Shown here: piece by piece, positions 1 through 64,000 of the stretch | Layout of the letters: each line of letters starts with the position of its first letter | Numbering within the stretch: the first letter of the stretch is position 1 | DNA from: Terriglobia bacterium | GTDB taxonomy: Bacteria; Acidobacteriota; Terriglobia; Terriglobales; Acidobacteriaceae | Length of the DNA stretch: 64,000 nt | Assembly: GCA_020073185.1 (NCBI GenBank) | Contig: JAIQFT010000007.1 | Coordinates: 1 to 64,000 of the forward strand | Direction of reading: 5' to 3' | Position numbers and translations under genes: made by a program | The notes under the pieces: model-generated | Seen by the model: only the letters and a program-made list of their open reading frames with translations | Told to the model about the DNA's origin: nothing | Databases searched by the model: none

Positions 1-111
1 CTCCCGCGCCGGGAAGATCGGAATCGGCCGTGCAGAAGTGGAATCTCGATGTCCCGCGCGAAAAACTTGGCGAACTCACGCAACCGAGTACGCCGCTGCC
101 CGTGCCGAAAT

Positions 112-1095
112 TCAGCTACTTACACCACGGGCTGCTAGACGCTCCTTACCTCGCCCATACTCCGCGATCTTCTCGCCGGTTAACGTGTCGTTAATTACGA
201 AGACGGTCGTTGTCGATGAGGAAGCTGAGTCCATGTTGAGACCATACTCAACCGCAATGGTGCCATGCGAGACTTTCGCTGAAATCAGATTACCGTGCTC
301 GGGTGCACGAAGCAAAACCCTTCGAGCATTCCCGCTCGGATCTATTACGTAGAGGAGGCCTGTCGGGCTATGCCGCAAGAGATACACGTTGCCGTCGTCT
401 CCACTCTGGAGCTGTGCTGTCGCAAGTGCTCCTAGAAAGCCGCGGGCAGCTTCATATAGCTTCTTATCGGCCAGGTGTTGATTCGCGAGGAAACGCGTAT
501 CACCCTCCAGCGCCACGCGCTTGAGAAACCGTCCTCGCGAATCAAAAACGGCTGCAAACGGCACAAGGTCCTGCCGATCGAATCCTGAGATCAGAACATC
601 ACCTGTATGGAACGCAGCGATCTGTCGAGCGCGGGCGTTCTCCAAACCTTCAAAAGTCAGCTTCCATGCAGACTTGTACTGGCCGTCTTTGTCAAATATC
701 GCCACGTAGGTCTCAACAGGCGAGGTCTTCTTTTCTTGCCGTTCGAGCAACAACGCGGCTCCACTTCCATAGGGTGCAAAGTCAACCATGGATGCACCCG
801 GGACATCTGTGGCGGACGACACCACGAACTCAGATGTATTCCTGCCGCTCACGCCGATGGCCGTTACGGATCGGGCCGGCGAACGCCGAATGAATCTGAC
901 GAACATGGTAGTACCATCGGGACTGCACTTGATTGGCTGCGCAATGGCAAAGCCTGAGCTGGACTGCAGCTTCTCAATAACGCGCCGGTCTGTAATAGTG
1001 AGACTCTGGCGCGTATCTACGCCGTCGATTCCTAAACCCAGGATGCCCAAGAGGAGCATTCCCGAGAATACGGCTTTTGTCGCCTTGCTCACCAT
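112..1095 (-). CDS. hypothetical secreted or membrane-anchored protein, possible beta-propeller
   Basis: I do not recognise the family. The 327-residue product starts with a short basic stretch and a hydrophobic segment (about residues 8-24), so it is probably exported or membrane-anchored. The rest is rich in beta-strand-like segments of the form 'VFDSRGRFLKRV' and 'YVIDPSGNARRV', spaced about 40-50 residues apart. This resembles NHL- or 6-bladed-propeller-type proteins common in Acidobacteria. The ATG has a GGAAGG-like sequence about 11 bases upstream. It lies 25 bases downstream of the small Cys-rich gene on the same strand, and the two are likely co-transcribed. The function is unknown; the fold assignment is inference. 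Confidence 0.6.
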   Translation of the reverse strand: MVSKATKAVFSGMLLLGILGLGIDGVDTRQSLTITDRRVIEKLQSSSGFAIAQPIKCSPDGTTMFVRFIRRSPARSVTAIGVSGRNTSEFVVSSATDVPGASMVDFAPYGSGAALLLERQEKKTSPVETYVAIFDKDGQYKSAWKLTFEGLENARARQIAAFHTGDVLISGFDRQDLVPFAAVFDSRGRFLKRVALEGDTRFLANQHLADKKLYEAARGFLGALATAQLQSGDDGNVYLLRHSPTGLLYVIDPSGNARRVLLRAPEHGNLISAKVSHGTIAVEYGLNMDSASSSTTTVFVINDTLTGEKIAEYGRGKERLAARGVSS

Positions 1096-1120
1096 CCCGC
1101 CGCTGCCTTCCTGAATGCAG

Positions 1121-1465
1121 TTAATGAATTAGGGCAATCGGCGACCGAGCCTTTTCTCTTTTGCGCTCTCGCGCGTTTACCAGTGCTCTTGCCATCGTTA
1201 TTCTTGACAATCTCGCACCAGCCACGTCGTCCGTGGTGTCGTATTGAATCTCCCCGCAGCAATACCATACAACTGGCGTGTGGACGCGACATGCATCTTG
1301 CATGCCGTTCTGCGGAAAAATCCTCATCGTTCGTGTGCAGCCCGAAGCAGTCTGACAACTTGCCAGTGTCGGGTTCACATTCATGCATCGTCCGTCTTCG
1401 CAGATCTGCGCGACGGCGAATGTGGAGAGAAGAATCCACAAAGTCACAAGAATTAATCTCTGCAT
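1121..1465 (-). CDS. small cysteine-rich secreted protein
   Basis: The 114-residue product begins with a clear signal peptide (hydrophobic residues 4-17, likely cleavage after Ala-Val-Ala at about 19). The mature part has seven cysteines in its first 55 residues, including CEDGRC and a CC pair, followed by a basic C-terminal tail. The Cys pattern suggests a disulfide-stabilised extracytoplasmic protein. The start is well supported: GGGAGGAAG lies seven bases before the ATG. The next gene on the strand begins 25 bases after this stop. No known family was recognised, and the basic tail may be disordered. Confidence 0.55.
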   Translation of the reverse strand: MQRLILVTLWILLSTFAVAQICEDGRCMNVNPTLASCQTASGCTRTMRIFPQNGMQDACRVHTPVVWYCCGEIQYDTTDDVAGARLSRITMARALVNARERKREKARSPIALIH

Positions 1466-1725
1466 TTACTTCTTCCTCCCACGAAGGGCTTTTGTGTCGC
1501 GGAAAAATAGCATCGACGGCAAGAAAAGATCCACTTCGACTTCGCTTGTTCCGGTTTCAGGACAGACTTTAGGGATCTGTCATTTATGCAACACTTTGCA
1601 ACTTCGCAAGACCGGGTACGAGGAGGAAAGTTGATCCGAAACTGGAACAAGCTGCGTGTTACTGGCGATAAATCGCCTCTCACCAGTAACCCGCTGCGAA
1701 GCCGGCCACTGCACGCCCTTACCAG

Positions 1726-1800
1726 GCAGCGCCTAGCTAGCCCTTCGAGCCAAATGAAAATAGCGCCGCGCGTGGTGCACGTCGTGCGCGATCTGTTTTT
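1726..1800 (-). pseudogene. decayed fragment of a ribF 3' end
   Basis: Read on the minus strand this stretch encodes KQIAHDVHHARRYFHLA, nearly the same as the last residues of the intact RibF encoded at 3369-4310 (EQIAHDVHHARRYFHLA). Bases 1748-1780 are identical to 3381-3413, and similarity extends on both sides, including the sequence just after the stop. The His and Asp codons differ synonymously (CAC/GAC against CAT/GAT), which fits an old diverged gene copy rather than a very recent duplication. The rest of 1466-2052 holds no convincing gene, only this fragment and a period-7 array at 1810-1837. Confidence 0.6.
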
Positions 1801-1809
1801 ACAAGGGGT

Positions 1810-1837
1810 GTCGGTTATCGGTTGCCGGTGCTCGGTT
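1810..1837. repeat. degenerate heptamer array
   Basis: Four consecutive 7-base units read GTCGGTT, ATCGGTT, GCCGGTG and CTCGGTT. This is one member of the period-7 family found across the window. It lies in the otherwise empty 1466-2052 interval, next to the ribF remnant. Confidence 0.6.
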
Positions 1838-2052
1838 CTCATGCTCGGGCCGTTCGTGCGAGGTCACGGAAAAACACTGGGAATTGGTGAACTGGTTGTG
1901 GGATACACGTAGCGGGGGCCGCGGGCGTTCAACAGGTAAGCGGAGAGCATAGTTCGCTTCCTATTTTGATTGCCAAAACCCAAGCAGCGCCTGTACGATA
2001 CGTCACCACTCCGGGCCGTGAATCTCAAACATTTCCATGAAAGAGAACGTCA

Positions 2053-2517
2053 ATGAAAGCCAGAACAATACTGTTCGCCTTGGTCTTTTGCCTGGCCGGG
2101 GCCGTCGCATGTTTTGCCGCCGATTCGAACTTGGGTGCCTGGAAGTTGAACGAAGCGAAGTCAAAGATTCCCGCTGGGGCGAGCAAGAATACCAGCGTTG
2201 TCTATACCGCGGCGGGCGACAACTACAAGTGCGTCGTTGACGGCGTAGATGGCGCCGGAAAGCCCACCCACAACGAATGGACCGGCAAGTTTGATGGCAA
2301 GGATTATCCCATCGTCGGCGACCCGATCAGCGATACCCGCGCCATCCAGGCAGTCGATGGCCATCATTACAAACTGACGAATAAGAAGGGCGGGAAGCCG
2401 ACCGTCACCGGCACGATCGTTGTCTCTCCCGACGGCAAAACTCGCACTCTCACTACGAATGTAACGGATGCCGGCGGCAAGAAGGTTACCGCCACATTTG
2501 CGTACGACAAGAAATAA
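2053..2517 (+). CDS. small secreted lipocalin-like hypothetical protein
   Basis: The 154-residue product has a signal peptide (MKARTILFALVFCLAGAVAC..., cleavage near residue 22). It is followed by a short all-beta protein beginning 'LGAWKLNEAKSKIP', a motif I associate with small secreted proteins of Acidobacteria and Verrucomicrobia. The C-terminal half has strands 'TVTGTIVVSPDGKTRTLTT' and 'KKVTATFAYDKK'. A ligand-binding barrel is plausible, but no ligand or catalytic residues can be assigned. The ATG is preceded by AGAGAA. It stands alone between the ribF remnant and the methyltransferase gene. Confidence 0.7.
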   Translation: MKARTILFALVFCLAGAVACFAADSNLGAWKLNEAKSKIPAGASKNTSVVYTAAGDNYKCVVDGVDGAGKPTHNEWTGKFDGKDYPIVGDPISDTRAIQAVDGHHYKLTNKKGGKPTVTGTIVVSPDGKTRTLTTNVTDAGGKKVTATFAYDKK

Positions 2518-2672
2518 TCTTCCACTGCCATTCACCGAGACTATGCCTTTCCGTTCCGGGCGGGACGGTAAGGCATGGTTCAGCTTGCTTGCGCTCCGAG
2601 AAAGTCAGGACGAAGCAACGTCCCGCAATCTTCAATCGCGAGGGATCGGGCATTTAGGGAAAGGATTCACCA

Positions 2673-3269
2673 CTGGCCACCGACTACGCGCAGCTCACCG
2701 AGAACCTTCTCCGCTTCTACGACTTCACCAATAAGGTCGTGCTTTTCGTCGGGGCGGGTGGGAGGCAACTGCTTGCCGCCTCCGCCGGAACCAAGAAGCT
2801 GATCGCGATTGATCAGGATGTGGAGGCCCTGCGGGAACTTGCGGCGAACGTTGCCGCAAAGGGCATGCAGGATTCCGTGGAGGTTGTTGGCGGCAAGTTC
2901 GAGGATGTGACACTGTCGGGCGATGTGGTGTACTTCGAATTTTGCCTGCACGAGATGGCCGATCCCCAGAAGGCGCTGACCCACGCCAAGAGTCTGGCAC
3001 GCGACATCGTGGTATTCGACCATTCGCCTGGCTCGGAGTGGATCTTCTACGGTGCGGAAGAGGACAAGGTCTGCCGCAGCGCGCAAGCCATGGAGCGCTT
3101 CGGATTGCGGCGCCGCGAAAGGTTTCACACGGAACAGCGGTTCGAGAACTACGCCGAACTCCTCGCCAAGGTAGGTGCGCAAGGGCCTACCGCGATCCGG
3201 CGCACGCAGCGCTTTGCAGGCGCCACGATGATCGTCATTCCCATGAGCTACGAACTCAACCAGTTGTAG
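2673..3269 (+). CDS. class I SAM-dependent methyltransferase-like protein
   Basis: The product has a Rossmann methyltransferase layout: motif I 'VLFVGAGG', an acidic motif II 'LIAIDQD', a post-motif 'VEVVGGKFEDVTLSGDVVYFEFCLHEM', and a C-terminal strand pair. The substrate is unknown. The first ATG/GTG/TTG in frame is GTG 2739, but that would begin inside the strand leading into motif I. Reading upstream, the frame stays open to a stop at 2655 and encodes a sensible helix (ATDYAQLTENLLRFYDFTNK). A CTG at 2673 is preceded by GGGAAAGG at about 8 bases, so I take CTG 2673 as the likely start and GTG 2739 as the alternative. At about 198 residues it is short for the family. Confidence 0.6.
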   Translation: MATDYAQLTENLLRFYDFTNKVVLFVGAGGRQLLAASAGTKKLIAIDQDVEALRELAANVAAKGMQDSVEVVGGKFEDVTLSGDVVYFEFCLHEMADPQKALTHAKSLARDIVVFDHSPGSEWIFYGAEEDKVCRSAQAMERFGLRRRERFHTEQRFENYAELLAKVGAQGPTAIRRTQRFAGATMIVIPMSYELNQL

Positions 3270-3368
3270 AAGAGCGAATGCGATTCGCCGTCCAGCGTCT
3301 CAAGGGACCGTATTGCTTAGCATAATCGACCCAGGCGGCGCGGGTAAAAGGCGGTTCTAAGCCAGCGC

Positions 3369-4310
3369 CTAGCCCTTCGCAGCCAAATGAAAATAGCGCC
3401 GCGCGTGGTGCACATCATGCGCGATCTGCTCCCGCAGAGCTTCCACGTTGGGAAACTTCTGTTCGTCTCGCAGGCGCCGCAGGAAGCAGAGCTCGACCTC
3501 GGTCTGCGCGGTCAGGGAAATGGGGAAGAAGTTGAGCAGGTGGCTCTCGATGGCGAAGGAATCGGGGCCGAAGGTGGGACGCACGCCGACGTTGGTGACC
3601 GCATCGAAGGTTTCGCCGTTGACGCGCGTGCGGGTGACGTAAACGCCATTGCGCGGGATGGTTTCGTCGTAGCGGCTGAGATTGAGGGTGGGCACGGTGT
3701 ATTTGTGGCCGTAGCCGCGGCCGCGCCCGGGTGTAGAGATGATGCTGAACACGCGGCCCAGCAGATGCCGTGCGCGGCTGACATTGCCATCCGAGAGCAG
3801 TTCGCGGATGCGCGAGCTGGAAACCACTTCTCCGCGGACCGTGAGTGCGGGATAGATCTTGACCTCGAACCCGAACTCACGTCCGAACTCGACGAGACGA
3901 TCCACGTTGCCTTGGGCGCGGTGGCCGAAACGGAAGTTGAACCCTTCGTGCACCTCGCGGGCGTGCAGCGCGCGGACGATGACCTGCTCGGTGAATTCCA
4001 GCGGCGTCATCAGCGACAGGTCGCGGGTGAAGGGAAGCAGGAGCGCGGCATCGATCCCGGTTTCTTCCAGCAGCCGCAGCTTGATCGGCAAGGGAGTGAG
4101 CAGGCGGGGGGCGACGTCGGGACGCAGGATGCGCGTCGGGTGCGGGTCGAAGGTGACGACGATGGACGTTCCGTTGATCTCCCGCGCACGACGCACCAAC
4201 TCGGTCAGCACGCGGCGGTGGGCCAGGTGCACGCCGTCGAAGTTGCCGATGGAGACGATCGTAGGTCCGTGGTCGGCCGGAACTTCGTCGAGATGGCGGA
4301 AAATTTTCAT
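3369..4310 (-). CDS. ribF: bifunctional riboflavin kinase / FAD synthetase
   Basis: This cytoplasmic enzyme phosphorylates riboflavin to FMN and adenylates FMN to FAD. At 313 residues it has normal RibF length. The N-terminal FAD synthetase domain carries the nucleotidyltransferase motif GNFDGVHLAHRR (about residue 23) and the 'VSSSRIRELL' segment. The C-terminal flavokinase domain shows 'YTVPTLNL' (the PTxNL metal/ATP site), 'NGVYVTRTRVNG', 'NVGVRPTF' and the catalytic Glu region 'IESHLLNF'. It ends with the ARRYFHLA motif, a second copy of which lies decayed at 1726-1800. It is apparently monocistronic. Confidence 0.93.
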   Translation of the reverse strand: MKIFRHLDEVPADHGPTIVSIGNFDGVHLAHRRVLTELVRRAREINGTSIVVTFDPHPTRILRPDVAPRLLTPLPIKLRLLEETGIDAALLLPFTRDLSLMTPLEFTEQVIVRALHAREVHEGFNFRFGHRAQGNVDRLVEFGREFGFEVKIYPALTVRGEVVSSSRIRELLSDGNVSRARHLLGRVFSIISTPGRGRGYGHKYTVPTLNLSRYDETIPRNGVYVTRTRVNGETFDAVTNVGVRPTFGPDSFAIESHLLNFFPISLTAQTEVELCFLRRLRDEQKFPNVEALREQIAHDVHHARRYFHLAAKG

Positions 4311-4403
4311 TCAGTCATCGGCCATTAGCGTCGGCAATCGCCAAGAGCGTAGTTGGTGGCCGGTAGTCGGGGGCCGGACTACCGGCTACGGACTACCAGC
4401 GCT

Positions 4404-4431
4404 CACAACTCATCACTCCCAACTCACAACT
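4404..4431. repeat. degenerate heptamer array (CACAACT-type)
   Basis: Four 7-base units (CACAACT, CATCACT, CCCAACT, CACAACT) run into the 3' end of the MBL hydrolase gene. Just upstream (4350-4400) a related stretch repeats GGACTACC-like units with inverted symmetry. It belongs to the window-wide period-7/8/9 repeat class. Confidence 0.55.
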
Positions 4432-5194
4432 CAAATTCCAGTTTCAACCCATCATGCGAAAGCCGCACGTTGGCCGGCAGCGTGGCATTGGTCCGCTCAT
4501 GGTCCAGATCGTGCGAAATATGCGTGAAAAAGGCGCGGCGCGGCTGCAGGCGCTCGATCAAGGCCAGCGAGTTCGCGACCGTGGAATGGGTGGGATGCGG
4601 TTTATGGCGCAGCGCGTCGAGAATCAGGATGTCGAGGCCGCTTAGTCGCGCCATGGAGCGCTCCGGAATTTCGCTGAAGTCGGTGACATAGGCGGCCGAG
4701 CTGAAACGGAAGCCGCAGATTTCGGCGTCGCCGTGCATGATAGCGATAGGCTCGAAGCAGACACCGTGCAGGTCCAGGGGGCCGTGCAACGGGTTCAGTT
4801 CCACCTGCGCGATGCCACCGTACTTGTAATCCCCGGCAAAGATGTAGCTGAACATCTCGCGGATGCGGCCGATGGCGGAGGGCTGCGCGTACAGAGGAAT
4901 TTTGCCTGCGGTGTGGAAGGTGAGGGGGCGCAGGTCGTCGAGGCCCAGGATATGGTCGGCGTGGGCGTGGGTGTAGAGCACGGCATCCAGGTGGCGGATG
5001 CCTTCACGGATGGCCTGCTCGCGAAAGTCGGGGCTGGAATCAATCAGAATGCGGTGGCCGCCGTATTCCACCATGATGGAGGGGCGCGTGCGGCGGTCGC
5101 GCGGGTCCGAGGAGTTGCACACGGCGCAGGGACAGCCGATGGTGGGCACGCCCATCGAGGTCCCGCTGCCGAGCACGGTGAGGGTGGCTTTCAT
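4424..5194 (-). CDS. MBL-fold metal-dependent hydrolase, PhnP/RNase Z-like
   Basis: A 256-residue metallo-beta-lactamase-fold protein. It carries the metal-binding motif THAHADH (about residue 75) followed by 'ILGLDDLRPL', and an N-terminal 'LGSGTSMGVPTIGCPCAVC' that matches the Cys-containing signature of the PhnP-like branch. Further ligands are expected in 'IAIMHGD' and 'HISHDLDH'. Members act as cyclic phosphodiesterases or nucleases; the substrate here cannot be deduced and no phosphonate genes are nearby. The start ATG overlaps the stop of the DUF1844 gene by four bases (ATGA), so the two are translationally coupled. Confidence 0.82.
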   Translation of the reverse strand: MKATLTVLGSGTSMGVPTIGCPCAVCNSSDPRDRRTRPSIMVEYGGHRILIDSSPDFREQAIREGIRHLDAVLYTHAHADHILGLDDLRPLTFHTAGKIPLYAQPSAIGRIREMFSYIFAGDYKYGGIAQVELNPLHGPLDLHGVCFEPIAIMHGDAEICGFRFSSAAYVTDFSEIPERSMARLSGLDILILDALRHKPHPTHSTVANSLALIERLQPRRAFFTHISHDLDHERTNATLPANVRLSHDGLKLEFEL

Positions 5195-5811
5195 TTGATG
5201 TTCAGGCCGCCGGCCGGAGGCGGCGTGCCGGGCGCCTGCGGCCCGCGCGCGATCGCGTTGGTGACCTCGACGTAAGCCATGCGCAGCTCGTAGAGGCAGT
5301 TCTGCAGCAGGTTGTCTTCGGGCATGGTCAGATTGCCCTTGGTTTTTTCGGCGAGCAGGCCGAGGGTGTCGATAGTCTGGCGCGCGCCGAGCAGGTCCAG
5401 CGCCGGCGGGCCGCCCTGCTCGTGCATGAGGCCGAGCTGCACCAGCGCGGTCATGTAGACCGAGGCGATGAAGCGCTCGAAGGTCATTTCGAATTCCTGC
5501 GCGCGGCGGCCACCAAGCTCGGACTGGATTTGCGCATCGAGCTGCTTCGACGATTGCTTGAAGGCGTCGTGCTGCGCCTGGCGCTCGGCGGCGCTGGGCG
5601 GAGGCGGGACGTTGCGCTGGTCCGGCTGCGGCGGTTCTGCTTTCGTCGCCTCGGGCGCGGCGGCCCCTTCGACTTCGCTCAGGGCAGGCTGGGGCGGCTC
5701 GGGAGGACGCTCCTCCTGCTCGCGCGGCGGTTCGGGCGTGGCTTCGCCTTCGGAGGTAAAGCGGCGGCGGTCGGTGACGGTGAACTCAGGTTCTTTTTTG
5801 TTATCAGGCAT
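5191..5811 (-). CDS. DUF1844 domain protein with disordered N-terminus
   Basis: A 206-residue protein. Residues 1-90 are low-complexity, rich in Pro, Glu and Ala, and probably disordered. Residues about 95-190 form a helical domain (FERFIASVYMTALVQLGL ... ARQTIDTLGLLAEKTKGNL) that I recognise as DUF1844, a small family of unknown role. The disordered part contains ALSEVEGA, the translation of a palindromic repeat at about 5667-5690 seen in many environmental genomes. The element has therefore entered the reading frame without breaking it. It overlaps the downstream MBL gene by 4 bases. Confidence 0.8.
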   Translation of the reverse strand: MPDNKKEPEFTVTDRRRFTSEGEATPEPPREQEERPPEPPQPALSEVEGAAAPEATKAEPPQPDQRNVPPPPSAAERQAQHDAFKQSSKQLDAQIQSELGGRRAQEFEMTFERFIASVYMTALVQLGLMHEQGGPPALDLLGARQTIDTLGLLAEKTKGNLTMPEDNLLQNCLYELRMAYVEVTNAIARGPQAPGTPPPAGGLNIK

Positions 5812-5829
5812 AGCGTTTCACAACTGCAG

Positions 5830-5900
5830 AATTGCGGAAGTGCGGAACTGCCGAGTTGAAAACCAATTCCGCAATTCCGCAGTTCGGCAATGCGGCAATC
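5830..5900. repeat. foldback repeat with octamer units
   Basis: The left arm has units AATTGCGG, AAGTGCGG, AACTGCCG. After a short spacer the right arm has AATTCCGC, AATTCCGC, AGTTCGGC, AATGCGGC, so the arms are near reverse complements of each other. The element fills the gap between the DUF1844 gene and the YgfZ-like gene. A close relative lies at 42696-42788. Confidence 0.7.
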
Positions 5901-5904
5901 TGGA

Positions 5905-7008
5905 TCATGCGGCCAGCTCCCTGTAGGGAAGCAGGTGCACGACGGCGTGCGCGCCGCTGATGCTCAACTCGGCGCCGGGGTTGCGGGCTTCCATGCGCAG
6001 GTAGCCGAGGGCGAGAGTGCGGTCGCCGTCGCTGCCGGGGACGGTGAGGGCGCTGGTGATCTCGCCCACGTCCTTGCCCTCCTGCTGAATTTTGGCGCCC
6101 GGCGCAGGCGGCGGGCCATCCACCACGAAGCCGGTCAGCATGCGATGCAGCAGCGCGCGCGAGTGAATGCGCTCCACGATTTCCTGGCCGAGGTAGCAGC
6201 CCTTCTTGAAATTGAGCGCCTGCTCCTGGCCAGTTTCCTGCGGCAGGTAGCGCTCGCTGATGTCCACTCCGTAGCGCGGGATGCCGGCGGCGAGGCGGAA
6301 CATCTCCAGCGCTTCCGTGCCAACTGGTCTTGCGCCACTGCGGACGAGCGCATCCCACACATCGGCGGCGCCGGCGGGCGCGAGCCAGATTTCGTAGGTG
6401 TGCGAGATGTCGCCGGCCATGCGCGTGAGGGAGAGCCCGAGGTCGTTCCACGCCATGTCCTGGACTTCGAGCGGGTCCGCGTGTTCCCACCCAGTGGCGC
6501 CAACACCGGGCGCCACAAGGGTGGGGCAACCGAAGCCGGCGTCGCGCAGCACCTCGGGCGCGCGCGGCCCCTGCACGGCGAGCGCGGTCAGCTTTTCGGT
6601 GACGTCGGTCAATTCCACGTCATCCATGATGATGTACTTGTTCATCACCTCAAGTAGCGTGGGCGCCTGCCAGCGCGCGGTGTCCAGGAGCAGGTAGTCA
6701 CCGCGGCTGTAGAGGTACATGTCGCCGAGGATTCGCCCCTGCGCATTGAGCAGGAAGTTGTAATTGCCATGGCCCGGAGGGAGGTCGCGGATGTTGTTGG
6801 TGACCATGCCGTTCATCCAACGCAGGCGATCGGCGCCCGTGGCCACGATTTTGGCGCGCCAGCCCAGGTCGTAGATGCCGCAGCCAGAGCGGAGTTCCAC
6901 GTACTCGCGGCGAGGATCGCCAAAGGTGGCAGCGGTCTCCGCCCCGAGGTAGTCGCTCAGGCGCGCGCCCGCGGCAACGAGCGGATCGTGGAGAGCAGTC
7001 GTGGGCAT
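5905..7008 (-). CDS. ygfZ: YgfZ/GcvT-like folate-binding protein
   Basis: The 367-residue product has the aminomethyltransferase (GcvT) fold: an N-terminal 'YVELRSGCGIYDLG', 'VTNNIRDLPPGHGNYNFLLNAQGRI', and the diagnostic YgfZ signature KGCYLGQE followed by 'IVERIHSRALLHRML'. The conserved Cys of KGCYxGQE is present. YgfZ proteins bind tetrahydrofolate and help build or repair Fe-S enzymes. A true glycine-cleavage T-protein is less likely, since no gcvH or gcvP is nearby. The open frame extends far upstream, antisense to the dehydrogenase gene. I chose the ATG at 7008 because homology begins there (MPTTALHDPL). Confidence 0.85.
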   Translation of the reverse strand: MPTTALHDPLVAAGARLSDYLGAETAATFGDPRREYVELRSGCGIYDLGWRAKIVATGADRLRWMNGMVTNNIRDLPPGHGNYNFLLNAQGRILGDMYLYSRGDYLLLDTARWQAPTLLEVMNKYIIMDDVELTDVTEKLTALAVQGPRAPEVLRDAGFGCPTLVAPGVGATGWEHADPLEVQDMAWNDLGLSLTRMAGDISHTYEIWLAPAGAADVWDALVRSGARPVGTEALEMFRLAAGIPRYGVDISERYLPQETGQEQALNFKKGCYLGQEIVERIHSRALLHRMLTGFVVDGPPPAPGAKIQQEGKDVGEITSALTVPGSDGDRTLALGYLRMEARNPGAELSISGAHAVVHLLPYRELAA

Positions 7009-7041
7009 GGTCGAACGAATGATTATAGTCGAGGGCAAGAA

Positions 7042-7080
7042 GTCGACGGTCGATGGTCGATGGCCGACGGCTGACGGCCG
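7042..7080. repeat. degenerate heptamer array (GTCGATG-type)
   Basis: Five and a half 7-base units: GTCGACG, GTCGATG, GTCGATG, GCCGACG, GCTGACG, GCCG. It lies between the divergently transcribed ygfZ-like and dehydrogenase genes, where promoters would be expected. Confidence 0.7.
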
Positions 7081-7170
7081 GTACGGTTGAAGCGCAATGT
7101 CATCCCGAGTGAGAGCCGCCCGGCTTCGGCGGCACGAGTCGCGACTGTCGACTGCTGTATCTTGTCCCCG

Positions 7171-8217
7171 GTGAGCGACCGAAAGAAGATTGCCGTGGTG
7201 CCCGGCGACGGGATCGGCAAGGAAGTCATCGCCGAGGCGCTGAAGGTGGTGCGGGCCAGCGGCGCGCCGGCGGATTTCACCGAGTTCGACTGGAGCGCCG
7301 ATCGCTACCTGCGCGACGGCACCACCATTCCGAACGACGGATTCCAAATGCTGGCGCGCGATTTCGATGCCATCCTGGCCGGCGCACTGGGCGATCCGCG
7401 CGTGCCCAGCAACATTCATGCCAAGGAAATCCTGCTCGGCATGCGCTTCAAAATGGACCTGTACGCCAATGTTCGCCCGGTGCGGCTGCTCGATGAATGC
7501 CTCTGCCCGCTGAAGAACGTGAAGCCCGAGGACGTGCATTTCACCATCATCCGCGAGAACACCGAAGGCGTGTACATGGACATGGGTGGCGTGTTCAAGC
7601 CGGGAACGCCCGACGAGGTCGCAACCCAGGAGGACATCAACACCCGCAAGGGCGTGGAGCGCGTGGTCCGCTATGCGTTCGAATACGCGCGGCGGCACGG
7701 GCGCAAGAAGGTGCTGATGTCGGACAAGTCCAACGTGATGACCTACGCCGGCGGGCTCTGGCAGCGCGTGTTCAAGCAAGTAGCCGGCGAGTTTCCCGAG
7801 ATCGCGGCGCAGCACATGTTCGTGGACGCGCTCTGCCTGGCGATGGTGCGCGAGCCGCGGCAGTTTGACGTGATCGTCACCAACAACATGTTTGGCGACA
7901 TCCTCACCGACCTGGCGGCCGCGTTGCAGGGCGGGCTGGGGATGGCGGCCAGCGGAAACATTCATCCCGGGCGCACGTCGATGTTCGAGCCGGTGCACGG
8001 CTCGGCGCCACCGCTGGCGGGAAAAAACCTGGCCAATCCGCTGGGCGCAATCCAGAGCGCGGCCATGATGCTGGCGCACCTGGGACTGCAAGAGCACGCT
8101 GACCGCATCGATGCTGCGGTGCTGGCGGCGGTGCGGGCGAAACAGTTGACGCAGGATGTGGGCGGCAGCATGGGAACGAAACAGGTGGGCGACTGGGTCG
8201 CGAAACGGGTGAGCTGA
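7171..8217 (+). CDS. isocitrate/isopropylmalate dehydrogenase family protein
   Basis: A 348-residue decarboxylating beta-hydroxyacid dehydrogenase. Visible motifs are '[11 protein letters not shown]' at the N-terminus, the substrate Arg segment '[15 protein letters not shown]', '[15 protein letters not shown]', the catalytic Lys/Tyr-type region '[11 protein letters not shown]', the metal-binding '[20 protein letters not shown]' and the nucleotide loop '[18 protein letters not shown]'. The oxidised substrate could be 3-isopropylmalate, tartrate or isocitrate. No leuA, leuC or leuD is adjacent, so leuB is not assigned. The open frame begins at 7087, but the GTG at 7171 directly precedes the conserved N-terminus ([13 protein letters not shown]). 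Confidence 0.85.
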
Positions 8218-8382
8218 TGTTGATGTCATCCCGTCTCTAACGACGGTAACCGGTGTCAAGCGATTTTAGGGAACAAGCGAGCGGCCCAATGCGCGTGGTC
8301 CCCGGAACGCGCTGCCTTTGCGTTCTGGCGTGCCTTTCGCCGCGCGGTCGAGGGCAGAGGAAGAGATGTTTAAATCGCCGTG

Positions 8383-8480
8383 ACACCCAGCCCCGAAGGG
8401 GCGGTAGAAACTAGTCCGGCACGTCAGTGCCGGGAATCGGGGCCATAACTTTCTCCGAGTCCCGTAGGGGCGGCACGCAA
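8383..8480. repeat. three-hairpin REP-like element
   Basis: Three short hairpins follow one another: GCCCC/GGGGC (8389-8402), a perfect 7-bp stem CCGGCAC/GTGCCGG with loop GTCA (8416-8433), and CCC-GTA-GGG-type at about 8460. The same order with diverged sequence recurs at 10210-10290. It occupies most of the 334-base gap before the peptidase gene. This resembles repetitive extragenic palindromes known from Acidobacteria. Confidence 0.65.
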
Positions 8481-8524
8481 AGGCTGATGAGCTGGCGGTG
8501 AGGGTGCTAACAAGAAACCATTTC

Positions 8525-8552
8525 CGATTGTCGATTGTCGATTGTCGATTGT
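8525..8552. repeat. perfect heptamer array CGATTGT x4
   Basis: Four exact tandem copies of CGATTGT abut the likely TTG start codon (8552) of the HEXXH peptidase gene. They replace whatever Shine-Dalgarno sequence would be expected there. Confidence 0.75.
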
Positions 8553-9967
8553 TGTTGCGCGCGATCGTACTCGTGGTGCTTCTCGCGTCCTTGGCGACGG
8601 CACAGTCGCCTCCCCAGGCGCAGGCGCCCAAGCCCGAGGTGGCGCCGTCCGCGCCGACACAGCCGCCGCAAACCCCGGCGCGGGCCACCACCGAGCATCG
8701 CATCACGCCCGAGGAAGCCAGGGAACTGCTGGGCGCGGTGGACGAGGTGCTCCGCTTCGACAGCGACGACAGCGGGCTCAAGATCAAGCACGAGGTCAAG
8801 CGCCAACTCGCCAGCCGCGACCAGGTGCAGAAGTACATCGAGACCCGGCTGCAAGAGGACGAAGACACGCAGCGGCTGCGGCGCGCCGAGGTCGTGCTGA
8901 AGAAACTGGGCCTGCTGCCGCGCGCATTCGATTTGCAGACATTCCTGGTCGAGCTGATGCGCGAGCAGGTCGCCGGCTACTACGACAGCAAGACCAAGAC
9001 TGTGTACCTGCTGGATTGGCTGCTACCGGCGTCGCAGCTGCCGGTGCTGGCGCACGAGCTGACGCACGCGCTGCAGGACCAGAATTACGGGCTGGAAAAG
9101 TGGATGGGGAAGGGGACGTCGGAGAAGACGCCGACGGAGGAAGCGTACGGCGACGAGGAAATCGCGGCGCGGCACGCCATTGTGGAAGGGCAGGCGATGG
9201 CGGTCATGATCGATTACCTGCTGGCGCCCACGGGGGGATCGGTGGTTTCGATGCCGCGGGTCACGGAGGCAATCCAACAGGGCATGATGGAGAGCGCCGA
9301 CTCGCCGGTGTTCAACCGCGCCCCCATGTTCCTCAAGCGCGTTCTGTTGTTCCCTTATCGTTACGGGCTTGATTTCGAGCGCGAATTGTTGACCAAGGGC
9401 GGCAAGGAGAAAGCGTTCGCCGGCGTGTTCAAGTTCCCGCCGCAAAACACGCGCCAGGTGATGGAGCCGGCGACCTACCTGGCGGGCGAAAAACTTCCCG
9501 ATTTGCCGGTGCCCGATGTCGCCAAGCTCCTGGGAAAAGATTGGGAGAAGTACGACGTGGGCTCCATCGGCGAGTTCGACGTCGCGGTGATGGCGGAAAT
9601 TTATTCCGGCGCCGACGTGGCGAAAAAGATTTATCCGCAATGGCGCGGCGGCTGGTATTACTCCGCCAAGCGCAAGAACGGTGGGGAACTGGCGCTGGTG
9701 ATGGTGACGAAGTGGGCAGACGCGGCGGCGGCGGACGAGTTTCGCAACCTGTACGCGACAGCGGTTCCGAAGCGTTACACGGTGGAAGCGGGCGCGCCCG
9801 GCGGCGGAGTTGAGAGGATCAGTGCAATCCCTAGTGTCGAGTTGACGCGTTGGAAGACCGCCGCCGGCCCGGTGGAACTCGTCGCCGCAGCCGACACGGT
9901 GATCGCCATCGAGAGCGTGCCGGCGGAGATGGTGGACAAAGTCCGGCTGGCGGTGCTGGGCAAATGA
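8552..9967 (+). CDS. secreted HEXXH zinc metallopeptidase-like protein
   Basis: About 471 residues. A signal peptide (LLRAIVLVVLLASLATAQ) is followed by a Pro/Ala-rich linker. A helical region then leads to the zinc motif HELTH in 'LAHELTHALQDQNYG', with a likely third ligand in 'HAIVEGQAMAVMIDYL'. The fold should be an extracytoplasmic gluzincin; substrates are unknown. The frame is open from GTG 8498, but the intervening residues are translation of a tandem CGATTGT repeat, so I take the TTG at 8552, just before the signal peptide, as start. Translation initiation is unusual here because the repeat occupies the ribosome-binding region. Confidence 0.75.
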   Translation: MLRAIVLVVLLASLATAQSPPQAQAPKPEVAPSAPTQPPQTPARATTEHRITPEEARELLGAVDEVLRFDSDDSGLKIKHEVKRQLASRDQVQKYIETRLQEDEDTQRLRRAEVVLKKLGLLPRAFDLQTFLVELMREQVAGYYDSKTKTVYLLDWLLPASQLPVLAHELTHALQDQNYGLEKWMGKGTSEKTPTEEAYGDEEIAARHAIVEGQAMAVMIDYLLAPTGGSVVSMPRVTEAIQQGMMESADSPVFNRAPMFLKRVLLFPYRYGLDFERELLTKGGKEKAFAGVFKFPPQNTRQVMEPATYLAGEKLPDLPVPDVAKLLGKDWEKYDVGSIGEFDVAVMAEIYSGADVAKKIYPQWRGGWYYSAKRKNGGELALVMVTKWADAAAADEFRNLYATAVPKRYTVEAGAPGGGVERISAIPSVELTRWKTAAGPVELVAAADTVIAIESVPAEMVDKVRLAVLGK

Positions 9968-11254
9968 TGAACGCAATATCGCGTTCGATGTTGGATTGGT
10001 GACATACGTGTCTCGTAAAGGCTCAGTTTGAAGTCTGCCTATGATCCAGGCACAATCGCGGTAGCGACAATGCGCGACCTGATTGGCGCGGGCGCCCTCG
10101 CCCGCGGCTTCCAGTTTCCGTCCGGGCTTGTTGGAAGCGCGGGCCTTTAGGTGTCTACGTGAAAACTGGTCTGGCATGATCGACGGTGGTATGTAACCGC
10201 GACATCGCAGCCCCAGCGGGGCGATTGAGAATAGCCCGCCACTTCAGTGGCGGGGCATAGTGGGAAGGATCTCTCAGTGCCGTAGGCACGATTGAAGTTC
10301 CCACGCACACACCTTACCGGCTGCTGAAAACTCGATTCTGTGTCAGGGTACGACTTCACAGGCTTCTGACCAACGCACTTGTGTCAGGGTGCGACCTCAC
10401 AGGTTGCCGAAAAATGCTCTCTACGGCTTGTTTTGAGGGGGCGCGGCTCGGTAGACCACCGGCTTCAGCCGGTGGCGCGAAGCGCCGCGCCGAACAAGTC
10501 CTTTATTTTTTTGTCATTCCGAGCGGGCTCGGTAGGTCACGGCTTTGCAGGCTGCTGGCAAACGCGCTTGTGTCAGGGTACGACTTCACAGGCTGCTGAA
10601 ATATGCCCTTGCCCAAGAACTCTTGTGGCGCGGGCGCCCTCGCCCGCGGCTTCTGTGTCAGGCTCGACTTCTCAGGCCGCTGAAATACGCGTTTGTGTCA
10701 GGGTACGACTTCAGTCGTACCGCAAACCGCATCCTTAGTTTTGTCATTCCGAGTCGCGCCGACTGAGCGGAGCGAGGAAGGCGCGGCGAGGAACCTGTTT
10801 TTCCACTCTTTCACCAGCCCTTCACCCGGGGCCGAGGCGCGAAGCGCCGAAGCCCGCGAGGAATCTACGGCTCTTCGCTTGACTCGCCGTGCTAAAATGC
10901 ATTCTGGATGCTGAAGAAACAGCGTCCTCGCTGAGCCGCCGGAGCTGTCGCTTCTGCGGCTCAAGGTGCTTCATTGGCCTTTTATTATCAATATTTTACG
11001 TGTAACTCCCTATTCCTCAAAGATCTGGCGGGAATTTCTCCGCAAAATGTTGATTCTAAAAGATCGACCCCGGGGGGAGGGGGGTACCCATTTTCCAGCA
11101 ACATGCCCTCCACGGCTTGTTTCGGAAGGGCGCGCGAGCCTGTTGTGAAAGGGCACGACTTCAGTCGTGCCGTAATCGTACCGAATGAACATCGGCTTTA
11201 GCCGCTGAGGGTCGAAATCGCTGTCAGCAGGACTGCAGCCTCTTAGGAGATTCT
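9968..11254. repeat. repeat island without genes
   Basis: This 1.29-kb interval has no credible coding sequence. It contains a second three-hairpin REP-like element (10210-10290). It also holds five copies of a roughly 25-base unit beginning GTGTCAGGGTACGACTTCA (near 10340, 10381, 10570, 10655, 10695) and two copies of GGCGCGGGCGCCCTCGCCCG (about 10085 and 10626). Two stretches start TGTCATTCCGAG (about 10513 and 10743), the widespread environmental palindrome. A CGACTTCAGTCGTGCCG hairpin lies near 11155. Low-complexity G runs occur at 11070-11085. Confidence 0.7.
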
Positions 11255-12113
11255 TTGGCGGAAGCGGAAATCGGAATCATCGGCGGCAGCGGGCTCTACC
11301 AGATGCCCGGCCTGACCGAGGCGTGCGAGCTCAAGCAGGACACACCCTTCGGCGCTCGGCGTGCTGGAAGGCCGCAAGGTCGCATTTCTGTCGCGGCACG
11401 CGCGCGGACACCGCGTCATGCCTACGGAGCTGAATTTTCGCGCTAACATTTACGGTTTCAAGCAGCTCGGGGTGGAGCGCATTTTGTCGCTATCGGCGGT
11501 CGGGTCGCTGAAAGAAGAGCACAAGCCGCTAGAATTCGTGATCCCCGACCAGTTCTTTGACCGCACGCGCCGCCGTATTTCCACCTTCTTCGGTGATGGC
11601 GTCGTGGCGCATGTCGCCTTCGCCGACCCGGTCTGCGATGAGGTTGCCACCGCGATGATGAAGGCGTGCGCCGCGGCGGGCGTTGTCGGCAAACGCGGCG
11701 GGACCTACCTGTGTATCGAGGGGCCGCAGTTCTCCACCAAGGCGGAGTCCAACATCTACCGCTCCTGGGGGATGGACGTGATCGGCATGACTAACCTGCA
11801 GGAGGCGAAACTGGCGCGCGAAGCTGAGATCTGCTACGCCACGCTGGCCATGATCACCGACTACGACTGCTGGCATCCGGGGCACGAGTCCGTGACTGTG
11901 GACCAGGTCGTCACCGTGTTGCTGAAGAATGCGTCCAACGCGTGCAACGTGGTGCGCGAGACGGTGAAGGTGTTGCCCAAGCAACGCAAATGCAAATGCG
12001 GTTCGGCGCTGGCGACGGCGATCATGACCGACGCCAAGCTGATACCGCCGGGAGCGCGCGAGCGATTAAAGCTGCTGTTGGACAAATACCTCGGCAATGA
12101 GGGTCAATCGTAG
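11255..12113 (+). pseudogene. mtnP: S-methyl-5'-thioadenosine phosphorylase, frame disrupted
   Basis: MtnP cleaves methylthioadenosine to adenine and methylthioribose-1-phosphate in methionine salvage. The N-terminus 'EIGIIGGSGLYQMPGL ... KQDTPFG' begins at TTG 11255 behind AGGAG and runs in one frame to about 11353. The rest, from 'LGVLEGRKVAFLSRHARGH' to the end (LDKYLGNEGQS), lies in another frame. It includes 'ELNFRANIYGFKQLGV', 'SAVGSLKEEHKPL' and 'CIEGPQFSTKAES'. In homologues about seven residues (APSD...V) separate the two parts, so roughly 20 bases seem deleted near 11354. This is either a real loss-of-function deletion or an assembly error. A truncated product from GTG 11361 would lack the phosphate-binding loop. 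The pfkB gene follows immediately (TAGATG). Confidence 0.75.
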
Positions 12114-13037
12114 ATGGCAATCCTGGTTGTAGGCTCGGTAGCGTTCGATACCATTCAAAGTCCTTTCGGCAGGGCGGAAAAAATTCTTGGCGGGTCGGCC
12201 ACCTATTTTGCACTGGCGGCGAGTTACTTCACTGACGTCCGCATTGTCGCGGTCGTAGGCAAGGACTTCGGGCCGGAATACGAAAGCGTGCTGCGCCTAC
12301 GCGGCGTCAACCTGGACGGCCTGCAGCGCGCGGCGGGCCAGACGTTCCACTGGGGCGGGGAGTACGGCGAAAACGTCAACGAGGCGAAAACTCACTTCAC
12401 CCACCTCAATGTCTTCGAAAGATTCGAGCCGAAAGTCCCCCAGCAGTACCTCGACTCCCAGTTCCTCTTCCTCGCCAATATCGATCCCATTCTCCAGGCG
12501 CAGGTGCGGCTGCAGTTGCAGGACGTGCGCCTGGTGGCCGGCGACACCATGAATTTTTGGATCGACGGCAAGCGCCTGGAGCTGCTGGCAACGCTCAAGC
12601 TCATGGACCTGCTCTTGATCAACGACACGGAGGCCAAAATGCTGGCCGGCGAACCGAACCTGCTGCGCGCCGCCAACAAGGTGATGGCCATGGGACCGAA
12701 GGCGCTGGTGATCAAGCACGGCGAGTACGGCGCAACCATTTTCTTCGGTGACCGCAAGTTCGGCATCGGCCACCATCCCTTCCGCGCGCCGGCGCTGCCG
12801 CTGGATGAAGTGCGCGACCCTACCGGCGCGGGCGATTCCTTCGCCGGCGGCTTCATGGGCTACATTGCTTCGCAGGAGGAGTTGAACCGCGAGGTGCTGA
12901 AGCGCGCCATGTTCTATGGCGGGGTGATGGGATCGTTTGCCGTCGAGCGCTTCGGGCCGGAGCGCCTGCAGAACCTCACCCGCGAGGAAATCGACGCGCG
13001 GTTCGAGGTCTTCCGCGAACTGACGCACTTGGATTAG
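12114..13037 (+). CDS. PfkB-family carbohydrate/nucleoside kinase
   Basis: A 307-residue ribokinase-fold sugar kinase. The N-terminal motif GGSATYFALAASYF (about residue 26) corresponds to PfkB signature 1. The C-terminal DPTGAGDSFAGGFMGY is signature 2 with the catalytic Asp. 'LLLINDTEAKMLAGE' and 'ALVIKHGEYGATIFF' are typical mid-domain motifs. Its ATG directly follows the mtnP stop, so the pair was almost certainly one operon. A role with MtnP in nucleoside or methylthioribose handling is inference; adenosine- or sugar-kinase activity is equally possible. The gene is intact although mtnP is frameshifted. Confidence 0.85.
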   Translation: MAILVVGSVAFDTIQSPFGRAEKILGGSATYFALAASYFTDVRIVAVVGKDFGPEYESVLRLRGVNLDGLQRAAGQTFHWGGEYGENVNEAKTHFTHLNVFERFEPKVPQQYLDSQFLFLANIDPILQAQVRLQLQDVRLVAGDTMNFWIDGKRLELLATLKLMDLLLINDTEAKMLAGEPNLLRAANKVMAMGPKALVIKHGEYGATIFFGDRKFGIGHHPFRAPALPLDEVRDPTGAGDSFAGGFMGYIASQEELNREVLKRAMFYGGVMGSFAVERFGPERLQNLTREEIDARFEVFRELTHLD

Positions 13038-13055
13038 GAGCAAAGAACGACTTCG

Positions 13056-13120
13056 CCACGGAGGCACGGAGACACGGAGCGTAAGAAATGATTTTTCTCC
13101 GTGTCTCCGTGCCTCTGTGT
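13056..13120. repeat. foldback repeat with octamer units (CACGGAG type)
   Basis: The left arm has CCACGGAG, GCACGGAG, ACACGGAG and the right arm has CTCCGTGT, CTCCGTGC, CTCTGTGT. The arms are near-perfect reverse complements around a 17-base loop. It sits between pfkB and the GT39-like gene and could act as a hairpin terminator. Relatives are at 20827-20880, 49843-49977 and 51521-51583. Confidence 0.75.
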
Positions 13121-13139
13121 TGTCATTTAAGCTTTTGCC

Positions 13140-14843
13140 ATGGCGGTTGCGCCGAAAAACTGGAGTGTGCGGCAGGAACGCGCGCAGCGGTTGCGCGAGC
13201 ACGCGGTCAGTGTCGGCGACGTGCAGGTGCTGGCGCTGGCGGCCATGGCGCTCTCGGTCGCCGCGCTGGTGCATGAATACAAGTGGGGCCAGATCCTGCT
13301 CTCCGGCGACGCGGTGGCCCACATCAACATCGCGCGCCGGGTGTTTGATTCACGCACGCCCGGCCCGCTGCAACTGGGCACGGTGTGGCTGCCGCTGCAA
13401 CACCTCCTCACCATCCCTTTCATCGTTTCCGACGCGGCCTGGAGCAGCGGCATCGGCGGCGCCCTGCCGTCGATGGCGGCGTTCGTTGCCGGCGTGTTGG
13501 GAATGTTTCGCCTGGTGCGTTCCGGTCTGGCGTGGGCCGGCGCGCAGGACGGCCCGGGGCGCGCGGCCGCGTGGGTGGCGGCCGGAATCCTGGCTGCCAA
13601 TCCCAACCTGATCTATTTGCAGACCACGGCGCTCAATGAGCCGCTCAGTTTGGCGCTGCAGATCTGGGCGACGGCATTCTTCACCGACTTCGTGCAGTTC
13701 GCCCTGCACGGCGAGGACGAGGAAGCGGCACGCCACCTGAAGTGGTCGGGCTGGCTGCTGATGTGCGACATGCTGGTGCGCTACGACGGCTGGTTTCACG
13801 GCGCCGCCTTCGTGGGCGCTGCGGTCGTCGCCGCCATGGTTGCATCGCGCGCGCGCCTTCGCCACAACCTCTTTGGGATGCTTGGCCGCGCCCTGGCAAC
13901 GTTCGTCCTGATCAACGCACTGGCGCCCGCGCTGTGGTTTAGCTACAACGCTTACGTGTGGGGCAATCCGCTGGAATTTGCCACCGGGCCGTACTCGGCG
14001 AAGGCAATCGAGCTGCGCTCGCGGCGCGCGGGCGATCCGCATCATCCGGGATGGCACAACCCGTACGTCGCCGCGCAGCATTTTGTGCGCAACGCGACCT
14101 TGACGGTCGGCGAGTCGCGCCGCGATCCGCACTCCGCGTCTTCCCACTACGAGCGGATTTGGATCCTGCTGGTTGTCGCCGGCACGCTGTTGTTGTTGGT
14201 GCGGGCGCGGGGACTTCTGCCGTGGATGTTGCTGTGGCTGCCGCTGCCGTTTTACGCCATCTCCATTGCGTGGGGCGAAGTCCCCATCTTTATCCCGCAG
14301 TGGTGGCCGTTCTCGTACTACAACACGCGCTACGGTCTGCAACTTCTGCCGGCGATGGCGGCGTTGGTGGCCGTCGTCTTGTATTTCGCGATGACCAGAG
14401 ATCGTTCGACGGTTTGGCGCGTCGCGGTGACGCTGGCCGTGTGCGGATTTGTTGCCGCCAGCTACGTCTCGGTGTGGCGCAACGTGCCCATTTGCCTGCG
14501 CGAGATCCGCAGCAACGGCGGCTCGCGGTACGCGCTGGATGGCCGGCTGGGGTCGCTGCTGGAGAATCTGCCGCCCTCCATGACGATGCTCATCTACATC
14601 GGCGACCACGGTGGAGCGCTGGAGCGCGCCGCCATCCCGCTGGAACGCACCATCAACGAAGGGAATTACAAGCTGTGGGATGCCGCCCTGCGCGCGCCTG
14701 CCGCCAATGCCAATTTCGTGATTGCCGGGGCGAATGACCCGGTGGCGCAGGCGGTAGCGCAACATCCCGAAAATCTCGACTTGCTGATCGTGGTGCAGAC
14801 CGCGGGGCAGGCGCCGATTCGAATTTATAAAAGCAGACGTTAG
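13140..14843 (+). CDS. multi-TM glycosyltransferase-like membrane protein
   Basis: A 567-residue inner-membrane protein with about ten hydrophobic segments. The first follows a basic N-terminus (residues 30-48), and an early periplasmic loop 'LLSGDAVAHINIARRVFDSRTPG' resembles the GT39/ArnT/PMT fold with its acidic catalytic loop. The segment 'LPLQHLLTIPF' and the later 'WGEVPIFIPQWWPFSYYNTRYGLQLLPAM' support a polyprenyl-phosphate-sugar-dependent glycosyltransferase. The C-terminus is a soluble domain. Donor and acceptor are unknown. Position before dapF-ldcA-mpl suggests, but does not prove, an envelope role. Confidence 0.72.
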   Translation: MAVAPKNWSVRQERAQRLREHAVSVGDVQVLALAAMALSVAALVHEYKWGQILLSGDAVAHINIARRVFDSRTPGPLQLGTVWLPLQHLLTIPFIVSDAAWSSGIGGALPSMAAFVAGVLGMFRLVRSGLAWAGAQDGPGRAAAWVAAGILAANPNLIYLQTTALNEPLSLALQIWATAFFTDFVQFALHGEDEEAARHLKWSGWLLMCDMLVRYDGWFHGAAFVGAAVVAAMVASRARLRHNLFGMLGRALATFVLINALAPALWFSYNAYVWGNPLEFATGPYSAKAIELRSRRAGDPHHPGWHNPYVAAQHFVRNATLTVGESRRDPHSASSHYERIWILLVVAGTLLLLVRARGLLPWMLLWLPLPFYAISIAWGEVPIFIPQWWPFSYYNTRYGLQLLPAMAALVAVVLYFAMTRDRSTVWRVAVTLAVCGFVAASYVSVWRNVPICLREIRSNGGSRYALDGRLGSLLENLPPSMTMLIYIGDHGGALERAAIPLERTINEGNYKLWDAALRAPAANANFVIAGANDPVAQAVAQHPENLDLLIVVQTAGQAPIRIYKSRR

Positions 14844-14859
14844 GATTAGGCATACTCTA

Positions 14860-15645
14860 ATGCCGATGGTTCCGTTTACCAAAGCGCACGGCTGTGGCAA
14901 CGATTTCCTGTTGATCGAAGGGAAGTACGCGCCCAAGGACCTGAAGGCGTTCGCGGTCAAAATCTGCGATCGCCATCGCGGCATCGGCGCTGACGGCGTG
15001 GAATGGATTTTTTCCGATCCGCAGGCCGACGCGCGCGCGCGGCTGTTCAATGCCGACGGTTCCGAGGCCGAGATTTCCGGCAACGGCACGCGCTGCGTCG
15101 CGGCCTACCTGGTGTCGAAGCGCAAGCAGGAGAAGCTGACCATCCGCACCGGCGCGGGCATCAAGACCTGTACGCTGGTCCGCCACGATGGCAATCAATT
15201 CGAATTCGAGACCGCGATGGGCGAGCCGCAAGTGGGCAATCCATTGTCAATCAAGCTGGCATTCGGCGAGCAGGTGGGCATTCCCGTCTCCATGGGGAAC
15301 CCACACTTCGTGCTCTTCGTGGACGAGTTCGCTCCCGGCTGGCAGGCGAAAGCGAGCGAGATCGAGCACCATCATCACTTCAAGTTTGGCACGAATGTTG
15401 AGCTGGTACGCGCTGTAAACAAAAGAGAAATTTACATCCGTGTTTTCGAGCGCGGGGTTGGCGAAACGCAGTCGTCGGGCACCGGCTCGTGCGCCTCGGC
15501 GGTGGCAGCCATCGCCAGTGGGCGGGCGCAATCACCCGTCCTGGTCAAAGCCCCGGGCGGCGAGCAGACGGTGCGCTGGGAGGGGGGAGTCTTCCTCGCC
15601 GGGCCGGCGGAGATCGTGTGCCGCGGAGAATTCTTCAGCCAATGA
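14860..15645 (+). CDS. dapF: diaminopimelate epimerase-like protein with Ser/Ser catalytic positions
   Basis: DapF converts LL- to meso-diaminopimelate for lysine and peptidoglycan synthesis. The 261-residue product matches the family throughout: 'FTKAHGCGNDFLLIE', 'RHRGIGADGV', 'LFNADGSEAEISGNGTRCVA', 'MGNPHFVLFVD', 'FERGVGETQSSGTGSCAS'. The family's two catalytic cysteines lie in xCGNG and xCGTG. Here both are serine (Ser73 and Ser206), while the flanking Cys in NGTRC and TGSC remain. It may be a variant epimerase or have another substrate. The stop overlaps the ldcA start (ATGA), forming a dapF-ldcA-mpl cluster. Confidence 0.82.
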   Translation: MPMVPFTKAHGCGNDFLLIEGKYAPKDLKAFAVKICDRHRGIGADGVEWIFSDPQADARARLFNADGSEAEISGNGTRCVAAYLVSKRKQEKLTIRTGAGIKTCTLVRHDGNQFEFETAMGEPQVGNPLSIKLAFGEQVGIPVSMGNPHFVLFVDEFAPGWQAKASEIEHHHHFKFGTNVELVRAVNKREIYIRVFERGVGETQSSGTGSCASAVAAIASGRAQSPVLVKAPGGEQTVRWEGGVFLAGPAEIVCRGEFFSQ

Positions 15646-16613
15646 AGGCCTCCAGTAGAACCGCGCCACTGCTCAAGCCTCCGGCATTGCGCCCCGGCGA
15701 CCGCGTCGGCATCGTTGCGCCCGCCAGCTACTTCAAGCGCGAACTGTTTGAGCGAGGTTTGGCGGGGCTCCGCCGATTGGGATACGAGCCCGTTTTCCTG
15801 GACACCATCTTTGACCGCGATCTTTACTTCGCCGGCGCGGCGGTGCGGCGGGCGCGCGAGTTGGAAGCCATGTTCTCTCGCGACGACGTAGGCGCCATCC
15901 TCTGCGTTCGTGGTGGCTACGGGGCCAACTACCTGCTGCCGCACATTGATCTCGACATCATCCGCCGGCACCCGAAAGTCTTTATCGGCTACAGCGACGT
16001 TACCTGCCTGCTCACTTGGTTGCAGGACGCCGTCGGGCTGGTCACGTTCCACGGGCCGATGATCACCGGCGATTTCGCGCGCGAGCACGGCATCGACGAA
16101 ATGGCGTGGGCGGCGGCGACGGCGGGAAATCCGAACTGGGAGCTGGCGTCGCACCAGGTGTTCGGGCTGAATCCCATGATTCCAGGCCGCGCCGAGGGCG
16201 TACTCTACGGCGGCTGCCTGTCGATCATTGTGGCGTCGCTGGGCACGCCGTACGAGGCCAAGACCGAGGGCAAGCTGCTGTTCCTGGAAGACGTCGGCGC
16301 CAAGCCGTACCAGATTGACCGCATGCTGATGCAGATGAAGTACGCGGGAAAATTCCGCGACGTGCGCGGCATCATCTTCGGCGAGATGATGGACTGCGTG
16401 CAATCGCCCGATCAGCCGTACACATTGCAGGACGTGGTGCAGCGAATCGTCGGCGACCTCGGCATCCCGGTAGCGTACGGGTTGAGGTCGGGGCACGTCT
16501 CGCGAGAAAATGCCACCCTGCCTTTCGGGGTGAAGACAGCGCTCACGGTCACGGCGGAAACGGTGCGCGTGGAATTTCTCGAAAGCGCGGTCGCGACTCG
16601 GGGCATCGGCTAA
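15642..16613 (+). CDS. ldcA: LD-carboxypeptidase (S66 family)
   Basis: A 323-residue S66 serine peptidase that removes the terminal D-Ala from murein tetrapeptides during wall recycling. The Ser nucleophile is in 'FIGYSDVT'. The general-base Glu and His are expected in 'LLFLEDVGAKPYQIDRML' and 'LRSGHVSRENATLPFG', and all three segments are present. The N-terminal 'LRPGDRVGIVAPAS' and 'ILCVRGGYGANYLLPHID' are standard family motifs. There is no signal peptide, so it is cytoplasmic. The start is the ATG overlapping the dapF stop by four bases; the open frame upstream is antisense noise. It works just upstream of Mpl. Confidence 0.9.
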   Translation: MKASSRTAPLLKPPALRPGDRVGIVAPASYFKRELFERGLAGLRRLGYEPVFLDTIFDRDLYFAGAAVRRARELEAMFSRDDVGAILCVRGGYGANYLLPHIDLDIIRRHPKVFIGYSDVTCLLTWLQDAVGLVTFHGPMITGDFAREHGIDEMAWAAATAGNPNWELASHQVFGLNPMIPGRAEGVLYGGCLSIIVASLGTPYEAKTEGKLLFLEDVGAKPYQIDRMLMQMKYAGKFRDVRGIIFGEMMDCVQSPDQPYTLQDVVQRIVGDLGIPVAYGLRSGHVSRENATLPFGVKTALTVTAETVRVEFLESAVATRGIG

Positions 16614-16617
16614 CCAA

Positions 16618-16698
16618 ATCGGGCGATTGCGCAATCTGGTAATCGGGTAATTGAATCGGATTTTTGAATTACCCAATTACCTGACTCCGCAATTACAC
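16618..16698. repeat. foldback repeat with octamer units (AATTACCC type)
   Basis: The left arm has ATCGGGCG, ATTGCGCA, ATCTGGTA, ATCGGGTA and the right arm has AATTACCC, AATTACCT, GACTCCGC, AATTACAC. The arms are imperfect reverse complements around an AT-rich loop. It starts a few bases after the ldcA stop and ends about 33 bases before mpl, so it may modulate read-through. Confidence 0.7.
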
Positions 16699-16731
16699 AG
16701 TCGCATTTGGAAAATGCTTTTGCGTTAGGTC

Positions 16732-18150
16732 ATGTCCAAGCACATTCATCTGATCGGCATTTGCGGCACCGCCATGGCCTCGCTTGCGGGCATGCTCAAG
16801 CAGCGCGGCTTCGACGTGCGCGGCTCCGACACCGCTGTCTATCCGCCGATGTCGGACTTTCTGGCGTCGCTCGCAATACCGGTGGCGCAGCCCTACGCCG
16901 CGCGGAACCTCGACCCGCGGCCCGACCTGGCGGTGATCGGCAACGCCATCTCGCGGGGAAACCCTGAGCTGGAGCTGGTTTTGGACGAGCGCATCCCGTT
17001 CCAGTCAATGGCGCAGGCGCTCTACGACCAATTCTTGCGCGGGCATGAGGTCATCGCGGTTGCGGGCACGCATGGCAAGACCACCACCACCTCGATATTG
17101 GCCTGGATCTTCGAAGTCGCCGGGCGCAAGCCGTCGTTCCTGGTCGGCGGCATCGCGGAAAACTTTGGCGCCAGCTTCAAGCTCGACGCCGGCCGCGAGT
17201 TCATCATCGAGGGAGACGAGTACGATACCGCCTTCTTCGACAAAGGCCCGAAATTCTTGCACTACTTTCCGGACACGGTGGTGCTGACCTCGGTCGAATT
17301 TGATCACGCCGACATCTACAAGGACCTTGACTCGGTGAAGACTGCGTTCAAACGCCTGGTGAACCTGGTGCCGCGCCGCGGGCGGGTGATCGCCTGGGAC
17401 GGCGCGCCCAGCGTGGATGAATGTGTGGCGCGCGCCTTCTGCCCGGTTGAGCGCTATGGTTTCGCCGAGGAATCGCACTGGCGCATCAGCAACGTTCGCT
17501 ACGACAGTGATCGCACCTGCTGGTCGGTGCTGCGCGCAGGGCGGCAGTGGGAGGAGCTGGAGTTCGCGCTGGCCGGTGAGTACAACGTGATCAACGCCAC
17601 CGCTGCGGCCGCCACCGCCGCTGCTTCCGGCATTGACGCCGCCGCGATTGCGGATGCTTTGCGCTCCTTCAAGAGCGTGAAGCGCCGTCTGGAGGTGAAG
17701 GCGGAGATCGGCGGCATCACCATCATTGACGATTTTGCCCATCATCCCACCGCGATCGCCGAAACCCTGAAGGCCCTACGCACACGCTATGCCGGGCGGC
17801 GACTGTGGGTAGTGCTGGAACCGCGCTCCAACACGCTGCGTCGCAACATTTTCCACGAAGCGCTGGCGCGGAGCCTGGCGCTGGCGGACGAGGTGGTAGT
17901 GGCCGGGATCTTTAAATCCGAAACGATCCCGGCAGCCGAGCGGCTGGATGTGAATGAAGTTGTGCTGGAGGTCCGGCGGCAAGGTGCGTCGGCGCGGCGG
18001 TTACCCGATGCCGATGCTATCGTCGCCGCGATCGTGCCCGAACTGCGCTCCGGCGACGTGGTCGCCATTCTTTCCAATGGCGGCTTCGGCGGCATTTATG
18101 AGAAGCTTCCGCGTTTGCTGAGGGGCCGCGAGGTGTCGGCGAAAGCGTGA
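16732..18150 (+). CDS. mpl: UDP-N-acetylmuramate:L-Ala-gamma-D-Glu-mDAP ligase
   Basis: Mpl reattaches recycled murein tripeptide to UDP-MurNAc in the cytoplasm. The 472-residue product has the three Mur-ligase domains: an N-terminal 'IHLIGICGTAMASLAGMLKQRG', the ATP-binding P-loop 'VAGTHGKTTTTSI' (about residue 108), 'VGGIAENFGASF', 'VLTSVEFDHADIY', and C-terminal 'IIDDFAHHPTAIAETLKALR' with 'LEPRSNTLRRNIFHEAL'. TAMASLAG and the PRSNTLRRN segment distinguish it from MurC. It follows ldcA and overlaps the start of the M61 peptidase gene. Confidence 0.92.
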   Translation: MSKHIHLIGICGTAMASLAGMLKQRGFDVRGSDTAVYPPMSDFLASLAIPVAQPYAARNLDPRPDLAVIGNAISRGNPELELVLDERIPFQSMAQALYDQFLRGHEVIAVAGTHGKTTTTSILAWIFEVAGRKPSFLVGGIAENFGASFKLDAGREFIIEGDEYDTAFFDKGPKFLHYFPDTVVLTSVEFDHADIYKDLDSVKTAFKRLVNLVPRRGRVIAWDGAPSVDECVARAFCPVERYGFAEESHWRISNVRYDSDRTCWSVLRAGRQWEELEFALAGEYNVINATAAAATAAASGIDAAAIADALRSFKSVKRRLEVKAEIGGITIIDDFAHHPTAIAETLKALRTRYAGRRLWVVLEPRSNTLRRNIFHEALARSLALADEVVVAGIFKSETIPAAERLDVNEVVLEVRRQGASARRLPDADAIVAAIVPELRSGDVVAILSNGGFGGIYEKLPRLLRGREVSAKA

Positions 18151-20045
18151 AACAGTCCGGCACAAAGAAACCCACATCTGCCAAACCCGGGCAGACGTGG
18201 GGCACCATCGTCCTGACACTCTTCGTCGTATTTGCTTCGCAGGCGCTGGCGCAGACGGCGGCAGCGCCATTCGTCCGGGTTCCGAAACCCGACGATAACG
18301 CCGTCGGGTACAGAATCTCACTTGCTAAGCGCAGTGACCACATCGTTCACGTCGAGGCGCGCTTTCCTGCTACGTCGCCCCGTGATGTGCAACTTCCGGT
18401 GTGGAATGCGTTGTACCAGGTGCGTGACTTCTCCCAGTACGTGCGCGCGGTGTCAGCCCACGACAAAGATGGAAACGCGCTGATGGTGCGCGCGGTGGAC
18501 AAAACGACGTGGCACGTGGACGGCCGCGCAGCTCCGTTTACTTTTGAATACGACATCCTTGCCGACTCACCAGGCCCTTTCGGAGCGCAGCTCAACGACG
18601 AGCACGCCTTTTTCAACCTGGCGCAGGTCTGTGTATACGCAGTAGGAGCAAAAGACACAGCGATGTTCATTAGGTTCGTCGGCTATCCAGCGAATTGGCG
18701 GGTGGCGGCCTCGTTGGAAGGGTTCGGCTTCTTATGTGCAACCGAGTCTGAGTGTGTCGATGGCTTTGCCGCTGCCAACTACGACCAGATGGTGGATTCT
18801 CCGGTCGAATTAGGTGTTTTCAAGGAACAAGCTTTTCAGGACGGCAGAAGAACGTCGTATCGCATTGTCGTTGACGGCGATCCTCATGACTACGACTTAG
18901 CCACCGTCGCCAACATGTCGCACAAAATCGCCGTCACCGAAACGGAGTGGATGCAGGACAAGCCTGATTTCGTTCCGGTTGGATACACCTTCATTTTTCA
19001 CTTCCCGCGCCATCCCGCTGGCGGCGGCATGGAGCACGCCTACTCCACCGCGATTGACGCCCCCGCCGAGCGCGTCAAGGCCAACCCGCTCTCGCTTGCC
19101 GACGTCACGGCGCACGAATTTTTTCACCTGTGGAACGTGAAGCGCATCCGGCCGCAATCGCTCGAGCCGGTGGACTACACCAAGGAGCAGTACACGCGCG
19201 CGTTGTGGTTCAGCGAAGGCGTTACTTCCACCGTCGCCGACTTCGTGCGCGTGCGCGCAGGGTATCTGGACGAGAAGGGTTTTTTGGCCGAACTAGCCGC
19301 CGACATTCGCCAGCTCGAATCGCGTCCGGCACGACTGACGCAATCGGTAGAGGAAGCAAGCCTCGACGCCTGGCTGGAGAAATATCCGGCGTATGAACAG
19401 CCCGAGCGCTCGATTTCTTATTACAACAAGGGCGAGATTGTCGGCCTGCTGCTCGACTTGCAGATGCGCGAGGTGAGCGCGGGCAAGAAATCTCTGCGCG
19501 ACCTTTTTCACTGGATGAACGATCATTACGCCAAGCAGGGCAAGTTTTTTCCTGACAGCGCCGGGGTACGCGAAGCTGCGGAAACGGTTACTGGCGCCGA
19601 TTTCGGCGATTTCTTCGCGCGCTATGTCGCCGGCGTGGAGCCGATTCCATACGACAAGTTTTTCGCCAGCGTAGGCCTTCAATTGCAGCGCCAGATGATC
19701 AGTGCCGCCGACGCCGGCTTTCGCAGCGCGCGCCATCTTGGTCGGCCTGCGACCGTGATTTCCGTCGCTCCGGGCAGCGAAGTGGAAAAGGCAGGTCTGC
19801 GCACCGGCGACACCATCCAGGAAGTCAATGGCCGCGCGAGTGAGTTCTTACCGGAGACGGAAATTTCCTCTATGCGTGTCGGCGACCGGGTGGAGCTGCG
19901 CGTCGTCGGCGCCGGCGGGCCGCGGTGGGTCAAATTCAAAGTCGGCGCCCGCCCGGTGGAGAACTACCTCCTGGTCGAGAGGCAAGACGCCACCCCGGCG
20001 CAACGCACGCGCCGCGCCGCCTGGATGCGCGGCGACTCGGAATGA
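18147..20045 (+). CDS. M61 family metallopeptidase with PDZ domain
   Basis: A 632-residue exported aminopeptidase-like protein of the glycyl-aminopeptidase (M61) family. It has an N-terminal signal segment (TIVLTLFVVFASQALAQ, residues about 18-35), an N-terminal beta domain, and the zinc motif HEFFH in 'VTAHEFFHLWNVKRIRP'. 'LWFSEGVTSTVADFV' supplies the third ligand. A C-terminal PDZ domain (about 545-610) contains 'VISVAPGSEVEKAGLRTGDTI'. GTG 18147 overlaps the mpl stop, so the two are coupled. Substrates are unknown; a role in periplasmic peptide turnover is inference. Confidence 0.88.
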   Translation: MKQSGTKKPTSAKPGQTWGTIVLTLFVVFASQALAQTAAAPFVRVPKPDDNAVGYRISLAKRSDHIVHVEARFPATSPRDVQLPVWNALYQVRDFSQYVRAVSAHDKDGNALMVRAVDKTTWHVDGRAAPFTFEYDILADSPGPFGAQLNDEHAFFNLAQVCVYAVGAKDTAMFIRFVGYPANWRVAASLEGFGFLCATESECVDGFAAANYDQMVDSPVELGVFKEQAFQDGRRTSYRIVVDGDPHDYDLATVANMSHKIAVTETEWMQDKPDFVPVGYTFIFHFPRHPAGGGMEHAYSTAIDAPAERVKANPLSLADVTAHEFFHLWNVKRIRPQSLEPVDYTKEQYTRALWFSEGVTSTVADFVRVRAGYLDEKGFLAELAADIRQLESRPARLTQSVEEASLDAWLEKYPAYEQPERSISYYNKGEIVGLLLDLQMREVSAGKKSLRDLFHWMNDHYAKQGKFFPDSAGVREAAETVTGADFGDFFARYVAGVEPIPYDKFFASVGLQLQRQMISAADAGFRSARHLGRPATVISVAPGSEVEKAGLRTGDTIQEVNGRASEFLPETEISSMRVGDRVELRVVGAGGPRWVKFKVGARPVENYLLVERQDATPAQRTRRAAWMRGDSE

Positions 20046-20088
20046 GCAATTTCAGTTTCGTGCTTCGGAAGACCGGACCTGATAGCCA

Positions 20089-20790
20089 ATGCGCACGCTG
20101 CTGACCCTCGCCTGGTGGACGCTGATGACGCCCGTCACCGCCGTCCTGACGCTGCCGTACGCGCTGCTCACCGGCAACAGCAATTTCCTCTACCGCACGG
20201 GGATGTGGGTGGTACGCGTCGGCGTCATGCTCGCTGGCGTCCGCGTCGAGATCATCGGACGCGACCGCCTCGACCCTGCTCAGACCTACATCTTCATGTC
20301 CAACCACGTCTCTAATCTGGACCCGCCACTGCTCATCCCGCTGGTGCCGGGCCGGACTTCAGTGCTGGTGAAGAAGGAACTGTTTCGCATTCCGATCCTC
20401 GGGTTCGCGATGCGGGTTGCCCATCTCGTCCCCGTTGACCGCCGCAATCGCGACGCCGCCATCGCCAGCATGCGCTCTGCCGCCGACGTTCTCCGCGCAG
20501 GCCTGAGCATGACCATCTTTCCCGAAGGCACCCGCTCGCTAGATGGCCGGCTGCAGCCGCTCAAGAAAGGTCCGTTCTATCTCGCGACCGAATCCGGCTG
20601 CCCCATCGTGCCGGTAACGCTGCTGGGCACCCACGAAATCCTGCCGAAAGGGAAGTGGCTGATCGCGCCGGACAAGGCGACCGTCGTGTTTCACCAGCCG
20701 ATTTCGCCCATGGATTTTCAGGATCGCGACGCGCTGATCGCGGCCGTTCGCGACTCCATCGCCAGAGCCTTGCCGGAGGAGCGAAGGTAA
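20089..20790 (+). CDS. plsC: 1-acyl-sn-glycerol-3-phosphate acyltransferase
   Basis: A 233-residue membrane-associated acyltransferase that makes phosphatidic acid from lysophosphatidate. It has the catalytic motif NHVSNLDPP (HX4D variant, about residue 74), 'VPVDRRNRDAA', the glycerophosphate-binding 'FPEGTRS' and 'GCPIVPVTLLGTHEILPKG'. An N-terminal hydrophobic segment (about 4-24) fits membrane association. It lies 43 bases after the M61 peptidase gene, so it probably ends this plus-strand run. Confidence 0.9.
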   Translation: MRTLLTLAWWTLMTPVTAVLTLPYALLTGNSNFLYRTGMWVVRVGVMLAGVRVEIIGRDRLDPAQTYIFMSNHVSNLDPPLLIPLVPGRTSVLVKKELFRIPILGFAMRVAHLVPVDRRNRDAAIASMRSAADVLRAGLSMTIFPEGTRSLDGRLQPLKKGPFYLATESGCPIVPVTLLGTHEILPKGKWLIAPDKATVVFHQPISPMDFQDRDALIAAVRDSIARALPEERR

Positions 20791-20826
20791 ATGATGGCGG
20801 AAGGGATTGTTGATCTGGTTCATCGG

Positions 20827-20880
20827 CACCACGGAGCCACGGAGGAACTTACTTCTGCGTTTCTCAGTATCTCCGTGGTG
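20827..20880. terminator. inverted repeat between convergent plsC and ribA
   Basis: A perfect 10-bp stem, CACCACGGAG (20827-20836) with CTCCGTGGTG (20871-20880), lies between convergent genes. The left arm is two copies of CCACGGAG, so it is also a member of the octamer foldback family. A terminator role is inferred from position. No strong T-run follows on the plus strand. Confidence 0.45.
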
Positions 20881-20955
20881 AAAAATCTTTCCGAAGGCCG
20901 ACAGCGGACAGCCTCAATCGTCAATCAAGAAATCGGAAATAATTTGGCGGTTGGT

Positions 20956-21588
20956 TTACTTCGAGAACAGGTGGCCCATCTTTTCTTTCTTGGTCTTGAG
21001 GTACAGCCGGGAGTGCGCCGACTTGGGCTCCGGCTCGCAGGGCACGCGCTCGGACACCTGAATTCCGGCCGCTTCCAACGCCGCGACCTTGTCCGGATTG
21101 TTCGACAGCAGCCGCACCCGCTGCAAGTCGAGCGCCTTGAGCACCTCAACTGGCAGCGCGTACCGGCGGCAATCGGCGGCAAATCCCAACTTCTCGTTCG
21201 CCTCCACCGTGTCCAGGCCGCGGTCTTGCAGTTCGTACGCCTGCAGCTTGGCCATCAGGCCGATGCCGCGGCCTTCCTGCTGCTCGTACACCAGCACGCC
21301 GCAGCCGGCACGGGCGATCATCTCCAACGCCATCTCCAGTTGCAGGCGGCAATCGCAGCGCAACGACCCGAAGACGTCGCCGGTGAGGCACTGCGAGTGG
21401 ATACGCACCAGCGGATCATGGCCGTGAATGTCGCCCATCACCAGCGCGACCGCGGTTTCCTTGCGCCGCTCGCCGCTGCCGTTGGCGCCGGCAGGGAAGT
21501 GGCCTTCAAACCCGAAGATGCGGAATTGCCCCCAGCGGGTGGGAAAATCCGCTTCGGCCACCTTGCGTACGTGTTGGGATGGAGTCAC
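20956..21588 (-). CDS. ribA: GTP cyclohydrolase II
   Basis: RibA opens GTP to the first committed intermediate of riboflavin synthesis. The 210-residue product is the stand-alone form, without a DHBP synthase domain. The zinc-binding Cys cluster is in 'SQCLTGDVFGSLRCDC', the GTP-binding region in 'YEQQEGRGIGLMAKL', and the catalytic Arg/Asp segments in 'LLSNNPDKVAAL'. It is a single gene upstream of nothing obvious. An FMN riboswitch was looked for upstream and not recognised. Confidence 0.92.
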   Translation of the reverse strand: MTPSQHVRKVAEADFPTRWGQFRIFGFEGHFPAGANGSGERRKETAVALVMGDIHGHDPLVRIHSQCLTGDVFGSLRCDCRLQLEMALEMIARAGCGVLVYEQQEGRGIGLMAKLQAYELQDRGLDTVEANEKLGFAADCRRYALPVEVLKALDLQRVRLLSNNPDKVAALEAAGIQVSERVPCEPEPKSAHSRLYLKTKKEKMGHLFSK

Positions 21589-21711
21589 GACTCTTATTAT
21601 ATTCGCTCAAACCGAGGGTTGGCGGCGTGGAACCCGGTCACAACAGGTTGTGACGCACGATCCGGCTACTGGCTCCGGTTCGCCGCCTGCTGCTAAAATA
21701 AAGGCACGCGT

Positions 21712-21787
21712 GGGCCTGTAGCTCAGCTGGGAGAGCGCATCGTTCGCAACGATGAGGTCACCGGTTCGATCCCGGTCAGGTCCACCA
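21712..21787 (+). tRNA. tRNA-Ala (anticodon CGC)
   Basis: A 76-base tRNA with encoded CCA. The acceptor is GGGCCTG paired with CAGGTCC, including the G3-U70 wobble that identifies alanine tRNAs. The D arm is GCTC...GAGC. The anticodon stem is CATCG/CGATG with loop TTCGCAA. The T stem is CCGGT/ATCGG-like with loop TTCGATC. Confidence 0.97.
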
Positions 21788-21831
21788 ATTCTTCAATTAC
21801 GTCCCGCCCGCCCCTGTCACAATCACGCACT

Positions 21832-22659
21832 TCAGCGCTCGCTCGCCGAGGCAGCGAGCCGGCGTGCCGAACCGTGCTCCAACGCGGCGACCGGCAGCGA
21901 GGCTACCAGCCGCTGCGTGTAGGGGTGTGAGGGGCGGTTGAATACGTCCGCAGGAGGGGCGCACTCGACAATCTCGCCATCATGCAGGATGGCTACCCGG
22001 TGGCAAATGGAGGCGACCGAAAGCAGGTCATGCGAGATGTAAAGGATCGCCATGTCGCGCTCGCGATTGAGGCTGGAGAATAGCGCGAGGATTTCCGCCT
22101 GGGTGATGGGATCCAAGGCGCTGGTTGGTTCGTCGGCAATCAGCAGCGGCGGCCGATGCAGGATGGCCATGGCGATGAGAACGCGTTGCGCCTGGCCGAC
22201 GCTGAGTTGCGACGGATACCGTTTCAGAAATTCGTCGTCGTTGGGCAGCGAAACGCTGCGCAGCGCCTCGCGTAAGCATTGGTGGCAGCCGGTGCCGTTA
22301 GCGTGGGCGCGCCAAGCCTCGCTCAGTTGGGTGCCGATCCGCAGGGCCGGGTTTAACGAGGACAACGGGCTTTGCAGGACCAACCCGATTTCGCGGCCGC
22401 GGATGGAGCGCATCTCGCGCTCGGTGGCGCGCATCAGGTCGCGGTCCCGCAGGCAAATGCTGCCGGTGGCCTTGCCGCCTTTCAGCGTCAGCAGACGCAG
22501 GATGGAAAGCGCGATGGTGCTCTTTCCCGACCCGCTGTGCCCGATCAGACCCAGCACCTCGCCTTCGCGCACGTCCAAAGCCACGTTGCGCAGCACGCCG
22601 GGCTTGGTGGCGTAATCCACCGAGAGGCGAAGCGACAAGAATGGATGGTTGTCAGTCAT
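21832..22659 (-). CDS. peptide ABC transporter ATP-binding protein
   Basis: A 275-residue OppD/DppD-type ATPase. The Walker A motif is GHSGSGKST (about residue 37), the signature motif 'LSVGQAQRVLIAMAIL', Walker B 'LLIADEPTSALD', the H-loop 'LYISHDLLS', and the typical C-terminal 'HPYTQRLVASLP'. It is the last gene of a four-gene cluster (permease, permease, binding protein, ATPase) with 4-base overlaps throughout. Most such systems have two ATPases, but only one is encoded here, so it either forms a homodimer or pairs with one encoded elsewhere. Confidence 0.9.
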   Translation of the reverse strand: MTDNHPFLSLRLSVDYATKPGVLRNVALDVREGEVLGLIGHSGSGKSTIALSILRLLTLKGGKATGSICLRDRDLMRATEREMRSIRGREIGLVLQSPLSSLNPALRIGTQLSEAWRAHANGTGCHQCLREALRSVSLPNDDEFLKRYPSQLSVGQAQRVLIAMAILHRPPLLIADEPTSALDPITQAEILALFSSLNRERDMAILYISHDLLSVASICHRVAILHDGEIVECAPPADVFNRPSHPYTQRLVASLPVAALEHGSARRLAASASER

Positions 22660-24287
22660 TGCCGGGCCTTAGCAATCTCCGCGTTGAGGGTCAGGCGCTC
22701 GATATTCCAGTAGGTCTGCGGCCGGAGGACAACCGGGACCTCGCCCCGTAGGCCGGTCGAAATAGCGGACAGCGCATTCTTGTTGACCAGGTAAATGAAC
22801 GGGGCCTGGTCGGCGACGATCTCCTGCACTCGATCGAAGGCCGCTTTGCGAGCCGGGAACTCAACCGCCGAGGCCTGCTGGCGCATAAGCCGGTCGATTT
22901 CGGTCTCCCAGGAAGTCTCCGGCGACTTCTGGCGGGGGTTCCACTGGTGATTGTCGCCGGAGCTGAGCCACACCGTCATCTGGGCGTTGGGATCAAGATC
23001 CACGTTGGTCAGACCCAGCAGAGCAGCTTCATAGTTGAACGACTCCGTCATGCGCTCGATCAGAGACGGGAAATCGAGCGTGACCACGTTCACTTTCATG
23101 CCAATCTTGCCAAGGTCCTGCTGGATCATGGTGGCCATGCGCTCGCGATACTTGTTGCCGGAGTTGGTGACGATCGAGAACTCGACTTCGTGGCCGTCCT
23201 TGTCGCGAAGCACGCTCTTGTCCAGGCGGAAGCCGTCTTTCTGCAAGCGCTGCAGCGCGCTGCCGGTGTTGTAGGCAATCGGCTTGAGTTTTGTGTCGAA
23301 CCAAACCTTGTTGGCCGGTGAGACCGGTCCCATCGCCGGTTTGGCATGCGAACTGAATGCCACGCGAGCGAGGTCGTCGCGGTTGATGGCTTCCGATACG
23401 GCGCGGCGAAAATTCTGCGACCGGAACCACGCGATCTTGTAGCCGGGAACAGGAGCTTTCGTCACCTGGTTGAACCACATCTGCTCGGAATCGAGCGACG
23501 GCCCGGCGTCGCGCACCAGCGCCGGCGAGGCCTCGCCGATGCGGTCGTAATACTCGGCGTCAATGGAGTTGATGAGATCAATCTCCCCGCGGCGGAACCG
23601 CAGCGCTTCAATGTCGCGGTTGGATTGAATGTCGAGCCGGATTCCATCCAGATAGGGAAGCTGGCGTCCGTTGGTGTCCTTCTTCCAATAATTGGAATTG
23701 CGCTTCAGCAGTACGTAAGAGCCCGCCTTGTAGTCGGCGACATAAAAAGGTCCGAGGACTGCCATCTCTTTCTTGGGAGACTTCGCCGACATGATCGCGA
23801 CTTGGTCAAACTGGCGATCCAGACCGGCGACCCCGGCAGGGAAGGTTATGGTCACGCGGTTCGGGGCCAGCACTTGCACGGTCACGTCGCCGGTGCCAGA
23901 GCGGAAGGCATCCCCGGTCGGAGAATGAAGCTTGGGATCCATCATCTGGCGAACGGTGGTGGCGACGTCCTCGGCGGTGAAAGGCGTGCCATCGGAAAAG
24001 AACACCTTATCGCGCAGCGTGAAGGTGATGCTGCGGCCATCCTTGCTGAGCTTCCATGAGGTTGCCAGTTCCGGCTCCGCCGCCTGCGACAGCCGGTTTA
24101 CGCGGATGAGAACGCCGCCGGTCAGGTAGCGAATGGTTTCTGAAGCATCGTCGGCCACGAGCAGCGGATTGAAGGTCTTGGGCTCGGAGCGGAGGCAGAA
24201 ACGTAATTCGCCGCCCGTCTGAGCCAGCGAACTGAGGGCGATGAGCAGAATAATGGCGAGGCGGATCAGGGGAGTACGGCGAATCAT
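22656..24287 (-). CDS. peptide ABC transporter substrate-binding protein
   Basis: A 543-residue periplasmic solute-binding protein of family 5 (SBP_bac_5). The N-terminal signal peptide (LIRLAIILLIALSSLAQTGG) is followed by 'LRFCLRSEPKTFNPLL', 'LATSWKLSKDGRSITFTLRDKVFFSDGTPFTAEDV' and 'FRRAVSEAINRDDLARVAF', all hallmark segments. Ligands are probably oligopeptides. It starts inside the last codons of the upstream permease gene (ATGA overlap) and overlaps the ATPase gene downstream. A binding protein placed third, after the permeases, is less usual than first. Confidence 0.9.
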   Translation of the reverse strand: MIRRTPLIRLAIILLIALSSLAQTGGELRFCLRSEPKTFNPLLVADDASETIRYLTGGVLIRVNRLSQAAEPELATSWKLSKDGRSITFTLRDKVFFSDGTPFTAEDVATTVRQMMDPKLHSPTGDAFRSGTGDVTVQVLAPNRVTITFPAGVAGLDRQFDQVAIMSAKSPKKEMAVLGPFYVADYKAGSYVLLKRNSNYWKKDTNGRQLPYLDGIRLDIQSNRDIEALRFRRGEIDLINSIDAEYYDRIGEASPALVRDAGPSLDSEQMWFNQVTKAPVPGYKIAWFRSQNFRRAVSEAINRDDLARVAFSSHAKPAMGPVSPANKVWFDTKLKPIAYNTGSALQRLQKDGFRLDKSVLRDKDGHEVEFSIVTNSGNKYRERMATMIQQDLGKIGMKVNVVTLDFPSLIERMTESFNYEAALLGLTNVDLDPNAQMTVWLSSGDNHQWNPRQKSPETSWETEIDRLMRQQASAVEFPARKAAFDRVQEIVADQAPFIYLVNKNALSAISTGLRGEVPVVLRPQTYWNIERLTLNAEIAKARQ

Positions 24288-25090
24288 GCGCTCACCTCGT
24301 TGTGTGAGATCAGAAACTGAAAACTGGTTACGACGACCACCAACAACCCGAGCGGAACGAGCTTCCAGAACTCACCGGAGAAGGTGGCCAGATCCTCCAG
24401 TTCGCGCAGCAGGCTTCCCCACGAGGGTAGGGGCTCGGCGACGCCGAGTCCCAGGATGCCGAGATTGGCCTCGGCAAGAATAAAGATCGGGATGGAAAGC
24501 CAAAATTGCGCCAGGAGTACGGGCTTGAGGTTGGGCAAAATGTGGATGAAGAGCAGGCGCACGCGGCCGATTCCGGAGGCGCGGGCCAGGAGCACAAATT
24601 CGGAGTCGCGCATGCCGGCTGCGCCGGCGCAGACGACACGTGCCGACGCGGCCCATCCGAGAGCGCCCAGCAAGGCAAACGTCACCATCACCGACGCGGT
24701 CGGCGACACGTTCAGCGGCAACAGTGCGCGCACGGTGATCAGCAGGAACAGCCAGGGCAGGGAGAGAAAAAGATCGGTGAAGGCCATGGATGCCTTCTGC
24801 CATGCGCCGCCCACATATCCGGCAAAGCCTCCGATCATGCCCGCCAGCAAGGTTGACAGCAGCGCCGCAGCGGGAGCGAGAAGCAGGGAGACGCGCGTGC
24901 CGTATAAGGTTCGTGCCAGGCGGTCGCGGCCGAGCGCATCCGTTCCCAGCAAGTGGGCGCGGGTGGGCGGGGAATTCGGGGCCTCGCGGAACTGCGTCGC
25001 ATAGCCTGCCGGCGCGAGAATATCGGCTCCCAGGCTCGCCAGCACGATGGCGAGCAGCAGGGCAAACGAAAGCCGGCGGAGTCTGTTCAT
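24284..25090 (-). CDS. peptide ABC transporter permease (DppC-like)
   Basis: About 268 residues with six hydrophobic segments. The N-terminal region has the DppC hallmark 'HLLGTDALGRDRLARTLYGTR'. The coupling-helix EAA loop reads 'VLLARASGIGRVRLLFIHILPN'. The end is 'ILGLGVAEPLPSWGSLLREL', typical of the family. The open frame extends 84 codons further upstream, but that part is antisense-like in composition. The ATG at 25090, overlapping the DppB-like stop, gives the normal N-terminus (MNRLRRLSFALLLAIV). Confidence 0.88.
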   Translation of the reverse strand: MNRLRRLSFALLLAIVLASLGADILAPAGYATQFREAPNSPPTRAHLLGTDALGRDRLARTLYGTRVSLLLAPAAALLSTLLAGMIGGFAGYVGGAWQKASMAFTDLFLSLPWLFLLITVRALLPLNVSPTASVMVTFALLGALGWAASARVVCAGAAGMRDSEFVLLARASGIGRVRLLFIHILPNLKPVLLAQFWLSIPIFILAEANLGILGLGVAEPLPSWGSLLRELEDLATFSGEFWKLVPLGLLVVVVTSFQFLISHNEVSA

Positions 25091-25953
25091 GCAGCCCGTG
25101 GTTTCAGCGACTCGTTTACGATGTCGGAAGTCATGTTCGCGGCCAGGGTCACAACCGTGACCAAGACCGTCAACGTCACCAGCAGCGGCAGATCGCGGCC
25201 CAGCGCTGCCTGCCAGGCGAGTTGTCCGAGGCCGGCGATACCGCATAGCGCTTCCACCGGGATGCTGGCGCCAAGCGCCAGGCTGACAGACACGCCCGCG
25301 AGCGCGATCAGTTGACCGCCGCTGACCGGCAACACGTGCCACAACAGCACGCGCAGCTCGCTGATGCCCTTGGCGCGCGCGGTGACAATGTGCGGCAGGT
25401 CGTAGCTTTTTTCCAACAGGTTGCGTGTGATGCTAAAGATTTTCGGGAACACGACCAGCGCAACGGCCAAAAACGCCGGCGCCCGTAAAATGACGAACGC
25501 CAGCGCGAGAACGGCGGAGGGGATGCACAGCAACGCCCCCGCGCAAACTACAGCAATCAGACGGAAGCCGGAAAGGCGGAGCAGCGAGACGGAGAATGCC
25601 AAGACCAGCGCCAAGGTCCAGCCCAGCAGCACTCCCCAGCCAACCAGGCGGGCGGTTACGGGCAAACGCTCGGCGACCAACCGGCGGACGGGACGGTTCA
25701 AGGTCTGCGATTGTCCGAAGTCGCCATGGAGAGCAGCGCCGAGATAATTGAAATAGAAGCGCACAATGTTACGGTTTTGCGCGCGGTTGGCCCGCCAGGC
25801 TTCCACGGTTTCATGGCTGAGGCGGCTGTCGAGCTGTTGCACGTCGGCATCGAAACCCGGCGCCAAGCGGATCAGAGTGGCGGCGAGGAACGCTCCCACC
25901 AGTACAGTCAGCAGCATGGTTGCCAGGTGGCGCCCAATTCGTGATGCGGACAA
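25087..25953 (-). CDS. peptide ABC transporter permease (DppB-like)
   Basis: A 288-residue inner-membrane permease with six hydrophobic segments. Features include 'FYFNYLGAALHGDFGQSQTLNRPV', typical of DppB/OppB periplasmic loops, and the EAA loop 'DLPHIVTARAKGISELRVLLWHVLP'. The end 'VEALCGIAGLGQLAWQAALGRDLPLL' also matches. It is the first gene of the transporter set and starts only 13 bases after the stop of the c-di-GMP enzyme gene. The importer is therefore probably co-transcribed with that regulator. Confidence 0.88.
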   Translation of the reverse strand: MSASRIGRHLATMLLTVLVGAFLAATLIRLAPGFDADVQQLDSRLSHETVEAWRANRAQNRNIVRFYFNYLGAALHGDFGQSQTLNRPVRRLVAERLPVTARLVGWGVLLGWTLALVLAFSVSLLRLSGFRLIAVVCAGALLCIPSAVLALAFVILRAPAFLAVALVVFPKIFSITRNLLEKSYDLPHIVTARAKGISELRVLLWHVLPVSGGQLIALAGVSVSLALGASIPVEALCGIAGLGQLAWQAALGRDLPLLVTLTVLVTVVTLAANMTSDIVNESLKPRAA

Positions 25954-25966
25954 GACAAGGCTCCGA

Positions 25967-28399
25967 TCAGTTCACCGTCGCGGCAAAGGCGGACGATGCC
26001 GGGAAGGTCAGTATGTTCTTGCCGCGCTCGTGATGGTCCCGCTTCACACTGTACATACGGCGGTCGGCTTCGGCCAGTAACTGTTCAGCATCGCTACCAT
26101 CCTTGGCGTAAAAGGCGCAGCCAATGCTTACGGAGAGCTCCGCCTCGCGAGAAACGGCGAGCCCGGCAGCGCGTGCGATCTCGTTCATCCGGGCGGCCTT
26201 CTCGTCAACGGCGGCAGGGTCGAGTCCCGGCGCCACAATGACAAACTCGTCGCCGCCCATGCGCGCCACGTAGTCGTATTCCCGGCAGGCCTCGCGCAGC
26301 GCTTGCGCGAACAGACGCAAAACCTTATTCCCTTCCAGGTGTCCAAAGCGATCGTTGATGGCTTTGAACCCGTTCAAATCGCAAACCATGACACCGACTT
26401 GCGTACCTGTTCGCTTGCAGCGCGCCACTTCGCCGTCAAGATGCAGGAAGAGGGAGCGCGCGTTGGGTAACCCGGTGAGATAATCGGTGGTCGCTGAAGA
26501 TTGCGCCTGCTGGAACTTTAAGGCGTTCTCGATGGAAAGGGCCATCTTGGAACTGATCGCCATCAGCACCCGGAGGTGGTCTTTGCTGAACGCGTCTGGC
26601 TCCGATCGGTACAGCGTCAAGGAGCCGATGATGCCGACGAGACCATCGAGCGGCACGGACACTGCCGAACGGAGAGGGCTGAACCGCGAGGCATCGTTGA
26701 TGTAACCGGGCTCGACCGAGGGGTTGCCGTTCAGGATTGGCTTGCCGTTCTGCACCACCCATCCGGAAAGACCCTGGCCCAAGGGGATTTCCATGGCGGA
26801 GAACATGCGGAAGTTTTCCCCGCTGACGTGCTTGGGAACGAGTACTTGGTCCTCGCACAGCCAAAACACGATGGCGTCATAGGGCACCATCTTGCGTAGG
26901 CGGACGGAAACCAGCGACAGGGTGTCGTCGATGCTCAACGACTTGCCGAGATCGTGCGATAGCTCAAACAGCATCTGGGCTTCCTGGCGGGCGGAGGCGA
27001 TGGAAGACAAGAAATCACCCTCGTGGGTGTGCCGACTCAGCGCTTCCTGCTCGAATCCGGCGTCCGGCGCTCCTCCGCGTTCGACGGCGACGTCCTTCTG
27101 CACGGAGAGGGATTCCAACGGTGGCGTGGCGTGCGCCATCTGTTCCAGTTCGACATAGCGGCGTTTCAGGATGTCGACCACGGTGGGATCGAAGTCGCGG
27201 CCCGAGAGGCTGGCGACATGTTCCATAGCTTTGTCCAAGGGCAGCGCACGCCGGTATTGGCGATCGGAGGCCATCGCGTCCAGGCAGTCCACGGCGGTGA
27301 GAATACGCGCTGCCATGGGAATCTCTTGCTCCTTGAGGCCGTCGGGATAACCCGAGCCGTCCCACTTTTCATGATGGGAGCGAACGATGGGCGCTACCGG
27401 ATGCGGGAAGTTGACGCGTTCCAGGATTTCCGCCCCCACCACCGGGTGGATCTTCATTTTTTCGAATTCCTCGGCGGTCAGTCTGCCGGGCTTATTGATG
27501 ATGTGTTCGGGGACGGCGAGCTTGCCGATGTCATGCAAGAGCGCGGCCGCCTTGAGTGCTTCCAGTTCATCGCAACTGAGGCCCAGCTCTTTGCCGATTT
27601 CCACCGCGTACACACGCACGCGCTGCAGATGATCGTGGGTCGTGTGGTCCTTGGCGTCGATGGCCAGGGCCAGCGCCTCGATCGTCCTTAGGTGCAGGGC
27701 CGCCATATCTTCCACGTGCCGTTTCTCATCTTCGAGGCGGCCTAGATACAGTCGATACGAGCGATAGATCCAATAGATCACGGGCAGAACCAGCAGCGAG
27801 GTCTGCCAACTAACGTAGTGGTTCACATAGCTGACCAGGCCGGCGATACCCGCACCCACCAGGTAATAAGGGAATGACCAGAAGTAACATTCCTTCCAGA
27901 TCTTGCGAAACGACTTGCCCTCGGCCAAGGAAATGACGATCCCGACGGGAATGGTGTTGGTGACAAAGTAGGCACAGGCGGCAACTAGCAACAGCAGCGG
28001 CGTGCTGCCGTGCAGCAGATGCGCGAATAGATGAAATGCGAGGTAGGAAGCTGCAATCGCGGGCGCCATCATGCCGGCTACGTTGAACACCACGTGGATC
28101 GGTTGTACCCGATTCTTGACCCGCCAGTAGCACTGGGTCAAGGTGGCTGCGCAGCCTATAGCCAGCGTCTCGGGGAAGGAAAGCTCGAGGATTCCAATCA
28201 GGATGAAGAGGAAGTTTACGGACATTGTCCCGTCAATGCCCGGAAGCGAAACCTTCAGGCTGGACGCGAGGACGGCAATCGCGAGATAGCAGACGAACCG
28301 CACCGGGTCGTTCGACTGCCAGTGGAGGAAGGCGTAGGCGATCACCACCAGGCCGACGGAAGCGGTCACCGCAACGAAGGTTTTCACTTTGCCGTTCAT
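25967..28399 (-). CDS. membrane HD-GYP / GAF / GGDEF c-di-GMP turnover protein
   Basis: A large 810-residue signalling protein. Residues 1-215 form an MASE-like sensor of about seven TM segments. Residues about 235-415 are an HD-GYP phosphodiesterase with intact HD (289-290, 'LLHDIGKLAVP') and GYP ('DGSGYPDGL'). Residues about 475-630 are a GAF domain. Residues 635-800 are a GGDEF cyclase with GGDEF at 715-719 and an I-site RxxD (REYD 706-709) five residues before it. It can thus in principle make and degrade c-di-GMP. Of two close ATGs I prefer 28399, which has GAGG at six bases; 28405 is the alternative. It is followed after 13 bases by the peptide importer genes. Confidence 0.9.
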   Translation of the reverse strand: MNGKVKTFVAVTASVGLVVIAYAFLHWQSNDPVRFVCYLAIAVLASSLKVSLPGIDGTMSVNFLFILIGILELSFPETLAIGCAATLTQCYWRVKNRVQPIHVVFNVAGMMAPAIAASYLAFHLFAHLLHGSTPLLLLVAACAYFVTNTIPVGIVISLAEGKSFRKIWKECYFWSFPYYLVGAGIAGLVSYVNHYVSWQTSLLVLPVIYWIYRSYRLYLGRLEDEKRHVEDMAALHLRTIEALALAIDAKDHTTHDHLQRVRVYAVEIGKELGLSCDELEALKAAALLHDIGKLAVPEHIINKPGRLTAEEFEKMKIHPVVGAEILERVNFPHPVAPIVRSHHEKWDGSGYPDGLKEQEIPMAARILTAVDCLDAMASDRQYRRALPLDKAMEHVASLSGRDFDPTVVDILKRRYVELEQMAHATPPLESLSVQKDVAVERGGAPDAGFEQEALSRHTHEGDFLSSIASARQEAQMLFELSHDLGKSLSIDDTLSLVSVRLRKMVPYDAIVFWLCEDQVLVPKHVSGENFRMFSAMEIPLGQGLSGWVVQNGKPILNGNPSVEPGYINDASRFSPLRSAVSVPLDGLVGIIGSLTLYRSEPDAFSKDHLRVLMAISSKMALSIENALKFQQAQSSATTDYLTGLPNARSLFLHLDGEVARCKRTGTQVGVMVCDLNGFKAINDRFGHLEGNKVLRLFAQALREACREYDYVARMGGDEFVIVAPGLDPAAVDEKAARMNEIARAAGLAVSREAELSVSIGCAFYAKDGSDAEQLLAEADRRMYSVKRDHHERGKNILTFPASSAFAATVN

Positions 28400-28508
28400 T
28401 GGCATCCTCTGCAGCCTGTTATCAGAGCACACGGAGGACCAATCGGCTGAAATGTAGCCTTTTATTTTGTTTGGCTTACAGGCATCCGTAGGGGCTGGCA
28501 AAAGGCCG

Positions 28509-28557
28509 CTGCGACAACCTGTCTCATTCCTCAACGGAATAGGACAGTTTGTCGCAG
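28509..28557. promoter_or_regulatory. long imperfect palindrome upstream of the c-di-GMP gene
   Basis: Two 22-base arms (28509-28530 and 28536-28557) match at 19 of 22 positions around a 5-base centre. The outer half reads CTGCGACAA and the inner part CTGTC...ATTCC. It lies 110-158 bases upstream of the HD-GYP/GGDEF gene start (minus strand). It could be a regulator-binding dyad or an RNA hairpin in the leader. No T-run follows on either strand, which argues against a simple terminator. Confidence 0.45.
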
Positions 28558-28640
28558 TTTGAGGCATGGCGCCGTCGTTTGGGAGGGCTGCAGCCGGGGT
28601 CAAGGGCCAACGGCGCCTTTCAAATTGTGTACATCAGCGG

Positions 28641-28835
28641 CTACCGGGTTACCCTCCGGCAGCCCCGGCAGTGCCAGACGAAGACATAGACAATCGTGCC
28701 CACAGGGTCACGGGCTTCGGCGATGTGCGGCTCCATCGAGGCGCCGCATCGGCATATGCGGAACGTAGCATCCGTACGTGTCCGCCGCTCTCGTCCAACA
28801 CTTTCTACCTTTTCCGCACTTGCGCTCGGTGTCAT
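28641..28835 (-). CDS. possible small zinc-ribbon protein
   Basis: A 64-residue open frame whose C-terminal 40 residues read 'RICRCGASMEPHIAEA' followed by 'YVFVWHCRGCRRVTR'. Two CxxC-like pairs (CRC and CRGC) about 30 residues apart are what a small zinc ribbon shows. GAGG lies eight bases before the ATG. It sits between the GAF gene and the c-di-GMP gene on the same strand, and the N-terminus is basic and featureless. It could be a chance frame, hence the low confidence. Confidence 0.35.
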   Translation of the reverse strand: MTPSASAEKVESVGRERRTRTDATFRICRCGASMEPHIAEARDPVGTIVYVFVWHCRGCRRVTR

Positions 28836-28847
28836 GGCACGCCTCGG

Positions 28848-29435
28848 TCATACCCGTTTTTGTTCCGCAGCTTGGTTGCAGAAAGACAGTTTTTGGCGAG
28901 GCATTTGGTCCGGCACCGTCAACAGCAACATGATGGGAGCAATTTGCGCTGCCGCCAACTTGAGCCGCTGCAGATCATCCGCCCCGAAATCAGGACCAGC
29001 CTCCTGGCGTGTAGCTCCCTTGCGCGAGATTTGCAGCACGCCGACGACAACGCCGCTGCGAGCAACAATGGGAGCTGACATCAGCTTCTGAATCACCATG
29101 GGAGCGGTTTTCTCTGCGTCGTGAAGGCGGACGCTTTCGAAAATACTCCAGTGAGGAACCTTGACGAAATCGTTGAATAGCTCAGCGCGCTGCGTCCTCG
29201 CGATGCGGGCGGCCACGGCGTTACTGTTTAGCGGAATCGACCCGACGTGGGCCAATTCCCGGGGGAATACAAACCGCAGTACCGCACCCTGCATTTGCAG
29301 CAGGCCAACTTCAGTAGGGCGAACCTTGAAGAGTTCGGCGAGGTGGTAACAGACCGACTCCGGGGTGAGCAAGGGCCTTGTCGCCGTTATGGCTTCAAGG
29401 CCCTCTTGAGTTTGGTTTCTCGTCGTCATTATCAT
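28848..29435 (-). CDS. GAF-domain protein
   Basis: About 195 residues. The core 'AELFKVRPTEVGLLQMQGAVLRFVFP ... IPLNSNAVAARIARTQRAELFNDF ... VIQKLMSAPIVARSGVVVGVLQISRKG' has the order and strand pattern of a GAF domain. No output domain is attached, so it probably acts as a stand-alone ligand sensor or partner. The final 30 residues are polar. It starts 17 bases after the stop of the MASE-like gene (ATG 29435; ATG 29429 and TTG 29441 are alternatives) and so belongs to the protease operon. Confidence 0.7.
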   Translation of the reverse strand: MIMTTRNQTQEGLEAITATRPLLTPESVCYHLAELFKVRPTEVGLLQMQGAVLRFVFPRELAHVGSIPLNSNAVAARIARTQRAELFNDFVKVPHWSIFESVRLHDAEKTAPMVIQKLMSAPIVARSGVVVGVLQISRKGATRQEAGPDFGADDLQRLKLAAAQIAPIMLLLTVPDQMPRQKLSFCNQAAEQKRV

Positions 29436-29451
29436 CGCCAAGGGCAGTTCC

Positions 29452-30177
29452 TTAGTCGGCCTCGGCGGCGCGGTGAACCGGTACTGCGACGCTTGCCGCA
29501 GTGCGCGCGTTTTGGAAGTAGAACTGGAAGCAGCGATACACTCCCAGCATCACTCCCAGAGTGGCGATTCCAGCCATCCAGCCGATTGCCTGGAAGCCCA
29601 TGGCCACAATGCAAGCCAGCCCGGCGCTCAGGACGAAGTACGGAAACGTCATCAGCGCCATCTCACTCCAACCCACTATCAGCTTGGTCGGGCTGGTCAT
29701 CGAGATGATGGCCGCCACCGGCAGCGTGTCGGCTAGAAAGAAAGCCAACGCGGCGGTGGCGATCAGGAAGGGCTTGTTCAGCGTCGCCAGATGCATCGCC
29801 CGGCCACTAACCACCGAGGCGATCGCAATCGCGTTCACCATGTTGCATACGTTAAAGACGGCTTGCGCCGGCTTGACGGTTTGGCCCGAGCGGGGCAGCG
29901 TCTGTACGAAGGTGGACACCGCACCGATGGCAATGGCTTCCGGCATCGAGAGTTCCGCGATGGCCAGCAACATGAACGGCAGGTTCATGGACATGTTGCT
30001 TTCGAAGCCCGGCAAGGTCAACTTTAAGCGGGCTGCGATCACTGCCATGGCCGCCAGGACCAGGAATTCCCTGGTCTCGGACGGTATGCGGGTTCCGATG
30101 GCGTACACCGTGATCACCGCGGCTATGAGCATGACTGCTACGATGAACATCTTCGCTTTGTTTGGGATTTCGCTCAT
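29452..30177 (-). CDS. stand-alone MASE-like 7TM sensor domain protein
   Basis: A 241-residue inner-membrane protein with about seven TM segments. It is clearly related to the N-terminal sensor of the HD-GYP/GGDEF protein nearby: 'KLTLPGFESNMSMNLPFMLLAIAELSMPEAIAIG' aligns with 'KVSLPGIDGTMSVNFLFILIGILELSFPETLAIG'. 'FFLADTLPVAAIIS' likewise aligns with 'YFVTNTIPVGIVIS'. Unlike its relative it has no signalling output. It may be a modulatory subunit or decoy of the same sensor. A strong GGAGG precedes the ATG by 6 bases. It lies 43 bases after the S8 protease stop. Confidence 0.75.
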   Translation of the reverse strand: MSEIPNKAKMFIVAVMLIAAVITVYAIGTRIPSETREFLVLAAMAVIAARLKLTLPGFESNMSMNLPFMLLAIAELSMPEAIAIGAVSTFVQTLPRSGQTVKPAQAVFNVCNMVNAIAIASVVSGRAMHLATLNKPFLIATAALAFFLADTLPVAAIISMTSPTKLIVGWSEMALMTFPYFVLSAGLACIVAMGFQAIGWMAGIATLGVMLGVYRCFQFYFQNARTAASVAVPVHRAAEAD

Positions 30178-30220
30178 AACGCGCCTCCTTTCGTGGGTTG
30201 TCTGTCCACGGTGATCAGCC

Positions 30221-32086
30221 TTACTGCTGCAACTGCTCGCAAGTTACGACGCCGCTGTCCGGATCTTCAAAGCAGTCGCCGGCGTCGCCATCGTCCATGG
30301 CCTGAGTGGTCGAGGAACCCCAAATCACGCTGGAGCCCCAAATCACGCTGGAGCCCCAAATCACGCTAAAGCCGCTATCTGTGCTGCTGCCCCAAATTAC
30401 GGAGCTGCCCCAGAGAACGGAAGAGCCGCTTAAGAACACGTTGCTGCCCCAGATGACCGAGCTGCCCCATATGACAGAGCTGCCCCAGATTACGGACGAA
30501 CCCCAGAGCACCGAGGTGCTGGAAGGACCGGTTTGGGTTAGCGTGACAGTGTGGTTGGCGGCGTTGTAGACGGCGGTGGGAGACAGCGCATAACCCACGC
30601 CGGTGTCGGTGCTGTTGAGCGCGGCGGTAACGTCGAGCATGCCGGCGCCGTAGGTAAACAGGTCGCCCTGGTGGGAATAGCGGTTGCCCCGCGAATCCAG
30701 CGCCGTGCTGTACATCTGGCGGTTCTTGTACGCCGTCTTCATCAGGCGGGCCTTGACCAGGTCCGGCGTCAGGCTGGGATCCTTCTGGATGAGCAGGGCG
30801 GCGGCGCCGGCGACCATCGGGGTCGCCATGCTGGTGCCGCTCAGCTTGAAGTACATCGGACTGCCATGCGTGGGGCCGCAATATGTGTCCGTGCTGTCGC
30901 AGGGGTAGACTTTGTAGCTCGGGTTGTTCTTGATGATTGAGCCGTTGGGATCGAGCAGCGAGGTCATCGCATTGCCCGGCGCCACCAGGTCCGGCTTGGC
31001 GATATGGTCAACCAGGGAGGGCCCCTTGGAGCTGTAGCTGGCGATCACGTCGTTGGCGCGGTTGTAATCCGGCGAGTTCGTGGCGCCCACGGTGATGACA
31101 TAGGGATCGTTGCCGGGGACGGTGATGGTGCCGTAGCCGTAGGTGCCCATGGTGTTGTCGCGGCCGGAGTTGCCGGCGGCGACGACGACCACGATGCCGG
31201 CATTCCAGGCCTGCTCTACCGCCTGGCACAGAGGATCGAGGGTGTAGCTCTCGTACATGCCCCGACCGAGCGACAGGTTCAGTACCCGGATGTTGTACTG
31301 GTCCTTGAGTTCAATGGCCCGCTGGATGGCGGCAATGACACCGCTGTCGCTGCCGCTGCCTGAGCCATCGAGCACCCTCAGATTGATGATATTGGCGCCG
31401 GGCGCGACGCCGGTGTGCTGGGTCTTGTACCCGGTCGCCGAGGCCTGCCCGTTACCGGCGGCGATGCCTGCAACGTGGGTGCCGTGCCCGTACGTGTCAG
31501 CGGGGCTGGGATCGCCCGTTACGAAGCTTTCGCTGTACACCACGCGCTGGTTGTTGGTGCCGAACAGGTTTAAGTCGGGATGCGCATAGATACCGCTGTC
31601 CACGAGGGCAATGCCGACACCCGAACCGTCGTAGCCGTAAGACTGCGCTACGTCGGCAGTGACGGAAACCAGAGCAGCATCCGGGTGACCAGTCATCTTC
31701 ACCTTGTGGTCCAGAGTGACGTGGGCCACGTCCGCGTCATCCAGTAAATCCTGGACGTCGGCCAGCGACAGGGTGTAGGCCTCGGACTTGATGAAGCCGA
31801 GCTGATGCTTCACCTTGCCGCCGCGCCTCTTCGCCCGGTCCATGTGCTTCTGCAGCGGTTTGACCTTGTACTGCACGATCACGTCGACCACGGTGGACGG
31901 ATCGTTGTTGGCTAACATCCGCCGCAACACGGGACCGACCTTGGGCTTGTCGGCATTCTTAGCGCCGGCAGCGGCCGGTGTGATCACCAATACGGCAAGT
32001 AACGCCACCGCGACCACCGCCGCCTTGGTTCCTCCCCAGGCGGCGCTCCAGGCTGTCTTCTTGAAGTTGGTTTTCGGGCAGTTCAT
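30221..32086 (-). CDS. secreted subtilisin-like (S8) protease with WGSSVI-repeat tail
   Basis: About 621 residues. A signal segment (AAVVAVALLAVLVITPAAAGA) is followed by an inhibitor-like prodomain. The subtilisin domain has Asp in 'GIALVDSGIYAHPDL' (about 163), His in 'TYGHGTHVAGIAAG' (about 201), oxyanion Asn in 'VVVAAGNSG' and Ser in 'LSGTSMATPMVAGAAALL'. The C-terminal 100 residues consist of about ten hexapeptide units of the type WGSSVI, followed by an acidic tail ending CEQLQQ. I chose the ATG at 32086, which has GAGGGAA at about 6 bases; the frame is open to 32125. It heads an operon and has a sigma-54-type promoter. Confidence 0.92.
   Translation of the reverse strand: MNCPKTNFKKTAWSAAWGGTKAAVVAVALLAVLVITPAAAGAKNADKPKVGPVLRRMLANNDPSTVVDVIVQYKVKPLQKHMDRAKRRGGKVKHQLGFIKSEAYTLSLADVQDLLDDADVAHVTLDHKVKMTGHPDAALVSVTADVAQSYGYDGSGVGIALVDSGIYAHPDLNLFGTNNQRVVYSESFVTGDPSPADTYGHGTHVAGIAAGNGQASATGYKTQHTGVAPGANIINLRVLDGSGSGSDSGVIAAIQRAIELKDQYNIRVLNLSLGRGMYESYTLDPLCQAVEQAWNAGIVVVVAAGNSGRDNTMGTYGYGTITVPGNDPYVITVGATNSPDYNRANDVIASYSSKGPSLVDHIAKPDLVAPGNAMTSLLDPNGSIIKNNPSYKVYPCDSTDTYCGPTHGSPMYFKLSGTSMATPMVAGAAALLIQKDPSLTPDLVKARLMKTAYKNRQMYSTALDSRGNRYSHQGDLFTYGAGMLDVTAALNSTDTGVGYALSPTAVYNAANHTVTLTQTGPSSTSVLWGSSVIWGSSVIWGSSVIWGSNVFLSGSSVLWGSSVIWGSSTDSGFSVIWGSSVIWGSSVIWGSSTTQAMDDGDAGDCFEDPDSGVVTCEQLQQ
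30306..30510 (-). repeat. 18-bp tandem coding repeat (hexapeptide WGSSVI)
   Basis: Within the S8 protease gene, 18-base units (plus-strand form GAGCCCCAAATCACGCTG) are tandemly repeated with drift. They encode WGSSVI, WGSSVL and related units, with one interruption (NVFLSGSS) and a second (TDSGFS). The first three copies near 30318-30370 are almost identical, suggesting recent copy-number change. Confidence 0.85.
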
Positions 32087-32130
32087 AAATCGTTCCCTCG
32101 TGCGCTGAGAGTGCGCGTTCTGCACTTACT

Positions 32131-32149
32131 AGGCAGGGCGCTTGCCAAA
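32131..32149 (-). promoter_or_regulatory. sigma-54-type -24/-12 promoter of the S8 protease operon
   Basis: On the minus strand TTTGGCAAGCGCCCTGCC fits TGGCACG-N4-TTGC: GG (-24) and GC (-12) are separated by exactly ten bases, and TGGCA is intact. The expected start is near 32121, giving a leader of about 35 bases before the ATG at 32086. The facing gene encodes a sigma-54 activator. A perfect inverted repeat GCACGC-TG-GCGTGC (32184-32197) lies upstream, where an activator site would be expected. Confidence 0.5.
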
Positions 32150-32444
32150 CAGGTTCTTGACCAAGTGCTTGAAAACACAGGCTGCACGCTGGCGTGCTCG
32201 GCGGTGCTCCGGACAGAATGTCCCACATGCCGGCGGTCATTCGGACAAAGTGGCGCAGAGGCGCGGGTTGCAAGCCGGGGCTCGCCGTTTTCCCGCTTGC
32301 GCAGGTGATAATCCAGTTATTGAACACCCTGATAAAAAGGGCGACAATTGGGCGGTCGCATCAGCACGTTGCAATCTGACGGCAGAATTACACAGAGGAT
32401 ATACGGCTACTTCAGAAGCGATTCGGATCTTCGACGGGGAATTG

Positions 32445-33776
32445 GTGGTTTGCAGCGAGCTGATGAAGAAGCTCGTGGCGATGGCGGAGCGCGTTGCGCG
32501 AGGCAGTGCGGCGATCCTAATTACCGGGGAGACGGGCAGCGGCAAGGAATTGATTGCGCGCGCTATCCATCATCATTCCCTGCGTTGCGCCAAGCCGTGG
32601 ATAGATGTCAATTGTGCCGCTCTGCCCGAACACCTGGTGGAAAGCGAGCTGTTCGGCTACGAGAAAGGTGCGTTCAGCGGCGCCGATAGCGCCAAGCCCG
32701 GTCTTTTCGAATTGGCGGACAAGGGCACTCTCTTCCTGGACGAGATCGGCGAACTCGATCCCAAGGTGCAGGTGAAACTGCTGCGCGTGCTGGACGGTGT
32801 TCCCTACTACCGCCTCGGGGGCAGCCGCAAAGTTTCGGTGGACGTGCGCATCGTGGCAGCGACCAATATCGCACTGGAGGAGGCCGTGCGCGCCGGGCGC
32901 TTTCGCAGCGACCTTTTTCACCGCGTCAGCCACATTCAATTGCGCGTGCCGCCTCTCCGCGAGCGGCCTGAGGACATCGTCGCGCTCGCCCATTATTTTC
33001 TGGCGAAAATCCGCCCCGACATGCGGCTGTCGTTTGAAGCTCTGGAGATGCTGCGCGCCTATCGCTGGCCGGGCAATATCCGTGAACTGCGCAATGTGAT
33101 CGGTCAGGCCGCAACCCTGGGCGAGCAAAATGAGGTGCGCGCCTCTGACCTGCCCGCTGAAATCGTCGGAACCGAGCCGGCGCCGGCAACCCAACTGGCC
33201 GACAGCCCCTCGGAAGCCACGGACTTGGAAGATATGGAGAAACAGGCAATCCTGCGTGCGCTGGATCGCGTCGGTGGGCACCAGGGAATGGCGGCCGACC
33301 AATTGGGAATTTCGCGTCGCACCCTCAGCCGCAAGCTCAAGCAATACGACTTGAAAGCAGCGACTCAGCCCTCGGTTGGGCCGCTGGGCACGCTTTCAGA
33401 GTCCGAACAGCGGTATTTTCGCGCCCGGCTGGATGTGCCGGCGCAGCTCACTGCTCGTGACGCGCAGTTCGCCGGCAAGATTCTGAATGTCAGCGCGGGC
33501 GGAGTCGCCCTCGATGGAATCCGCGAGCCCTTGCGCTTGGCCCGCGGTTTTGTCATCCGTTTTGCCCTGCCTGGCACCACCGACTTCATCGAATGCAAAG
33601 GTCAGCTTGTATGGGCGGAGCCCCAGGGCCGGGCCGGCGTTCGCTTTGTCGACATCTCCCCCGAGGTTCAAGGCCGCCTCACCCGGTGGCTGGTGCAAAA
33701 GCAAGGGGAAGAAGGTTGGCACATCAGTCCAACCAATGCGGTCGGCAAGTGCGTCGTAGGCGAGACCGTTGGCTGA
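32445..33776 (+). CDS. sigma-54-dependent activator with C-terminal PilZ domain
   Basis: About 443 residues from GTG 32445. An AAA+ sigma-54 interaction domain has Walker A GETGSGKE, the loop GAFSGA (usual GAFTGA with Thr to Ser), Walker B '[11 protein letters not shown]', and arginine-finger segments '[22 protein letters not shown]'. A Fis-type HTH follows ('[19 protein letters not shown]'). From about residue 320 there is a PilZ domain with 'NVSAGG' fitting [DN]xSxxG; the upstream Arg motif is irregular (RYFRAR rather than RxxxR). The frame is open from 32142, but that leader looks non-coding, so the start is uncertain. No receiver or GAF domain precedes the AAA+ domain. Confidence 0.85.
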
Positions 33777-33912
33777 ACCTGTCCGCTCTCACCTCCCCTT
33801 GTTCTCCGTGAGACTCCGCGCTCCCTGGGCTGCCCTTTTCTCTGGCGCCGCACCCGCGGGCCTCCAAGACGGCGACTTCGGCCACTGCCCGCCTTTTATC
33901 GGGTTGCGACTT

Positions 33913-33930
33913 GTCACTTCAAAAAGTGAC
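33913..33930. promoter_or_regulatory. perfect inverted repeat, possible Rrf2 operator
   Basis: GTCACTT-CAAA-AAGTGAC is a perfect 7-bp inverted repeat about 65 bases upstream of the Rrf2-type regulator gene. Another GTCAC follows at 33935. Rrf2 regulators often repress their own promoter through such dyads, so autoregulation is a reasonable inference. Confidence 0.4.
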
Positions 33931-33994
33931 GTTGGTCACAGCGCGGCCCCCGCCCCTCCCGGTACAAGAGGACTTCCATATCAAGAGGTCCACA

Positions 33995-34462
33995 ATGCTT
34001 TCGACGACTTCCGAGTATGCTTTGCGCGCCCTGACCCGTCTCGCCCAGCTTTCGCGCGGCTACGTCATTCTCGGCCGGGACCTGGCCAGGAGCACCGGCG
34101 TACCCCCGCAGTACCTCGCCAAGATCATGCTCGCCCTGCGCAATGCCGGACTGGTGCTGGCCACGCGCGGTACCGGCGGCGGCTACATGCTGCTGCGTCC
34201 GGCCGACGCCGTCCACCTCATTGATGTCGTCAGCCTGTTTGAGGGCCCGTCCACCTGGCCGCACTGCCTGATCCGCGGCGACCGCCGGTGCAATTCGGAC
34301 AAGCCCTGCGCGGCGCATGCGCACTGGGGCAAGGTGCGTGACGGCTACCTGGAATTCCTGGAACAAACCACGCTGCACGACATCTCGCATGAAACGGCGC
34401 ACGAGACGCAACTCACTCGCACGGTGCGCCGCAAGCGAGCCGCCGCCAACGCGCAACGTTGA
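33995..34462 (+). CDS. Rrf2-family transcriptional regulator
   Basis: A 155-residue regulator of the IscR/NsrR/RsrR type. The N-terminal winged helix reads 'STTSEYALRALTRLAQL ... LARSTGVPPQYLAKIMLALRNAGLVLATRGTGGGYMLLRP'. Three cysteines in the pattern C-x7-C-x5-C ('HCLIRGDRRCNSDKPC') can hold an iron-sulfur cluster, as in redox- or NO-sensing members. The ATG has AGAGG at seven bases; the open frame upstream is rejected because homology starts here. The C-terminus is basic. The regulon is unknown; the divergent palindrome upstream suggests self-control. Confidence 0.87.
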   Translation: MLSTTSEYALRALTRLAQLSRGYVILGRDLARSTGVPPQYLAKIMLALRNAGLVLATRGTGGGYMLLRPADAVHLIDVVSLFEGPSTWPHCLIRGDRRCNSDKPCAAHAHWGKVRDGYLEFLEQTTLHDISHETAHETQLTRTVRRKRAAANAQR

Positions 34463-34542
34463 CGCCAACAGCCGATTTTCCTGCGCCGCGGACTTTGATC
34501 ACAGCCCGCCAAGCACGGCCGGCCAACATCGCGGTTACCCAA

Positions 34543-36120
34543 TCATTCAATCCCCAAACTCTTCCACATCCGGTCGACCCTTTCCTTGGTTGCCTGATCC
34601 ATCGTGATCTCATCCGGCCAGGGCCGCGAGAAGCCCTCGCTCGGCCACTTGCGGGTGGCGTCCACGCCCATCTTGGAGCCGAAATCCGGCAGCCGCGAGG
34701 CGTGATCGAGCGAATCCACCGGCCCGAGCGTGAACTGGATGTCGCGCTCGGGGTCGATATTGTTGAACCCGCGCAGCACCACCTCGCGCAGGTCCTGCAC
34801 GTCGCAGTCTTCGTCCACCACGACAATGCATTTGGTGAACATCGCCTGTCCCAGCGACCAGATGGCGTTCATCACCTTGCGCGCCTGCCCGGGATAGGAC
34901 TTGCGAATGGACACGATCATCAGGTTGTGGAACACGCCCTCGATGGGCAGGTTCACGTCCACCAGCTCGGGAATGGTGAGCTTCATCAGCGGCAGGAAGA
35001 TGCGCTCCACCGCCTTGCCCATCCACGCGTCCTCCATCGGCGGCTTGCCGACAATCGTGGTCGCGTAAATGGGGTCACGCCGGTGCGTGATGCAGGTCAC
35101 ATGGAAGACGGGATAGAGATCTTCGAGCGAATAAAACCCGGTGTGGTCGCCGAATGGCCCTTCGCTGCGCAGCTCGTCGAGATTGACGTAGCCCTCGAGC
35201 ACGATCTCCGCCGTCGCCGGCGCTTCCAGGTCCACCGTCTCGCACTTCACCAGCTCCACCGGTTTCTGCCGCAAGAAGCCGGCGATCATGAATTCCTCGA
35301 CATCCGGCGGTGCGGGCACGATTGCCGCAAATGTCAGTGCCGGTTCGGTTCCGATCGCCACCGCGACGTCCATTTTTCCCTGCGGCCGCTCGCCGTCGGG
35401 CACACGCGCGCCACCGGAAGCTCGAGCCATGATGTCCACGCTCGCGCTCGACGGCGAGAGCGCTCCACCAGAAGCCGCCATGCGCAACGCTTCGCGATAA
35501 TGTTCCGCGCCCACCTTCTGCCGCTGCCAGTGCATACCCGTGGTGCGCTCGTCGTACACCTGCATCCGGTACATCCCGACGTTGCGCTTGCCGGTGCGCG
35601 GATCGCGGCTGATCACGCACGGCAGCGTGATGAAACGCCCGGCGTCTTTCGGCCAGCATTGCAGGATGGGAAAATCGAACAGGGAAAACTTGTCTTTCTT
35701 GATCACTTCCTTGCACGGTCCGGTGGCCACCGTCTTGGGGAAAAATTTGCCGAGGTCAGCGAGCATGGGCAGCATCTTGATTTTGTCCAGGAGCCCTTGC
35801 GGCGACTTCACGTCCAGGAACATGCGCAGCCGCTCGGCGATCTCCTCCAGCGACTCCACGCCCAGCGCCATGTTCATTCGCCGCGCCGACCCAAACTGGT
35901 TGATCAACACCTTCGACCCCGGATGCCCCTTGACCTTCTCGAACAGCAGCGCTGGCCCGCCCGCCTGGGTTGACGCGCGCTCGCGCCCGAGCGCCTTCTT
36001 GCTCACTCTGTCCGTGATCTCCGTAATCTCCAACACCGGGTCCACTTCGGCGCGCACCCGCAGCAATTCGCCGGCCTTGTCCAGCGCCGCAATCCACCCG
36101 CGCAAGTCGTCGTAAGCCAT
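34543..36120 (-). CDS. UbiD-family prenyl-FMN-dependent decarboxylase
   Basis: A 525-residue UbiD-type (de)carboxylase, which needs prenylated FMN made by a UbiX partner (not in this window). Visible segments are 'LLFEKVKGHPGSKVLINQFGS', 'LPCVISRDPRTGKRNVGMYRMQV', 'VAVAIGTEPALTFAAIVPAPPDVEEFMIAGFL', 'LRSEGPFGDHTGFYS' with the catalytic Glu/Asp, and 'TTIVGKPPMEDAWMGKAVERIF'. It could act in menaquinone or ubiquinone synthesis or on an aromatic acid. Near residues 205-240 there is an extra 'ASGGALSPSSASV ... ASGGARVPDG' stretch, probably an insertion derived from a short duplicated sequence (35405-35490). Confidence 0.87.
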   Translation of the reverse strand: MAYDDLRGWIAALDKAGELLRVRAEVDPVLEITEITDRVSKKALGRERASTQAGGPALLFEKVKGHPGSKVLINQFGSARRMNMALGVESLEEIAERLRMFLDVKSPQGLLDKIKMLPMLADLGKFFPKTVATGPCKEVIKKDKFSLFDFPILQCWPKDAGRFITLPCVISRDPRTGKRNVGMYRMQVYDERTTGMHWQRQKVGAEHYREALRMAASGGALSPSSASVDIMARASGGARVPDGERPQGKMDVAVAIGTEPALTFAAIVPAPPDVEEFMIAGFLRQKPVELVKCETVDLEAPATAEIVLEGYVNLDELRSEGPFGDHTGFYSLEDLYPVFHVTCITHRRDPIYATTIVGKPPMEDAWMGKAVERIFLPLMKLTIPELVDVNLPIEGVFHNLMIVSIRKSYPGQARKVMNAIWSLGQAMFTKCIVVVDEDCDVQDLREVVLRGFNNIDPERDIQFTLGPVDSLDHASRLPDFGSKMGVDATRKWPSEGFSRPWPDEITMDQATKERVDRMWKSLGIE

Positions 36121-36160
36121 GGTGAGGAGTCCTGAACTGACGCACGATTATATAGAGGCT

Positions 36161-36181
36161 CTCGGCAATCGGCTCTCCGTC
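36161..36181. repeat. short heptamer array
   Basis: Three 7-base units, CTCGGCA, ATCGGCT, CTCCGTC, lie just upstream of the UbiD gene (minus strand) and 90 bases before tRNA-Gly. It is a weak member of the period-7 class. Confidence 0.4.
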
Positions 36182-36269
36182 ATTAGGTGCGGATTGCGCA
36201 CAAGCGCCATCCGGCGGGGCGCGGGTGGGTAACCTTTGGTACACTATCAAGCGAAGGCGTGCTGCACGA

Positions 36270-36343
36270 GCGGGGTTGGTATATCGGTCGTGCCCAGGCT
36301 TCCCAAGCCTGTGAAACGGGTTCGACTCCCGTACCCCGCTCCA
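36270..36343 (+). tRNA. tRNA-Gly (anticodon CCC)
   Basis: A 74-base tRNA with encoded CCA. The acceptor is GCGGGGT/ACCCCGC with discriminator T. The anticodon stem is CAGGC/GCCTG with loop TTCCCAA. The T stem is ACGGG/CCCGT with loop TTCGACT. The bases after the CCA (36352-36390) show a 9-base-period CTCTGCG-type array. Confidence 0.95.
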
Positions 36344-36540
36344 TCCTCCTTCTCAGCGCACTCTGCCTCTCTGCGCCCCCTGCGTTGACCTCCCTATTCG
36401 GCAGCGGTTTGGCCGAATGCGCCGATGCCTGCGATCAGCTTCAGCACGCCTGCACTAAGCCGGCTCTACATGCCAGGCGGCTAACGCGGCTTGGTTGGCG
36501 CTTGGGTTGGGGGTATCCTTCTTCGTCACGGAGGTCACTC

Positions 36541-38466
36541 ATGCGTACGGCCTGCGTCCTGGTGCTTCTATTCTCGTCTTGGTCTTGTTTTGCGCAATCG
36601 TCGGCACTTGTTGTTGCCCCATCCTGCCCTGTTGTCAGATCCGTGGATAGGCCCGGCACGAAAGAGATTGTGGTGAGCTACGACCCGCGCAATCCTGGCG
36701 CCACGATCAAGAGCCCGCAACGTCCGGTTCTCAATTTTGCGATCAACACACCCTATTACCACAAGGTTGCCACGGCCCCGCTGGCACGTCGCGACGACGG
36801 CGTGTGGCAGGCGACGATTTCGCCGGGCGAGCGGGATTTGTGGCTTTTCTTGATGTTCAGCGTCAAGGACGAAGCTGCGGGTCAGCTTGATGACAATTCC
36901 AGGCAGTATTGGGACGTTGTGTCTTGCCTTTCCAACGGCCAGCTACATTTCCAGGGGGTAGAGTATCGTGCTGCCAGCTACACGGGCGTGAAGTTCGACA
37001 ACGGCATGGCGCGCCCCAAGGACTATGCCAAGGCAATGAGTGCGTTGGAGCCGACCTTGAATTCGGCCGCCCCGGCTCGCTTCAACGCGTTAGCCGACTA
37101 CTGGGAGTACAAGGTCCGCCGCGACGGCGACAACGATGCCGCATGGACAAGGATTGCAGAGGAAGTTGAACAATTTCTGGACGAGCACAAGCTGGACAAA
37201 AGCGCACTGATCGGCGCATCCAATTTCATTTTACATAGCGAGAAGCGCTTACCTTCCACGCTTTATCCCAAGCTGATGGAGTATCTCGAACCGCTTGACC
37301 CGGCGATGGCCGCCAGGATCGACTCATCGGAAGGGTTGAACCGCATCCGCCGGGAGCCCGACTTACACAAGCGCGCCGATGTTCTGCGAGACTACATCGC
37401 CAAGCATCCCGCTGACTCGCAGAAGGGTTGGGCGACCGACGAACTGTTCCAGCTCTATTGGAGACTGCATGAGGTCGCCGCTGCGGAAGCGATGTATGAA
37501 CAGCGCGCTACCGAAGAGCCGAATTGGCCCGACAACTATGCCAGTATGGCGGCGGTGTATATCGACAGCGGGGTCAAGTTGCAAGAGGCGATGGGCCTGC
37601 TCGATAAAGCCGAGCAACTGATGAAGGCCAATCCCTCCTGGTTTCAAAGTCGGACTCACAACTGGATGTTCGTGTTAGTTCCAGACCCGAAAGAGACAGA
37701 AGCTGAGCTTGCGTTCTGGCGTGCCCGCGCGTATCTGCTGCAGGGCAAGGGCGCTGCCGCCGCCTTCCTCGCGGACAAAATGCTGGAGTACCGGAAGGAC
37801 TCAGCGACCTACTTTGTGGTCGCGCAGGCCTATGAAGCAGCCGGCGACAGGCAGAAGGCGCTGGATGCGTATCTACAGGCCATCGTGACGCCTTCAACCG
37901 AACATGAAAAGCAGCTCGATTCTATGGAAAAGTTTTGGTTAACAGCCCGCCTCGGCTCCAGAGAAGAATTGCAGCAGCGGATTGAGACCCTTCAGCAAGA
38001 GCGCTTCAAAGCCGAAAAGTACGTGCCGATTCTTGTGAACCGTCGGTTGCCCGAGATCGAATTCCTTACGCTTAAAGGCGAGAAGCTTGGCAGCACTGAG
38101 ATGCGCGACAAGACCGTGGTGCTGAACTTGTGGTCCACTTCGTGCGGGCCCTGTATCCCCGAACTGCGCGGATTCCAGGAACTTCAGGCGAAGCATCCCA
38201 ACCTTGTGGTCGCTGCCCTGGCGTTTAACTCCTCCAACGATGCCGTCGCCAAAATCATCAGCGAGCAGAAGCTGGACAGGTTGCGCGTGGCGATTGGCGA
38301 CACTCTGCAGACGAAATTTCCTAATTTCGGTTTCCCGACGACGTATGTCATTGACCACGGCAGCATTCGTGTCGAACATTTCGGCGCACTGAATAATGTT
38401 GTTGCATACTTGGAGGCCGATCTGTCAGCACTCGCGAAATCATCGTCACCTGGCGTAAAGCCCTGA
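36541..38466 (+). CDS. secreted TPR-like protein with C-terminal TlpA/thioredoxin domain
   Basis: About 641 residues. A signal peptide (MRTACVLVLLFSSWSCFA) is followed by a beta-rich domain, then a helical repeat region (about 190-480: 'WRLHEVAAAEAMYEQRATEEPNWPDNYASMAAVYIDSG', 'AYEAAGDRQKALDAYLQAI') resembling TPRs. A C-terminal redoxin domain of TlpA type has active-site CGPC in 'NLWSTSCGPCIPELRGFQEL' and the cis-Pro segment 'FGFPTTYVID'. The role is probably periplasmic thiol-disulfide exchange on an unknown partner. The ATG has GGAGG seven bases upstream; the longer open frame runs back through tRNA-Gly and is rejected. Confidence 0.85.
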   Translation: MRTACVLVLLFSSWSCFAQSSALVVAPSCPVVRSVDRPGTKEIVVSYDPRNPGATIKSPQRPVLNFAINTPYYHKVATAPLARRDDGVWQATISPGERDLWLFLMFSVKDEAAGQLDDNSRQYWDVVSCLSNGQLHFQGVEYRAASYTGVKFDNGMARPKDYAKAMSALEPTLNSAAPARFNALADYWEYKVRRDGDNDAAWTRIAEEVEQFLDEHKLDKSALIGASNFILHSEKRLPSTLYPKLMEYLEPLDPAMAARIDSSEGLNRIRREPDLHKRADVLRDYIAKHPADSQKGWATDELFQLYWRLHEVAAAEAMYEQRATEEPNWPDNYASMAAVYIDSGVKLQEAMGLLDKAEQLMKANPSWFQSRTHNWMFVLVPDPKETEAELAFWRARAYLLQGKGAAAAFLADKMLEYRKDSATYFVVAQAYEAAGDRQKALDAYLQAIVTPSTEHEKQLDSMEKFWLTARLGSREELQQRIETLQQERFKAEKYVPILVNRRLPEIEFLTLKGEKLGSTEMRDKTVVLNLWSTSCGPCIPELRGFQELQAKHPNLVVAALAFNSSNDAVAKIISEQKLDRLRVAIGDTLQTKFPNFGFPTTYVIDHGSIRVEHFGALNNVVAYLEADLSALAKSSSPGVKP

Positions 38467-38508
38467 CTCATGCCCCGGCTGCTGCCGATTGCTGTAGCGG
38501 GCTGCTTC

Positions 38509-41500
38509 TCACGCCACGAAATACTTTGCTGCCGGATGGTGCACCACGATCGCCGAAGTGGACTGCTCCGGATCGAGCATGAACCCCGTCGTCAGCCGCA
38601 CCCCGATGGTCTCCTCCGGCCGCAGCAGATGGAACAGCTTGGTTTGATCTTCCATGTGCGGGCAAGCCGGGTAGCCGAAGGAATACCGCGACCCGCGATA
38701 TTTCTGGTGGAATAGGTCGCTGATCCGCGGCGCGTCTTCGCCCGCGATTCCCAGCTCCTGGCGCATGACGCGGTGATGCAATTCGGCCAGCGCCTCCGCC
38801 GTCTCCACGCTGATCCCGTGCGTATACAGATACCGCGTGTACTCGCCGCCATGAAATAACCTCTGCGTCAACTCGCTCGCCTTGTGCCCGATGGTCACCA
38901 GCGACAGCCCGATGACATCCATCTGGCCGCTGGATTTCGGGGCAAAGAAATCCGCGATGCACAGCCGCCGCCCTTCGCGCTGGCGAGGAAACGTGAAGCG
39001 TTCCAGTTCCTTGCTGTCGAGGGTCGACGGTCGACGGTCGACGGTGTCGTGCCCGTCCACGCTGGCTGCGAGCGAAGCGGGATCGTACACGATCACATCA
39101 TTGCCCTCGCTCTGCGCCGGCCAGTATCCCCACACCACCTTGGGCTCGAACCATCCTTCGCGAATGATCTCTTCTTCCAAACCGCGCAGGATCGGCCGGT
39201 ACTTCTCCTCCACCACCCGCACGTAATCTTCCTGCGATGCCGTTTTCAACTGCCACTGGTTCTTGAACAGCGCCGTCTCATTGGTGTACTGAAACACCTC
39301 GCGCAGATCGAAATCCTTCTTCACTCGCGCGCCCCAGAACGGAGGGCGGGGAATATTCGGCGCCGGCCCGACCGCCGCACTGCGTTCCGTGGAGACGTCC
39401 GCCTCCGCCGCTGCCGCTGCCGCCTTCGCGAACTCCTTTGCGACGCGCCCCTCCGCCAGCCGCGTTTCACGCTTCTTCTCCGACTGCGTCAGGTCATCCA
39501 TGACGTGCAGCCCGTCAAATGCGTCGCCGGCGTAGAACACCGCTTCGGAATACTCCCGTCGCAAATCGTCTTCTACGTACTTCCGCGTCAGCGCCGCACC
39601 GCCGCAGACCACCGGGAACTTCAGCCCTTGCTGCTGCAAGTCCTGGATAACGTACTTCATCTCCAGCGTGGACTTGACCAGCAGCCCGCTCAGTCCGATC
39701 ACGTCCGCCTGGTGTTCCTGCGCCGCCTTAATGATGGTGTCGGCCGGCTGCTTGATCCCCAGGTTCACCACCTTGTAGCCGTTGTTGCTGAGGATGATAT
39801 CCACAAGGTTCTTGCCGATGTCGTGCACGTCGCCCTTCACCGTGGCCAGCACCATGATGCCCTTCTCGCGGCCGGCGACCTTCTCCATCTTGGGCTCCAG
39901 GTAGGCCACCGCCGCCTTCATCACCGCCGCGGAATCCAGCACCGACGGCAACTGCATCTTGCGTGCCCCAAACAGATCGCCCACCGTGCGCATGCCGTCC
40001 AGCAAAACATTGTTAATGAGGTCCAGCGGCCTATATGTGTGCAGCGCGTCGTCCAGTACCATTTCCAGCGACTGCTTGGCTTCGCCCTCGCCGATCGCCT
40101 TCTCTCCGTGCACGATGCAGAACTTCAGCTTGTCCTCCACCGACAGCGACTCGACGTGGACTTTCTCCTCCACCGTCTTTTCGCGCCCGGCGAAGAACGC
40201 CATGTAGTTCTGCAGCGGATCGCCCTGCGACCGGTCCTGGTAAATCAGCTTGCGCGCGATCTCCACCTCGGCGTCCGGGATCTTGTATAGCGGATAGATT
40301 TTCGAGTAGTTCACGATCGCCATGTCGAGGCCGTAATTCACCGCCTCGTGCATGAACACCGAGTTCAGCACCCGCCGCGGATAGGTCGCCAGTCCGAATG
40401 AAATGTTGCTTACCCCCAAAATGGTCTTGACCTCGGGCAGCTCTTCTTTGATCCGCTTCACCGCCTTCAGCGTCTCCATCCCGGCGGTGCGGTACTCCTC
40501 CTGGCCTGTCGAAATGGGCAGCGTGAGCGCATCGAAAATCAAATCCACCGCTCGCATCCCGTACTTCTCGGTTGCCAGCTTGTGAATCCGCTTCGCGATC
40601 GCAACTTTCTTGTCGGCGGTGAGCGCCATGCCCTCTTCGTCGATGGTCAGCGCGATCACCGCCGCGCCGTAGCGCTTGGCCATGGGCAGCACGCTCGACG
40701 TACGCTTCTCGCCGTCCTCCAGATTGATGGAGTTGATGATTGCCTTGCCCGGTATGCGCTTCAACGCCTCTTCCACCACATCGGCCTCGGTGGAATCCAC
40801 CAGGATGGGCGCCGGAACCCGGGTCGCGACTTTCTCCAGCACGTTGCTGATGTACTTCTTCTCGTCCTCGCCCACGATCGCGCAGCAAAGGTCGAGCATG
40901 TGCGAGCCCTCGCTTGCCAGCTTTTTCGCCAAGGCAAGGATGTCGTCGTACTTGCCCTGCTGCAGTAGGTTGCGGAAGGCAGCCACGCGCGTGGTGGCGT
41001 TCATCTCTTCCGCCACGATCAGTGGCTTGGGATCTAGATCGAGCGGCACCATGGAGTACGCGCTCGCCGCCGCCGCCGTCGGCTTTACTTCCCGCTTCGC
41101 CGGTTCCAGGCTGGCGCACACCTCCGCCACCTTTTTCAGGTGCTCCTTGGTCGTGCCGCAGCAGCCGCCGACGATCCGCACCCCGTACTCGGTAATGAAC
41201 AGCTTGTGGTACTCCGCCAACTCTTCCGGCCTGAGCGCGTACACCGCATGCCCACCGACGTTCTGCGGCAACCCCGCATTCGGCAGCACCGAAACTTGCT
41301 TCGGCGAGTTCATGCCCAGGTAGCGCACCGCATCGTTCATCTCTTTGGGCCCGGTAGCGCAGTTCAGGCCGATGGCGTCCACGTCGAACGGCTCCAGCGA
41401 CGTCAGCGCCGCGCCGATCTCGGTGCCGAGCAACATCGTGCCGGTGGCCTCCAGTGTGACCTGCACCTGCACCGGCAGGCGCTTTCCCGCCTGCTTCATG

Positions 41501-42021
41501 CCGTCAAAGACCGCCGCCAGCGCCGCTTTCGCCTGCAACAGGTCTTGGCAGGTCTCGACCAGCAGGATGTCCACCCCGCCTTCGATCAGCGCCAGCACCT
41601 GTTCCAGGTACGCGGACGTCATGTCGTCATACGATATATGTCCCAGCGACGGCAGCTTGGTCGTCGGCCCGATCGAGCCTGCCACGAAGCGCTTGCGCCC
41701 GTTGGAAAACTCCGCCGCCACCTCGCGCGCCAGCCGTGCCGCCGCCCGGTTGATCTCCCCGACCTTGTCTTCGAGCTGGTATTCGCCCAGCACGATCCTG
41801 GTTGCCCCGAAAGTGTCGGTCTCCACCACGTCGCACCCGGCCTGGAAGTAACCGGCATGGATGTCGCGGATGATGTCCGGCCGGCTCAGCACCAGCAGCT
41901 CGTTGCAACCCTCTTTGCCCCAGTAGTCGTCCACCGTTGGATTCTTCGCCTGGATGGAAGTGCCCATCGCGCCGTCATAAATGACCACGCGCTCCCGCAC
42001 GCATTGCAAGAAATCAGACAT
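38509..42021 (-). CDS. metH: cobalamin-dependent methionine synthase
   Basis: MetH transfers a methyl group from methyltetrahydrofolate to homocysteine via cobalamin. The 1170-residue product has all four modules. The homocysteine domain has Zn ligands in 'LNCATGP' and 'GGCCGTT'. A pterin-binding domain ('INSINLEDGEKR ... AVIALTIDEEG') follows. The cobalamin cap and Rossmann domain carry DVHDIGKN (lower axial His). A C-terminal reactivation domain reads 'YSFGYPACPHMEDQTKL'. At about residues 993-1002, between the B12 and reactivation parts, a tandem heptamer repeat is translated (DTVDRRPSTLDS). It is monocistronic and ends 43 bases from the convergent thioredoxin-like gene. Confidence 0.95.
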   Translation of the reverse strand: MSDFLQCVRERVVIYDGAMGTSIQAKNPTVDDYWGKEGCNELLVLSRPDIIRDIHAGYFQAGCDVVETDTFGATRIVLGEYQLEDKVGEINRAAARLAREVAAEFSNGRKRFVAGSIGPTTKLPSLGHISYDDMTSAYLEQVLALIEGGVDILLVETCQDLLQAKAALAAVFDGMKQAGKRLPVQVQVTLEATGTMLLGTEIGAALTSLEPFDVDAIGLNCATGPKEMNDAVRYLGMNSPKQVSVLPNAGLPQNVGGHAVYALRPEELAEYHKLFITEYGVRIVGGCCGTTKEHLKKVAEVCASLEPAKREVKPTAAAASAYSMVPLDLDPKPLIVAEEMNATTRVAAFRNLLQQGKYDDILALAKKLASEGSHMLDLCCAIVGEDEKKYISNVLEKVATRVPAPILVDSTEADVVEEALKRIPGKAIINSINLEDGEKRTSSVLPMAKRYGAAVIALTIDEEGMALTADKKVAIAKRIHKLATEKYGMRAVDLIFDALTLPISTGQEEYRTAGMETLKAVKRIKEELPEVKTILGVSNISFGLATYPRRVLNSVFMHEAVNYGLDMAIVNYSKIYPLYKIPDAEVEIARKLIYQDRSQGDPLQNYMAFFAGREKTVEEKVHVESLSVEDKLKFCIVHGEKAIGEGEAKQSLEMVLDDALHTYRPLDLINNVLLDGMRTVGDLFGARKMQLPSVLDSAAVMKAAVAYLEPKMEKVAGREKGIMVLATVKGDVHDIGKNLVDIILSNNGYKVVNLGIKQPADTIIKAAQEHQADVIGLSGLLVKSTLEMKYVIQDLQQQGLKFPVVCGGAALTRKYVEDDLRREYSEAVFYAGDAFDGLHVMDDLTQSEKKRETRLAEGRVAKEFAKAAAAAAEADVSTERSAAVGPAPNIPRPPFWGARVKKDFDLREVFQYTNETALFKNQWQLKTASQEDYVRVVEEKYRPILRGLEEEIIREGWFEPKVVWGYWPAQSEGNDVIVYDPASLAASVDGHDTVDRRPSTLDSKELERFTFPRQREGRRLCIADFFAPKSSGQMDVIGLSLVTIGHKASELTQRLFHGGEYTRYLYTHGISVETAEALAELHHRVMRQELGIAGEDAPRISDLFHQKYRGSRYSFGYPACPHMEDQTKLFHLLRPEETIGVRLTTGFMLDPEQSTSAIVVHHPAAKYFVA
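39016..39043. repeat. heptamer array inside metH
   Basis: Units GTCGAGG, GTCGACG, GTCGACG, GTCGACG are tandemly arranged within the metH coding frame. The same unit type lies between genes at 7042-7080 and 54292-54319, so this is an intergenic-type repeat incorporated into a conserved enzyme gene. Confidence 0.8.
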
Positions 42022-42065
42022 ATCTCGTGAATTGCCAGTGTACTAAATACATGAGGCGGTAATAA

Positions 42066-42090
42066 AAAGCCCGACTTTTCGCCGGGCTTT
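42066..42090 (-). terminator. intrinsic terminator downstream of nuoI
   Basis: An 8-bp stem, AAAGCCCG with CGGGCTTT, surrounds a 9-base loop. On the minus strand it is followed by TTTTTATT, the expected U-tract. It lies 26 bases after the nuoI stop and before metH, separating the two transcripts. Confidence 0.75.
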
Positions 42091-42115
42091 CTGAAACCGA
42101 AACTGAAACTGAGAA

Positions 42116-42658
42116 TCAGGTTTTCGCCGGCACGTCGCTAAGCATCTTCAACGCGGGATTCTTGTCCACCTCGGCGCGGTTGAACACCGCATTGGCGCCC
42201 AGGTGGGCCGGCATGGGCGCCAGGAGTTGCTCCTTGCGGTACACGAGGCTGCTGGCGTTGAGCGTGGCAAGTTCAAAACCATGCCCGTGCGTAATCGCGT
42301 CCGTCGGGCACGCCTCCACGCAGTATCCACAGAAGATGCAGCGATTGTAATCGATATTGTAGACGCGGGCGTAACGCTCGGCGCCGGAGACGCGGTGTTC
42401 GGCGGTGTTCTCGGCGGCCTCGATGTAAATGCAGTTCGAGGGGCAGGCGGCGGCGCACAGGAAGCAGGCAACGCATTTCTCCAAGCCGTTCTCGTCGCGC
42501 TGCAGAACGTGGACGCCGCGGTAGCGCTCCTGGAATTGCGCGCCGCGCAGCAGTCCTTTCCCGTCGGGATAGTTCTCGACAATCGTGGGCTGGAACAATT
42601 CCCGCAGGGTGACGCTCATCCCCTTGGCGACTGCCGCCAGATCCTTGAACACCGCCAT
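42116..42658 (-). CDS. nuoI: NADH-quinone oxidoreductase subunit I
   Basis: A 180-residue peripheral-arm subunit of complex I that carries two [4Fe-4S] clusters (N6a, N6b). The Cys motifs are 'KCVACFLCAAACPSNCI' and 'RCIFCGYCVEACPTDAI', both complete. The N-terminal 'MSVTLRELFQPTIVENYPDGKG' is the family's membrane-contact region. It stands alone, with no other nuo genes in the window, and has its own terminator. ATG 42658 was preferred over TTG 42664. Confidence 0.9.
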   Translation of the reverse strand: MAVFKDLAAVAKGMSVTLRELFQPTIVENYPDGKGLLRGAQFQERYRGVHVLQRDENGLEKCVACFLCAAACPSNCIYIEAAENTAEHRVSGAERYARVYNIDYNRCIFCGYCVEACPTDAITHGHGFELATLNASSLVYRKEQLLAPMPAHLGANAVFNRAEVDKNPALKMLSDVPAKT

Positions 42659-42695
42659 AACCAATCAGTATAAATTACACCTCGCGTTCGCTGAC

Positions 42696-42788
42696 AATTG
42701 CCAAACTGCAGAATTGAAAATTGCCGAACTGAGAAAATGAGACAGTTTTTATTTAATTCGGCAATTCGGCAGTTCTGCCATTCCGCAG
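42696..42788. repeat. foldback repeat with octamer units
   Basis: The left arm has AATTGCCA, AACTGCAG, AATTGAAA and the right arm has AATTCGGC, AATTCGGC, AGTTCTGC, CATTCCGC, in opposing orientation around an AT-rich loop. It fills the gap between the SRPBCC gene and nuoI, and is the same subfamily as 5830-5900. Confidence 0.65.
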
Positions 42789-43445
42789 TCACTTCCACTG
42801 TCGCGGGCCGACCTCGAAGCGCTTGTAGAGTTGGCCCAGGACGTAGGCGTTACCGGTCTGGAAGAACTTGTAAACCTTGTCCCAGTCTTCGCCCGTCTGC
42901 CAGCCGGTCATGATCTCGGAGACGCGCACCTGGCCGTTGCCCAGGTCCTTGATCGTCAAGATCGCGTTCAGCCGTTCGGCGGTGGCGACGGACTCGGGAA
43001 AGATCTGCGTCCCCAGCTTGACATGGATGGCGACCATCTCCAGCGGAACGTAGGCCAGGACCGTGTTGTAGATAGTGCCCGGATCGCCGATCTTCGCCGC
43101 CGGATTGTAGTTGGTGTAGTAATGGCCGCCGGTTTTCATCTCCACGTCCGTGACCGGCGCGACAAAGCTGCGCAGGCCCTCGGAGGTGCTCACCGCCTCC
43201 CACACGAGTCTGGGTGTCACGTTCGGGATCACGATCTCCAGCCGCTGCACGCGTTCGCCATTGGGCGCGACGAAAGAAGTGTCGGTGGTCTTGGCGGTGT
43301 AGTCCTTGTCGGGGAGGGACTCGTGCATCTTGGACACGTCGAGCTTCGGTTGCTCGGCAATTTTCTGCTCCTGCGCGCAGGCACCGGCAACCAGCCACAT
43401 GATCGCCAGCGCCGTCGTAGTCGTTCTTGTCATAGCCATCCTCAT
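42789..43445 (-). CDS. exported SRPBCC-domain protein
   Basis: A 218-residue protein with a hydrophobic leader (MTRTTTTALAIMWLVAGACA). The START/SRPBCC-like domain reads 'VQRLEIVIPNVTPRLVWEAVSTSEGLRSFVAPVTDVEMKTGGHYYTNYNP'. Such domains form a deep hydrophobic pocket. Export is unusual for the AHSA1-like class; the exact ligand is unknown. Three ATGs cluster at the start (43445, 43439, 43433); 43433 gives the cleanest leader. It is the last gene of a tetR-DUF1761-SRPBCC-SRPBCC run. Confidence 0.72.
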   Translation of the reverse strand: MRMAMTRTTTTALAIMWLVAGACAQEQKIAEQPKLDVSKMHESLPDKDYTAKTTDTSFVAPNGERVQRLEIVIPNVTPRLVWEAVSTSEGLRSFVAPVTDVEMKTGGHYYTNYNPAAKIGDPGTIYNTVLAYVPLEMVAIHVKLGTQIFPESVATAERLNAILTIKDLGNGQVRVSEIMTGWQTGEDWDKVYKFFQTGNAYVLGQLYKRFEVGPRQWK

Positions 43446-43463
43446 GGAAAAAGTTTTCGCTTA

Positions 43464-43484
43464 GCGGTTTTCGGTTGTCGGTTG
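43464..43484. repeat. short heptamer array
   Basis: Units GCGGTTT, TCGGTTG, TCGGTTG lie between the two SRPBCC genes, immediately before the stop of the upstream one on the minus strand. Confidence 0.45.
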
Positions 43485-43490
43485 CGAGCC

Positions 43491-44051
43491 TTATTGCCTA
43501 GGCGGCGTATCGCCCTTCGGCGCCGGATCGCCCTTTTCGACGTAGTTTTTGAAACGAGTGAACTGCTGCGTCAGGACCTGATCCACCGGGCCAGCCAAGG
43601 TGTTCATGCCCGCGGGTAGGTAGCCGGTGACTGCGTACCTGATCTCGAGCTTAGTGCCGCCGGCGGCGGACAATAGACGAAAGCTCATGCTGCCGGTGGC
43701 CGCGATTGACTGCAGCGGGCCCAGGCCGCCGGTTATCACCAGCATCTTTCCGGGCATCAGCATGACCACTTGCATATGGCGCACGGCTCCGCCGTTGGGC
43801 AACTTCTCGCACCAGCAGCCCATCGGCCTGGGGTCGATGCTCATGTTGCGGGCGTCACCGGAGAAGGTGTGATCGGAGCCCCACCAGCTTCCGACGGCGA
43901 GCAGGCGCTGGTACACCGTCTCCGGCGGAGCTTGAAGGTTGAGCGTCGTCTTGTAGGTGAATCCGTTGGCGGCGGAGTCGGCGATTTCGGCGGAGGCGTA
44001 AGCCTGCGCCAGTGCGACGACGATCAGAGTGAGCAGGACCGCTCGTTTCAT
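43491..44051 (-). CDS. exported SRPBCC-domain protein (second)
   Basis: About 186 residues. A signal peptide (MKRAVLLTLIVVALAQAYASA) precedes an SRPBCC-type domain: 'FTYKTTLNLQAPPETVYQRLLAVGSWWGSDHTFSG', then 'GTKLEIRYAVTGYLPAGMNTLAGPVDQVLTQQFTRFKNYVE', the long C-terminal helix typical of the fold. It is probably periplasmic. AAGGAG lies six bases before ATG 44051, so this start is preferred to 44075. It is a likely partner of the next SRPBCC gene and of the DUF1761 membrane protein. Confidence 0.75.
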   Translation of the reverse strand: MKRAVLLTLIVVALAQAYASAEIADSAANGFTYKTTLNLQAPPETVYQRLLAVGSWWGSDHTFSGDARNMSIDPRPMGCWCEKLPNGGAVRHMQVVMLMPGKMLVITGGLGPLQSIAATGSMSFRLLSAAGGTKLEIRYAVTGYLPAGMNTLAGPVDQVLTQQFTRFKNYVEKGDPAPKGDTPPRQ

Positions 44052-44090
44052 AGAAGCTCCTTCTGATAGATTCACTGCTCAGTACGAGTT

Positions 44091-44501
44091 CTATTGCCGC
44101 CAGGCGCCCAGAATGAGGCCCATTACGACAAACGCAACCGTCATGTACCCGGCGTTGATGGCGACGTACTTCCACGACCTGCGTTCGAACAGGGCAATGA
44201 TGGCAATTCCGAGTGCCACCCACCCAAAGCCGGCCAGAAAGCCCGCGGTTGCGCCCCACAACGCGGTTGTCTTCGGTTCGGCAAGAAACATGGCGAGATT
44301 GGCTGCCATCAGAAGCGAGAGCACAAACGCAATTCCGAAGATCTTGCCCATGCTGCTTTTGCGCAAGTCCTCGTTGCTGAAATTGTTGGCTGCCATCCAC
44401 GCCCGTCCGAACATCACCGGCGAGTACCACAAACCACCGAGCACGAAGGCGGACACGGCGGCGGTGAACACTGCGATCCAATTGACATGTTGCATGGGCA
44501 T
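44091..44501 (-). CDS. DUF1761 small membrane protein
   Basis: A 136-residue protein with four hydrophobic segments. The beginning 'VNWIAVFTAAVSAFVLGGLWYSPVMFGRAWMA' and the end 'VAINAGYMTVAFVVMGLILGAWR' are characteristic of DUF1761, a family of unknown function in the inner membrane. It lies between the TetR regulator gene and the SRPBCC genes on the same strand, a recurrent sort of neighbourhood for small stress- or solvent-response cassettes. Confidence 0.8.
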   Translation of the reverse strand: MPMQHVNWIAVFTAAVSAFVLGGLWYSPVMFGRAWMAANNFSNEDLRKSSMGKIFGIAFVLSLLMAANLAMFLAEPKTTALWGATAGFLAGFGWVALGIAIIALFERRSWKYVAINAGYMTVAFVVMGLILGAWRQ

Positions 44502-44538
44502 GCACTTCTCCTTTGTTGATGATGGCCGTCGGCTATGG

Positions 44539-45174
44539 CTACCGTACTTCTGTCAGCAAGTACCCAAAATACGTCCGCAGATTCGCGATCGAAGCATCGT
44601 AAAACGATATGTCACGGTGTGTGCGCGCCTGCATCACCGCGCCCTCCATGGTGGTCAGGATGAAGGTGGCCAAAGCGTTGCGGTCCATGCTGGCGGGCAG
44701 CCGGTCGGCCGCCTCATCGAGACAGTCGCGCATATGGTCGCGCCAGGCAGCAAAGTTTTCCGCGATCTTCTCGCGAGCCGCGGGCGAATGGCGTGCCACC
44801 TCCAGCGCCAGTTTCCCCACCGGACATTCGTAATCGAGGTCAGTCATTATGAGCCGCTGGCGGTAGTCGGCCAGCACGGCGAAGATGCGCTCGATGGGAT
44901 CGACCTCGCGAACGAATGCCGGCTCCATCACGACCGGGTACAGCAGAGTCTTGAAGAACTCCAGTCCCGCCACCAGCAGGTCGTGCTTGTTGTCGAAGAA
45001 GTAGTACAGGCTGCCGCTATTGACGCCGGCGCGCTTGAGGATCTCGGCGACGCTGGTGGCTTCGTATCCTTGCGTGGTGAACAGTTCCATGGCGGCTATA
45101 AGCAGGCGTTCGCGCGTCGAAACCGCTTCCGGCGGCTGACGGGGCTTGTCGCGAGCAGCGCTTGCATCATACAT
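44539..45174 (-). CDS. TetR-family transcriptional regulator
   Basis: A 211-residue regulator. The N-terminal HTH reads 'STRERLLIAAMELFTTQGYEATSVAEILKRAGVNSGSLYYFFDNKHDLL', a textbook TetR DNA-binding domain. The all-helical C-terminal part has 'YECPVGKLALEVARHSPAAREKI' and 'AADRLPASMDRNALATFILTTMEGAVMQARTHRD', resembling the TetR_C_16/AcrR-like group. It probably controls the following DUF1761/SRPBCC genes, 38 bases downstream. Inducer unknown. Confidence 0.88.
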   Translation of the reverse strand: MYDASAARDKPRQPPEAVSTRERLLIAAMELFTTQGYEATSVAEILKRAGVNSGSLYYFFDNKHDLLVAGLEFFKTLLYPVVMEPAFVREVDPIERIFAVLADYRQRLIMTDLDYECPVGKLALEVARHSPAAREKIAENFAAWRDHMRDCLDEAADRLPASMDRNALATFILTTMEGAVMQARTHRDISFYDASIANLRTYFGYLLTEVR

Positions 45175-45743
45175 TGAATTGACCGTTCAACTAAGTACTA
45201 TGACGCGTCGGCGATGTCAATGTCAATTTCGTCCCTGATACTCGGATTCGGGAACAGGCTTGACCAGTCTAGCGGCGGCAACAAGTGTACGTAATCTACT
45301 GACAAACAGTGACATACTTCGTTTTCGCAAGCGGCAGGATGATCCTTGCCTGCGCCTGTCGCGAATTCGCGTGCCGCCGTACAGGGACGCGGCGTGGCAG
45401 CCGTGGGAGCAGACTGCACTCGGCAAGGGCCTGGCGCGATCGACAGTGGCGTGTCCACAACACTTACAAGGAGCTTGCAAGCATCGGAGCGGGAGTCGTT
45501 CCAAGGTGGGAAGGGAATCAGAAATCGCACTTTGGATACGTTGCCGCAGGAGGCGGCCGGGAGTAGAATCCGGGCTTCGACAAAGCCAGCGGTTAGCGGC
45601 CAGCGGTTAGTGTTGGCAAGTGTCATTTTCGGAGCTGCTGCCCGAGAGTCGAATCCAGGGCAGGTGAGACCGTCTCGTTGGCAGAGGTCGGTGGGCAGGT
45701 TCTTAACCGGCCACGAATCTTTTTCTCAGGGGCGGCATCAAAA
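45175..45743. other. intergenic region before lon, no gene seen
   Basis: This 570-base interval separates the divergent tetR and lon genes. I find no convincing coding sequence, and the open frames on both strands have poor composition. It contains one heptamer array (AGCGGTT, AGCGGCC, AGCGGTT; 45588-45608). It must hold the tetR and lon promoters, but I cannot place either with confidence apart from the HAIR site. Confidence 0.5.
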
Positions 45744-45764
45744 GTTGAGTATCATACACTCAAG
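45744..45764 (+). promoter_or_regulatory. HAIR operator (HspR site) in front of lon
   Basis: GTTGAGT-N7-ACTCAAG matches the HspR-associated inverted repeat consensus CTTGAGT-N7-ACTCAAG at 13 of 14 defined positions with exact 7-base spacing. It ends 8 bases before the lon ATG and overlaps the region leading into the ribosome-binding site (AGGGAG). HspR repression of heat-shock genes including lon is known in actinobacteria. Confidence 0.7.
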
Positions 45765-45772
45765 GGAGTCAT

Positions 45773-48220
45773 ATGGCTAATGAAACGCGCACTTTAGAGC
45801 GCCACGGCACTCCCGCAGAAGGTGGGCAGGAGAACGGAAATCTGCCCGTGCTGCCGGTACGCGACACGGTGCTTTTTCCTCATGCCGTACTGCCGTTGAC
45901 GGTGGGCCGGGAGAGCTCGGTGCAACTGATCAACTCGCTGGGCGAGGACAAAACCATCGTCGTAGTCGCGCAGCGCGAGGCGAGGGTAGATTCGCCGCAA
46001 CCTGTGGATCTGTACGCCATCGGCACGCTGGCGGTGGTGCACAAGGTCGTCAAAATGCCCAACCAGAGCCTGTTTGTCTTTGCCGAGGGCCTGGACCGGG
46101 TGCACTTAAAGGAATACTCGCAACTGACGCCGTTCATGCGCGCCAGTGTCGAGACCATTGCGGAAATCCCGGCAAGAAACGGGTCGGAGGAAGAAGCGCT
46201 GCAGCGGAATGTGCTGACCCTTTTCCAGCAGATCGTGGCCGGATCGCCGACACTGTCGGACGAGCTGTCCACGGTCGCGATGAACATCGAGGAGGCCGGG
46301 CGTTTGGTGGACTTTATCGCCAGCTCACTGCCTACGCTGTCCACCCGCGACAAGCAGGAAATCCTGGAGACCGCCGACGTCCGTTCGCGTCTGGACAAGA
46401 TCAACCAGCACCTGGCGAAGGAGCTGGAAGTGATGCAGCTGCGCAACAAGATCCAGAGCGAAGTGCAGGACCGGGTGCAGCAGACGCAGCGCGAGTTCTA
46501 CCTGCGCGAGCAGATGAAGGCGATCCAGAAGGAACTGGGCGAGTCCGACGAGACCACGCGCGACTCGGAAGACCTGAAACAGAAGATTGAACAGGCCGGC
46601 ATGCCCGACGACGTCAAGAAAGAAGCCCTGAAGGAATTGGGGCGGCTGTCGCGCATGTCGCCGATGGCGGCCGACTACAGCGTTACCCGCAACTACATCG
46701 AGTGGCTGGCAGTGCTGCCGTGGAACAAGTCTTCGGGCGTGGAAGTGGATATCCTCAAGGCGAAGGACATCCTGGACACCGATCACTACGACCTGCAGAA
46801 GGTCAAAGACCGAATCCTCGATTACCTCTCGGTGCGCCGGCTGAAGCCCTCGATGAAAGGGCCGATCTTGTGTTTTGTCGGGCCCCCGGGTGTAGGCAAG
46901 ACGTCGCTGGGCAAGTCCATCGCGCGGGCGCTGGGACGCAAGTTCGTGCGCCTGTCGCTGGGCGGGGTGCACGACGAGGCCGAGATTCGTGGCCACCGGC
47001 GCACTTACATCGGTGCGCTGCCGGGTCAGATCATCCAGGGCATCCGCCGGGCGGAAACCAATGACCCGGTGTTCATGCTGGACGAGGTGGACAAGCTGGG
47101 ACGCGACTTCCGCGGCGATCCGGCGTCGGCGCTGCTGGAAACGCTCGACCCGGAGCAGAACTACACCTTCCGCGATAACTACCTGGACGTTCCGTTCGAT
47201 TTGTCGAAGGTGCTATTCATCACCACCGCGAACCAGCTCGATCCGGTGCCGGACCCGCTGCGCGACCGCATGGAGATCATCGAACTCCAGGGTTACACCG
47301 AGGACGAGAAGGTGCACATTGCGGTGCGCTACCTCATCAAGCGGCAGACCGACGAGAACGGCATTACGCCGGAACAGATCGAGTTTCCGGAAGCATCCAT
47401 CCGGCACATCATCCGGCACTATACGCGTGAGGCCGGGGTGCGCAATCTGGAGCGCAACATCGGCACCATTTGCCGCAAGAAGGCGCGGCGCATCGCCGAA
47501 GGCAAGCACGACAAGCTGGTGGTGACGCCGGAGGTGGTGCGCGAGTTCCTGGGCGGAGAAAAGATTCGCGTGGACACCGAGATCGCCGAGCGGACCAAGC
47601 GTGCAGGCGTGGCGGTGGGACTGGCGTGGACGCCGACCGGCGGCGACGTCCTGTTCGTCGAAGCCAACAAGATGAAGGGCAAAGGCGGATTCACCATGAC
47701 CGGACAGCTCGGCCAGGTGATGCAGGAGTCGATGCAGGCGGCGCTTACCTGGGTGCGCTCCAACGCCGGCAAGCTGGGCGTCAACGAGGACTGGTTCAAG
47801 GACCACGACATCCACATCCACGTGCCGGCGGGCGCCATCCCGAAGGATGGGCCCTCGGCGGGCGTTACCATGACGACCGCGCTGGTGTCACTGCTGACCG
47901 AGCGCCGGGTGCGGCCGCTGACCGCCATGACCGGCGAGATCACACTCAGCGGAAACGTGCTGCCCATCGGCGGCATCAAGGAGAAGTTTCTCGCCGCCAA
48001 GCGCGCCGGCGTGCAGACCGTAATTATCCCGGCGGACAACAAGACCAACGTCGAGGAAGACCTGACGCCGGAGCAGTTGCAGAATGTGGACGTGAAGTAC
48101 GTCACCACCATTGACGAAGTCCTGGAAGTCGCTCTCCCCACCAGCAAGGCGGAGGAGAAACAGGACGCGCAGAAACGCGACGAGGTGCTGAGCGGCGGCG
48201 TCCCCGTGTCGGCGAATTAA
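45773..48220 (+). CDS. lon: ATP-dependent protease Lon
   Basis: An 815-residue cytoplasmic AAA+ protease. The N-terminal substrate domain ('LPVLPVRDTVLFPHAVLPLTVGR') is followed by a coiled-coil ('EFYLREQMKAIQKELGE'). The ATPase has Walker A GPPGVGKTS and 'NYTFRDNYLDVPFDLSKVLFITTAN'. The C-terminal Ser-Lys protease domain has Ser in 'PKDGPSAGVTM' and Lys in 'GGIKEKFLAAKRAG'. Length and order are standard. AGGGAG lies five bases before the ATG. Expression is probably heat-inducible through the HAIR site upstream. Confidence 0.96.
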   Translation: MANETRTLERHGTPAEGGQENGNLPVLPVRDTVLFPHAVLPLTVGRESSVQLINSLGEDKTIVVVAQREARVDSPQPVDLYAIGTLAVVHKVVKMPNQSLFVFAEGLDRVHLKEYSQLTPFMRASVETIAEIPARNGSEEEALQRNVLTLFQQIVAGSPTLSDELSTVAMNIEEAGRLVDFIASSLPTLSTRDKQEILETADVRSRLDKINQHLAKELEVMQLRNKIQSEVQDRVQQTQREFYLREQMKAIQKELGESDETTRDSEDLKQKIEQAGMPDDVKKEALKELGRLSRMSPMAADYSVTRNYIEWLAVLPWNKSSGVEVDILKAKDILDTDHYDLQKVKDRILDYLSVRRLKPSMKGPILCFVGPPGVGKTSLGKSIARALGRKFVRLSLGGVHDEAEIRGHRRTYIGALPGQIIQGIRRAETNDPVFMLDEVDKLGRDFRGDPASALLETLDPEQNYTFRDNYLDVPFDLSKVLFITTANQLDPVPDPLRDRMEIIELQGYTEDEKVHIAVRYLIKRQTDENGITPEQIEFPEASIRHIIRHYTREAGVRNLERNIGTICRKKARRIAEGKHDKLVVTPEVVREFLGGEKIRVDTEIAERTKRAGVAVGLAWTPTGGDVLFVEANKMKGKGGFTMTGQLGQVMQESMQAALTWVRSNAGKLGVNEDWFKDHDIHIHVPAGAIPKDGPSAGVTMTTALVSLLTERRVRPLTAMTGEITLSGNVLPIGGIKEKFLAAKRAGVQTVIIPADNKTNVEEDLTPEQLQNVDVKYVTTIDEVLEVALPTSKAEEKQDAQKRDEVLSGGVPVSAN

Positions 48221-48225
48221 CAGCA

Positions 48226-48239
48226 GGGGTTAGGAGTTA
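48226..48239. repeat. short heptamer pair
   Basis: GGGGTTA and GGAGTTA lie directly after the lon stop codon, between convergent genes. It is a minimal member of the period-7 class. Confidence 0.35.
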
Positions 48240-48282
48240 GCGGGCCGCGTTGCGAGACGCCGCCCGTTCTTGTCTGCGATCG

Positions 48283-49101
48283 TTAGTGGCAGAACTGCTG
48301 CTTGTCGAGGGGCGGCGGAGACGGAACGCGGTCAAACTCGCCGTCCCATCCGGTGCAGCCGTGCGCGATCACTGTACGCGCAGATTCTCTTTCGCGCCGG
48401 CGAACCTCCGTCTTGGCCTCTTCCACGCGTACCTTGCCCAACTCAGTTTCCAGCGACTGCAGCTCGGGATAACGTTGGTATTCTGCGTCGCCCGCCATCA
48501 CTAGCCAAATGTAAGCCTCGACCTTGTCCTGCTTGATCGTGCCCCGGCCCTTTGCCAAAAGCTTCCCGAGCTCGTACTGCGCTTGCGGAAGGCCCTGCTG
48601 CGACGCCTGTTGAAACAACTCTGCCGCTTTCCCGTAATCGTTCTTTTCCAGCCTGATCCAGCCCAGCAGAAATTGCGCGAACGGGTTGTTCGCGTCAGAG
48701 GACTTCTGCAGCCATGGGATGGCGTCATTGACCCCCAGCGGCGGTACAACACCCTGGTAGATCATTCGCCCCAGCAGCCACGCTGCCAGCGGATCGCCCT
48801 GCTGCGCTGACTTTTGGTACCAATCCATCGCCTTCCTCGGTTCGCTGGCGACGCTGAATCCTGATTCGTAGATGTAACCCAACGCCACTTGTGCCGGGGC
48901 GTAGCCTGTGTCCGCTGATCGGCGAAACAGTTCGATCGCATCCCGGTCGTTGCGGTTAAAGCTGCTGCCGCGAATCATGTTCATGGCCTGTTCATACAAT
49001 CGCTGGCCTTCGGACGGGCTCGAATTTTCCTGCGATTGGGCCGATGTGAAGTTGAGTAACAAAAGGAGAAGGATTGTGTATGCGGCGAGCTGTCGAATCA
49101 T
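48283..49101 (-). CDS. secreted Sel1-repeat protein
   Basis: A 272-residue protein with a signal peptide (MIRQLAAYTILLLLLLNFTSA). It has about five Sel1-like repeats, for example 'AIELFRRSADTGYAPAQVALGYIYESG', 'AMDWYQKSAQQGDPLAAWLLGRMIYQG' and 'AAELFQQASQQGLPQAQYELGKLLAKG'. Sel1 repeats are protein-protein interaction solenoids. A charged helix and a C-terminal tail with two Cys follow. The ATG has GAGAGG six bases upstream; the longer open frame is antisense to the next gene's leader. Confidence 0.85.
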   Translation of the reverse strand: MIRQLAAYTILLLLLLNFTSAQSQENSSPSEGQRLYEQAMNMIRGSSFNRNDRDAIELFRRSADTGYAPAQVALGYIYESGFSVASEPRKAMDWYQKSAQQGDPLAAWLLGRMIYQGVVPPLGVNDAIPWLQKSSDANNPFAQFLLGWIRLEKNDYGKAAELFQQASQQGLPQAQYELGKLLAKGRGTIKQDKVEAYIWLVMAGDAEYQRYPELQSLETELGKVRVEEAKTEVRRRERESARTVIAHGCTGWDGEFDRVPSPPPLDKQQFCH

Positions 49102-49213
49102 GGCCGCCTCTCGCTGCTTTGCAATGAAGGATGCCGCCAATTGTACCCCGCCGCACAAGGCCGGAGCAGTGACATGGGCCAATGTAAATTTGATATTTGA
49201 AGGGCGCCGCATA

Positions 49214-49255
49214 CGACGATCGGCCATCGACCATCGACCGTCGGCCATCGACTGT
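49214..49255. repeat. heptamer array, six units
   Basis: CGACGAT, CGGCCAT, CGACCAT, CGACCGT, CGGCCAT, CGACTGT follow each other exactly in period 7. The array ends 23 bases before the first glycosyltransferase-like gene, in the divergent promoter region shared with the Sel1 gene. Confidence 0.8.
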
Positions 49256-49278
49256 TTCTGTGCTAGTGTTTCACTTAC

Positions 49279-50916
49279 ATGCTGCTCACCAAGGCCCCGG
49301 AACAAGCCCAAGCTGAGGCGGATCTTGCCGGCGCGCAGCCGCGACCGCCGATCACGCGCGAGCGGATTCCATTTGTCCTTTGCCAACTGCTGGTGCTGGG
49401 ATGGGTGGTGCGCGACCTCGCTGTGCACGCCGAGGCCATCCGACGCCACGTCGGGCTTCCGTTCCAGGTGGACTATGAAGAGGGCAACATCCTCAATGCG
49501 CTGGTGCGGATCACACATGGCCTCACGCCGTATCCCGATCCGCACGCCATTCCCAACATCCTGAACCCGTATGGGCCGGTGGCGTATTACCTGTTGGCCG
49601 TGCCGGTGAAGTTGTTCGGCGTTTCGTTTCTCTGGCCGCGGCTGGTGATCGTGGCTTGCGTGGCGGCGATCTGCTGCTTTGTCGGCCTGACCGTAGCGCG
49701 GCTGACAGGTTCGGCGCTCACCGGACTGGCCTTTGGGGCGATGTATGGAACACTGCCGGTGGTGGAGTCCTGGAGCGCGGTGCTGCGCGTGGATTTCCTT
49801 GCGCTGGCACTGAGTACGACGGGCGTGTACCTCTTTATCCGGGGCTTAGCCACAGAGGACACAGAGGGCAAAGGGGCATCCGTCGTCGATGGCGTCACCA
49901 AATCCGACAAAATCGACAATCGACAATCGACAATCGGAAATGCTTTTTCTCCCTCCGTGTCCTCTGTGGCTAAGCCTTGGTTTTCATCGGCGGCGCTGTT
50001 CGTGGCCGCGCTGTTTGTGAAGTACACCTACGTTGCCGCGCCCGCGGCTTGCTTCCTCTACCTGCTGGCGCAAAGGAGATGGAAGCCGGCGGCTTGGTTC
50101 GCCGGTTTCGCCGCCGCTCTTGCGGCCGCGCTGCTGCTGCTGTCGGTGGCAGCCACGCGAGGCACGATCCTCACACATCTGTTTCGCACCCATGCCGACC
50201 TGTTCTCTACCGACGTTTACCTTGTGCGCATGACCGGCATCATCGCCATGTGCCGGGTGCTGGCCGTGCTGGCGGCGGCGTGCCTGATCCCCGAACTTCT
50301 GCAGCGCAGCCTCTCCGTACCCGCGCTCTGGCTGCTGATCGCCAGCGGCACGGCGGTCACGGCGGGCAAGGTGGGCTCCAATTGGAATCATTTTCTGGAG
50401 TGGCCGGCGGCGCTGTGTCTGTGCGCGGGAATTGGTTGGACGAAGCTCACGCGAATCCGGCCACGCGTGCTCGCAACCGTGGCGGGGCTGGCCGCGACGG
50501 CGTGGCTGTGCATCTTCCTGTGGCGCGAGCGCTCGCTGCCCTTCAATCCCTACGCTACCGTACAGGACTGCTCGCAAGCGTACGCCTTCGTCAAGCAATA
50601 TCCCGGGGACCAGGTACTTTCCGAAAACGTTGGCGCGCTGGTGCTGGCGGGCAAGACGGTCTGGGTTTCGAATCCGTTCGTGTACACCCAATTGGTGATG
50701 CGCGGCGGATGGCCCGACGCAGGGCTGGAACGCATGGTGCGCGCTCGCCGGTTTGATCTGATTGTTGCGCAGTGGAACTACCCGGCCTATCCCAGCTTCA
50801 TGAGAAACGGGGCGGAGCGCTTCTCCTCCCGTGCGGTGAAGGCAATCGCCGAGAATTACCGGGTGGTGCAGATGTACGGCTGCACCGATGCGCGCGTTAT
50901 GTTTGAGAGGAAGTAA
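49279..50916 (+). CDS. multi-TM glycosyltransferase-like protein, paralog 1
   Basis: A 545-residue inner-membrane protein with about ten TM segments. The first periplasmic loop 'VDYEEGNILNALVRITHGLTPYPDPHAIPNILNPYGPVAYYLLAVPVKLFG' is shared almost unchanged with the next gene. This GT39/PMT-like loop carries the acidic residues expected for a polyprenol-sugar transferase. Residues 189-233 are the translation of a 135-base foldback element (49843-49977) inserted in-frame between two TM helices. The soluble C-terminus (from about 420) includes 'LSENVGALVLAGKTVWVSNPFVYTQLV'. Donor and acceptor unknown. Confidence 0.78.
   Translation: MLLTKAPEQAQAEADLAGAQPRPPITRERIPFVLCQLLVLGWVVRDLAVHAEAIRRHVGLPFQVDYEEGNILNALVRITHGLTPYPDPHAIPNILNPYGPVAYYLLAVPVKLFGVSFLWPRLVIVACVAAICCFVGLTVARLTGSALTGLAFGAMYGTLPVVESWSAVLRVDFLALALSTTGVYLFIRGLATEDTEGKGASVVDGVTKSDKIDNRQSTIGNAFSPSVSSVAKPWFSSAALFVAALFVKYTYVAAPAACFLYLLAQRRWKPAAWFAGFAAALAAALLLLSVAATRGTILTHLFRTHADLFSTDVYLVRMTGIIAMCRVLAVLAAACLIPELLQRSLSVPALWLLIASGTAVTAGKVGSNWNHFLEWPAALCLCAGIGWTKLTRIRPRVLATVAGLAATAWLCIFLWRERSLPFNPYATVQDCSQAYAFVKQYPGDQVLSENVGALVLAGKTVWVSNPFVYTQLVMRGGWPDAGLERMVRARRFDLIVAQWNYPAYPSFMRNGAERFSSRAVKAIAENYRVVQMYGCTDARVMFERK
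49843..49977. repeat. 135-bp foldback element inside glycosyltransferase paralog 1
   Basis: Perfect 20-base inverted ends (GGCTTAGCCACAGAGGACAC and its complement at 49958-49977) enclose a core holding an ATCGACA-type heptamer array (49912-49939). The arms have a 9-base period (CACAGAGGA, CACAGAGGG / CCTCCGTGT, CCTCTGTGG). Its length is 45 codons and the frame is kept. Confidence 0.85.
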
Positions 50917-50954
50917 TCGGCAATCAGCGATTAGCATTAGCCTTGGGCCGATCA

Positions 50955-52556
50955 ATGGCGAAGCCTGCAGCAACACGTGCAATGGAGAACGGCGAGAGTG
51001 CGCGGCTGGCCGAGAGAGGCGCGCGCTGGTCTGATCGTTGGGTGATCGGATGCGAGCTGGCGCTGGCGGCATTTGTGGCCTGGCGGTTGATCGGCGCGGC
51101 GATCGCCATGCGTGCCAGTGTCCTGACTCCTTTCCAGTTCGATTACGGCGAAGGCAACGTGCTGGCCACGCTGGTGCGCATCGCCCACGGTCTTACCCCG
51201 TATCCCGATCCGCGCGCGTTCCCCAACGCCATCGATCCCTACGGCCCCGTGGGCTACTACCTGCTTGCGGTCCCGGTAAAACTGTTCGGCGTCTCGCTGC
51301 TGGCGCCGCGGCTGCTAGTGATCGCTGCCGTGGTCGCGATCTGCATTTTGCTGGCGCTGGCCATCGCAACACGCACGTGCTCCCTCGGGGCTGGGGTGAT
51401 CTTCGGCACCGCCTACGCTGCGCTCCCTTTGGTGGTGGGACTGAGCGCGGTGTTGCGCGTGGACCTGGTCGGGTTGGCGTTGAGCGTCGGCGGCCTGTGC
51501 GTCTTCTCCCAGAAAATGGTCGCGGAGAACGCAGCGGACGCGGAGGAAGAAAGAGAGAAGAAATCCTCTGTGTCCTCTGCGTCAAATTCCCGCCTGGTCT
51601 TATCGGCAGTGCTCTTCGTCGCTGCCATCTTCTGCAAGCACAGCCTGCTGGCCGCGCCCGCGGCGTGCACGCTGTACCTGGTGGCGCGGCGCCGCTGGCG
51701 CGAGGCGGCAAGCTTTGCCGGCTTCGGTGCTGTCCTGGGTGTGGCCGCGTTTGCGGTCGCCGAATGGCTCACGCGCGGATTCTTCGCCGAACACCTGTTC
51801 CTCACTCATCCCGACCCGTTTTCGTGGAACGGATACGCGCTGCGAATCACCCGGCTGGCGATCGGAGCCGCGCCACTGCTCGCGCTCGCCTCGGTGCGCA
51901 TTATCTGGGAGTTACGGCAAAAGCAATTGTCGCTCGCCGGCTGGTGGTTTCTGCTGGCGACAGTGACGGCGATCACCGCCGGCAAGCAGGGCTCCGGCTG
52001 GAACCATTTCCTGGAGTGGGCGGCGGCATTGTGTTTGTGCGCCGGCCTTGGCTGGGAGGTTGTGCGGCGCGCGCGGTCGGCGGCGGTCGTGTTCACCGCA
52101 TGGCTGGCGGTGATGTGGGTCTGGCCGGCCCAGTCCATGTTTGACTGGTCTAACGGCTTGCAGGAGTGTCCGCAGGCCTACGCATACGTCCGCAGCCATC
52201 GCGGCGACCGTGCTCTGTCAGAAAACGTGAGCGCGCTGCTGCTAGGCGGAAAGACCGTATGGGTGCTGGACCCGTTCGTGTACAGCCAGATTGTGATGCA
52301 CGGCACATGGCCGGATGAGGTCATGGAGCCGCGCCTGCGCTCGCGCTGGTTTGACATGGTGGTCACGCGCCGCGACTACACGCGATCATCCGATGCTCTG
52401 CAACGCGGCGTCGAGCGCTTCTCCGCCGGCATGTTGCAGGGGCTGAAGGCGAATTATCGCGTCGCGCGCACCTTTCAGTGCACCGACGCCAACGTGGTTT
52501 TTGAGCCGCTTCCATTACAATCAAAGCTGGCGCAGGTGCCGGCAGCCGGCCACTAA
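50955..52556 (+). CDS. multi-TM glycosyltransferase-like protein, paralog 2
   Basis: About 533 residues, a tandem paralog of the preceding gene. It shares 'FDYGEGNVLATLVRIAHGLTPYPDP', 'DPYGPVGYYLLAVPVKLFGVSLLAPRL', 'GSGWNHFLEWAAALCLCAGLGW' and the C-terminal 'LSENVSALLLGGKTVWVLDPFVYSQIVM'. At residues about 189-210 ('AENAADAEEEREKKSSVSSAS') it carries a degenerate 9-base-period foldback at the same place as the element in paralog 1. ATG 50955 is preferred to TTG 50943. The gap to paralog 1 is 38 bases, with a heptamer array at 50916-50936. Confidence 0.78.
   Translation: MAKPAATRAMENGESARLAERGARWSDRWVIGCELALAAFVAWRLIGAAIAMRASVLTPFQFDYGEGNVLATLVRIAHGLTPYPDPRAFPNAIDPYGPVGYYLLAVPVKLFGVSLLAPRLLVIAAVVAICILLALAIATRTCSLGAGVIFGTAYAALPLVVGLSAVLRVDLVGLALSVGGLCVFSQKMVAENAADAEEEREKKSSVSSASNSRLVLSAVLFVAAIFCKHSLLAAPAACTLYLVARRRWREAASFAGFGAVLGVAAFAVAEWLTRGFFAEHLFLTHPDPFSWNGYALRITRLAIGAAPLLALASVRIIWELRQKQLSLAGWWFLLATVTAITAGKQGSGWNHFLEWAAALCLCAGLGWEVVRRARSAAVVFTAWLAVMWVWPAQSMFDWSNGLQECPQAYAYVRSHRGDRALSENVSALLLGGKTVWVLDPFVYSQIVMHGTWPDEVMEPRLRSRWFDMVVTRRDYTRSSDALQRGVERFSAGMLQGLKANYRVARTFQCTDANVVFEPLPLQSKLAQVPAAGH
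51521..51583. repeat. foldback element inside glycosyltransferase paralog 2
   Basis: A left arm with units GCGGAGAAC, GCAGCGGAC, GCGGAGGAA faces a right arm with TCCTCTGTG, TCCTCTGCG. This is the 9-base-period element type, translated in frame at the loop corresponding to the 135-bp element of paralog 1. Confidence 0.7.
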
Positions 52557-52574
52557 CCTCTCGCCACTTTTTCG

Positions 52575-53276
52575 ATGCAGGTCCGCGTACTTTTTTTCGG
52601 AATGCTGAAGGAAGTCGCCGGCAAGGCGAGCGATGACGTGTCGCTGCCCGATGGCGCCACCATCGGCAACCTGCTCTCGCACTACGCGCAAGACGCGAAG
52701 CTCAAAGGCCTGCTGGGATCGATTGCCGTCGCGCTCAACCTGGAGTATGCCGCGCCCACCGCCGTGCTCCGCGATGGTGACGAGGTCGGACTTCTGCCCC
52801 CGGTGAGCGGCGGCACCGACGCGAAACCCGTGACCCAAGGCCGGGTTCAACTTACCCGGGAGCGCATCGAGACCGCCGCGCTCGCCGAGCGCATGAAGCG
52901 CCCCGAGGATGGCGCGGCGGTGGTGTTCGAGGGCATCGTGCGCCGCAGTAGCCGTGGCCGCCGCACGCTGTATCTCGATTACGAAGCCTACGAGCCGATG
53001 GCGCGCAAGCAGCTCGAGGACCTGGCGGCGCGGGCGCTGGCACAGTTCAAGGTGCGCGACCTCGCCATCGTGCACCGCCTGGGACGCTTGCAGATCGGCG
53101 AAACCAGCGTGGCAATCGTAGTCAGCTCGGCGCACCGCGCGGCAGGCTTCGGCGCCTGCCGTTGGCTGATCGACACGCTGAAGAAAACGGTACCGATCTG
53201 GAAGAAGGAATATTTCGAAGACGGCGCGGTCTGGGCCGACGGCGAGCCCTTCCCGCCGGAGATCCGAAGCGCTTAG
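52575..53276 (+). CDS. fused MoaD-MoaE molybdopterin synthase
   Basis: A 233-residue single chain. Residues 1-80 are MoaD ('VRVLFFGMLKEVAGK ... DEVGLLPPVSGG') ending in the di-Gly that must become a thiocarboxylate. Residues about 88-230 are MoaE ('GAAVVFEGIVRRSSRGRRTLYLDYEAYEPMARKQL', 'VAIVVSSAHRAAGFGACRWLIDTLKKTVPIWKKEYFEDGAVW') with the catalytic Lys region intact. The reaction converts cPMP to molybdopterin. The di-Gly at 79-80 is internal, so cleavage after Gly80 seems required, as reported for the similar mycobacterial MoaX. No other mo genes are nearby. Confidence 0.88.
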   Translation: MQVRVLFFGMLKEVAGKASDDVSLPDGATIGNLLSHYAQDAKLKGLLGSIAVALNLEYAAPTAVLRDGDEVGLLPPVSGGTDAKPVTQGRVQLTRERIETAALAERMKRPEDGAAVVFEGIVRRSSRGRRTLYLDYEAYEPMARKQLEDLAARALAQFKVRDLAIVHRLGRLQIGETSVAIVVSSAHRAAGFGACRWLIDTLKKTVPIWKKEYFEDGAVWADGEPFPPEIRSA

Positions 53277-53299
53277 CCGCAGAGGACACCGAGGAAAGC
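53277..53299. repeat. 9-base-period half element
   Basis: Units CGCAGAGGA and CACCGAGGA directly after the moaDE stop match the left arm of the 9-base-period foldback family. No right arm is visible before the VWA gene. Confidence 0.4.
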
Positions 53300-53311
53300 A
53301 GAACAAAAATC

Positions 53312-54292
53312 GTGCCGACCCCGTGCCTCCCCATCTTACCGATCTGCACCACTACGACGTTTCGTCGTCTCGCGGCCGTTGTACTTCTGCTGGCCGTCGC
53401 GCTGCCGGCGCCCTCCGCCATGCCCACCGAGGGTCCGCAAAAAGACGAGCAAGAGCCCGCCATCAGCGTTGACGTCAAGCTGGTCAACGTGTTCGCCACC
53501 GTGACCGACGCCAACGGCGCGCCCGCCCGTACCCTGAACAAGGATAATTTCGCGCTAATGGAAGATGGCGTTCCACAAACCATCTCCGTCTTCAGCCGCG
53601 AATCGCAACTTCCACTCTCCATCGTCATGGCCATCGATGCCAGCCTGAGCACGAAGAAAGACCTGAAGCTGGAGTTGACCTCGGCGCGCCGTTTCGCCCA
53701 CGAAATCCTGCGTCCGCAGGACTCGCTCGCTCTCTACCAGTTCAGCGAAATCGTCGAAGAGCTGGTGCCGTTTACCGCCGACCTCAAGCGCATTGATGCC
53801 GGCATCGACCGCGTCCACGTGGGCTCCGCCACCGCCATGTACGACGCCATCTACCTTGGCGCCGACGCCCTCTACAAGCGGCAAGGGCGCAAGATCATGG
53901 TGATCATTACCGATGGCGGCGACACCATGAGCAACACGTCCTACCAGGAGGCACTGCGGGCGGCACAGCAGGCCGAAGCCACCGTGTACTCGGTCATCGT
54001 GGTGCCCATCGAGGCCAGCGCCGGGCGTGACCTTGGCGGTGAGCACGCCCTGATCCAACTCTCCCGCGATACCGGGGGCAAGTATTTCTACGCCGACACG
54101 CTGCCCCGACTCGACCAAGCCTTCCGCCAGATCAGCGAAGAACTCCGCACGCAGTACCTGCTGGCGTATTACCCAGTGCGGCGCATCGCTGACTCCGACT
54201 TCCGCAAAGTCCAAGTCGAGCTGAAAGGCCCCGGCACCGAGGGTCTGAAGGCGCGCCACCGCAGCGGCTACTACACGTCGAAATTCAAGTAG
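53312..54292 (+). CDS. secreted VWA-domain protein (VWFA-related type)
   Basis: About 326 residues. A hydrophobic leader (RRLAAVVLLLAVALPAPSA) precedes 'ISVDVKLVNVFATVTDANGAPARTLNKDNFALMEDGVPQTISVF', the segment typical of VWFA-related proteins abundant in Acidobacteria. The von Willebrand A domain has a MIDAS-like 'MAIDASLSTKKDL' (DxSxS changed to DASLS), a Thr/Asp segment 'GSATAMYDAIYLGADAL' and 'IITDGGDT'. It ends with a beta domain. It probably mediates extracytoplasmic protein contacts. The start is unsure: GTG 53312 lacks a good Shine-Dalgarno. Confidence 0.82.
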   Translation: MPTPCLPILPICTTTTFRRLAAVVLLLAVALPAPSAMPTEGPQKDEQEPAISVDVKLVNVFATVTDANGAPARTLNKDNFALMEDGVPQTISVFSRESQLPLSIVMAIDASLSTKKDLKLELTSARRFAHEILRPQDSLALYQFSEIVEELVPFTADLKRIDAGIDRVHVGSATAMYDAIYLGADALYKRQGRKIMVIITDGGDTMSNTSYQEALRAAQQAEATVYSVIVVPIEASAGRDLGGEHALIQLSRDTGGKYFYADTLPRLDQAFRQISEELRTQYLLAYYPVRRIADSDFRKVQVELKGPGTEGLKARHRSGYYTSKFK

Positions 54293-54403
54293 TCGATGGT
54301 CGATGGCCGACGGTCGATGGCCACAGCAGATTGCTTGCTGATCCCGCATCGAAAGCTTATCCCTGGCCGTCGACTGCCGACTGCCGACTGCCGACCGCCG
54401 ACC
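54292..54403. repeat. two heptamer arrays
   Basis: 54292-54319 carries GTCGATG, GTCGATG, GCCGACG, GTCGATG, beginning in the stop codon of the VWA gene. 54369-54403 carries GTCGACT, GCCGACT, GCCGACT, GCCGACC, GCCGACC. The second lies 20 bases before the hfq-like gene. Confidence 0.8.
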
Positions 54404-54422
54404 TGCGCGTGTACAATACCTC

Positions 54423-54719
54423 ATGGCATTTCGCATTCCTGGCATCTCCAACCCGTTGAAAAAAGCGAAGACCCCGCCTCCGGAAGAGACTTCCGAAGAG
54501 GCTGCCTACCTCAAATCGCTCGGTGAAAAGCAGCGCCCGGTCCAGGTGAAGCTGCTCGACGGCGAAATCGTGCGCGGCTGGATCGAGTACTACGACCGCA
54601 ACATGATCCGCCTAACCCGCGAAGGCGCACCCAATCTGTTCATCTTCAAGCACGAGATCATGTACATCGCCGAGGACGGCAGCCAGCAAAAGCGGGGAAA
54701 AGCGGCGGATGGCGGTTAG
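54423..54719 (+). CDS. Hfq/Sm-like RNA-binding protein
   Basis: A 98-residue protein. A Pro/Lys/Glu-rich N-terminus of about 30 residues precedes an Sm fold: 'AYLKSLGEKQRPVQVKLLDGEIVRGWIEYYDRNMIRLTREGAPNLFIFKHEIMYI'. This aligns with Hfq: an N-terminal helix, the Sm1 part 'VQVKLLDGEIVRGWIEYYDRNMI', and Sm2 'FKHEI' for YKHAI. The N-terminal extension before the helix and the basic Sm1 loop differ from classic Hfq. It is probably an RNA chaperone acting with small RNAs; the lineage-specific variant makes this less certain. Confidence 0.75.
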   Translation: MAFRIPGISNPLKKAKTPPPEETSEEAAYLKSLGEKQRPVQVKLLDGEIVRGWIEYYDRNMIRLTREGAPNLFIFKHEIMYIAEDGSQQKRGKAADGG

Positions 54720-54809
54720 ACGATGGTGGTTTGCGGCCACTCTGATGTTTCGGGCCCACCTTCTTTCTCACAAGTTGAGCAACTCATGCCATACTTCCAC
54801 GTTGCCGGG

Positions 54810-54830
54810 CCATCGACCATAGACCATCGA
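54810..54830. repeat. heptamer array before the IMPase start
   Basis: CCATCGA, CCATAGA, CCATCGA lie 11 bases upstream of the TTG start of the IMPase gene, where the ribosome-binding site should be. Confidence 0.6.
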
Positions 54831-54841
54831 CCAGCGCCTGC

Positions 54842-55687
54842 TTGAACTCCACCGACCAATTCGTTCCCGCCATCACCGACATCGCGCGCGAGGCCGGGTC
54901 GCTGCTGATGACCCACTTCCGCCGGCGGGTTGGCTTCGAATACAAAGGCGACGTGGACCTGGTGACGGAGGCTGACCGCTCCACCGAAGCCCTCATCACC
55001 GACCGCATCCGCGCCCGCTGGCCACGCCATGACCTGGTGGGTGAAGAGGGCGCGCGCGTCGAAACCGGCAGCGACTACCGCTGGTACGTCGATCCGCTCG
55101 ACGGAACCACTAACTTCGCGCACGGCTTTCCGGTGTTCTGCGTGTCGATCGCGCTCGCGCACCAGGGCAAGCGCATTGCCGGCGTCATCTACGATCCCAC
55201 ACGCGACGAACTGTTCGCGGCGGAGAAGGGCAGCGGCGCCTACCTTAACCAGCGCCGCATTCATGTCTCCACGGTCGGCAACATGGCCGAGTGCCTTTGC
55301 GGTACCGGGTTTCCCAGCCACAAGCGCCACCAGAATCCGAACATCTACTTCTATCACCAGATCACGCTCAAGACCCACGGCGTGCGCCGCGCTGGATCGG
55401 CGGCGCTGGACCTGGCCTTCGTGGCCTGCGGACGCCTGGACGCCTTCTGGGAATTCAATCTCAATCCCTGGGACACCGCTGCCGGCGCGCTGTTGGTGGA
55501 AGAAGCCGGCGGAAAACTTACCGTCATGAACGGCGGGCCGTGGCGCCTCGACAGCCGCGAGACGCTCGCCAGCAATGGTCTGGTCCACGCTGATTTCGTT
55601 GCCAGCGTGCAAGACACTCTTGCCGGGCGCGGGTTGGAACCACTGCCGAGTCCGATGGAGTACGCTGCCGGGCGCAAGCGGGAGTAA
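54842..55687 (+). CDS. inositol monophosphatase family protein
   Basis: A 281-residue Mg-dependent, Li-sensitive phosphatase of the IMPase/FIG fold. Motifs: 'DLVTEADRSTEALI', 'LVGEEGARVE' (Glu ligand), 'WYVDPLDGTTNFAHGFP' (DPxDGT), and 'AALDLAFVACGRLDAFWEFNLNPWDTAAGALLVEEAGG' (WDxAAG). Substrates could be inositol-1-phosphate, fructose-1,6-bisphosphate or 3'-phosphoadenosine phosphate. The start is TTG 54842, which follows a heptamer array and lacks a clear Shine-Dalgarno, so the true start could be slightly downstream. Confidence 0.9.
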   Translation: MNSTDQFVPAITDIAREAGSLLMTHFRRRVGFEYKGDVDLVTEADRSTEALITDRIRARWPRHDLVGEEGARVETGSDYRWYVDPLDGTTNFAHGFPVFCVSIALAHQGKRIAGVIYDPTRDELFAAEKGSGAYLNQRRIHVSTVGNMAECLCGTGFPSHKRHQNPNIYFYHQITLKTHGVRRAGSAALDLAFVACGRLDAFWEFNLNPWDTAAGALLVEEAGGKLTVMNGGPWRLDSRETLASNGLVHADFVASVQDTLAGRGLEPLPSPMEYAAGRKRE

Positions 55688-55736
55688 GCCGGTTGAACGC
55701 ACCAGTTACCGTCAGCGAAATGTATGCTGACCACCT

Positions 55737-56099
55737 ATGCCTACGCTGGTAAGTCAACCCACCCGCATCCGGGCCGCCGGCAACAAGCCCAAACTCATCG
55801 ACGAATACATCGGACGCGTCAATTCCCGGACCGCGCCCGTCAGTGTCGCCCACATGCGCAGTCCCGCGGGCTGGCAGGAGCCGGGCCAGACGCCTGAGTT
55901 CGACGAGTACACCATCGTGCTGCGCGGCATGTTGCGCGTCGAGCACCAGGGCGGCCACCTTGAGGTCCGCGCCGGCCAGGCGGTCATCGCGCACCGCGGA
56001 GAATGGGTGCGCTACTCCACGCCGGAAGCCGACGGCGCCGAGTACATCGCCGTCTGCCTGCCCGCTTTTTCCATGGAGACCGTGCACCGCGACGGCTAG
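55737..56099 (+). CDS. small cupin-domain protein
   Basis: A 120-residue single-domain cupin. The strand pattern 'FDEYTIVLRGMLRVEHQGGHLEVRAGQAVIAHRGEWVRYSTPEADGAEYIAVCLPAF' has the cupin-2 layout, with 'GQAVIAHRGEWVRY' as second motif. The first motif's usual G-x5-HxH is degenerate (EYTIVLRG with Glu only), so metal binding may be lost or changed. Function unknown. Its stop codon TAG lies inside the left inverted end of the repeat at 56096-56221. Confidence 0.78.
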   Translation: MPTLVSQPTRIRAAGNKPKLIDEYIGRVNSRTAPVSVAHMRSPAGWQEPGQTPEFDEYTIVLRGMLRVEHQGGHLEVRAGQAVIAHRGEWVRYSTPEADGAEYIAVCLPAFSMETVHRDG

Positions 56100-56221
56100 G
56101 GAGGGTCTGATCAACCCCGGTTCTTGAAGGGGATGGCCTTCAGGCCGTCCGCAAATGCCGTACAAAGAGTACGGCTTCAGCCGCTGAGGGACCGGCGACG
56201 GCTTGATCAGAGCTTCCCTAG
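56096..56221. repeat. MITE-like 126-bp element with 19-bp inverted ends
   Basis: The end CTAGGGAGGGTCTGATCAA (56096-56114) pairs with 56203-56221 at 17 of 19 positions. The core has hairpins GGCCTTCAGGCC and CCGTACAAAGAGTACGG and the phrase GGCTTCAGCCGCTGAGGG, nearly as at 11197-11214. It spans exactly from the cupin stop to the stop of the convergent membrane-protein gene, so both TAG stops are inside its ends. Confidence 0.75.
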
Positions 56222-57750
56222 CGCGTTGGCATTGCCCCTGTGTCAATCAGCCGCATGGAAACGTCAAGGGAGCGCAGCAGCGCGCGGTCCCGAGGCGAGT
56301 AGCCCTCGTACTGGTAGGGCTTGTACTGCAACGGGTGAGGGTAGCGGAAGACCACGCGCCCGGCAGGCGCCGCGGGACCTGCAACGAAGGGAATCGCGAA
56401 GCAGGTGTTCATCAGCACGTAGCGCGCTTCGCCCTCTACCTGGGCGGAATTGTGGTAGCGACAATCGCCGATCAGGAGCGCGCCCTTGCCGAAGCTGCTG
56501 GCATGGCGCAACGGCACATAGGCCGCAGCCAGACGGCTCACCTGGGTGGGGAAACGCTGCGTCAGCGGTCGGCGCAGGTTCCACGAAAACTGCGCCACCA
56601 GTAACAGACAGACCGCGGCCGCACGCCGGTTGGGTCCCCGGCGCAGTGCCGCCGCCAGCACCGGCGCGGTCGCCAGGCAGAGGAAGGGTACCATCTCGCG
56701 CGCGTTGCGGCCGTACACGACAAACTTTCCCAGTACGACCGAACTCACCACCAAACCGGCGTAGATCGCCACCAGCATAGCCAGCCAGGCCATGCCGCGT
56801 CGGCGGAATTCACAGTTGGTAACCACCATGACCACGAGCGCGGCGGAGCCCACCAGCCACAACACCAGCAGCAGGTGCTCGGAATGCCACAGATATGCCC
56901 ACGGCAGGGACCATCCTTCGGCGTAGGAGCCTTGCGTCACGGTTCGCGAAAACTGGCGCTGCTGATCGAAGAACGGCGGCAGCATCCGGAGCAACGACGT
57001 TACTTGCAGCACGAGCAGCGGCAATGTAAACGCGATCCCCGCGGCGAGCGCTCGCCGGATCATCACCAGCGGCGACCATCCCGGCCACAACAGGTGCGCC
57101 CCCAGCACAACCGCTGCTAATAGCCAGTAACCGTTGTAAACGCCGAACGCGGCGGCTGCCACCAATCCGCACAGCACAGAGCGTTCGATGCCTGCCTCGT
57201 GCTTCATTCCCAGCCAGAGCGCGAGCAGGGCAAATGCCAGCGACGTGTCGTAGGGCAACAGATGGCGCGAGTAGATGGTTGCCGAAGTGGAGCAAAACAT
57301 CAGGAAAGCGGCGAGCAGCGCTTCCGCCCGGCCCGCGCCGCTCCGGCGGGCGATCGCGTACACCAGGACATTGCACGCCAGGCCGGACAGTGAAAAGCAC
57401 AGCGCAGAAATCCAACTGCCCGCCGCGATGTCAGCAAAACTCGGGACTGCCGGCCCGCCTCGCAGACGCATGACCACGTATTGCGCCGTCGCCGGCACGG
57501 TGCCGACGACGCTGAACAACCAATGGTCGGAACTGCGCACCAGGGTGTCCAGCGTGGTCAGCGGATGGCCCACGTGCTTCAGGAGTGACCAGGAGCGCTG
57601 GATACGCCCCTCGTCAACCCAGAAAAACTGCCCGCCTCGCACGCACAGCACGGCGCGGATCGCGGCCGACGCCATCACCATCAACACCAGCCACCTCCGC
57701 GCTGCCGTGTCGCTCTGATCGTGCTCGGCGGACGCGTGGTTCACGACCAT
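56218..57750 (-). CDS. multi-TM membrane protein, glycosyltransferase-like
   Basis: About 510 residues with ten or so TM segments. The first periplasmic loop 'RGGQFFWVDEGRIQRSWSLLKHVGHPL' has the 'WVDEG' type acidic motif of GT39/ArnT-like proteins. 'SRHLLPYDTSLAFALLALWLGMKHEAG' is a second typical segment. The soluble C-terminus (from about 390) includes 'LLIGDCRYHNSAQVEGEARYVLMN'. A polyprenol-sugar-dependent transferase is likely, but substrates are unknown. ATG 57750 has AAAGG six bases upstream; TTG 57798 is the alternative. It is convergent with the cupin gene. Confidence 0.68.
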   Translation of the reverse strand: MVVNHASAEHDQSDTAARRWLVLMVMASAAIRAVLCVRGGQFFWVDEGRIQRSWSLLKHVGHPLTTLDTLVRSSDHWLFSVVGTVPATAQYVVMRLRGGPAVPSFADIAAGSWISALCFSLSGLACNVLVYAIARRSGAGRAEALLAAFLMFCSTSATIYSRHLLPYDTSLAFALLALWLGMKHEAGIERSVLCGLVAAAAFGVYNGYWLLAAVVLGAHLLWPGWSPLVMIRRALAAGIAFTLPLLVLQVTSLLRMLPPFFDQQRQFSRTVTQGSYAEGWSLPWAYLWHSEHLLLVLWLVGSAALVVMVVTNCEFRRRGMAWLAMLVAIYAGLVVSSVVLGKFVVYGRNAREMVPFLCLATAPVLAAALRRGPNRRAAAVCLLLVAQFSWNLRRPLTQRFPTQVSRLAAAYVPLRHASSFGKGALLIGDCRYHNSAQVEGEARYVLMNTCFAIPFVAGPAAPAGRVVFRYPHPLQYKPYQYEGYSPRDRALLRSLDVSMRLIDTGAMPTR

Positions 57751-57916
57751 CTTGGCCTTTGTCGGCTTTGCGTTAGAGATTCTCGCCAAGTGATCCAAAT
57801 GTCGCCGTGTGATGGGAAGTGCGCCGGACCGCGTGCAGGTACTCTATAGCACGGCTCCCGCCGCAAGACCTAGCCGGGGGTTAGAATTAGAATAACGGGG
57901 TTTACGATCGCCGAGG

Positions 57917-59989
57917 GTGGAAGCCGTGATCAAGTCGCTCCTGGATCGCAAGATTGAAAAGCGTCCTCCGCACGTGCGGTTGCAGGGGCGCATCCTGTTT
58001 CTCACCGAAGACCCCGAGCTTATCCGGCGACAGCTTGCGGGCTGGGACCTGCCTTGGGACACCGAGCATCCGGAAAAGAATCCCAAGCTGCGCGACGACA
58101 TTTCCACCGACGAGATCACGCCCGCCCACATCTGCTTTTTCTTCGACGAGACGCTCGGCGAGTTCCCCTACACCGGCCTGAGATGCGGCCCCGGCGGAAC
58201 CAGCGGAGCCGGGCAAGGAAATGACACGCCCATCCGCCGCGGCGACGTGAAACAAGGCGGGTTCGTGGCTGCCGTGAGCGGCAAGCGCCGCGGCAAGGGA
58301 TCCAGCCGCGAGCAGTCGCCTTACGCTGAGCGCTGCGCCGGAATTCAGCTCGTCATCGCGGAGAACATCGAGCGCATTTACAAGCAGAACTGCCAGAACC
58401 TGGGCGTGCTCACGTCCACCGATTTTTCGCTCATTGACTGCATCCGCCGCGGCGAGGAGATTCCACTGTCCGCGTTCGCCCAGGGCGAAGACGAGATCAC
58501 GCGCCAGGTGATCGAGTACGGCGGCTTGTTCCCGTTCAACCTCGCCCGCATGCAGGGCAAGGTTTTCTTCTCGCCGATTACCACCAAGCCGCGGCCAATG
58601 ACCGTGTCGGAAAAGATATTCGCCAGGCACATGGTCAACGCGGACGGAGGGGTCGGCGTCGAGGCGGTCAAGCCGGGCGATACCGGCTTCACCCGCGTGG
58701 ACCTGCGCTTCTCGCACGAGTACGTCACGCCCATGGCGGCCATCTTCTACGAGCACTTCGTCGGCAAGGGCGTGCCGGTGAACGATCGGGACACCATCAA
58801 GTTCTTCCGCGACCATCTGACGTTCCTCGACGAAGTCTTATCGGAAGAGAAGCGCAAAATGGGCCTGCTCGACCTGGCGACGCAGCTCAAGTTCAAACAA
58901 CAGGATTTCGCGAAAGACCAAGGCATACAACTGCATGGCGAATTGAAAGACCGCAAGGGCAGCGAAGGCATCTGCCACTCGGTGATGCTGGAGACTTACG
59001 CGCTGCCGGGGCAGGTGGACGTAGGCTCCGACTCGCACACGCCGCATGTCGGCGCGATGGGCTGCATCGCCTTCGGTATCGGCACCACCGACGTGTTCAA
59101 TTCCTGGATCACCAAGGACGTGCGCGTCAAGGTGCCGGGATCGGTGAGGGTTGTCATCCGCGGCAAACGGAAGCCGAACGTCACCGCCAAGGATTTTATC
59201 CTCGCCCTTCTCGCCATGGATTACGTGCGCAGCGGCAAGGCGCTGGCGAAGGTGATCGAATACGCCGGCGAAGCGGTGGAGGAATTGAGCGTTGACGAGC
59301 GCGCCACGCTCACCAACATGGCGGCCGAGATTGGCGGTTTCACCGGAATTGTGGCGCCGGATGAAAAGGTGGTTGCATTCCTGGTCGAGCGCCGTGGCAT
59401 GGATCGCGCCCAGGCGCAAATGCTCATCGAGGGTCTTAACAGCGAACCCGACGCCCAGTATTCCCACGTCATTAAGTTGAATGCCGAAGACATTGCTCCG
59501 ATGGTGGCGACGCCGGGCGATCCGGGCAACGGCAAATTTGTCCGCGACTTGAACACGCCGGTGCCCATCGAGATCGCCTACGGCGGCACCTGCACCGCCG
59601 GCAAGAACGAAGACATGGACATGTACGCGCGCGTGCTGGCCGACGCGCTGAAGCAGGGCAAGCGAGTGGCTGATTCGGTGAAGTTCTACATCCAGTTCGG
59701 CTCGCAGGAGACGCGCGATTACTGCGTGCGCCAGGGCTACCTGGAGGTGTTCAAGCAGGCGGGCGCCATCGTCATCGAGCCCGGTTGCGGCGCCTGCATC
59801 AATGCCGGACCCGGAGTTTCGACGCGCCCCGACCAGATCGTGATCAGCGCGCAGAACCGCAATTTTCCTGGACGCAGCGGCCCGGGGCAGATGTACCTTG
59901 CCAGTCCGCTGACGGTGGCGGCCAGTGCCGTGGCCGGCTACATCACCGAGTACGAGCCGGCGCAGGAGCGAGAGGCGGTTACGGCCTGA
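57917..59989 (+). CDS. aconitase-family hydratase with N-terminal swivel domain
   Basis: A 690-residue [4Fe-4S] hydro-lyase. The swivel domain is N-terminal (about 55-190: 'DISTDEITPAHICFF', 'SGKRRGKGSSREQSPYAERCAGIQLVIAENIERIYKQNCQNLGVL'), and the three catalytic domains follow. Cluster ligands are Cys in 'YGGTCTAGKNEDM' and the CxxC of 'EPGCGACINAG'. The other motifs 'VGSDSHTPHVGAMGCIAFGIG' and 'QNRNFPGRSG' are present. The order matches AcnB minus its HEAT domain rather than AcnA. Citrate/isocitrate isomerisation is the best guess; homoaconitate or another substrate is possible. Start GTG 57917 (GTG 57926 alternative). Confidence 0.85.
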   Translation: MEAVIKSLLDRKIEKRPPHVRLQGRILFLTEDPELIRRQLAGWDLPWDTEHPEKNPKLRDDISTDEITPAHICFFFDETLGEFPYTGLRCGPGGTSGAGQGNDTPIRRGDVKQGGFVAAVSGKRRGKGSSREQSPYAERCAGIQLVIAENIERIYKQNCQNLGVLTSTDFSLIDCIRRGEEIPLSAFAQGEDEITRQVIEYGGLFPFNLARMQGKVFFSPITTKPRPMTVSEKIFARHMVNADGGVGVEAVKPGDTGFTRVDLRFSHEYVTPMAAIFYEHFVGKGVPVNDRDTIKFFRDHLTFLDEVLSEEKRKMGLLDLATQLKFKQQDFAKDQGIQLHGELKDRKGSEGICHSVMLETYALPGQVDVGSDSHTPHVGAMGCIAFGIGTTDVFNSWITKDVRVKVPGSVRVVIRGKRKPNVTAKDFILALLAMDYVRSGKALAKVIEYAGEAVEELSVDERATLTNMAAEIGGFTGIVAPDEKVVAFLVERRGMDRAQAQMLIEGLNSEPDAQYSHVIKLNAEDIAPMVATPGDPGNGKFVRDLNTPVPIEIAYGGTCTAGKNEDMDMYARVLADALKQGKRVADSVKFYIQFGSQETRDYCVRQGYLEVFKQAGAIVIEPGCGACINAGPGVSTRPDQIVISAQNRNFPGRSGPGQMYLASPLTVAASAVAGYITEYEPAQEREAVTA

Positions 59990-60128
59990 TCCCAGCGTGG
60001 ACCTGTGTCACGGCGAGCCGGGGCTGGGGCGCCACCATGATAGGTTGGCTGGAGCGGGTGGGACTTGGCTAAAATCGCCGGTTCAGATAGATTCTTTGGT
60101 ACACCCTGGAGCGAGGGGGAGAGAACAG

Positions 60129-60398
60129 ATGGCTTACGTGATTGCGGAACCCTGCATCGGCACCAAGGACACGGCCTGCGTCGATGCCTGCCCGGTGGAC
60201 TGCATCCATCCCAAGAAGGACGAACCGGCGCACGCCAGTGAAGAGATGCTGTACATCGATCCGGTGGAGTGCATTGATTGCGGCGCCTGCGTGCCGGTAT
60301 GCCCGGTGTCGGCGATCTTCGCGCTCGATGACCTGCCGGACAAGTGGAAGCAATTTACCGAGCGCAATGCGGCCTACTACGGCCGCACCCCGGCGTAG
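60129..60398 (+). CDS. seven-iron-type ferredoxin
   Basis: An 89-residue soluble electron carrier. The first cluster motif is 'CIGTKDTACVDACPVDCI' (C-x7-C-x3-C-P plus one more Cys, the 3Fe-4S/4Fe-4S type) and the second is 'CIDCGACVPVCP' (4Fe-4S). The C-terminal 'LPDKWKQFTERNAAYY' tail is typical of FdxA-like proteins. A strong GAGGGGGAGAG precedes the ATG. It is followed by a terminator hairpin and has its own promoter space of 139 bases after the aconitase gene. Confidence 0.93.
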   Translation: MAYVIAEPCIGTKDTACVDACPVDCIHPKKDEPAHASEEMLYIDPVECIDCGACVPVCPVSAIFALDDLPDKWKQFTERNAAYYGRTPA

Positions 60399-60421
60399 GG
60401 CGAGTTTTTTCTCGGGTTCGC

Positions 60422-60455
60422 GACGGCGCGCACTTCCTGCAGAGGGCGCGCCGTC
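60422..60455 (+). terminator. terminator hairpin after the ferredoxin gene
   Basis: A perfect 10-bp stem, GACGGCGCGC with GCGCGCCGTC, encloses a 14-base loop. It is followed by TTGTTCTT and, 12 bases later, a run of seven T. Confidence 0.75.
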
Positions 60456-60556
60456 TTGTTCTTGGTCCCTTTTTTTCACACGCGTCGCTAGCAGCGAACG
60501 CCGCGCTCGTTTAGAATGATGGTTTCGCTCGATAGCGCCGTTGCAAGCAGGACCGT

Positions 60557-61297
60557 ATGCCGCTCAAGGATTCCGAGGCGGTGGTGCTGCGCAGTTATCC
60601 GCTGCGCGAAGCCGACCTGCTGGTGACGTTCTTCACGCGCGCGGAAGGCAAAGTGCGCGGCGTGGCGCGTTCGGCGAAGAAATCGAAGCGGCGCTTCGGA
60701 GGCGCGCTGGAGCCGCTGACCTGCGTCAAGCTGTATTACGAGGACCGTGAGCGGCAGGAACTGGCGCGGATTGATTCCTGCGAGATCCTGGACTCGCCAC
60801 TGACGACAGCAGTGGATTATGCGCGCGCCGTGGCGCTGGGACACGTCGCGGAGTTGCTGGACGAGTTGCTCCCTGATCGTGAGGCCAACGATGCGCTGTT
60901 CCGGCTGACAGTTTCGGTGCTGCGGTCGTTGCGCGTGGGTGCGATCTGGATGCCGCTGACCTATTTCGAGCTATGGCTGACGCGCCTGGCGGGATTTCTC
61001 CCGGAGCTCGGCGAGTGCGTGGTTTGCGGCCACACGTTGAACGGCAGCCGCGCTTTTTATCACGCGCTGGTGGACGGCCTGATGTGCGCGGGCGACAAGC
61101 GCCTGGCCTCTTCGGAGATGACGCCGGAATCGCGCGCGCTGGCCGCGGAAATGTTCCGCACGCCGGTCGATATCATGGCGCAGCAGGTGTGGCCGAAGTC
61201 GAAAGCGGCGGATTTGCGGAAGTTCTTGATCCAGATTTTGGAACGGCACCTCGAGAAGAAGTTGGTGACCGCGTCGATGTTGGACAAATTGCAATAA
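60557..61297 (+). CDS. recO: DNA repair protein RecO
   Basis: A 246-residue protein that loads RecA on SSB-coated DNA with RecR. The N-terminal OB fold reads 'DSEAVVLRSYPLREADLLVTFFTRAEGKVRGVARSAKKSKRRFGGALEPLT'. The C-terminal helical part contains CVVC ('LGECVVCGHTL'), with one further Cys in 'GLMCAG'. The four-Cys zinc finger seen in some RecO proteins is thus incomplete. The stop is followed after three bases by a heptamer foldback and then glyQ, a common recO-glyQ-glyS order. Confidence 0.9.
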   Translation: MPLKDSEAVVLRSYPLREADLLVTFFTRAEGKVRGVARSAKKSKRRFGGALEPLTCVKLYYEDRERQELARIDSCEILDSPLTTAVDYARAVALGHVAELLDELLPDREANDALFRLTVSVLRSLRVGAIWMPLTYFELWLTRLAGFLPELGECVVCGHTLNGSRAFYHALVDGLMCAGDKRLASSEMTPESRALAAEMFRTPVDIMAQQVWPKSKAADLRKFLIQILERHLEKKLVTASMLDKLQ

Positions 61298-61300
61298 CTG

Positions 61301-61356
61301 TTAGCTCTTAGCTTCTAGCTCGAAGCCACAAGCCTCAAGCTAGCAGCTAAAAGCTA
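61301..61356. repeat. heptamer foldback between recO and glyQ
   Basis: Eight exact 7-base units (TTAGCTC, TTAGCTT, CTAGCTC, GAAGCCA, CAAGCCT, CAAGCTA, GCAGCTA, AAAGCTA) fill the whole gap. The first and last units are reverse complements, so the transcript can fold back just before the glyQ ATG at 61358. Confidence 0.85.
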
Positions 61357-61357
61357 A

Positions 61358-62398
61358 ATGCCACAGCCGAAACAGAACCCGCTTACCTTTCAGGAATTAG
61401 TCCTGCGGTTGTCGAACTTCTTTGCCGACTACGGATGCGTGCTGCAGCAACCGCACGACCTGGAAGTCGGCGCCGGCACGATGGCGCCGGAAACCTTTCT
61501 GCGCGTGCTGGGGCCGCAGCCGTACAACGTTGTGTACGTGCAGCCATCGCGGCGTCCGGCCGATGGGCGTTATGGTGAGAACCCAAACCGGCTTTACAAA
61601 CACACACAGTTACAGGTAATCCTTAAACCTCCACCTGAGGATGTGCAGGAGCTGTATTTGCGCTCCCTGGAGGCCATCGGCATCGACCTGCACCAGCACG
61701 ACATCAAGTTCGAAGAGGACAACTGGGAGTCGCCGACGCTGGGCGCCTGGGGCATCGGCTGGCAGGTGATGCTGGACGGCCTGGAGATCACGCAGTTCAC
61801 CTACTTCCAGCAGTGTGGGCAGATTGACCTCGACCCCATTGCGGCGGAGCTGACGTACGGGCTGGAGCGCATTGCCGCCTTTTTGCAGGACGTCGATTCC
61901 ATCTATGACATCGTGTGGGCACGGAATCCGCAGACGGGCAAAGAGGTCACCTACGGCGATGTGCGGCTCGCCGACGAGCTGCAGTACTCCGTGTATAACT
62001 TCGAGCTGGCGGACGTGGACCGCGCGTGGAAGCACCTGGAGCTGTTCGAAGACGAGTGCAAGGAGCTGCTGGCAGAGTTCGCCAAGTTGATGGGGGAGCA
62101 GAAACAGGCAGGGAAGAAAGAACGCGTCGTGGATGAGGAATTTCCGGTGCACCTGCGGGATCAGATCCGGCGATTCCCGGTGCTGCCGTCCTTGGACCTG
62201 TGCCTGAAGTGCTCGCACCTGTTTAACATCTTGGACGCGCGGGGCGCGATCTCGGTGACGGAGCGCGTGGGAGTGATCGCGCGCATACGGCAGTTAGCGG
62301 TCGGGGTGGCGAAGGCGTGGGTGGCGCAACAAGCGATTGCGGGCCCTAGTCCGAGCGCCGTCGGCGAACCGCGACTGGCGGAGGCGCAGAAAGCCTAG
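61358..62398 (+). CDS. glyQ: glycyl-tRNA synthetase alpha subunit
   Basis: The 346-residue catalytic subunit of the alpha2-beta2-type GlyRS, a class II synthetase. The beginning '[45 protein letters not shown]' and '[42 protein letters not shown]' carry class II motifs. '[21 protein letters not shown]' and '[14 protein letters not shown]' (motif 3) follow. The C-terminal 45 residues extend beyond the usual end. The ATG directly follows a repeat that leaves no obvious Shine-Dalgarno. Confidence 0.95.
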
Positions 62399-62531
62399 CC
62401 GGTGGACACTGACCGTTGGCATGGGGTGATCAACGGAGACTGGGTACCAAGAGGCGCCGCCAGCTACAAACTGATGTGACCTGCGTCACGCGAAGCTTGT
62501 AAGGCAAGTGCGACAATAACCACTTTGTACG

Positions 62532-64000
62532 ATGGCTGACTTCCTTCTTGAGATCGGGCTGGAAGAGATCCCGGCGCGCATGATCGATGGCGCTGAGACC
62601 GAGCTCGGGGCGCGCGTCGCGAAGCTGCTCGTCGATCAGCGCCTCGATCCTGGAGATGCGCAGGTACCCACCTTCTCGACTCCGCGGCGCCTCGCCGTTC
62701 TGGCACGCGGGATCCTCGAGTCGCAGGCGGACACGGAGGAGCAGGTGCTGGGGCCATCGGTGAAAGTGGCGTACAAGGACGGTCAGCCGACGCCGGCGGC
62801 GCAGGCGTTCGCTCGCAAGGTCAAGGTTGACGTTGCGCACCTGAAGACGGTGACAACGGCGAAAGGCGAGTACCTGGCGGCGACGGTGGCGCGCAGGGGC
62901 CGCACGGCGCAGGAAATTCTGGCGGCATCGTTGCCCCAGGAGATCAACGCGCTGTACTGGGCGAAGAGCATGTACTGGCGCGAAGGCAAGCCGGAGCGGT
63001 TTGTGCGTCCGGTGCGCTGGATGGTGGCGCTGCTCGGCAATGACGTGGTGCCGCTGGAGTACGCGGGAATCAAGGCGGCGCGCAGGTCGCAGGGACACCG
63101 TCTGCTAGGGCACGATTTCGAGGTGAAGGCGCCCTCGTCGTACGCGGCCGAGTTGAAGGAAGCGGGCGTATTGGCGCGGCGCGAGGAACGTCTGACGCTG
63201 ATCCGCAAAGAGCTCGATGACGCCTGCCGAACGATAGTGGGCGCGCGCTGGCGAGAAGATAAGGAACTGCTCGGCGCCGTGGTCAATCTCACCGAGTATC
63301 CGTCCGTCATCCTGGGGAATTTCGAGCGCGAGTTCCTGTCGCTGCCGGAAGAAGTGCTGGTCACGGTGATGCGCGATCACCAGAAGTATTTCGCGGTCGA
63401 GGACGCCGACGGAAAACTGGCGCCGCATTTCCTGGCGGTGCTGAACACGTCCGGCGATCCGACGGGCATCGTCCGCCACGGGCACGAGCGCGTACTGCGG
63501 GCACGCTTCAGCGACGCGCACTTCTTCTGGACCGTGGATCAGAAGCATCCGCTGCGGGAGCGCGTGGACTGGCTAAAGAACGTCACATTCCAGAAAGACC
63601 TTGGCAGCTACCACGATAAGACCGTGCGGGTGCAGAAGCTGGCGAGCCAGGTTTCCCAGACGCTGGAGGACGCGGGCGTTAAGCTGCGCGCCGGCATCGT
63701 GCACAAGGCGGCGCTCCTGGCCAAGACCGACCTGACGACCGAACTGGTGAAGGAATTCACCGAGCTTCAGGGCGTGGTCGGCGGGCTGTACGCCAAGGCG
63801 CAAGGAATTGATCCGGCGATCGGCGACGCCATCTACGACCAGTACAAGCCGGAGTCCATGGAAGACGCGGTGCCGCGGACGGTCGAGGGCGCGGTGATCT
63901 CGATCGCGGACAAGGCGGATTCAATCGCGGGCATGTTTGCGCTCGGGCTGACCCCAAGTGGGTCGAAGGATCCGTTTGCGCTGCGGAGACAGGCGAACGG
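62532..64000 (+). CDS. glyS: glycyl-tRNA synthetase beta subunit (cut by the window end)
   Basis: The open frame runs from ATG 62532 to the end of the window with no stop (489 codons visible of about 690 usual). 'FLLEIGLEEIPARMI', 'FSTPRRLAVLARGI', 'MYWREGKPERFVRPVRWMVALL' and 'VTVMRDHQKYFAVEDADG' are GlyS hallmarks. 'DLTTELVKEFTELQGVVGGLYAKAQG' marks the start of the HD-like region. The beta subunit binds tRNA and is needed with GlyQ. It starts 133 bases after the glyQ stop, a wider gap than usual, with no repeat or gene recognised in it. Confidence 0.95.
   Translation, partial: MADFLLEIGLEEIPARMIDGAETELGARVAKLLVDQRLDPGDAQVPTFSTPRRLAVLARGILESQADTEEQVLGPSVKVAYKDGQPTPAAQAFARKVKVDVAHLKTVTTAKGEYLAATVARRGRTAQEILAASLPQEINALYWAKSMYWREGKPERFVRPVRWMVALLGNDVVPLEYAGIKAARRSQGHRLLGHDFEVKAPSSYAAELKEAGVLARREERLTLIRKELDDACRTIVGARWREDKELLGAVVNLTEYPSVILGNFEREFLSLPEEVLVTVMRDHQKYFAVEDADGKLAPHFLAVLNTSGDPTGIVRHGHERVLRARFSDAHFFWTVDQKHPLRERVDWLKNVTFQKDLGSYHDKTVRVQKLASQVSQTLEDAGVKLRAGIVHKAALLAKTDLTTELVKEFTELQGVVGGLYAKAQGIDPAIGDAIYDQYKPESMEDAVPRTVEGAVISIADKADSIAGMFALGLTPSGSKDPFALRRQAN

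Follow-up and report, generated by a model that had tools for sequence, protein, structure and literature searches.

A palindromic repeat, probably captured once, in frame within two tandem membrane-protein genes of a Terriglobia bacterium

Introduction

Palindromic repeats in frame within protein genes are described from Rickettsia, where elements of about 150 bp lie in frame in unrelated genes and supply extra residues (Ogata et al. 2000, 2002, as covered in PMC10969869). Coding palindromes were titled a 'unique but recurrent feature' of Rickettsia (a title cited in PMC10969869 and PMC3733652), and a 2024 review regards the same mechanism as conceivable in other prokaryotes (PMC10969869). 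A second group comprises the intragenic GTAG and CGTC REPs, which are extragenic palindromes found in several phyla and in some cases inside conserved ORFs; in the account given in PMC3733652, a Y1/RAYT transposase gene flanked by the repeat is reported for the GTAG REPs and not for the CGTC REPs. In Nematomorpha mitochondria, perfect inverted repeats occur inside translated genes, and both arms encode conserved protein regions (PMC6649704).

The repeat described here is like the Rickettsia elements in lying in frame inside conserved ORFs whose homologs are free of the insert (the tandem genes P1 and P2 described below, QueA and RNase R), and its copies occur outside genes as well, as in coding palindromes of that kind. 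Unlike those elements, as PMC10969869 presents them, it belongs to another phylum and has arms of nine-base units that are open in all six frames; the likeness, which a preliminary description of this DNA had correctly drawn as an analogy, is one of kind. With the GTAG and CGTC REPs of PMC3733652 it shares an extragenic distribution over several phyla with some copies within conserved ORFs, but its arms are long and its loop varies in length. The coding palindromes of Nematomorpha, as described in PMC6649704, are likewise inverted repeats in translated genes, whereas here the arms are those of a dispersed repeat and the loop is free of constraint. As far as these papers describe it, the phenomenon is known from the Rickettsia elements and the intragenic REPs, and the present family differs in its stop-free nine-base units, in lacking the GTAG/CGTC tag and in having no clear Y1-transposase neighbour.

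Results and Discussion

The element in P1 and P2

The window, i.e. the whole 64-kb stretch of DNA analysed, contains two tandem paralogs with 48% identity. The features discussed are as follows.

49279..50916, plus strand: P1, membrane-protein gene, a 545-aa ORF with a weak PMT_2 glycosyltransferase match
50943..52556, plus strand: P2, tandem paralog of P1; the listed start is TTG, with ATG at 50982 as an alternative
49843..49976, no strand: palindromic repeat element inside P1, 134 nt, with inverted ends
49843..49862, plus strand: left arm, 20 nt, exact reverse complement of the right arm
49957..49976, minus strand: right arm, 20 nt, exact reverse complement of the left arm
About 49912..49937, plus strand: seven-base-period core within the P1 element, in part common to the congener G002
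About 51516..51586, no strand: degraded relative in P2 at the homologous position and in the same frame, ends set by eye
53277..53294, plus strand: additional arm, immediately 3' of the stop of ORF 52575-53276

The match of P1 to PF13231 has an E value of 0.00048 and falls short of the curated cut-off. The perfect 20-base inverted ends reported in the preliminary description are present, but the element measures 134 nt and not 135. It begins at codon 189, as had been proposed, and the P2 relative begins at the homologous codon, 9 nt past the same conserved Phe codon. The relative is shorter and degraded, and its arms are built from the same nine-base units, also as claimed; the inner portions of the two elements do not align. 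The loop residues read ATEDTEG...SVSSVA in P1 and ENAADAEEE...SVSSAS in P2, in a common frame. Hydrophobic segments flank the loop on both sides in P1, P2 and the homologs of the congeners G002 and G003, in agreement with the placement between equivalent transmembrane helices. AlphaFold was run on P1 with P2 as the sole partner sequence and gave a pLDDT of 35; the result was set aside.

Folded as RNA, the loop DNA has z values of -10.4 in P1, -4.6 in P2, -4.1 in G002 and -2.8 in G003 (200 dinucleotide shuffles). A scan of the window against Rfam at the gathering score gave four matches, none over the element. The seven-base-period repeat (TCGACNN) occurs in the window at 49214-49252, 49912-49937, 8530-8555 and 54292-54317, one of these sites lying in the P1 element, and has 101 matches in the genome against 50 with the reversed pattern. 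Neither this core nor the additional arm at 53277-53294 figures in the preliminary description.

A dispersed, mainly extragenic repeat family

The arms consist of nine-base units, ACAGAGGAC, which are free of stops in all six frames. The window has four arms at up to three mismatches, against a mean of 0.02 in 100 shuffles. In the genome, the arm CCACAGAGGACACAGAGG has 66 sites at up to three mismatches, including lone three-mismatch sites left unfetched (C5:99133, C28:2040 and C65:10365), compared with three for the reversed pattern, and the sites frequently form inverted pairs. At one mismatch or less the arm was found in 47 of 120 genomes, the genome of the window (G000) being counted, and the control pattern in none of the 120. 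The two-arm pattern was found in 56 stretches of a named genome collection, which may omit records close to G000. According to the record titles, these stretches come from Acidobacteria/Terriglobia, Gemmatimonadetes, gamma- and betaproteobacteria, Bacteroides, another member of the Bacteroidia, a deltaproteobacterium and a Spartobacterium. L069 (Terriglobia bacterium SRVP_22), which is among them, shares 97.6% identity over 2627 nt with a G000 region in L005, and the congener G001 gives the same figures.

An ORF reaching 30 residues past both ends spans 16 of the 56 intact copies, compared with 84% of stretches drawn at random from the same loci; intact copies are thus mainly extragenic. The preliminary description had proposed a search for such copies between genes. 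Occupied and empty sites were compared across congeners at three loci. One element, upstream of an aspartokinase-like gene (L041), occupies a common position in G000, G001 and G002, where G003 has other sequence. The L005 copy occurs in G000 and in one of the two G001 regions that match, and is absent from G002 and G003, in an alignment too poor for defining its ends. At the third locus (L044, 1416-1520), an SSV-frame arm supplies the N terminus of a PIG-L protein in G000, G001 and G002 and is absent from G003.

Among 20 element-bearing loci, Rfam gave a single match at the gathering score, to 6S RNA, and none over the element. At L123 (1210-1400, minus strand, and 1487-1658) a copy of the nine-base element adjoins a 6S RNA gene. 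A search of the open-licence PMC literature, by sequence string and by concept, returned no paper on this repeat.

A probable single insertion before the duplication

We regard the following account, taken as a whole, as probable. A copy of the extragenic palindromic repeat would have inserted in frame into a membrane-protein gene, in a loop between hydrophobic segments, in an ancestor of the present genus and after its split from the sampled outgroups. A tandem gene duplication would have followed, both copies retaining the insert. Ribosomes would read through the insert and produce a hydrophilic loop (TEDTE...SVSS), tolerated by the protein and drifting almost neutrally while its frame is maintained. 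The insert would then have worn down in P2 and in the congener G003, while the arms of P1 are perfect, presumably through template switching between them.

The stretch separating two conserved motifs measures 50 residues in P1, 53 in G002, 54 in G003 and 32 in P2, compared with 16 in the outgroup homolog of G021 and nine each in those of G029, G031 and G090. In G002 the arms are still recognisable and the seven-base core is kept; G003 has only remnants of the insert. For 12 weaker P1 homologs, eight ORFs were recovered and four were not; three of the eight could not be aligned at the loop, and the other five (G051, G055, G075, G088 and G104) have no long loop at the aligned position. Equally long, unrelated loops in distant orthologs, named in the preliminary description as the sign of ordinary loop sequence, were thus found in neither the four outgroups nor the five weak homologs. 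The outgroups without the insert and the occurrence of the family mainly outside long ORFs support the proposal that an extragenic palindrome has entered the gene.

In a tree built after removal of the loop, P2 is sister to P1, G002 and G003; the support is 100/100 for the branch below the P1 clade and 99.2/100 for the branch to the outgroups, and 99.9/100 and 98.9/98, respectively, without the last 45 columns. Within the clade, P1 groups with G003 rather than G002 (94.3/92; 84.8/80 without the last 45 columns). The position of P2 makes one insertion before the duplication the simplest history. The boundaries point the same way: the left boundary is identical (9 nt) in P1, G002, G003 and P2. 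The right boundary, counted from where the conserved LF codons end, lies at 30 nt in P1 and G002 and at 33 nt in G003 and P2, so that the 3-nt change fits the grouping of P1 with G003 poorly.

The preliminary description had left two options, an element older than the duplication and a repeated target. The second would mean two independent insertions, either because a stop-free hairpin is rarely tolerated elsewhere or because the site attracts the element, and we consider it rather unlikely. Repeated hits on one loop may occur, as RNase R illustrates. In G000 and G001 a TED-frame arm lies in an RNase R loop in or beside the CSD2 domain, and G002 and G003 are without the arm. Loci from 20 of the 60 matching genomes were retrieved and 19 of the 20 loops were scored, G031 being missed; 15-16 of 18 positions match the nine-base repeat in G000, G001, G007 and G009, and 9-12 of 18 in the remainder. 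The arms thus span three genera, with nearer relatives lacking them. Separate insertions are also favoured by the interiors of the two elements, which cannot be aligned, and by the right arm of P2, which is better preserved than the right arm of G003, the closer relative of P1. Against them stand the same starting nucleotide and frame in P1, G002, G003 and P2, the right junction (33 nt, AATTC) common to P2 and G003, and a tree that requires one insertion only. The tree and the shared boundaries therefore favour the first option, an element that predates the duplication.

G002 has one gene where G000 has two (L047, 5119-6792, minus strand); its body resembles P1 and its C terminus P2. We take it to lie at the syntenic place, with Lon and MoaD as its neighbours, and recombination between the tandem copies is its likely origin. 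A P1 match was looked for in G001 and none was found. A homemade gene caller served as a guide only; it placed one call opposite a MoaD/MoaE-like ORF.

Selection on the loop and maintenance of the arms

The flanks are under purifying selection in the P1 clade, to judge from Nei-Gojobori dN/dS values of 0.10, 0.20 and 0.13 for the 5' flank and 0.23, 0.30 and 0.33 for the 3' flank; the loop gives 1.36, 0.94 and 1.40 over 33-55 loosely aligned codons. In comparisons that include P2, the values are 0.22-0.48 for the flanks and 0.63-1.25 for the loop, the latter from few loosely aligned codons. The 3' part is thus selected as protein, the frame is maintained across a loop of changing length, and the loop itself is nearly free to vary. 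Selection and frame retention thus point to translation of the insert, which is probably unconstrained filler.

Between G000 and G002, 6 of the 44 arm sites have changed, compared with 0.44-0.52 of synonymous sites (P <=1.6e-5, for stretches picked after looking), and the chance of perfect 20/20 pairing after such divergence is about 1e-5 or less. The pairing in P1 takes in an outermost GGC of the left arm that is probably a host codon, since it is also found in G003, and at the right junction P1 has AAGCC where G002, G003 and P2 have AAT. The P1 arms are too perfect for their age, suggesting template switching between them; most likely they stayed or became perfect by such quasipalindrome correction. 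In yeast genes, template switching between inverted arms homogenises the arms (PMC8604942). The two cases are alike in having matched arms inside coding DNA; the yeast case is documented there by strain phylogeny, whereas ours is inferred. Among the 56 named elements, the arms co-vary at position 14 (table 30/4/7/15, Fisher P 2e-5) and not significantly at position 10 (P 0.06), and the first base outside the arms is paired in 56 of 56, against 0.59 expected; these P values are optimistic, as one genome contributes several of the copies.

A hairpin kept for a function, e.g. in the stability or translation of the P1 mRNA or in protein binding, would also account for arms and a seven-base core that have changed less than synonymous sites between G000 and G002, and for the strong folding of the P1 loop (z -10.4). 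We consider it improbable: the hairpin has decayed in G003 (z -2.8) and in P2, and the arms of many elements co-vary wherever they are located, which arm correction explains without selection. An ordinary loop with a chance inverted repeat can be dismissed for practical purposes, since the loop does evolve in spacer-like fashion but the arm family has 66 sites against three for the control, the window has four arms against 0.02 expected, and the outgroup loops are short.

Captures in other genes

Further copies lie within coding sequence. In a Type ISP restriction enzyme, an SSV-frame arm occupies residues 496-505, past residues 233-467, the better of the two stretches covered by its Pfam match. 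A Gemmatimonadetes QueA (L094) carries a complete element, in the TED...SSV frames, inside its Pfam domain; its alignment with a solved QueA is interrupted at residues 136-186, which face 10 residues of the solved chain. In a Bacteroidia ORF that encodes an O-antigen-ligase domain (L082), an element in the TED...PLC frames lies outside the domain. The left arms of these captures, a small hand-picked set, are all in the TED frame.

Some neighbouring observations were made by the way. Next to the captured arm of the Type ISP enzyme (L008, ORF 1054-3015, minus strand), a second palindrome-like stretch, GGCACGACTAAAGTCGTGCC, was noticed by eye, and two repeat types may share one loop there. LCVLCG-frame arms seem to form the hydrophobic core of a putative signal peptide in a DUF1028 protein (L035, 1462-1514) and in a protein that matches Peptidase_M1 weakly (L007, around 1501-1530).

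A broader reading is offered tentatively. This multi-phylum palindrome family, with its nine-base unit open in all six frames, might be a recurrent donor of protein segments, its TED and SSV frames turning into soluble loops within conserved enzymes and membrane proteins and its LCVLCG frame into the core of signal peptides, with template switching keeping the arms of coding hairpins matched. If so, the built-in lack of stops would be the reason why the repeat survives inside genes.

Mobility and REP-like sequences

The tags of the REPs are not characteristic of these elements, GTAG lying no more than 12 nt from an end in 3 of 56 and CGTC in 2 of 56. At the 12 Y1_Tnp loci of G000, no clear arm was found within about 1.5 kb, the one three-mismatch match being at the edge of L064; mobilisation by the Y1 transposases of the genome is therefore unsupported. 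In a check for target-site duplications, direct repeats of at least 6 nt near both ends were found in 3 of the 56 elements, compared with a mean of 2.0 with shuffled partners.

A separate repeat, Acido-Lenti-1 (RF01687), an sRNA family of Rfam, was found in the window at 8389-8434 and 10209-10254, both on the minus strand. It is a high-copy repeat of the genome, with at least 97 matches, at least 72 of them over the cut-off, among the 150 of 1319 candidates that were scored. It adjoins Y1_Tnp genes (L054, L055, L056, L057, L059/L061 and L065; L059 and L061 overlap) at 7 of the 12 loci at E up to 1 and at 6 of the 12 at the gathering score, and at L055 and L056 it lies on both sides of the Y1_Tnp gene in opposite orientation. 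At the gathering score it is found in none of the 20 element-bearing loci; L134 and L140, outside that set, hold some copies. Acido-Lenti-1 looks like a REP of RAYT-like transposases.

Significance

For annotation, the family carries a warning that TEDTE, SSVSS or LCVLCG stretches in predicted proteins can be repeat DNA. P1, P2 and their relatives provide an example from outside Rickettsia whose history can be read, consisting of one probable capture, one duplication and four descendants in differing states of decay, with purifying selection in the flanks and nearly neutral change within the loop. The P1/P2 system thereby allows the decay or re-perfection of a captured palindrome to be measured in a translated gene.
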